Shown: one piece after another, positions 1-24,326 of the stretch
How positions within the stretch are numbered: position 1 is the stretch's first letter
Layout of the letters: each line of letters starts with the position of its first letter
Virus record (IMG/VR): IMGVR_UViG_3300020202_000211
Coordinates: 1 to 24,326 of that record
Direction: 5' to 3' (one strand)
DNA: 24,326 nt
Source: a virus
Notes under the pieces: generated by a model
Told to the model about the DNA's origin: nothing
Database searches by the model: none
What the model saw: only the letters and a program-made list of their open reading frames with translations
Made by a program: the position numbers and the translations under genes

Positions 1-21
1 TGGTGGCGCCAGCGGCCCTAA

Positions 22-126
22 GCGACGCACGAGCTTGCCTGGAAGAACTTGCAGAAGGCGCAGCGCGAGTTTCCCTGGAGCGAGCATCGCTACTATGAAA
101 TCCGGGTAAAGAAATCAACGCGGTGA
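22..126 (+). CDS. 3' end of an unidentified gene, partial and possibly frameshifted
   Basis: The frame ending in TGA at 124-126 has almost exclusively G or C at third codon positions and encodes a charged, aromatic tail (ELAWKNLQKAQREFPW, then a basic end), so it looks like real coding sequence. The same frame has a TAA at 19-21 and no ATG or GTG start after it. The adjacent frame (codons from base 2) is also open with good third-position bias over bases 2-31. The simplest reading is one gene that enters the window in that frame and is shifted by one base around 19-36, through a true frameshift, a sequencing error or a decayed junction. The product is not recognised. The overlapping third frame is also open to about base 98, but its codon bias is poorer. 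Confidence 0.4.
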   Translation, partial: ATHELAWKNLQKAQREFPWSEHRYYEIRVKKSTR

Positions 127-219
127 CTTGAATTCGCCACCATCCTCCCTAATATCCACGGCGAGGTGAGGCGTACTCGCGCGTTGGTGCCAGTCATTCA
201 GTCAAGTAGGAAGGAAGTC

Positions 220-549
220 ATGTCGGTTCGTGAATTCTCGCAAATGAAGCTCCGCGATCTCCAGAAGGTGCAGGACGATCTCACCGAAGCCATCAAGCTC
301 CGCAAGGCCGCCGAAGCCAGCGAAGTCCGCAAGGAACTGGTCGATATCGTCAAGCGCAAGGGCTTTACCTCGCTCGACGAAATCTTCGGCAAGAAGCTCT
401 CCCCCAAGGGCGGCTACAAGCAGCAGATGGCCCCCAAGTACCGTGATCCCAATGACCCCAAAAAGACCTGGAGCGGGCATGGGCGCAAGTCGAACTGGTT
501 GATCGACCGGCTCAACAAGGGCGCCAAGCTTGACGACTTTCGGGTCTAA
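220..549 (+). CDS. H-NS-family nucleoid-associated DNA-binding protein
   Basis: A 109-aa protein with the classic H-NS layout. An N-terminal charged helical segment (residues about 5-45, heptad-like, rich in K, E and L) should form the coiled-coil oligomerisation region. A linker follows, then a C-terminal DNA-binding domain at 72-94 containing KYRDPNDPKKTWSGHGRK. The family binds the minor groove of AT-rich DNA and silences or bridges it through a Q/R-G-R hook. Here the first hook residue is His (HGR), an uncommon variant. The start at 220 is preferred over an in-frame upstream start at 166 because a strong Shine-Dalgarno (aggaaggaag, 209-218) lies just before it and the conserved helical region starts there. 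Being phage-borne, it may silence host or phage genes, or interfere with host H-NS by mixed oligomers; that role is inferred. Family assignment is confident. Confidence 0.88.
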   Translation: MSVREFSQMKLRDLQKVQDDLTEAIKLRKAAEASEVRKELVDIVKRKGFTSLDEIFGKKLSPKGGYKQQMAPKYRDPNDPKKTWSGHGRKSNWLIDRLNKGAKLDDFRV

Positions 550-558
550 GGCTACAAT
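530..558 (+). promoter_or_regulatory. Sigma70-like promoter facing the non-coding region
   Basis: TTGACG (530-535) and TACAAT (553-558) each match the sigma70 consensus at 5 of 6 positions and are separated by exactly 17 nt. The -35 lies in the last codons of the H-NS gene and the -10 just after its stop. Predicted transcription would start near 565 and enter the gene-free structured region. No experimental support; a match of this quality can occur by chance, but position and spacing are suggestive. Confidence 0.45.
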
Positions 559-671
559 CCTTCCGCTGATGATTGTTTGATAGGGCCCAATGGGTCTCAA
601 TCGAATAACCGAGCGGGAGGTTCCCATGTATCCCCTGGGGTAAAGCCCAGAAACTCGAAGCCTTGCAATCT

Positions 672-700
672 GAGGGCGCTCCGCTGGATGGGGCGCCCTT
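672..700 (+). terminator. Strong 11-pair hairpin downstream of the H-NS gene
   Basis: Bases 672-682 pair with 690-700 around a 7-nt loop (gctggat). The core AGGGCGC/GCGCCCT is perfect and the ends add wobble pairs. The following bases (tgtcgttt) are only moderately T-rich, so it may terminate or attenuate transcription from the H-NS gene, or be one helix of the structured RNA. Confidence 0.45.
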
Positions 701-765
701 TGTCGTTTCGGCCATCCCGAATCAGGGGTAGACTGGCGGTCTGTAGCCGGGCGTTGCGGTCTTTC

Positions 766-882
766 GCTGTTGCCGCCGTCTCCACGGGGGGTTGCGTGGC
801 TCCTACTAACACGAGAGGTCCGATGGGTGGCGGCAACAGTCCCGTTTCATGGGATAAGTCATGTTCGACCTCAAATCGGACC
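766..882 (+). other. Long helix with pseudoknot partner inside the non-coding region
   Basis: Bases 767-777 (ctgttgccgcc) are perfectly complementary to 829-839. Wobble and Watson-Crick pairs extend this to 766-781/825-840, 16 consecutive pairs. The enclosed sequence holds a 5-bp hairpin (782-786/795-799) and then GGTCCGAT at 817-824. This is perfectly complementary to ATCGGACC at 875-882, outside the helix. The two pairings cross, so they form either a pseudoknot with coaxial stacking at 824/825 or two alternative conformations. A small hairpin (841-843/851-853) lies between. Confidence 0.5.
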
Positions 883-892
883 ACCACGTAGG

Positions 893-976
893 GTGCAGGT
901 GAGTGGGTTGGCCGTCACCGGACAGGGCGGTTTTCCAATTCCTCCCACTTCGTAAGCCGTTCCGGCGGGCCTGCAT
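893..976 (+). other. Closed multi-helix domain
   Basis: A closing helix (893-900/969-976, six Watson-Crick pairs plus two wobbles) encloses two hairpins. One is a long bulged arm, 902-907/944-949 continuing as 908-911/935-938 and ending in 914-916/921-923. The other is a small GCCG/CGGC hairpin at 956-966. A competing pairing, 955-960/1000-1005, is also perfect. This nested arrangement is typical of a folded RNA junction rather than of random hairpins. Confidence 0.4.
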
Positions 977-1024
977 TCTTTACTCGGCAATCGGGGTTGA
1001 CGGCTCGGGACACGGTCCCTTCGC

Positions 1025-1213
1025 CTATCTCGCCTTCGGCTCGATAGCGCTACGCGCTGGGTCTTCAAGGGCAGAGCGGAGAGCGCGCATGATTTCGTGC
1101 CGTCTTTGAGCCGAAAGCATCAATCCATTGGCCCTCAGATAGCGCAGATTTGCTGCCATCATCGAGCGCTGGGCCGCAGAAAGATTCGGCAATAGCTTGC
1201 GGGTGCAGCGCAT
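1025..1213 (-). CDS. Small hypothetical protein within a palindrome-flanked segment
   Basis: A 62-aa ORF with a good Shine-Dalgarno (gagggg, about 5 nt before the ATG complementary to 1211-1213). The product is basic and mostly helical. It shows a weak internal repeat in which an LSAAQR-containing segment recurs about 22 residues later as LSAQRR, each followed by a Met/Ala/Leu/Arg helix. Third-position G/C is only about 60%, lower than the phage genes around it. A weak possible promoter (GCGCAA at 1324-1329 and ATCATA at 1301-1306, read on the - strand as TTGCGC and TATGAT, 17 nt apart) lies upstream. Its last codons coincide with hairpins. No family recognised. It may be a real gene of an inserted mini-element or a chance frame through structured DNA. 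Confidence 0.3.
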   Translation of the reverse strand: MRCTRKLLPNLSAAQRSMMAANLRYLRANGLMLSAQRRHEIMRALRSALEDPARSAIEPKAR

Positions 1214-1293
1214 TGTTCCCCTCGCTCAGGCCGTCAGGCCTATCGGAGCGCTTTTAGCGCGGAGATAGCCGAGGGCTCAATAGCCCGAAGGCG
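1031..1293. repeat. 9-bp inverted repeat with hairpins flanking the small - strand ORF
   Basis: CGCCTTCGG at 1031-1039 recurs in inverted orientation as CCGAAGGCG at 1285-1293. Each copy sits next to a GCGCT-type hairpin: 1046-1050/1054-1058 on the left, 1248-1252/1256-1260 on the right. The flanks thus form an imperfect terminal inverted repeat around the 62-aa ORF. This resembles a REP- or MITE-like palindromic unit, although no target duplication was found. In RNA terms the same pairing would close a ~260-nt domain. Confidence 0.35.
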
Positions 1294-1438
1294 TCACCCC
1301 ATCATAGCGATTGACGAATCACAGCGCAAAAGGCAATACCTTTTCCCAACAGGTGTTCCCAGTTCAGTATCGAGGCGTACCCATCACGCGAGGTGATCGG
1401 GAATTTACTCTCCCACCGTCAGGCGACGGTTGAGTTCA

Positions 1439-1524
1439 AGAGGGGAGCGAGCGCTGGCAGGCCCTTACAGTTGTCCATGGGGCGCGTCCGTCAGCAGGTC
1501 AATTCATTGGCTTCGCTCCCCTCT
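1439..1524 (+). other. 13-pair long-range stem with nested helices
   Basis: Bases 1440-1450 (gaggggagcga) are perfectly complementary to 1513-1523, and one further pair on each side makes 1439-1451/1512-1524. Nested inside are 1453-1458/1490-1495 and 1461-1464/1480-1483, giving a rod-like domain. It lies about 100 nt upstream of the first virion gene. Confidence 0.45.
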
Positions 1525-1541
1525 GCGTCTTTGCGCTGCTC

Positions 1542-1566
1542 AGATTTCCGACAAAAGCGGAAATCT
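1542..1566 (+). other. Perfect 9-bp hairpin upstream of the first virion gene
   Basis: AGATTTCCG (1542-1550) pairs perfectly with 1558-1566 around a 7-nt loop (acaaaag). There is no T-run after it, so it is not a standard terminator. It could be the 3' helix of the structured RNA, a processing site, or a leader element of the capsid operon. Confidence 0.45.
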
Positions 1567-1617
1567 CGCGCCTAAGGCCTTTGTGGGCAAGCCAGACAAC
1601 TCGGGCGCCCAAAGGCC

Positions 1618-2214
1618 ATGGCAAACACCAACGCACCCTTCGGACTTCGGCAGGTTGGCCTCAATGGCTCGCCTGTCGCCAACTTCGGCATGAGCACCCG
1701 TTTCGGCGGGATCGACAAGGACGACACGACGCCGATCTTCTGCGGCGATCTCGTCAAGCGCCTTGCCACCGGCTATCTCGCCCAGTGGACCAACGGCACC
1801 GCGGTCTCCCAGGCGGCCGGGGTGTTCTTTGGCTGCGAATACTATTCGATTTCCCAGCAGGCGCGCATCTTCAACCGCTTCTGGCCGGGCACGGACGCCG
1901 CAGGCGATGTGGACGCCTTCCTCATCCCCTTCCAGCAGACCCCCAATCCGACGTTCGTCATCCAGTCGGGTGCGGCGGGCATCGCCTTCGCCGATGTCGG
2001 CATGAACGTCGATATCGTGGTTGGCACCGGCAACACCACCTCGGGCTTCTCCGGCTCCTACCTCTCGACGGTGGCGGCCACGGCGACGCTGCCGCTGACC
2101 ATCGTCGATCTGTGGACGACCGCGAACGGGGGTGGTGTGGGTCCGGGCGTCGAGGCTGGCGCCTACAACTGGGTGCTCGTCGCGGCCAACTCCAACCAGA
2201 TCACGGGCATCTAA
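1618..2214 (+). CDS. Capsid-proximal virion structural protein (possible cement/decoration protein)
   Basis: A 198-aa protein beginning MANTNAPFGLRQVGLNGSP, an opening I know from phage structural proteins encoded next to the major capsid gene. The rest is beta-rich and Gly/Ala/Thr-rich, without signal peptide or membrane segment. Position immediately before the major capsid gene (27 nt gap) suggests a head protein such as a cement, decoration or minor capsid component; this role is inferred from context. The ATG at 1618 is fixed by the conserved N-terminus, although its Shine-Dalgarno is weak and very close (aaagg, 2-nt spacer). Poor initiation could be compensated or controlled by the structured upstream region. 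Confidence 0.75.
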   Translation: MANTNAPFGLRQVGLNGSPVANFGMSTRFGGIDKDDTTPIFCGDLVKRLATGYLAQWTNGTAVSQAAGVFFGCEYYSISQQARIFNRFWPGTDAAGDVDAFLIPFQQTPNPTFVIQSGAAGIAFADVGMNVDIVVGTGNTTSGFSGSYLSTVAATATLPLTIVDLWTTANGGGVGPGVEAGAYNWVLVAANSNQITGI

Positions 2215-2241
2215 TAACCGGCGGACAAGGAACCCTAAACC

Positions 2242-3159
2242 ATGGCTATCAATCTCGCACAAGAGCGCGACCTGCTCCGCCCCGGTCTCTATGAGGTCGC
2301 GGGTGAATACAAGAACATCCCGACCCAGTACAAGAAGTTCTTCAAGGTGCGTCAGTCCACCATGGCCATCGAGCGCAAGGCGCAGATGGCCTACATGGGC
2401 TACGCGCAACTGAAGCAGGAAGGCGGCAACACCCAGTTCGACAACAACGCCGGTCAGCGCTGGATTTATTCGGCGGAGACCTTCGAAGTCGGTCTGGGCT
2501 ATGCCATCACCCGCAAGGCCATCCGCGACAACCTCTATAAGACGGAGTTCAAGCCCACGGCTCTGGGCTTGGCCAAGGCCTTCAAGGAGTTCTGGGAGTA
2601 TCAGGCCTTCAATATCTTCAACAACGGCCAGACCTACAACATCAATGTCGGTGGTGACGGTCAGCCGCTGTTCTCTACCGCCCACCCGGTCGATCAGTCC
2701 ACGTGGTCGAACACCTTTACGACCATGCTCGACCTCAACGACAGTTCGCTCATCCAGGCGTGCAAGAACATCCGCACCAACTGGGTGGACGAGCGCAATC
2801 TGAAGATCATGGGCCGCCCGAAGAACGACGGTCTGATGGTGCCTGTGAACCTCATCGACGTGGCCGAGCGCATTTGCGTTACCGAGCTTCGGCCCGGCAC
2901 CGCCGACAACGACATCAATGCGCTGCGCTCGATGGAGGGCGGCGTGCGCGGCTACTCGGTGGTGGATTACCTCACCTCCAACTTCGCGTGGTTCGTGCGC
3001 ACCGAGAACGACGGCCTCAACTTCTGGGTCCGCGACGAGTACGAGACCGATATGTGGGTGGACGATATGTCGGACAACCTGCTCGTTAAGGGTTACGAGC
3101 GCGCCACTCCGGCCTACGACGACCCGCGCGCCGTGTTCGGCTCGTTCCCGACCGCCTAA
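2242..3159 (+). CDS. Major capsid protein (HK97-fold type)
   Basis: A 305-aa protein, a normal size for a major head subunit without a large scaffold domain. Features I associate with HK97-fold/Mu gpT-like capsid proteins include an acidic/helical N-arm and a long helix with Lys/Arg (residues 30-60). There is also the hallmark segment DGQPLFSTAHP at about 141-151 and a C-terminal P-domain-like beta region with many aromatic residues. It should assemble the icosahedral shell. The Shine-Dalgarno (aagga) lies about 10 nt before the ATG. The gene follows the putative cement gene and is followed by a strong hairpin that could raise or isolate expression of this most abundant protein. The assignment rests on motif and context and is confident; the exact subfamily is not. 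Confidence 0.85.
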   Translation: MAINLAQERDLLRPGLYEVAGEYKNIPTQYKKFFKVRQSTMAIERKAQMAYMGYAQLKQEGGNTQFDNNAGQRWIYSAETFEVGLGYAITRKAIRDNLYKTEFKPTALGLAKAFKEFWEYQAFNIFNNGQTYNINVGGDGQPLFSTAHPVDQSTWSNTFTTMLDLNDSSLIQACKNIRTNWVDERNLKIMGRPKNDGLMVPVNLIDVAERICVTELRPGTADNDINALRSMEGGVRGYSVVDYLTSNFAWFVRTENDGLNFWVRDEYETDMWVDDMSDNLLVKGYERATPAYDDPRAVFGSFPTA

Positions 3160-3166
3160 CGACAGC

Positions 3167-3195
3167 AGCGGGCAGTTTCAAAAGAACTGCCCGCT
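3167..3195 (+). terminator. Strong hairpin after the major capsid gene
   Basis: An 11-bp perfect GC-rich stem (AGCGGGCAGTT, 3167-3177, with 3185-3195) and a 7-nt loop (tcaaaag), beginning 7 nt after the capsid stop codon. Only cccttcc follows, without a U-tract, so it may be a partial terminator or an mRNA-stabilising 3' structure that sets the capsid mRNA level relative to downstream genes. Confidence 0.65.
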
Positions 3196-3232
3196 CCCTT
3201 CCTGACGCACAGCAGAGGAGCGCGTTCGCGCC

Positions 3233-3679
3233 ATGGCCGTAGGCACGACCTTCAGTGGCCCCCTGATCTCGGGTCCGAAATTCAATGAAGACGCGAATGG
3301 CCCGGCCAACACCGGCCTTGCGCTTCTGACGCAAACTGCGGTGATCACGCAGAACTCCACGACCCCGGTGAGCGCGACCTTCGCGATCCCCAAAAACACC
3401 CGCATCGTCACCTTCATCGTGGACACCTCGGTGGCCTGGGACTCGGCCACGTCGGCGGTGCTCACCATCGGCACGGCGGCGGCGGGCACGCAGTACGTCA
3501 CCTCGGTCGATGTCAAGACGGCGGGCCGCGGCACGATCACCTTCACGGCGGCCCAGATACTCGCCATGGTCGATACGAACACCAACACTACGGTTGTCGC
3601 CACGGTGACGCCGACCGGCGCCACGACGGCTGGCACGACCTACGTGACCATGCAGTACGTCCAGACGCTCGACTCGTAA
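3233..3679 (+). CDS. Small beta-rich virion protein
   Basis: A 148-aa protein, Thr/Val/Ala-rich with alternating hydrophobic residues typical of beta-sandwich virion proteins. There is one helical stretch near residues 100-112 (TFTAAQILAMVDT), no cysteines, no signal peptide and no membrane helix. It lies downstream of the major capsid gene after the 3167-3195 hairpin and before two small basic genes, suggesting a capsid decoration or minor structural role. A GAGGAG ribosome site lies about 12 nt upstream of the ATG, slightly far. The fold is inferred from composition only, and no specific family is recognised. Confidence 0.7.
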   Translation: MAVGTTFSGPLISGPKFNEDANGPANTGLALLTQTAVITQNSTTPVSATFAIPKNTRIVTFIVDTSVAWDSATSAVLTIGTAAAGTQYVTSVDVKTAGRGTITFTAAQILAMVDTNTNTTVVATVTPTGATTAGTTYVTMQYVQTLDS

Positions 3680-3689
3680 GGGGGACGGA

Positions 3690-3860
3690 ATGGGGCATAA
3701 GTATCCCGCGCCGGTCAAGGGCAAGATGCGTGATGTCGGGGTGAAAGCCCCGCATCAGAACGCCGGGGGCGAGAAGATCATCAAGTGCGCCGAGGGCAAG
3801 ACCACGGGCACGATGCGCGGAGATGAAGACGCGATTGCTATGCACGCGCGTCTGAAGTGA
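3690..3860 (+). CDS. Small basic phage protein
   Basis: A 56-aa ORF (M-G-H-K-Y-P-A-P-V-K at the start, ending A-R-L-K) that fits exactly between its neighbours: 10 nt after the previous stop and 6 nt before the next start. It has a G-rich ribosome site (aagggggacgga) directly upstream and high third-position G/C. The product is Lys/Gly-rich, with a single Cys at about residue 37, and probably unstructured in part. Function is unknown. Its place in the head operon suggests a virion accessory or assembly factor. Confidence 0.65.
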   Translation: MGHKYPAPVKGKMRDVGVKAPHQNAGGEKIIKCAEGKTTGTMRGDEDAIAMHARLK

Positions 3861-3866
3861 GGGACC

Positions 3867-4058
3867 ATGGCCAAAGCATCGGACAAGCACTGGATTGCCG
3901 GGGCGATTGAGCATCCCGGCGCCTTACGCAAAAGCCTCGGGGTGAAGGAGGGGGAGAAGATACCCGCCAAGAAGCTCGACAAGGCGGCCCATTCCGACAA
4001 CCCGACAACCCGCAAACGGGCGCAACTCGCCAAGACCCTCAAGGGCTTCCACCACTAA
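3867..4058 (+). CDS. Conserved small basic phage protein (KHWIAGAI type)
   Basis: A 63-aa Lys-rich protein. The pattern KHWIAGAIEHPGALRKSLGV, followed by GEKIPAKKL, a short AAHS segment and a basic C-terminus (R-A-Q-L-A-K-T-L-K), recurs in many phage and prophage structural operons. Biochemical function is not established to my knowledge. The composition suggests nucleic-acid or capsid-interior contact. It starts 6 nt after the previous gene's stop, so translation is probably coupled. Confidence is high that it is a real gene, low for role. Confidence 0.75.
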   Translation: MAKASDKHWIAGAIEHPGALRKSLGVKEGEKIPAKKLDKAAHSDNPTTRKRAQLAKTLKGFHH

Positions 4059-4104
4059 AGGGGTCTGGTGCGGCGTTCTTTTTTAATCTGAAACGAGGAC
4101 GGAT

Positions 4105-5106
4105 ATGGCCCAGCCTTTGGTAGTGACCGTGGGACCGCTGGCTGCCGCCGATGCCGATGGGGCGGCCCAGTCGCAGGTGGCGGCCGGAGCGCAGCATCTG
4201 GTCCTCAACGGGGACTTGGCGGCGAACACCTTCGATGCCGATGGCGTCTGTCTGTCCCAGGCGGCGGCCCTGGGTGACCTCACCCTCAACGGGGCGCGGG
4301 TCAGTTCCGTGTCGGGTGCCCCGGTCGCCTATCTGCCCTCCTTGAGCCGGGTCTACATCACCTCGACCGGGGATGACAGCGGCGTCACCTTTACGGTCTA
4401 TGGGACGCTCTTTTCCCCGTCTGGCCCGGTCTCCGTCGTGGAGGTGGTCACCGGCTCCAACTCTTCCGTCGCCTCCACCACCAAGCAATACCAGACGGTG
4501 ACGCGCATCGCCGCGTCCGGGGCTTCCGCGGGGACGGTGACGGTCGGCTATTACGACGGCCTCGCCACCATGGACATGCAGCGGCGCATCATCATCACCT
4601 CCTCGGGGGATGATACGGGCATCACCTTTACCCTGACGGGCACCGACGGAACCGGGGCGGTGATCACCGAGGTTCTGACCGGGGCCAATGCCGGAGCGGC
4701 GACTTCGGCGCTCTCCTACAAGACCCTCACCTCGGTGCTGACCTCGGGGGCGGCGGCAGGCACGGTGACGGTCGGCACCAACGGGATGGCGGATAGCTTC
4801 TGGGTGCGCTTCGACGACTTTGCGGGCAACTCCCAGGTGGCCATCCAATGCACGCCCGATGGCGCCACGGGCACCGTGCAGCAGACGCTGGAAGACCCCA
4901 ACCGGGTCACCAACACGGTGGCGCCCAACACCTTCCAGTGGACCCCGGCGGAGATCACGTGGCTCGATCATCCCGATGCCAATCTTGTCGGGTTCTCCAC
5001 CCCCGTGCAGGGCAACTACGGCTATGCGCCGCTGTTTGCCCGGGTCACCCTCACCAGCGGCTCGGGGTCGATCACGACCACCTTCCGCCAAGCCTACATG
5101 GGGTGA
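4105..5106 (+). CDS. Virion protein with two internal repeats
   Basis: A 333-aa, Thr/Ser/Gly/Ala-rich protein. Two tandem modules are evident at residues 82-152 and 161-228. Each opens with an R-V/I-x-I-T-S-x-G-D-D-(S/T)-G-(V/I)-T-F-T pattern, continues through E-V-(V/L)-T-G-(S/A)-N and ends with A-G-T-V-T-V-G. Each is probably an Ig-like or beta-sandwich domain. The C-terminus (230-333) is different and aromatic, ending in R-Q-A-Y-M-G. Such repeats are common in capsid decoration proteins and tail-sheath or fibre base proteins; location in the head region favours a decoration or head-fibre role. A GAGGA site lies 6 nt before the start codon. No exact family recognised. Confidence 0.75.
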   Translation: MAQPLVVTVGPLAAADADGAAQSQVAAGAQHLVLNGDLAANTFDADGVCLSQAAALGDLTLNGARVSSVSGAPVAYLPSLSRVYITSTGDDSGVTFTVYGTLFSPSGPVSVVEVVTGSNSSVASTTKQYQTVTRIAASGASAGTVTVGYYDGLATMDMQRRIIITSSGDDTGITFTLTGTDGTGAVITEVLTGANAGAATSALSYKTLTSVLTSGAAAGTVTVGTNGMADSFWVRFDDFAGNSQVAIQCTPDGATGTVQQTLEDPNRVTNTVAPNTFQWTPAEITWLDHPDANLVGFSTPVQGNYGYAPLFARVTLTSGSGSITTTFRQAYMG

Positions 5107-5109
5107 TTC

Positions 5110-5304
5110 ATGCCCGGCCTGATCGATGAAGAGGCGACAACCGGGCTCGCCTATACGACGGGGACGGGGCTGCAATGGACCTCGCAAATCGGCGGCGGCG
5201 GTCTTGACAACAACCCGGGGGAAGCGGGCCACGGGTTCATTTTGATGGAGAATAGCGGCTACATCCTGATGGAGGATGGCAACTCGTTTATTCTCTTGGA
5301 ATAA
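5110..5304 (+). CDS. Small phage protein with C-terminal ILME repeats
   Basis: A 64-aa protein beginning 3 nt after the previous stop codon. The N-terminal half is acidic and Gly-rich. The last 23 residues are three near-repeats of about 9 residues (GFILMENS, GYILMEDGN, SFILLE). Short (F/Y)-I-L-x-E-(D/N)-G repeats occur in phage proteins encoded near fibre genes. They look like a beta-solenoid or trimerising strand repeat, but I know of no assigned function. Real-gene status is supported by tight spacing and the regular repeat. Confidence 0.65.
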   Translation: MPGLIDEEATTGLAYTTGTGLQWTSQIGGGGLDNNPGEAGHGFILMENSGYILMEDGNSFILLE

Positions 5305-5319
5305 GGGGCGCGCGGGACC

Positions 5320-7998
5320 ATGAGCGACACGAAGATTACCGGCATGCCAGCCGCCGCGGCCCTCACCGGCACCGAGGTGGTGGCGGGCGTCCAGGGCGGT
5401 GGCAACGTCAAGATCGACCTCAATGCGGTCAAGGCCTTCGCCGTCACCTTGAACGGCAACCCGGGCGATCCGGCCGGGCCCCTCGATGGCTCCGGTAAAA
5501 TCCCCACGTCCCAGTTGCCCCCGCTCGACCACGACGTGGGCGAGGCGGCGAACGAAGCCGAAATGCTGGCGCTGCCCGTCACTGCGCCTGCGATCTGCAT
5601 TCGCACCGACTTCACCCCGGCGCATGTGTTCTATCTCACCGCCGACCCGGCGACGGACGTTAACAACTGGGTGGATACGGGCGAGTTCGGGGCGGGCGCC
5701 GCCAATCCGACGGCCAGCGTTGGGCTGGCGGCGATCAATGGCGTCGCCAATACCTATATGCGCTCCGATGCGGCTCCGGCTCTTAGCCAAGCCATTGTGC
5801 CGACGTGGACCGGGATTCACACCTTCAATGGCTCCACAAGCGGCTCCACTCCAAGCATCGTCCTTGGGGGAACCCAGCCGGAACTTCGTATGTTCGACCC
5901 GAGTGCGGCTGTGGGTCAGAAGTATTGGCGGGTAAGGGGGTCGGGTGGCGGCTTTTTCCTACAAACGGCGGATGATACTGGAATAAATAGCGGCTCCTAC
6001 GGCATCGTATTTCTGCGCAGCGGGACAATGATCTCGCAGGTGCAGATCATGGCGCTCAACAATCCGCTTACTCTGACCGGCACTGACGCAACTCTATGGT
6101 CTGGCTATACGCCAGCCAACCCGCTGTCCATCGCCACCAAGGCCTATGTCGATGGCGCCACGTCCGTTACTCCGGCCAACCCTTCCGCCCAGGTCGGCAC
6201 GGCGGCGATCAATGGCGTCGCCACGACCTACATGCGTTCGGACGCCGCCCCAGCCATCAATGAGGCGATGACCCCCACGTGGACGGGTCTGCACACGCAC
6301 AACACCGCCGTCCACATCAACAACCCGGGCGGCGATGCGTTCATTGTCATGAACTCGACCGTCACGGGTCCGACGGCGACCATCAGCACCGCCTCCTCGG
6401 GCGGCAGCGCCCTCTCGACCCTGCTGCTGAAATCCACCTCGGTTTCAGGGGGCGCGTCGCTTGGGTTCACCAACACCTCGCTCGGCACCGACCTCAAGAC
6501 CTGGGACATCTATCAGAGCGACACGACGTTCAACTTCCGCACCAGCAACGACGCCAATAGCTCGAATGCGACTTGGCTGACGGCGACGCGCGCGGCGGCG
6601 GCGATTGCGGGTATTGCCTCCAACAGTGGTACAGGAGCCTGGACCCACACGGGCACGCTTGCCGTGACCGGCAACGTCAACGTCCAGGGCAACATTAGCT
6701 CGACGGCCAACCTCAATCCAGCGGGACCGACCAACTCGGGCGCGCAGCTTGTTGCCGCTCCGAGCCTCGCGACGATTGGGTTCTGGGACTCAACGCGCAC
6801 GGTCAACAACCGCTATGCGGAATGGATTTGGTTTGAAGGCGCCCTTCAGGCGCGATTCAAGAACGACGCGGGTAGCTCGGCCGTCGTGCCGCTCTCGTTT
6901 ACGGGTGGGCAAGCGGGCGGCATCACCGCCATCGCTTCGAACAGTGGCTCGGGCGCCTGGACGCACACGGGCACGTTTCACGCGACGGGCGCGGTATCGT
7001 TCACCGCCTCCTCGACGATCACCGCTCCGACCCTTCAGGTGGCCAGCGGCGGCCCGCAAATCGAACTGCGCTGCACCTCGGCCGCGGTAAATGGGCAGCG
7101 GTGGAATTACGTCGCGGACGCGACCTCGCTCAAGCTGAGCATCCTCAATGACGCAGGCACCGTCGGCAGCGGGGTGTGGCAGGTTAACCGCAGCGGCACC
7201 ACGGTCACCGAACATTTCTTCTCGGCGGGCGGCAGCACAAGGCTGACAATTACCGACACCGACCTCGCGGCGGCGGTGGGCTATGCCCCGGCGAACGCCC
7301 TGTCGCTGGCGACCAAGGACTACGTGGACACGCACCCTGGCGTCGGCAACGGGGTGCCCCTCACCACCGACGCCAGCCGCATCTACGGCACCACGGGGAG
7401 CGGGGATCAGACCACCTTCCCGATCAGTGGCGCCAGCGGCATCGCGGGGCTCACGGCCAGCGGCGTGCTCCCCGTCGCACTCATCAATCAGTCGGCCAGC
7501 GCTACCTATAGTTGGGAAGCCAGCCACTTGTTCCTCAACCCGCCCGCGGCGGCCTATGACTCGGCCAGCGAAAGCTTTAACGACCAGATTCTGGTGGACC
7601 GGGATTACGTCAAGACCTATGTGGCGGCCAATGGCGGCAGTGGGGGAAGCAGCGGCACCTATGCGCCGACGCTCGCCGCCGGGGGCGACACCATCACCAA
7701 CAAGGGGTTCTGGTACACCCGGGTCGGTGATGTGGTGCAGGTCAGCGGCTCGGTAGACCTGACGCCCGGCTCTGCGGGCAATGTGCCATTCACGATCACC
7801 CTGCCGATTGCCAGCGAGCTTGCAGAGCAGTTCGACCTCGTGGGGTCGGTGGTCAGCTATAGCGGCGTCTCCGGTGATCCCGACGCCTATGGCACGGTGT
7901 TTGCCGATGCAGCCAACAATCGCGCCAACGCCAACCTGCAAGTGCCCAACACCGATCAGCGGTTTGTGACCGTTCAATTCAGTTACGTGGTGGTCTAA
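5320..7998 (+). CDS. Large tail-fibre-like protein with repeated modules
   Basis: An 892-aa repetitive, Thr/Ser/Ala/Gly-rich protein. The N-terminus (KITGMPAAAALTGTEVVAGV) resembles the virion-anchoring start of many phage fibre proteins. Internal repeats include A-I-N-G-V-A-x-T-Y-M-R-S-D-A-A-P-A followed by P-T-W-T-G-(I/L)-H-T (two copies, about 135-170 and 295-330). The phrase GAWTHTGT also occurs twice, and A-T-K-x-Y-V-D fibre motifs appear near 273 and 664. The C-terminus ends in beta strands (FVTVQFSYVVV). It should form a trimeric host-recognition fibre. The stop overlaps the next gene's start (TAATG), implying translational coupling. No chaperone, DGR or protease domain is seen. Confidence 0.8.
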   Translation: MSDTKITGMPAAAALTGTEVVAGVQGGGNVKIDLNAVKAFAVTLNGNPGDPAGPLDGSGKIPTSQLPPLDHDVGEAANEAEMLALPVTAPAICIRTDFTPAHVFYLTADPATDVNNWVDTGEFGAGAANPTASVGLAAINGVANTYMRSDAAPALSQAIVPTWTGIHTFNGSTSGSTPSIVLGGTQPELRMFDPSAAVGQKYWRVRGSGGGFFLQTADDTGINSGSYGIVFLRSGTMISQVQIMALNNPLTLTGTDATLWSGYTPANPLSIATKAYVDGATSVTPANPSAQVGTAAINGVATTYMRSDAAPAINEAMTPTWTGLHTHNTAVHINNPGGDAFIVMNSTVTGPTATISTASSGGSALSTLLLKSTSVSGGASLGFTNTSLGTDLKTWDIYQSDTTFNFRTSNDANSSNATWLTATRAAAAIAGIASNSGTGAWTHTGTLAVTGNVNVQGNISSTANLNPAGPTNSGAQLVAAPSLATIGFWDSTRTVNNRYAEWIWFEGALQARFKNDAGSSAVVPLSFTGGQAGGITAIASNSGSGAWTHTGTFHATGAVSFTASSTITAPTLQVASGGPQIELRCTSAAVNGQRWNYVADATSLKLSILNDAGTVGSGVWQVNRSGTTVTEHFFSAGGSTRLTITDTDLAAAVGYAPANALSLATKDYVDTHPGVGNGVPLTTDASRIYGTTGSGDQTTFPISGASGIAGLTASGVLPVALINQSASATYSWEASHLFLNPPAAAYDSASESFNDQILVDRDYVKTYVAANGGSGGSSGTYAPTLAAGGDTITNKGFWYTRVGDVVQVSGSVDLTPGSAGNVPFTITLPIASELAEQFDLVGSVVSYSGVSGDPDAYGTVFADAANNRANANLQVPNTDQRFVTVQFSYVVV

Positions 7999-8687
7999 TG
8001 GCAAGCTCCGGCACCTACGCCTATAACCCCGCCGCCTCCAATCTGGTGCTGTCGGCTTATGGACGCATTGGGATCAGGCGCACCGAAATCACCGCCCAGC
8101 ACATGGCGGACGCGGAGACCGAATCCAATCTGGTGCAGGTGAAGCTGAGTAACCAGCAACCCAACCTGTGGACCGATGAACTCTATACCGTCACCCTGGT
8201 GGAAGGCACCGCCACCTATACGCTTCCGGCTCGGTTGATCGCTATCCAAGCGGCCTATATCACCACCTCCAATGGGGGCGTTTCCAGCGACCGGATCATG
8301 TGGCCGCTGTCTACCTTCGAATACGCCGCGCTCCCCAGCAAAACCACAGAGGGGGTGCCGACCTCCTATTGGCTGAACATGCAGATCACCCCGCAGATCA
8401 GCTTCTGGCCGGTGCCCGATGCCAATGCCACCTATACCTTGAACCTGCGCATGGTGCGGCAGATTCAGGACGTGAGCCTGCCGGGCGGCGCCAACCTCGA
8501 CATGCCCTATCGCTGGCTGGACGTGTTCGTGGCGGAATTGGCCTATCGTCTGTCGCGCATCTACGCCGCCGACAAGGAAGCGGCTCGCAAGCAGGACGCC
8601 CAGGAGGCCTGGGACAACGCCAGCCGCGAAGACCAGGAAAAGGTGCCCAACTACATACAACCCGACCTCTCCGGCTACTATCGGTGA
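7998..8687 (+). CDS. Adaptor-like head-tail connector protein
   Basis: A 229-aa protein with the layout of podovirus adaptor proteins (the T7 gp11/SU10 adaptor type). It has an N-terminal helix and strand, a beta domain with A-T-Y-T-L-P-A-R-L (near residues 72-80) and Y-W-L-N with I-S-F-W-P-V-P-D (near 123-141), and a long C-terminal helical arm rich in charged residues (about 170-220). Such rings sit between portal and nozzle. A second, diverged protein of the same general design is encoded at 14282-15010. The gene overlaps the fibre gene by one base and lacks its own clear ribosome site, so it is probably coupled. The family call is by pattern and moderately sure. Confidence 0.65.
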   Translation: MASSGTYAYNPAASNLVLSAYGRIGIRRTEITAQHMADAETESNLVQVKLSNQQPNLWTDELYTVTLVEGTATYTLPARLIAIQAAYITTSNGGVSSDRIMWPLSTFEYAALPSKTTEGVPTSYWLNMQITPQISFWPVPDANATYTLNLRMVRQIQDVSLPGGANLDMPYRWLDVFVAELAYRLSRIYAADKEAARKQDAQEAWDNASREDQEKVPNYIQPDLSGYYR

Positions 8688-8690
8688 CGC

Positions 8691-9437
8691 ATGAGCTATA
8701 GATGGAAGCCGAAATACGCCGAGGTCGATCCCGACAACCCGCAGATGTGGGGGACCTGTGATCGGTGCGGCCGTGTCCACAACACGGTGAACCTGACGTG
8801 GCAATACGACTACCGGGGCACGCAGTTGGAAAACCTGCGTATCTTGGTGTGCACGACCTGCTACGACAAGCCCCAACCGCAGTTGGCTCCCTATATCCTG
8901 CCGCCCGATCCTCCGCCGATCTTCAACGCGCGGCCGGAGACCTATGAAATAAACGAAACCAATTACTTCGTCACCGAGGACGGGAGCATTCTCACCGCCG
9001 AGCCCGATACGCCGCTCATTCCCTCCAATCCCAACCCCGAGGACAGCGCCAACGTGTCCTTATTGGCCGCCTCCTTGTCGTATCCGGGTGGCTCGGTCGC
9101 CTCCATCTTTCTCGACCTCTTCGATGGCGATCCGTTGAATGGCGGGGTGTCGGTGCTGTCGATTATCACCGGCTCGGCGGTGAGGCCCGATATCGGCCCG
9201 CAATTGGGAACCGCCAATGGCGTGGCGGTCAACCCGGATGTTTTGACTGTGGCAAGTTCTTCTGCCGGGCAAACGAATCTCAACTATATAGGGCTCTATT
9301 CGCAGGCAACGGCCGGGTTCTCGGTGTTGAGTGGGTTGTTGTCTTCGGGGCCCTTATCTGCAACCTCACCCCCTTCCATCGTCTTTGGGGCCGAGGTGCG
9401 GTTTGATTCTGTGGCGTTGTCGGTCGATTTGACCTGA
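8691..9437 (+). CDS. Zinc-ribbon phage virion protein with fibre-like C-terminus
   Basis: A 248-aa two-part protein. Residues 1-80 carry CDRC near 23-26 and CTTC near 54-57, a four-cysteine zinc ribbon, with W-Q-Y-D-Y-R-G-T-Q-L between them and the K-P-Q-P-Q-L phrase after. I know this arrangement from small virion proteins of podovirus-like phages. A proline-rich linker follows (about 65-110). The C-terminal ~130 residues are Ser/Leu/Gly-rich with N-Y-I-G-L-Y-S-Q-A-T-A-G-F, like a small fibre or receptor-proximal domain. It starts 3 nt after the adaptor stop with no clear Shine-Dalgarno (coupled). Likely a tail component; precise position unknown. Confidence 0.7.
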   Translation: MSYRWKPKYAEVDPDNPQMWGTCDRCGRVHNTVNLTWQYDYRGTQLENLRILVCTTCYDKPQPQLAPYILPPDPPPIFNARPETYEINETNYFVTEDGSILTAEPDTPLIPSNPNPEDSANVSLLAASLSYPGGSVASIFLDLFDGDPLNGGVSVLSIITGSAVRPDIGPQLGTANGVAVNPDVLTVASSSAGQTNLNYIGLYSQATAGFSVLSGLLSSGPLSATSPPSIVFGAEVRFDSVALSVDLT

Positions 9438-9445
9438 GTTTTGGT

Positions 9446-9520
9446 TCAGTCGGGGCTCCCGGTTGTGGTTGGAGCGGGCCCTAAGTCTCCGCTCCCTTGT
9501 TGTGGAAACGAGGAGTTCTT
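9446..9520. repeat. Intergenic repeat copy A
   Basis: This stretch aligns without gaps to 21135-21209, about 52 of 75 bases being identical. Shared blocks are tcagtc, ctcccggtt, ctaagtctcc, gtgga and acg at identical spacing. Copy A also contains its own 7-bp stem (9471-9477/9489-9495), which copy B lacks. It begins 8 nt after a stop codon and ends about 35 nt before the 941-aa fibre gene, so it may hold a shared terminator, promoter or processing signal. Confidence 0.6.
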
Positions 9521-9554
9521 GTGGCGTCCTTTGCATTGAGGCTCCAGGGGCGCC

Positions 9555-12380
9555 ATGAGCAAGACCAACATCCTCAATCTGCCGGTGGCCATCGCCCTCG
9601 ACGGGACGGAGTACGTCCCCTTGATGCAGGCGGGGACGGCCAAGCGGGCAACGACGGCGCTGATCGCCAATCAGGCCTCCGGCTTCATTCCCGACAGCGC
9701 GGCGATCACCGCCGGTAGCGGCTTGGGTGGCGGCGGGTTGGTCATTTCCAACCCCTCCCTGTTTCTCAACATCGACAATCTGCCCACCAATTCCGCCATG
9801 GTGGTGGCGGACAGCTTTGCCATCAATCTGGCCTCCGGGACCGTCTCGCAAAAGGTCACCTTCCCCAACGCCATGAAGGCGTTGACGGGGCTTCCCGTCC
9901 TATCCATTCCCTCGTTGACCGATGATTTTCTGATCATCAACCGGGCGGCGGACGGCAGCACCTATAAGATTTCTCCCTCCTCGCTCGCCCTGGCGGCGGG
10001 CAACGTCCCGGCCGGGGGCCTTACCGGCCAGTTTCTCGCCAAGCTGTCCAACGCCGATTACGACACCGCCTGGGAAAGCCCGAGCATTCTCCTCGATCCG
10101 TTTACCGTCGCCGCCAATCCCACCGGGGTCACCGATCTGGGCGTATCGGTGGGTCTGGGGGCGACGCTCGCCTTTGCCGCGGGGCCGATCATTCAGACCG
10201 GCGCGGGCACCGGGGATGTCACCTGGGCGGCGAATGCGTTTCTCACCACCATTGCCAATAACGCCGTCACCAACGCCAAATTCCGCCAGTCGGCGGCCCT
10301 CTCCGTGGTCGGCAATGCGACGAATGCCACCGCCAACGTGGCCGATATCGCCGCAGGCACCGATCATAACATTCTGCGCCGCTCTGGGACAGCCATCGGC
10401 TTTGGGTCTATCGACCTGTCGCAGACGGGCGCGGTCGGGGCCTCGATCCTGGGGGTGTCCAACGGAGGGACGGGAGCGGCGACGCTGACCGGGCTGGTGC
10501 AGGGCCACGGCACCGCGGCCTTCACCGCCATTACCGATTCCAGCACCGTCGGGCAGGTGTTGCAGGTCACCGGCCCCAGCACCTACGCCTGGGCCGCGCT
10601 GAGCGGCGGCGACGTGACCGGCGCGGCTCTGACGCGCGTGGACGATACCAATGTTACGATCACCTTGGGCGGCACCCCGGCGACGGCACTGCTGCGGGCG
10701 ACTTCGCTGACGGTGGGGTGGACGGGGCTGTTGGCTGTCGCGCGCGGGGGAACGGGGGCCGCCTCGCAAACCGCCTATGCGGTGCTGTGCGGGGGCACGA
10801 CCTCCACCGGACCCTATCAGTCCATCGCCTCGGTCGGCACCACCAATCAAATCCTCGCCTCCAACGGTCCCGGGGCGCTGCCCTCGTTCAAGGATGCCAC
10901 GTCGGCTCTAGGTGCCGCCCTCACCCGGGTGGACGACACCAACGTCACGCTGACCTTGGGCGGGGCGCCGACCACCGCGCTGCTGTCGGCCACCTCGCTC
11001 ACCCTGGGGTGGACGGGACAGTTGAGCCTCGCCCGGGGCGGCACCAACGCCAGCCTGACCGCTTCCAACGGCGGCATCTTCTACTCGACGGCGACGGCGG
11101 GGGCCATTCTCGCGGGCACGGCCACGGCCAATCAAATCGTCCTCTCCGGGGCCAACGCCGCCCCCTCCTGGTCCACCGCCACCTATCCGGCGACGACGAC
11201 CATCAACCAGTTGCTCTACTCGTCGGCGGCCAACGTCATTTCCGGACTGGCGACGGTCAATGGCGGCCTCCTCAACGCCGGGGCGACGGGCATCCCGGCC
11301 TTGACCGTCACCCCAATTCTGGGTGTTGCCGGGGCTTCGACGGGCACCCTAAGCTTCTCCGGGGCGACCTCGGGGGTGGTCACCATCCAGCCGCAGGCGG
11401 CGGCGGGTACTTGGAACTTCAATCTGCCCACCACGGCGGGCTCCCCGGGGCAGGTGCTGACCTCGGGTGGTGGCGCGGGCACGGCGATGACCTGGGAGAC
11501 GGTGGCCGGTACGGGCACGGTGACCTCGGTGGACGTGTCGGGCGGCACCACGGGCCTCACCACAACCGGCGGCCCTGTCACCACGTCGGGTACGATTACT
11601 CTCCAAGGCACGCTGGTGGTCGCCAACGGCGGCACCGGGCTTACCTCGCTCACCTCCAACGTCATCTACAAGGGCGCGGGCACGTCGCCTCTTGCCACCT
11701 CCTCGATCACCGACGACGGCACGCGCGTCACAGTGACCGGCGAGCCGGTGGTGGCCCCCGTTTTTGCCCCGGGCTATACGACGACGGCGACGGCGGCGGG
11801 CACGACCACTTTAACCGTCACCTCGACGCGCTTCCAGTTCTTCACCGGCTCGACCACGCAGAACTGCGATCTGCCGGTCACCTCGACGCTGACCACCGGG
11901 CATCTCTACACCGTCGTCAACAATTCGACGGGCGTGGTGACGGTGCGCTCCTCCGGCGCCAACACCGTTCTGGTGATGGGGCCGAGTTCGACGGCGACGT
12001 TTATCTGCATCCTCACCTCGGGCACCACCGCTGCCTCTTGGCAGGTCAATACCACCTACGCCAACATTCCGCAGAATTCGCAGTCGGCGGCTTACACCAC
12101 AACGCTGTCGGATGCGGGCAAGCACATTCTGCATCCCACGGCCGACAACAACCCGCGCACCTTCACCATCGACAGCAACGCCAACGTGCCCTACCCCATT
12201 GGCACTTCGATCACCTTCGTCAATCAGATCAACACGCTGACGATTGCCATTACCTCAGACACGCTGACGCAGGCGGGGACAGGTTCTACCGGCTCGCGCA
12301 CCTTGTCGGCGGCGGGTATCGCCACAGCGCTGAAACTTACGTCCACAAGCTGGATCATTTCGGGCGTGGGGCTCACCTAA
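9555..12380 (+). CDS. Giant tail-fibre-like protein with GGTG repeats
   Basis: A 941-aa protein. The N-terminus (KTNILNLPVAIALDGTEYVP) matches the anchoring start common to phage fibre proteins. The shaft contains at least four GGT(G/N) repeats in contexts such as VSNGGTGAAT, VARGGTGAAS, LARGGTNAS and VANGGTGLT. A tandem duplication of about 95 residues runs from G-A-A-L-T-R-V-D-D-T-N-V-T to the next GGT motif. The C-terminal ~110 residues (after Q-N-S-Q-S-A-A-Y) form a distinct beta domain of the type found at fibre ends. Expected role: trimeric receptor-binding fibre. The ATG has an agggg ribosome site. Its stop overlaps the next start (TAATG). The gene follows intergenic repeat A. Confidence 0.8.
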   Translation: MSKTNILNLPVAIALDGTEYVPLMQAGTAKRATTALIANQASGFIPDSAAITAGSGLGGGGLVISNPSLFLNIDNLPTNSAMVVADSFAINLASGTVSQKVTFPNAMKALTGLPVLSIPSLTDDFLIINRAADGSTYKISPSSLALAAGNVPAGGLTGQFLAKLSNADYDTAWESPSILLDPFTVAANPTGVTDLGVSVGLGATLAFAAGPIIQTGAGTGDVTWAANAFLTTIANNAVTNAKFRQSAALSVVGNATNATANVADIAAGTDHNILRRSGTAIGFGSIDLSQTGAVGASILGVSNGGTGAATLTGLVQGHGTAAFTAITDSSTVGQVLQVTGPSTYAWAALSGGDVTGAALTRVDDTNVTITLGGTPATALLRATSLTVGWTGLLAVARGGTGAASQTAYAVLCGGTTSTGPYQSIASVGTTNQILASNGPGALPSFKDATSALGAALTRVDDTNVTLTLGGAPTTALLSATSLTLGWTGQLSLARGGTNASLTASNGGIFYSTATAGAILAGTATANQIVLSGANAAPSWSTATYPATTTINQLLYSSAANVISGLATVNGGLLNAGATGIPALTVTPILGVAGASTGTLSFSGATSGVVTIQPQAAAGTWNFNLPTTAGSPGQVLTSGGGAGTAMTWETVAGTGTVTSVDVSGGTTGLTTTGGPVTTSGTITLQGTLVVANGGTGLTSLTSNVIYKGAGTSPLATSSITDDGTRVTVTGEPVVAPVFAPGYTTTATAAGTTTLTVTSTRFQFFTGSTTQNCDLPVTSTLTTGHLYTVVNNSTGVVTVRSSGANTVLVMGPSSTATFICILTSGTTAASWQVNTTYANIPQNSQSAAYTTTLSDAGKHILHPTADNNPRTFTIDSNANVPYPIGTSITFVNQINTLTIAITSDTLTQAGTGSTGSRTLSAAGIATALKLTSTSWIISGVGLT

Positions 12381-13990
12381 TGGCGGGCGTCTCTCACCAA
12401 GCGCTGTTGATCAGCTACAACGCGGGGATCGTCGCCACGGGCGGCACGGTCACCACGACGGGTGGCAGCAACATTCACACGTTCCTGTCGTCGGGGACGT
12501 TTACGGTTACTTCTGGGTCCGGTAACGCTAATTATCTGGTTCTGGCGGGCGGCGGGGGTTCCGGCTCTGGCGCTGGCAAGGGCGGCGGCGGTGGTGGCGC
12601 CGGAGGGTTTCGTACCGGCAGCGCCGCGGTCTCGGCATCGGTCGGCGCCTATGCGATCACGGTGGGGGGTGGCGGGACCGGAAACACAGGCGCCGACGGG
12701 TCCAACGGGTCCAATTCAGTCTTCGGCGCGCTGGTTACTAGCACGGGCGGCGGCGGCGGGGCTCAAGTCAACGCGGGCATCGCGGGCGGCTCGGCGGGTG
12801 GCTCGGGCTCGAAATCTACCACGCAAACCGCCGCCTCCCCGGCCGGGCAAGGCAACGCGGGTGGCGGTGGGCGCACCGACAATGCCACCTATGATCAGGG
12901 CGGCGGCGGCGGCGGATCGGCCACCGCTGGTGCCAACGCGACGACGGGCACGGGCGGGGCCGCCGGTAACGGTGGCAACGGCACCTCAAGCTCAATCAGC
13001 GGCGCGGCGGTCACCTACGCGACGGGCGGCGGCGGCGACAGTTTGACGGGAACGCGGGGGACGGGCGGATCGGGGGGTATCAATCAATCGGCCAACGTCG
13101 GCGTTGCCAACACCGGCAGCGGCGGCAATGCCAACAACGGTGTTGGGTTCAATGGCGGTTCCGGCATCGTCATCGTCAGCTATCCGGTGCTTACCTACAC
13201 CGCCGATTACCTTGTGGTCGCGGGCGGTGGTGGCGGCGGTGGTGAATCGGCGGGCGGCGGCGGCGGTGCGGGCGGCATGCAGGCAGGCTCCGGTATGCAA
13301 TTCTCGCCGGGAACCGCCTACACGGTCACCGTTGGTGCCGGGGGCGCCACCAGCACTGGGATAGGCAATGACGGCAGCCCCTCGACCTTGAACACCATCA
13401 CCTCCACGGGGGGCGGCGGTGGAGGTCTCGGCCAGGGGCCAACAACGACGGCGGGTAGAAACGGCGGTTCTGGCGGCGGCGGCGGCGGTGAAGATGGCGC
13501 CAACAGCCGCGCGGGCGGCACGGGTGTGGTCGGGCAGGGCAACAACGGCGGCGCCAACCTCGTCGGTGGCGCGAGTGGCTCCGGCGGTGGTGGTGGTGCG
13601 GGGGCTGTCGGCGGGTCGGCCAGCGGCGGCGCGTCAGGCAACGGCGGCGCCGGTACGGCTTCGTCGATTTCTGGATCGAGCATCACCTACGCAGGCGGCG
13701 GTGGCGGCGGCGCGTCGTTTTCCGGCGCGACGCGCGGCACAGGTGGCGCAGGCGGCGGCGCCGCCGGTGGCACCTCCGGCAACAACGGCGCCAACGGCAC
13801 GGTCAACACGGGTGGTGGAGGCGGCGGTTCCGGCGCGGTTGCTGCATCGTCGGGCGCAGGTGGCAGCGGCGGTTCCGGTATCGTCATCATTTCCTATCCG
13901 GGGGCGCAGCGAGGCTCGGGCGGCACCGTCACTTCTTCGGGCGGCAACACCATCCACACCTTCACCTCATCAGGAACCTACACGGCATAA
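12380..13990 (+). CDS. Glycine-rich tail-tip/adhesin-like protein with tandem modules
   Basis: A 536-aa protein, extremely Gly-rich (runs of up to eight Gly). Module 1 (about 20-270) goes from GGTVTTTGGSNIHTFLSSGT through NYLVLAGGGG and AYAITVGGGG to SGIVIVSYP. Module 2 (about 275-515) repeats YLVVAGGGG, AYTVTVGAGG and SGIVIISYP. The protein then ends with just the opening of a third module (GGTVTSSGGNTIHTF plus nine residues). Such domains can fold as polyglycine-II helix bundles between beta strands, known for glycine-rich phage adhesins. The frame is open far upstream, but that part is antiparallel noise inside the fibre gene; the ATG at 12380 overlaps the fibre stop. Likely a tip or accessory of the preceding fibre. 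Confidence 0.8.
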   Translation: MAGVSHQALLISYNAGIVATGGTVTTTGGSNIHTFLSSGTFTVTSGSGNANYLVLAGGGGSGSGAGKGGGGGGAGGFRTGSAAVSASVGAYAITVGGGGTGNTGADGSNGSNSVFGALVTSTGGGGGAQVNAGIAGGSAGGSGSKSTTQTAASPAGQGNAGGGGRTDNATYDQGGGGGGSATAGANATTGTGGAAGNGGNGTSSSISGAAVTYATGGGGDSLTGTRGTGGSGGINQSANVGVANTGSGGNANNGVGFNGGSGIVIVSYPVLTYTADYLVVAGGGGGGGESAGGGGGAGGMQAGSGMQFSPGTAYTVTVGAGGATSTGIGNDGSPSTLNTITSTGGGGGGLGQGPTTTAGRNGGSGGGGGGEDGANSRAGGTGVVGQGNNGGANLVGGASGSGGGGGAGAVGGSASGGASGNGGAGTASSISGSSITYAGGGGGGASFSGATRGTGGAGGGAAGGTSGNNGANGTVNTGGGGGGSGAVAASSGAGGSGGSGIVIISYPGAQRGSGGTVTSSGGNTIHTFTSSGTYTA

Positions 13991-14010
13991 CGAGACGAGA
14001 CGAGACGAGA
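13991..14010 (+). repeat. Tandem pentanucleotide (CGAGA)x4 forming the ribosome-site spacer
   Basis: The whole gap between the TAA ending at 13990 and the ATG at 14012 is four exact copies of CGAGA plus one C. No other Shine-Dalgarno is present, so ribosomes must use a GAGA within the repeat. Copy-number change would alter spacing without touching any coding frame. Confidence 0.85.
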
Positions 14011-14011
14011 C

Positions 14012-14278
14012 ATGGCGCATTTCGCACAACTGGATGACAACAACGTGGTCTTGCAGGTGATCGTGGCCGAGCAGGAGTTCATCGATTCCGGCGCTGTGGG
14101 TAACCCGGCCCGCTGGGTGCAGACCTCCTACAACGCCAGAATTCGCAAGAATTACGCCGGTATTGGGTTCACCTATGATCCTGGACGCGATGCGTTCATT
14201 CCGCCACGGCCGAGCGAAGCGCATACGCTTGATGAAAGCACCTGCCGGTGGGTCGCCCCGCCTGGGAACGAGGGGTAA
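14012..14278 (+). CDS. Conserved small phage structural protein (MAHFAQLD type)
   Basis: An 88-aa protein. The start MAHFAQLDDNNVVLQVIV, the central R-W-V-Q-T-S-Y-N-A-R with R-K-N-Y-A-G-I-G-F-T-Y-D, and the end C-R-W-V-A-P match a small protein widespread in tailed phages including cyanophages. In those phages it is encoded among tail genes. It usually has a longer middle segment between the N-terminal strand and the R-W-V-Q-T motif; here that part is short. No enzymatic motif. Translation starts from the CGAGA-repeat leader, and the next gene starts 3 nt after its stop. A structural tail role is inferred from family context. Confidence 0.75.
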   Translation: MAHFAQLDDNNVVLQVIVAEQEFIDSGAVGNPARWVQTSYNARIRKNYAGIGFTYDPGRDAFIPPRPSEAHTLDESTCRWVAPPGNEG

Positions 14279-14281
14279 GCG

Positions 14282-15010
14282 ATGAGCTACACTTACACCA
14301 CCTATGTCGCCACCTTGGCCAATCTTCTGGCCGAGGACGAGGCTGACGCCAATTTCGTGCAAATCCTCCCCACCATCATCGATGCGGCGGAGCAGCGGAT
14401 TTACCGCGAATTGGACATGCTGGTCGAAGACGTGCGCGATAGCTCCGCCTCGACCACGGCAGGCTCGCGCAACTTCACCCTGCCGACCGTCCTGGGCACT
14501 TTCCAGATCGTCAAGGAAATCAACGTCATCACCCCGCAGGGCACCGCTCCGGAGGCGGGCACCCGCAACCCCGTGACCCCGGTGTCCCTGTCCGTGCTCG
14601 ATTGGGCGTGGCCGTCGGTCACCGGAACCGGGGTTCCTGAACAATTCGCCTATTTCAGCCAGGGTGCGGGGCAGACCAACATCGTCTTCGGCCCCTGGCC
14701 GGATGCCGCCTACCGGGTAGAGGTGATCGGCAAGATCATTCCTACGGCATTATCGGCGGTCAATACCACAACGTTCTTGTCCCTCTATTTGCCCGATTTG
14801 CTTATGGCGGCAAGCATGGCCTATGCGGTGGGGGCGTTCCAGAAGAATTTCGGGCCGAGCGGGGATGCCGCCGAACAAGCCGGAGGATGGGAAAAGGATT
14901 ATCTCCAGCGGCGGGAATCGGCCGGGACCTGGGAAGCCAGAAAGCGCTTTGCCGGAGCCTCGTGGACGGCGCTGCAACCGGAACCCACCGCGGTCCCGCA
15001 ACGGGGGTGA
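14282..15010 (+). CDS. Adaptor-like head-tail connector protein, second copy type
   Basis: A 242-aa protein. An N-terminal helix (about 3-50; L-P-T-I-I-D-A-A-E-Q-R-I-Y-R-E-L-D) is typical of phage adaptor proteins, followed by the R-N-F-T-L-P strand and P-E-Q-F-A-Y with I-V-F-G-P-W-P-D near 130-150. Then comes Y-L-P-D-L-L-M-A-A-S-M-A-Y near 170 and a charged C-terminal arm (190-235). This is a better match to the phage adaptor family than the protein at 7998-8687, with which it shares the general order of elements but little sequence. Phages with short non-contractile tails can use stacked adaptor rings between portal and nozzle. Start 3 nt after the upstream stop. Confidence 0.7.
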   Translation: MSYTYTTYVATLANLLAEDEADANFVQILPTIIDAAEQRIYRELDMLVEDVRDSSASTTAGSRNFTLPTVLGTFQIVKEINVITPQGTAPEAGTRNPVTPVSLSVLDWAWPSVTGTGVPEQFAYFSQGAGQTNIVFGPWPDAAYRVEVIGKIIPTALSAVNTTTFLSLYLPDLLMAASMAYAVGAFQKNFGPSGDAAEQAGGWEKDYLQRRESAGTWEARKRFAGASWTALQPEPTAVPQRG

Positions 15011-15022
15011 GAGGAGTAAAGC

Positions 15023-15298
15023 ATGGACGGCGGCGAAACACCGAAACTGTGGGCACGCCAAGGCGAATCTGTCACCTGTATCAAGGGGCACGCCATTTGC
15101 GATATGGCCCGCGATGTGTATGTCGGCGATGGCCGGGCGGCCGAGGACTTTACCAATTGGCGCCAGCCCGAGCCCGATAAATCGCAGTCGGTTGCCGAGT
15201 TACGCTGCGCGCAGTGCCGGGGTGTGTGGATCAGGGGTAATCCCCGCGACGGGTATCAGTTCCATTTTGGGTCCGATCCAAAAGAAGGTTGGCGGTAG
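15023..15298 (+). CDS. Small four-cysteine phage protein
   Basis: A 91-aa protein with two Cys pairs: C19 with C26 (T-C-I-K-G-H-A-I-C-D) and CAQC near residues 62-65, followed by R-G-V-W. With H23 between, it resembles a zinc ribbon. A strong GAGGAG ribosome site lies 6 nt before the ATG. The last 99 bases are overlapped in antisense by the 3' end of the homing-endonuclease-like gene, so the two mRNAs converge. The product may be a small virion or assembly protein, like the other Cys-containing small proteins in this module; function unknown. Confidence 0.7.
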   Translation: MDGGETPKLWARQGESVTCIKGHAICDMARDVYVGDGRAAEDFTNWRQPEPDKSQSVAELRCAQCRGVWIRGNPRDGYQFHFGSDPKEGWR

Positions 15299-15964
15299 CC
15301 GCCTCGAAATGCGGGGGAGAGAGTTCGGCGGGGCTTCTATGGCCAGTTCTACAGCCCAGCCGCGGCTCAGGCGACCCTGCACCGTAGAATAACAGGCCGG
15401 GGAGTTGGCTAATCGCATAGCCGCCAGAAGGCTCATCGTTTGTCCGCGGTAGCACACGCGACGGTTGCTGCTCTTGTTCAAGCTCTGCTCGCGTGAGGTT
15501 GCCCAGCGGCAGTTCTTCGGCGTGTAGTTTCCGTCGTTGTTGATCCGTTCGATAGAGTGGTCACGCGAGGGCCGGGGGCCCATGTCGGCATAGAATTTTG
15601 TAAAGTCGTACCAGCGTTTGCAGACTTTAATGCCGCGTCCTCCGTATCGAGGGTAGCGACGTGTTTTCGGATTATCGCAGCGCTGGATCATGCTGGCCCA
15701 GCAATGGTATTCCGGGCCGTGGCTTTTTCTGTGCGTGGTGATGCGAGCAATAAGCTGTTCCGTGGTGAGGCACCCACAAGACTTTGCCTCTCCATTCCTT
15801 AGCGTGAACCCAGAAGATGTGGTCGTGTTCCCGCAGTCGCAAACGCAATTCCATTTAGCGTTACCGTTAGGATCACTTCCCGCTCGCGACAAAACAACGA
15901 GTCGGGTAAATCTCTGTCCGGTGATGTCCTTAAAGGACGCAGGTATCTTTCCTCTTCCAGTCAT
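15200..15964 (-). CDS. HNH/AP2-like homing-endonuclease-type protein
   Basis: A 254-aa protein. The N-terminal part has D-I-T-G-Q-R-F-T-R-L-V-V-L (13-25) and a Cys cluster (C40, C42, C44, C63, C65) that should bind zinc. The core matches a common phage family: Y-H-C-W-A-S-M-I-Q-R-C-D-N-P (86-99), YGGRGIKVCKRW (107-118), D-M-G-P-R-P (127-132), S-I-E-R-I-N-N-D-G-N-Y-T-P-K-N-C-R-W-A-T (137-156) and an E-Q-x-x-N segment. These proteins are free-standing, self-spreading nucleases or nicking DNA-binding proteins. The start at 15964 has a gagggg ribosome site 5 nt upstream. Residues from about 223 to the end are read from the antisense of the neighbouring Cys-protein gene, probably because insertion removed the original stop. 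A/T content is higher than in neighbours, consistent with recent transfer. Confidence 0.82.
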   Translation of the reverse strand: MTGRGKIPASFKDITGQRFTRLVVLSRAGSDPNGNAKWNCVCDCGNTTTSSGFTLRNGEAKSCGCLTTEQLIARITTHRKSHGPEYHCWASMIQRCDNPKTRRYPRYGGRGIKVCKRWYDFTKFYADMGPRPSRDHSIERINNDGNYTPKNCRWATSREQSLNKSSNRRVCYRGQTMSLLAAMRLANSPACYSTVQGRLSRGWAVELAIEAPPNSLPRISRRLPPTFFWIGPKMELIPVAGITPDPHTPALRAA

Positions 15965-16000
15965 GTGGTCCCCTCGCGAGAATAAAGGGAGAACATAACC

Positions 16001-16813
16001 TTGCCTCAGACAAGTAACAAGGGCCTGGAAGTGCAATTGACGGGCTCGAACAGTGGAACATGGGGAGATGTCCTCAACGACCAGATGATTGCTTACGTGG
16101 ACCTGATGCTCGGCGGCCTTCTCACGCTGTCGCTGTCCGCTTCCAACGTGGTCCTGACCACGGCGCAAGCCCGCAACGCCATCGTCCGCTGCACCGGGGT
16201 GCTTCTCGCCAGCGTGCAAATTACCTCTCCGTGCATTGGGTTCTATTTTGTCGAGAACCTGACGACGGGGAGCCATTCTGTGACGGTGACCAACGGCGTT
16301 TCCGGGGTGGTCGTCCCCCAGGGGACGCGGGCGGCGCTGGTGGCCGATGGGACCAACGGCGTGCGCTTGGGGTCTCAATCCTTGGGTTACGTGGCCGGGA
16401 CGACCAAGCAGCCGTTCGTCAACTCTACGGTGCCCACGGGCTGGCAGGCGGACACCAGCGTCAACAACGGCACGCTGCGGCTGGTCTCCTCAGGTGGCGG
16501 GGGAACGGGCGGCACGGCGGACTTCACCACGGTGTTTGCGGCGCGCACCATCGCCGCCCTCAACCTGCCCAACCTGACGCTCAGCGTCACCGATCCGGGC
16601 CACGCGCATCCCTTCACGGCGGGCGTGACGACGGGCAACGTGCAGGGTGGCGGCGGCGAGAACGTCTCCGACCCGCCTGCGGGAAGCACCACGGGCAGCG
16701 CTACCACCGGCATTTCCGTCGCCATCAACGATGCGGCGCGCGGCGGCGCGCAAACGCCCATGGACTTCGCCGTCAAGTACCGCGACGCGCTCATTGGCAC
16801 CTTGAACGGGTAA
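16001..16813 (+). CDS. Tail-fibre/collar-like protein
   Basis: A 270-aa protein with a TTG start, chosen because an aagggaga ribosome site lies 8 nt before it and because homologous fibres begin near the G-S-N-S-G-T-W-G-D-V-L-N motif (about 16-27). That motif is typical of phage fibre N-termini. The middle is beta-rich. The C-terminal third carries P-G-H-A-H-P-F-T (near 197-205), Gly-rich T-T-G repeats and the ending TPMDFAVKYRDALIG, like tail-collar or short-tail-fibre tips with metal-binding His-x-His. It lies just downstream of the homing-endonuclease gene, whose start is divergent 36 nt away. Likely a receptor-binding or tail-tip fibre. Confidence 0.72.
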   Translation: MPQTSNKGLEVQLTGSNSGTWGDVLNDQMIAYVDLMLGGLLTLSLSASNVVLTTAQARNAIVRCTGVLLASVQITSPCIGFYFVENLTTGSHSVTVTNGVSGVVVPQGTRAALVADGTNGVRLGSQSLGYVAGTTKQPFVNSTVPTGWQADTSVNNGTLRLVSSGGGGTGGTADFTTVFAARTIAALNLPNLTLSVTDPGHAHPFTAGVTTGNVQGGGGENVSDPPAGSTTGSATTGISVAINDAARGGAQTPMDFAVKYRDALIGTLNG

Positions 16814-16824
16814 GGGGGCAGAGG

Positions 16825-17205
16825 ATGGACCTTCCCGACGAAAAGATCATGTGCCACCGCACCGGCTTTGAGAAGTCGTGCTTCGACATGGTGACGCGCT
16901 GCAAGTGCCAACTGTGGGTGAAGGTCTCCGGCCAGCACCCACAGTCGGAAAAGCCCATCGATCACTACGCTTGCGCCGACAGTTGGATGCCGCTGCTCAC
17001 CTTAGAAGTGGCCAATATGGTGCGCCAGAACACCGCTTCCACCGACAAGGTGGCGACCGAGGTCAAGGGGCACCGCGATGACACGGTGACGGTGGGCGCC
17101 ATCCTTACGCAGCGCACCCGCGATGCAGTGGTCCAGGCTTTGGAAGACTCCGGGGTCATGGGCCAGCTTCCCTCTCCTCCTCCGTTGGCATTGCCGAGGA
17201 ACTGA
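16825..17205 (+). CDS. Conserved Cys-containing phage protein
   Basis: A 126-aa protein. The segment F-D-M-V-T-R-C-K-C-Q-L-W-V-K-V with a second Cys near the start (C10, C19) and Y-A-C-A-D-S-W-M-P-L-L further on is a pattern I recognise from small tail-region proteins of podovirus-like phages, often of unknown function. The four or five cysteines may coordinate metal. The C-terminal half is helical with V-A-T-E-V-K-G-H. The ATG at 16825 directly follows a GAGG and is preferred over the long upstream open frame, which merely shadows the fibre gene. Next gene starts 3 nt after the stop. Confidence 0.65.
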   Translation: MDLPDEKIMCHRTGFEKSCFDMVTRCKCQLWVKVSGQHPQSEKPIDHYACADSWMPLLTLEVANMVRQNTASTDKVATEVKGHRDDTVTVGAILTQRTRDAVVQALEDSGVMGQLPSPPPLALPRN

Positions 17206-17208
17206 CGT

Positions 17209-19272
17209 ATGCCGATGGCGATGCTCAAACTAAAGCCCGGCGTGGACGTAGAACTGTCACCCTCACTGTCCGAGGCGGCGATCCACGATTCCAATCTGGT
17301 GCGCTTTCGCGCCGGGCTGGCGGAAAAGCTGGGCGGCTGGGACCGCTTTTATCAGTTCGCCTTGTCCGGAGTTCCCAAGGCGCTGCACGCATGGCTCGAC
17401 CTCAACGAGGTGGCGTATCTGGCGGCGGGGACCACCCAGGCCCTCAACGTGCTCAGCAACGGGGCCCTGCGGGATATCACCCCGCAGACCTTGACCTCCG
17501 ACTTTGCCCCCGACTTCGATACCACCAATGGCTCCCCGAATGTGATCGTCAATGATCCCAATGTGACGGCGATCACCATCTACAATTCCGTCGAGTTCAT
17601 GACCCCGGTGTCGGTGGGGGGCATTGTCCTTTCCGGCGTCTACCCGGTGGATTTGTTCTTGGGAACCGGGCAATACCGGATCGTCGCGGCGACGGATGCG
17701 ACGGCCACCGTTGTCGCGGGTGGCGTGGTGCCGGAGTTTTCCACCATCTCCGGCACGACCGAGGTGCGGGTGGACTTTCCCGCCCACGGTTTGGAAGTCG
17801 GGGAAAGTGCCAATTTCCCGCTTGCGACCACGCTCGGGGGTGTCACGATTTTCGGCACCTACGATGTCATCGCCGTTTCTTCGCCCGATGCCTATACCAT
17901 TGCCGCGACGGAGCTTGCCACATCTACCACCTCGGCTTTCATGAACGGCGGGGATGTGCAAATCGTCTATGCCATCGCCTTGGGGCCGGTGGCGGCGGGG
18001 TCCGGGTACGGCATTGGGCCCTACGGGTCGGGCGGGTACGGCACCGGCACCTCCACGGGGGTGCAGACCGGCGCTCCGATCACCGCCACCGACTGGACCC
18101 TCGACAACTGGGGCGAAATCCTCCTCGCCTGCCCGGAAGGAAGAGGCGTCTATCAGTGGCGTCCCAACTCCGGCATTCAAAACGCCCAGCAAATCGCCAC
18201 GGCGCCCGCCCATAACACCGGGGCGTTCGTCTCCATGCAAACGCAGATGCTGATTTGCTATGGGGCCTCCTCGAAGATTGGCATCGGCGTCGATCAGGAC
18301 CCGCTGCTCGTCGCGTGGTCGAATGTGGGTGACTTCACCGATTTTACGCTGGGCGTTGCCAGCCAAGCAGGCTCGCGGCGCCTGTCCACCGGCTCGCGCA
18401 TCGTCTCAGGGATGAGCGTCCAGCAGCAAGAACTGCTGTGGACCGACCTTGGTCTATGGTCGATGTCGTATCTCGGCTCGTTGCAGGCGGGCGTCTGGGG
18501 CTTCAATCAGATCGGCTGGGGCTGTGGGCTCATCGGCAAGCATGCTGCGGCACGTCTGGGCGCCAACGTGTTCTGGATGTCGGCTTCGAATTTCTATGCC
18601 CTGCTCGGCTCGGGCGCCCCCCAGATGATCCCCTGCACCCTGTGGGACGCGGTGTTCCAGGATTTGAATACAACCCATCAGCACAAGTGCTGGGCGTGGG
18701 CCAACACCCCGTTCAACGAGGTGTGGTTCCACTATCCGCGCGCCTCGACGGGCGCCACCGAGTGCGATGCTTCGGTGGTCTACAACATTGCCGAGGGGGT
18801 CTGGTATCCCAACACCGATCCCTCGATCAACCGCTCGGCGGGCATCGATCAGTCGATTGTCGGCATGCCGATTGCTGCGACTCCCACGGGGATCATCTAC
18901 GAGCACGAGGTGTCGAACGATGCCGACGGCCAGCCGATGAACTCCTGGTACAAGACCGGCCTGTTCCAACTCGCCGAAGGCCAGGACATGATGTTCATCG
19001 ATTGGTGGCAGCCCGACATGCTGTGGCAAAAGTACGGCTCCAGTGACCCGTCGGCACAGATCAACATCACCATCAGCGCCTATCGGTACGCCAATTCTAC
19101 ACCCAGGGTTTCTCCGACCTATACGGTGACCAGCGCCAGCCCGTATTTCAATCCGCGCCTGCGCGGCAGCCTGTGGGAATACACCTTAGGCTCGAACGAT
19201 ATCGGCTCGTGGTGGCGCACGGGCGGCAACCGCGCGCGGATCAATCGAGACGGGCGCCAGACGGGACGCTAA
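17209..19272 (+). CDS. Tail nozzle/stabilisation-like virion protein
   Basis: A 687-aa protein, the longest non-fibre structural protein in the window. It begins L-K-L-K-P-G-V-D-V-E-L-S-P-S-L-S-E-A and V-R-F-R-A-G-L-A-E-K-L-G-G-W near 30-45, a start I associate with phage nozzle or DNA-stabilisation proteins that plug the tail (P22 gp10-like or T7 gp12-like). Repeating W-containing blades in the second half (for example L-L-W-T-D-L-G-L-W-S and W-A-N-T-P-F-N-E-V-W) suggest a beta-propeller. The C-terminus is basic (R-I-N-R-D-G-R). Two beta-domain insertions (about 95-185 and 185-265) are Thr/Val-rich. It lies with the adaptor gene, consistent with a short-tail tube. Assignment moderately sure. 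Confidence 0.68.
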   Translation: MPMAMLKLKPGVDVELSPSLSEAAIHDSNLVRFRAGLAEKLGGWDRFYQFALSGVPKALHAWLDLNEVAYLAAGTTQALNVLSNGALRDITPQTLTSDFAPDFDTTNGSPNVIVNDPNVTAITIYNSVEFMTPVSVGGIVLSGVYPVDLFLGTGQYRIVAATDATATVVAGGVVPEFSTISGTTEVRVDFPAHGLEVGESANFPLATTLGGVTIFGTYDVIAVSSPDAYTIAATELATSTTSAFMNGGDVQIVYAIALGPVAAGSGYGIGPYGSGGYGTGTSTGVQTGAPITATDWTLDNWGEILLACPEGRGVYQWRPNSGIQNAQQIATAPAHNTGAFVSMQTQMLICYGASSKIGIGVDQDPLLVAWSNVGDFTDFTLGVASQAGSRRLSTGSRIVSGMSVQQQELLWTDLGLWSMSYLGSLQAGVWGFNQIGWGCGLIGKHAAARLGANVFWMSASNFYALLGSGAPQMIPCTLWDAVFQDLNTTHQHKCWAWANTPFNEVWFHYPRASTGATECDASVVYNIAEGVWYPNTDPSINRSAGIDQSIVGMPIAATPTGIIYEHEVSNDADGQPMNSWYKTGLFQLAEGQDMMFIDWWQPDMLWQKYGSSDPSAQINITISAYRYANSTPRVSPTYTVTSASPYFNPRLRGSLWEYTLGSNDIGSWWRTGGNRARINRDGRQTGR

Positions 19273-19286
19273 GGAAAGGACTGCGC

Positions 19287-19436
19287 ATGGCCAAGCCTAA
19301 AGCCCCCGAGACGCAGCGGCCCAAGCATGGGCGCTTGGTACGTCTGACGCACTGGGTAAAACGCACCTGCCCGGACGGCCACGGCTGTCCGCCGAAGCTG
19401 TTGGACATCCTCTCCGGCTCGGGAGGCGGGTGCTGA
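19287..19436 (+). CDS. Very small basic Cys/His protein
   Basis: A 49-aa ORF with a strong aaggaaagga site 6 nt before the ATG at 19287, located directly between two genes. The product is Lys/Arg-rich in the first half, then R-T-C-P-D-G-H-G-C-P-P-K-L, a C-x4-H-x-C group that could bind a metal, and a last Cys at the end. The - strand is open here too, but only this frame has a good start site and fills the gap exactly. Function unknown; possibly a virion or assembly accessory. Confidence 0.55.
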   Translation: MAKPKAPETQRPKHGRLVRLTHWVKRTCPDGHGCPPKLLDILSGSGGGC

Positions 19437-19437
19437 T

Positions 19438-19608
19438 ATGCCGCCACTCCAGCCGCAGACCTCCACCGCGACCGTGGTGGATACCCAACGCGGGCAGTTG
19501 AACCAGATCGTTGGCAAACTGGCCGACAGCCTGGGAACGCAAAACACCGACACGAGCGCCGCCCTCGAAGCCATCCGCGACGCCATCCTCGCCAAACCGA
19601 GCGCGTAA
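19438..19608 (+). CDS. Small hypothetical phage protein
   Basis: A 56-aa ORF starting 1 nt after the previous stop, with a Pro/Thr-rich N-terminus (MPPLQPQTSTATVVD) and a helical remainder (R-G-Q-L-N-Q-I-V-G-K-L-A-D-S-L, then A-A-L-E-A-I-R-D-A-I-L) that looks like a short coiled coil. Third-position G/C is high. Small coiled-coil proteins between tail genes are common in phages, but no specific family is recognised. The stop overlaps the strong aaggag site of the next gene. Confidence 0.6.
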   Translation: MPPLQPQTSTATVVDTQRGQLNQIVGKLADSLGTQNTDTSAALEAIRDAILAKPSA

Positions 19609-19618
19609 GGAGCTTTCC

Positions 19619-20347
19619 GTGGCCGAAGTCGAGGTTATAGCTCCACCGGCAACGGCGCCCTCGACCTCCGAGGCGACCAACGCCCGCATGCTCAACGACG
19701 TGATGGGCAAGGTGCTCACCACGCTGGGTACGAGCAGTGCCGCGGTCTCCGGGCTCTTGGGGGAGATCGCTTCGGCGATCACCTCGTCGATCATCGGCGG
19801 CACCACGGGAACGACGGCCGACCGCGTCCTGGTGGCCAAGGGCACGAGCGGCTTTGCCCTGCAAGCCACCCCGGTCACCATAGACCCCGTGACCGGCGCG
19901 CTGTCGGCGCCGTCCATTCTCTCGCCCCTTGCCTCCGAAACCGTGGTGGGCGTGATCGAGCATGCGACCGACGCCGAGGTGCGAGCAGCAACGGTCGGGA
20001 ACCTCGCGGTCACCGCCGCCAAGATCGAATCGGCCTCGGCCGCCGTCGCTCTGACCGATGCCGCCACGGTCGCGGTCAACTGGGATGCGGGGATCAACTT
20101 TACCCTGACCATCACCGCCAACCGGGTGATCGGCAACCCCACCAACGGCCAGCCCGGAACATGGCGGACCATTCTGGTGCAGGGCAATGACGCCACGGAT
20201 CGCACCATCACCTTTGCCAACCAATACCTTGGGGATGTGCCGACGATTACCAACTGCGATTCAACGCGCTGGTTTTTGCTGATGGTGTACTGCGTTTCGA
20301 CGACGCATTTTGTCGTGTCCTCCAAGCGGGCTTTGGGGACGGCATAA
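19619..20347 (+). CDS. Tail-fibre-like protein
   Basis: A 242-aa protein. The GTG start at 19619 is preferred because an aaggag site lies 6 nt before it and the sequence becomes protein-like only from there. The N-terminal 60 residues form a helix (A-R-M-L-N-D-V-M-G-K-V-L-T-T-L-G), perhaps a trimeric coiled coil. The middle carries D-R-V-L-V-A-K-G-T-S-G-F, and the C-terminal 90 residues (A-V-N-W-D-A-G-I-N-F-T-L-T-I-T-A-N-R onward, with G-T-W-R-T-I-L-V-Q-G) resemble a beta domain seen at the ends of phage tail fibres. Probably a short receptor-binding fibre, encoded next to a glycine-rich adhesin. Confidence 0.7.
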   Translation: MAEVEVIAPPATAPSTSEATNARMLNDVMGKVLTTLGTSSAAVSGLLGEIASAITSSIIGGTTGTTADRVLVAKGTSGFALQATPVTIDPVTGALSAPSILSPLASETVVGVIEHATDAEVRAATVGNLAVTAAKIESASAAVALTDAATVAVNWDAGINFTLTITANRVIGNPTNGQPGTWRTILVQGNDATDRTITFANQYLGDVPTITNCDSTRWFLLMVYCVSTTHFVVSSKRALGTA

Positions 20348-20358
20348 GGGGGGACCTC

Positions 20359-21126
20359 ATGAGCTTTCTCCCCGGCATGTTCCCCGGCGGGGCCTCGGCC
20401 ACCCGCGACGGCATCGTGCACGTCATCTTTTTGACCTCCGGGACCTCGTGGCCCGTTCCCCTTAATTGGAACACCCCCAACTCCATCGAGTGCATTGGTG
20501 GGGGTGGGAACGGTGGCGACAGGGGCGGCTCTCCGTTGCGTTCCGGAGGGGGAGGAGGAGGTGGCGGTTACGCGAGAATCAACGACGTTATCTTAACCCC
20601 TGGGGCCAACGTTTCTTATGCCGTGGGCGGCGTTGCGGGAACGACGACATTTGGCGGCGTCTGCACGGCAACGGGCGGAGCGACGGGCTCCATCCTCAGT
20701 GGCGGGGGCGCCGGTTCCGGGACGCTCGGTGATCTGCTGCGCAGCGGTGGAGCGGGCGGCAGCGCGCAAAATGCGAACAATGGTGGTGCGGGTGGTGGCG
20801 GGGGTGCAGCCGGGCCGAATGGAAATGGATCGGGCGGCGCATCTGCCGGGTCTACGGTAGGCGCCGCAGGTGGCGCCACGGATGGGGGTGCGGTTGCGGG
20901 TGGTTCTGGACCCGGAGGAAGTGGCGCCCAGCATACGATTTGGACGAGCGATCTGGGGGCAACGGCGGGCCCCGGTTCGGGCGGCGGTGGCGCCAGCGGT
21001 GGCTTTGGCAACAACGGCGGTCCTGGCGCCCTTTACGGCGGCGGCGGCGGCGGGGCAGGCGCGAGCGGCGCCAGCAGCGTCGGCGCCGGGCGGCCGGGGA
21101 TTATTGTCATCACCTATACAAGTTAA
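20359..21126 (+). CDS. Glycine-rich tail adhesin-like protein
   Basis: A 255-aa protein. The N-terminal part contains S-W-P-V-P-L-N-W-N-T-P-N-S-I-E-C-I-G-G-G-G, a motif that opens many glycine-rich phage tip proteins, then Y-A-R-I-N-D-V and L-T-P-G-A-N-V-S-Y-A-V-G-G. The rest is about half Gly, ending in GRPGIIVITYTS, a terminal strand shared with the 536-aa glycine-rich protein encoded at 12380-13990. Both may fold as polyglycine-II bundles. A ggggggacc ribosome site lies before the ATG. It is the last gene of the + strand fibre cluster before the intergenic repeat B and the convergent HNH gene. Confidence 0.78.
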   Translation: MSFLPGMFPGGASATRDGIVHVIFLTSGTSWPVPLNWNTPNSIECIGGGGNGGDRGGSPLRSGGGGGGGGYARINDVILTPGANVSYAVGGVAGTTTFGGVCTATGGATGSILSGGGAGSGTLGDLLRSGGAGGSAQNANNGGAGGGGGAAGPNGNGSGGASAGSTVGAAGGATDGGAVAGGSGPGGSGAQHTIWTSDLGATAGPGSGGGGASGGFGNNGGPGALYGGGGGGAGASGASSVGAGRPGIIVITYTS

Positions 21127-21134
21127 GGTTTTTA

Positions 21135-21209
21135 TCAGTCCTAGCTCCCGGTTCTTGTTGCTTCTGTTTCTAAGTCTCCCCTCCATTATCGTGGAGACGG
21201 GGCGATTCA
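21135..21209. repeat. Intergenic repeat copy B
   Basis: Ungapped match to 9446-9520 (about 52 of 75 bases identical). Copy B includes GTCTCC at 21174-21179 pairing with GGAGAC at 21193-21198, or alternatively CTCCA at 21181-21185 with TGGAG at 21192-21196. It lies between the convergent 3' ends of the glycine-rich gene and the HNH gene, and just overlaps the HNH stop, so it could act as a terminator there. No similarity was found next to the other endonuclease gene. Confidence 0.6.
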
Positions 21210-21806
21210 CTTCATGAGCCGAGCCTTGCGTAAGGCATTTGCAACGGTGTTGTGCCCAAACCCCATGCGGCGCCCTATCTCCCTAAGAGAGCACCCATCG
21301 TCCAAAAGTGTTTTCGCGGTGCGTGTGTCAACGCTGCTAGGACGGCGCGGTGCTCTGGCGACTGGTTCATTTCTGTACTCTCGCAGGGCCCTCCAAGCCT
21401 GCCGGTACGAGATTTCAAGCGCTTGCGCAATTTCTGGGACGCTCTTTCCTGCTCTCGCCAGCCTGAGAGCAGATGGCGTCCAAGATGCTTGAGGGTGCCG
21501 CGCGCTGTGCTCCTTGCTGCTAAGTATCTCCAAGTTTGACGGGTCGTTGTTCCATCCGTCTCCGTCAATGTGGTGCACCTCCTCGTTTCTTCGTAAGGGG
21601 CGCCCGATCATTTGAGCGGCGATATAGCGGTGCTCGTAAAGTCTTTGCCCGTTGATCACCACTTCCTTGTACGGAGCCTTGGCGTGGCGTCGTCTGTGGG
21701 CCGTGCGGCAAGAGCGATTGCAAAACATAGGGCCATCGACAATCAGCCTCGCCGCCCTCTGGGAGGTTGCGCCGCACTCTGTACATATGATAGAAACTTT
21801 TGACAT
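21207..21806 (-). CDS. HNH homing endonuclease with C-terminal helix-turn-helix repeats
   Basis: A 199-aa free-standing HNH nuclease. A four-Cys zinc site (C8, C11, C29, C33) precedes the HNH core: Y-E-H-R (57-60), V-H-H-I-D-G-D-G-W-N-N-D-P-S-N-L-E (77-93) and E-H-S-A-R-H (99-104). The catalytic His pair and the N-N-x-x-x-N-L motif are intact. Two helix-turn-helix-like repeats follow (about 112-142 and 163-195; S-V-P-E-I-A-Q-A-L and S-L-R-E-I-G-R-R-M), which would recognise the DNA target. Its mobility is inferred from the family. The start at 21806 is chosen over an upstream in-frame ATG because residues before it are antisense to the next gene. No strong ribosome site is visible. Divergent from the polyvalent gene. 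Confidence 0.88.
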   Translation of the reverse strand: MSKVSIICTECGATSQRAARLIVDGPMFCNRSCRTAHRRRHAKAPYKEVVINGQRLYEHRYIAAQMIGRPLRRNEEVHHIDGDGWNNDPSNLEILSSKEHSARHPQASWTPSALRLARAGKSVPEIAQALEISYRQAWRALREYRNEPVARAPRRPSSVDTRTAKTLLDDGCSLREIGRRMGFGHNTVANALRKARLMK

Positions 21807-21865
21807 CGGGCACCGCGTGTCAACGTTGCGTTCACCTATTGTTCCACCTCTGAACGGGAACGTCA

Positions 21866-24326
21866 ATGGGCACCAAGGACGCCATTGCTCGTGCGCTACG
21901 CATAGCAAGCTCGCGCACCAACAAGAGTCCAACCGAAGCGCAGAAAAAGAGCGGCCGGTATCAAAAAGGCGTCTTCGACTGGCGCGGCGATCTTAAAATT
22001 TCAATTGAGAACCCAAAGGGTTCGACGCGCTCCGGTAAGGATGCAACCGGCAAGCCTTGGGCATGCATTATGCCTAGCGCATACGGCGAGGTCCGCCGTA
22101 CAACTGGGGCCGACGGCGACGCTGTCGATGCCTATATCGGGTCCGCCCATCAATCCCCCACGGTGTGGGTGGTGGATCAGATCGACGCCGAAACCGGCAA
22201 GTTCGACGAGCATAAATGCTTCCTCGATTTCAAGGACAAGGACGACGTTGTTTCGACCTATACTAAGGCATTCTCGGACGGCAAAGGCAAGGACCGTATC
22301 GGGTCGATTACCGAAATGCCGGTGGATGCGTTTGTGGCTTGGGTGAAGCACGGACGCACCAAACAGGCACTGGGCGACCTGCGGCAAAAGTTCGCCTCGG
22401 GCGGCGCGGTCACCGACATCCTGAAGGGGGTCTACGGAGAGGGGTTCCAGCCGGAAGAGGGGCTGGATCAGCCCTATCACGATACCTCGGAACTGGCCGA
22501 GCGCATGCAGCGCTATGCGGCCGTTCCCGAGTGGATGAAGACGGTGGCCGAGTACGATCCGACCTTGGGACATTTCCTGCAAGCCTCGCCCTGGGGCGGC
22601 TATCCAGAGGCTCTGGAACGGAAAGACTTGGCCATCGGGCCCTTAGGAACGCTCCCCTGGCTGGCCTGGGGGGCGGGCAAGGCCTTGCTAGGGAAACCGG
22701 CGTTCGACACGGCCAAGAATGCGGCGCGGGAGCAACTGTGGGAGCAAATCTTAAGCCGCGGCGCACCAGCCATGGCGAGAGCCCAAGGTGGTCGGGCGGG
22801 TGAGGCTGACCAAGAGACCGAGGCTCAAACGGCCGAGGGGGGTCGCGCCTTTGAGCTTGAGTATCGTCCCGAGCGGCCCGCCATGGAACTGGCGCAGCGC
22901 TATTATAGCGGGGACTTAGCTCCCGAGCCACTGGAATCCGACTTCGAAAAGACGCTTAACGCTTACGAACCCTTGAGAAACTTCCAGCCCATGGGGCAGG
23001 CGGAGCTACGCGGGACGGGTCCGGGGGAAAGCCGCGACCCCAACTCTAGCAGGCCCAAAGACTACATGGCCCCGGTGGCGGAGTTGATCTCCCCGACCCT
23101 GGGCGGCTACGGTATGGGACAGATGGCGGGGGAGGTGGGCATGAACCTCTCCGAAGGCGAATATGGCGATGCCGCTCTCGGAGCGGCAGTCTTGGGTGTG
23201 GGGGCGTTGGTGCCAGGACCGGACGGTAAGCCGATGCGTGTTCCCCGTGAAATCGATTCCCGCGGGTTCTATTCCCCGTCCCTAGAGGCGGCGAAGACGA
23301 TCCCGCAAGACGTGGGCACCGTACAGCAGATGACGGCCATGCTCCTCAAAGCAGGGGCAAAGCCGAAGGAATTGGAGGCGGTCGGCTACCACAAGGCCTT
23401 CCCCGATCCCAACGCCAAAGTCTCAAGAGCAGAGATCGAACAGTACCTGAGAGATAATCGGGTACAGTTGGAGCAAACTAGCGGCGGTGAGCCTAAGTGG
23501 CTTGTGCGAGACGGCGACGACAACGTCGCCAAGGAATTTACTTCGGAGGACGCGGCTGAGCAATTTCGCAGCCGCCAAGCCGACCCCGACGATTTCTACA
23601 TTGAGCGCCCCCAAGGCGACAACCGCTATGAATCCTACTCCACCCCCGGCGGTATCCCAGGATCGTATAGAGAGGTGGTGACGACGCTGCCCGAAATGAA
23701 GTCGGACGCGTGGCACGCATGGCAAGCCAAGATCAATGAGCTAAAGGCGAAGTATGGCGACGGGTTTTTCAACTCGGGGAAGATGAGCCCCGCCGAAAAG
23801 GCGTCACTGATGGACCTTCATCGCGCGGCTGGCAGCGGTTCTGGGGCCGTCTATACCTCGTCGCACTGGGATATTCCCAATCCACTGTTACATTATCGGG
23901 TGAAGGATTTCTACAAGAACACCGATCCAACCTTCTCACCGGGTCCACCCGGCGCAAAGGTCCGCGTCCTCGACGAACTCCAGTCCGACTGGGCACAGAG
24001 AGCAAGGGATCAGGGGACAAGAGACCCGGCTGCACTGGAGCGCCTGAAAATAGAAGGTCGCGCCGTAGAGGAAAAACTGTCCGCACTCGAAAAAGAGGGA
24101 TGGGAATATGCGCGCAAGCAGCCGGAATCTATTCTCAATCCGAACGGCTGGCCAAAGGACGACTGGAAGCACTGGGCGAACGGTGATGCGGCGGGCGTCC
24201 TTAGCAAGCTCAGCGAACGCGGCGACAAGGAAGCTGCGCGTATCCTGGCGGATTATCAGGCCGCCCGGAACACACGCATGGACTTGCTCAACAAGCAGGT
24301 CGCTGCGCAATCCGGCGTCCCCTCCG
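21866..24326 (+). CDS. Polyvalent-type virion-delivered protein with N-terminal pyrophosphatase-like domain (partial)
   Basis: The frame from the ATG at 21866 (ggga-type site 7 nt upstream) is open to the window end, giving at least 820 residues; the 3' end is missing. Residues about 40-165 have the signature of the InPase-like domain of phage polyvalent proteins: K-G-S-T-R-S-G-K-D, A-C-I-M-P-S-A-Y-G, T-G-A-D-G-D-A-V-D-A-Y-I-G (acidic D84, D86, D89), D-A-E-T-G-K-F-D-E-H-K, and S-I-T-E-M-P-V. A hydrophobic, helix-rich linker follows. From about 480 comes another typical module, with Y-R-E-V-V-T-T-L-P (near 605), Y-T-S-S-H-W-D-I-P-N-P-L (663-675) and V-L-D-E-L-Q-S-D-W-A-Q (700-710). Such proteins are thought to enter the host with the phage DNA and protect or prime infection. 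Activities here are inferred from families. Confidence 0.8.
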   Translation, partial: MGTKDAIARALRIASSRTNKSPTEAQKKSGRYQKGVFDWRGDLKISIENPKGSTRSGKDATGKPWACIMPSAYGEVRRTTGADGDAVDAYIGSAHQSPTVWVVDQIDAETGKFDEHKCFLDFKDKDDVVSTYTKAFSDGKGKDRIGSITEMPVDAFVAWVKHGRTKQALGDLRQKFASGGAVTDILKGVYGEGFQPEEGLDQPYHDTSELAERMQRYAAVPEWMKTVAEYDPTLGHFLQASPWGGYPEALERKDLAIGPLGTLPWLAWGAGKALLGKPAFDTAKNAAREQLWEQILSRGAPAMARAQGGRAGEADQETEAQTAEGGRAFELEYRPERPAMELAQRYYSGDLAPEPLESDFEKTLNAYEPLRNFQPMGQAELRGTGPGESRDPNSSRPKDYMAPVAELISPTLGGYGMGQMAGEVGMNLSEGEYGDAALGAAVLGVGALVPGPDGKPMRVPREIDSRGFYSPSLEAAKTIPQDVGTVQQMTAMLLKAGAKPKELEAVGYHKAFPDPNAKVSRAEIEQYLRDNRVQLEQTSGGEPKWLVRDGDDNVAKEFTSEDAAEQFRSRQADPDDFYIERPQGDNRYESYSTPGGIPGSYREVVTTLPEMKSDAWHAWQAKINELKAKYGDGFFNSGKMSPAEKASLMDLHRAAGSGSGAVYTSSHWDIPNPLLHYRVKDFYKNTDPTFSPGPPGAKVRVLDELQSDWAQRARDQGTRDPAALERLKIEGRAVEEKLSALEKEGWEYARKQPESILNPNGWPKDDWKHWANGDAAGVLSKLSERGDKEAARILADYQAARNTRMDLLNKQVAAQSGVPS

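Follow-up and report, generated by a model that had tools for sequence, protein, structure and literature searches.

The viral contig analysed here (24.3 kb, referred to throughout as the window) carries 1068 nt without a recognisable gene (positions 550-1617) between an H-NS gene and a 198-aa gene, and the question raised by this locus is what such a gap does directly ahead of phage head genes. A sequence-only reading had proposed, as possibilities, a new ornate RNA of the GOLLD or ROOL kind or a long capsid-operon leader. GOLLD and ROOL form homo-oligomeric RNA complexes. Both are large, occur in phages and prophages, often close to tRNA islands, and have elaborate conserved folds (PMC12286853). 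Our analysis indicates that the region is probably not one ornate RNA. We consider it fairly probable that it is a composite in which the functional folded RNA is a capsid-operon leader, at about 1301-1617.

The genes and the promoter match that frame the region are as follows.

220-549, plus strand: H-NS family gene (PF00816, E 4e-14), inserted upstream of the head genes
530-558, plus strand: sigma70-like promoter match (TTGACG-17-TACAAT), consensus match only
1618-2214, plus strand: first head gene, P0003, 198 aa (phrog_37556)
2242-3159, plus strand: major capsid gene, Mu gpT-like (PF10124)

In related phages, the head operon runs in the order coiled-coil protein, ~190-aa protein, non-coding leader, P0003, and capsid. 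The H-NS gene occupies the same gap in the related phage L082, which has further small genes inserted there too; other relatives lack it at this position. The phage-borne H-NS gene adjoins the head operon; its plasmid homologs are at most 38% identical, and its relatives occur in few phage records. The promoter-like site proposed at 530-558 is present, with 10 of 12 consensus positions matched; two such sites were found in the 3.3 kb scanned, compared to 1.0 expected. The region is also gene-poor, as had been described. Its open reading frames (ORFs) of 60-104 aa have no match in Pfam or PHROGs, and a coding explanation was rejected for lack of a family match in these databases. Searching the region against Rfam at gathering and permissive thresholds gave no match, in agreement with the earlier view that no known RNA family is involved; permissive hits in the window were at chance level, and intron families gave no hit in the region. 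No tRNA was found in the 24-kb window by ARAGORN.

The earlier reading treated the region as one structured unit. This did not hold: z-scores of 120-nt segments equal those of coding DNA from the same contig (p = 0.33). Folding of the whole region is only somewhat better than that of shuffles on either strand (z -2.6 for plus, z -2.1 for minus). By fold z against shuffles, excess structure is confined to 559-703 and 1345-1617, with none in 704-984. The claim of long helices was borne out for two perfect ones, of 11 bp (767-777/829-839) and 12 bp (1439-1450/1513-1524); two helices of at least 11 bp were seen in none of 60 shuffles and none of 41 other 1068-nt windows of the contig. The crossing 8-bp pairing GGTCCGAT/ATCGGACC (817-824/875-882) exists, but about three helices of at least 8 bp are expected by chance.

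Comparison with a close relative divides the region further. L082, a 110-kb phage contig, is 97-98% identical to the window over 125-984 and 1301-6990, and has unrelated DNA in place of the 316 nt at 985-1300. No other close relative was found: when viral contigs were scanned for exact matches to four conserved stretches, only this contig was hit, and the same was true of a scan with the H-NS protein. A genome scan gave a single chance 18-mer hit, and nucleotide searches of phages and plasmids gave no homolog of 550-1617. The parts upstream of the leader are listed below.

559-703, plus strand: 3' end of the H-NS gene or a ~140-nt RNA; hairpin 559-620, then a 12-bp terminator-like hairpin at 672-700
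704-984, plus strand: conserved non-coding block with the 11-bp helix and the crossing match
985-1300, no strand assigned: exchangeable cassette; dispersed-repeat copies at 987-1061 and, inverted, at 1262-1308 around a minus-strand ORF
1025-1213, minus strand: cassette ORF, 62 aa, of no known family

The block at 559-703 folds with z -3.04. The terminator scan found four sites compared to 3.3 expected, the hairpin at 672-700 among them, and the sole change in this hairpin in L082 (G to A at 692) converts a U-G pair to U-A. We interpret this block as the H-NS gene's own 3' end and terminator, or else as a small terminated RNA. The following block, 704-984, is nearly identical in L082 except for a patch at 916-942, and its fold is no better than that of shuffles (z -0.27; z -0.1 for the L082 counterpart). 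Non-coding differences between the two phages number three in about 655 positions, counted by hand from the alignment after removal of the insert and two short variable patches, while the downstream genes differ by about 2.9%. Some gene stretches are equally conserved, so the low non-coding divergence may partly reflect recombination.

Within the cassette, the 62-aa ORF has no relatives in the viral contigs. The L082 insert also has a minus-strand ORF, and its predicted small protein looks hydrophobic as judged by eye. The L082 contig has the window's repeat at three more sites, and at one of these it again flanks a small ORF as inverted copies. Repeat pairs inverted around small minus-strand ORFs look like a mobile small-gene cassette. 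Palindromic dispersed repeat sites were recorded at 987-1061 and 1262-1308 in the window, and also at L168:944-991, L168:1185-1259, and L169:1057-1118.

The last third of the region has several features of a cis-acting operon leader.

1301-1617, plus strand: leader region of the capsid operon, by fold z and by position in common with the relatives' leaders
1351-1573, plus strand: predicted closed multi-branch domain; closing helix 1351-1356/1568-1573, inner 12-bp helix 1439-1450/1513-1524
1542-1566, plus strand: hairpin with a 9-bp stem, its pairing kept through three compensatory double changes
1576-1617, plus strand: predicted hairpin (consensus fold) whose 3' arm abuts the start codon at 1618

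The stretch 1345-1617 folds with z -3.01, and its L082 counterpart with z -4.87. The minus strand folds equally well (z -3.38), and stability therefore does not settle the strand. The multi-branch domain is the consensus fold of the window and L082. In the hairpin at 1542-1566, three of nine pairs differ between these two sequences and all three are still paired (A-U to U-A, U-A to C-G, and C-G to A-U), while the loop varies freely; this is the best evidence for constraint. Most other helices of the leader show no variation because only two sequences of it are known. A non-coding fold lies directly upstream of the head genes, as in a structured capsid-operon leader. At about 1311 there is no strong promoter (8 of 12 matches). 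The suggestion of a long capsid-operon leader is supported only for the 3' third (about 1301-1617), on fold, compensatory change and slot. In the mechanism that we propose, the leader would be transcribed and would form a closed domain of several branches, and the hairpin after it would extend into the P0003 start codon. By restricting access to the start site, perhaps together with a protein, the leader may tune how the head genes are translated. The H-NS 3' end with its terminator (559-703), the conserved block, and the exchangeable small-gene cassette would lie upstream of the leader.

Leaders occupy this slot in related phages as well. Most relatives have a ~92-nt leader with twin hairpins between the ~190-aa gene and P0003, ending at the ATG. 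Its first two hairpins share a CCCGGYG-type loop, and a further hairpin after them carries the ribosome-binding site. When 83 sources were searched with a covariance model (R1) built from 19 leaders, it found 59 matches, located immediately ahead of P0003; it also matched the named phage record MW202675 (E 1e-13). Four examples are given below.

L099:5912-6003: twin-hairpin leader, R1 match
L104:1139-1234: twin-hairpin leader, R1 match
L127:5912-6003: twin-hairpin leader, R1 match
L173:2819-2909: twin-hairpin leader, R1 match

The two stems show strong covariation: 95.9% of alignment cells are paired, and 38 cells are double-changed compared to 11.4 expected; no shuffle of 500 reached this covariation, and the signal collapses on sliding. 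The two loops are alike within a phage (CACGATGC twice in L127, CACGCTGY twice in L104). A candidate anti-start pairing, GAUGG/CCGUC, is nearly invariant in these leaders, so covariation is uninformative on it. A second leader type occupies the slot at L084:5861-6000 and L002:5217-5364, with five compensated pairs between the two phages. Mean fold z of 15 leaders was -1.9 compared to -0.8 for coding controls (p = 0.055), and high stability alone is therefore no general mark of these leaders. None of 15 loci tested had an Rfam gathering match, and a permissive Rfam search of one twin-hairpin leader gave a sub-threshold best hit, upstream of the motif. No capsid leader of this kind is described in the open-licence literature searched.

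The leader of the window is not itself a twin-hairpin RNA: model R1 scored at best 1.2 bits against window positions 450-1700 with filters off, and L082 is not among its 59 matches. Both leader kinds occupy the same slot upstream of the same capsid operon, whereas that of the window and L082 is about three times longer and has another fold. It is probably a divergent, longer occupant of the slot that tunes capsid translation.

Several other explanations of the region have to be weighed against a composite with a capsid-operon leader. A single GOLLD/ROOL-type RNA of about 1 kb appears very unlikely; in it the conserved 5' and 3' blocks would fold together as one core, with the swapped segment as a variable insert at the periphery. 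Such an RNA is consistent with the size, the lack of recognisable genes, the two long helices beyond chance, and the high conservation of both flanking blocks, and GOLLD too has a less conserved half, with tRNAs possible in the linker (PMC12286853). Like GOLLD and ROOL, the region is phage-encoded, hundreds of nucleotides long, non-coding, and predicted to fold heavily; it differs in having no Rfam match or tRNA nearby, an exchangeable cassette inside, and structure in separate blocks. In the two homologs, all three covarying pairs fall in one 3' hairpin and the middle 316 nt are non-homologous. These 316 nt are swapped in a relative of ~97% identity, and the inserts, unrelated to each other, have a minus-strand ORF in both phages; a slot for exchangeable antisense genes is difficult to reconcile with one folded RNA. 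The terminator-like hairpin at 672-700 and the chance-level folding of 704-984 also argue against a single RNA, and the original GOLLD/ROOL comparison is disfavoured.

The inverted repeats could instead act as DNA, as binding or packaging sites or as cruciforms for H-NS or a recombinase, with no functional RNA. The minus-strand fold of 1345-1617 and the neighbouring H-NS gene would agree with this, and a compensated inverted repeat would preserve a DNA cruciform too, but in the relatives the hairpins are small, their loops are conserved and their distance from the AUG is constant, which suits a leader RNA better; we regard a role as DNA as unlikely. An ordinary intergenic patchwork is rather unlikely; the region would then hold a terminator, scars of recombination, and hairpins formed by chance, but no RNA dedicated to regulation. 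Local z-scores that overall do not differ from those of coding DNA favor such a patchwork, as do the swapped cassette and dispersed repeats, which indicate active recombination at the locus. It is opposed by the compensatory changes at 1542-1566, the fold z of the leader in both phages, and the covariation in the leaders that relatives carry there. Counted against the composite reading are the small number of sequences of this leader (two), the unexplained conservation of 704-984, the minus-strand fold, the weak promoter match at about 1311, and possible recombination.

In RNA phages, coat-protein translational operators are hairpins overlapping the start site of a structural or replication gene. 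The leader of the window would resemble these in its predicted hairpin at a start site. It shares with cis-acting operon leaders of bacteria and phages a non-coding fold directly before a start codon and compensatory change; it differs in matching no Rfam family, and any effect on expression is putative. The most fitting label for the region is a structured cis leader with its neighbours rather than an ornate RNA. These results weaken the argument for a new giant RNA; in its place they offer a conserved site for RNA elements ahead of the capsid genes in a large clade of phages. Should the twin-hairpin leader prove to control how much capsid is made, it would be an RNA switch acting on head genes of tailed phages, and to our knowledge no RNA switch of such form has been established for these genes. 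More tentatively, an RNA element that controls the capsid operon may be maintained ahead of it throughout a large clade of environmental phages whose capsids are gpT-like. Most of them would use the twin-hairpin RNA, and the match between its two loops within each phage would suggest that one partner binds both. The ~270-nt leader of the window would then be an enlarged, divergent occupant of the slot, and the elements together a new family of switches for capsid expression in tailed phages.

A hairpin followed by GAGUAACGGU is common to L083, L085, L086, and L093, about 160-220 nt before the P0003 ATG, and the window has a hairpin with UUGAGUUC at a similar distance. Homology of this 'hairpin + GAGU' block among the four phages and the window is suggestive and too weak to claim. 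Just upstream of one twin-hairpin leader, L099:5804-5876 has a sub-threshold match to the sRNA family suhB/mmgR (33.5 bits, cut-off 41, E 1.5e-5).
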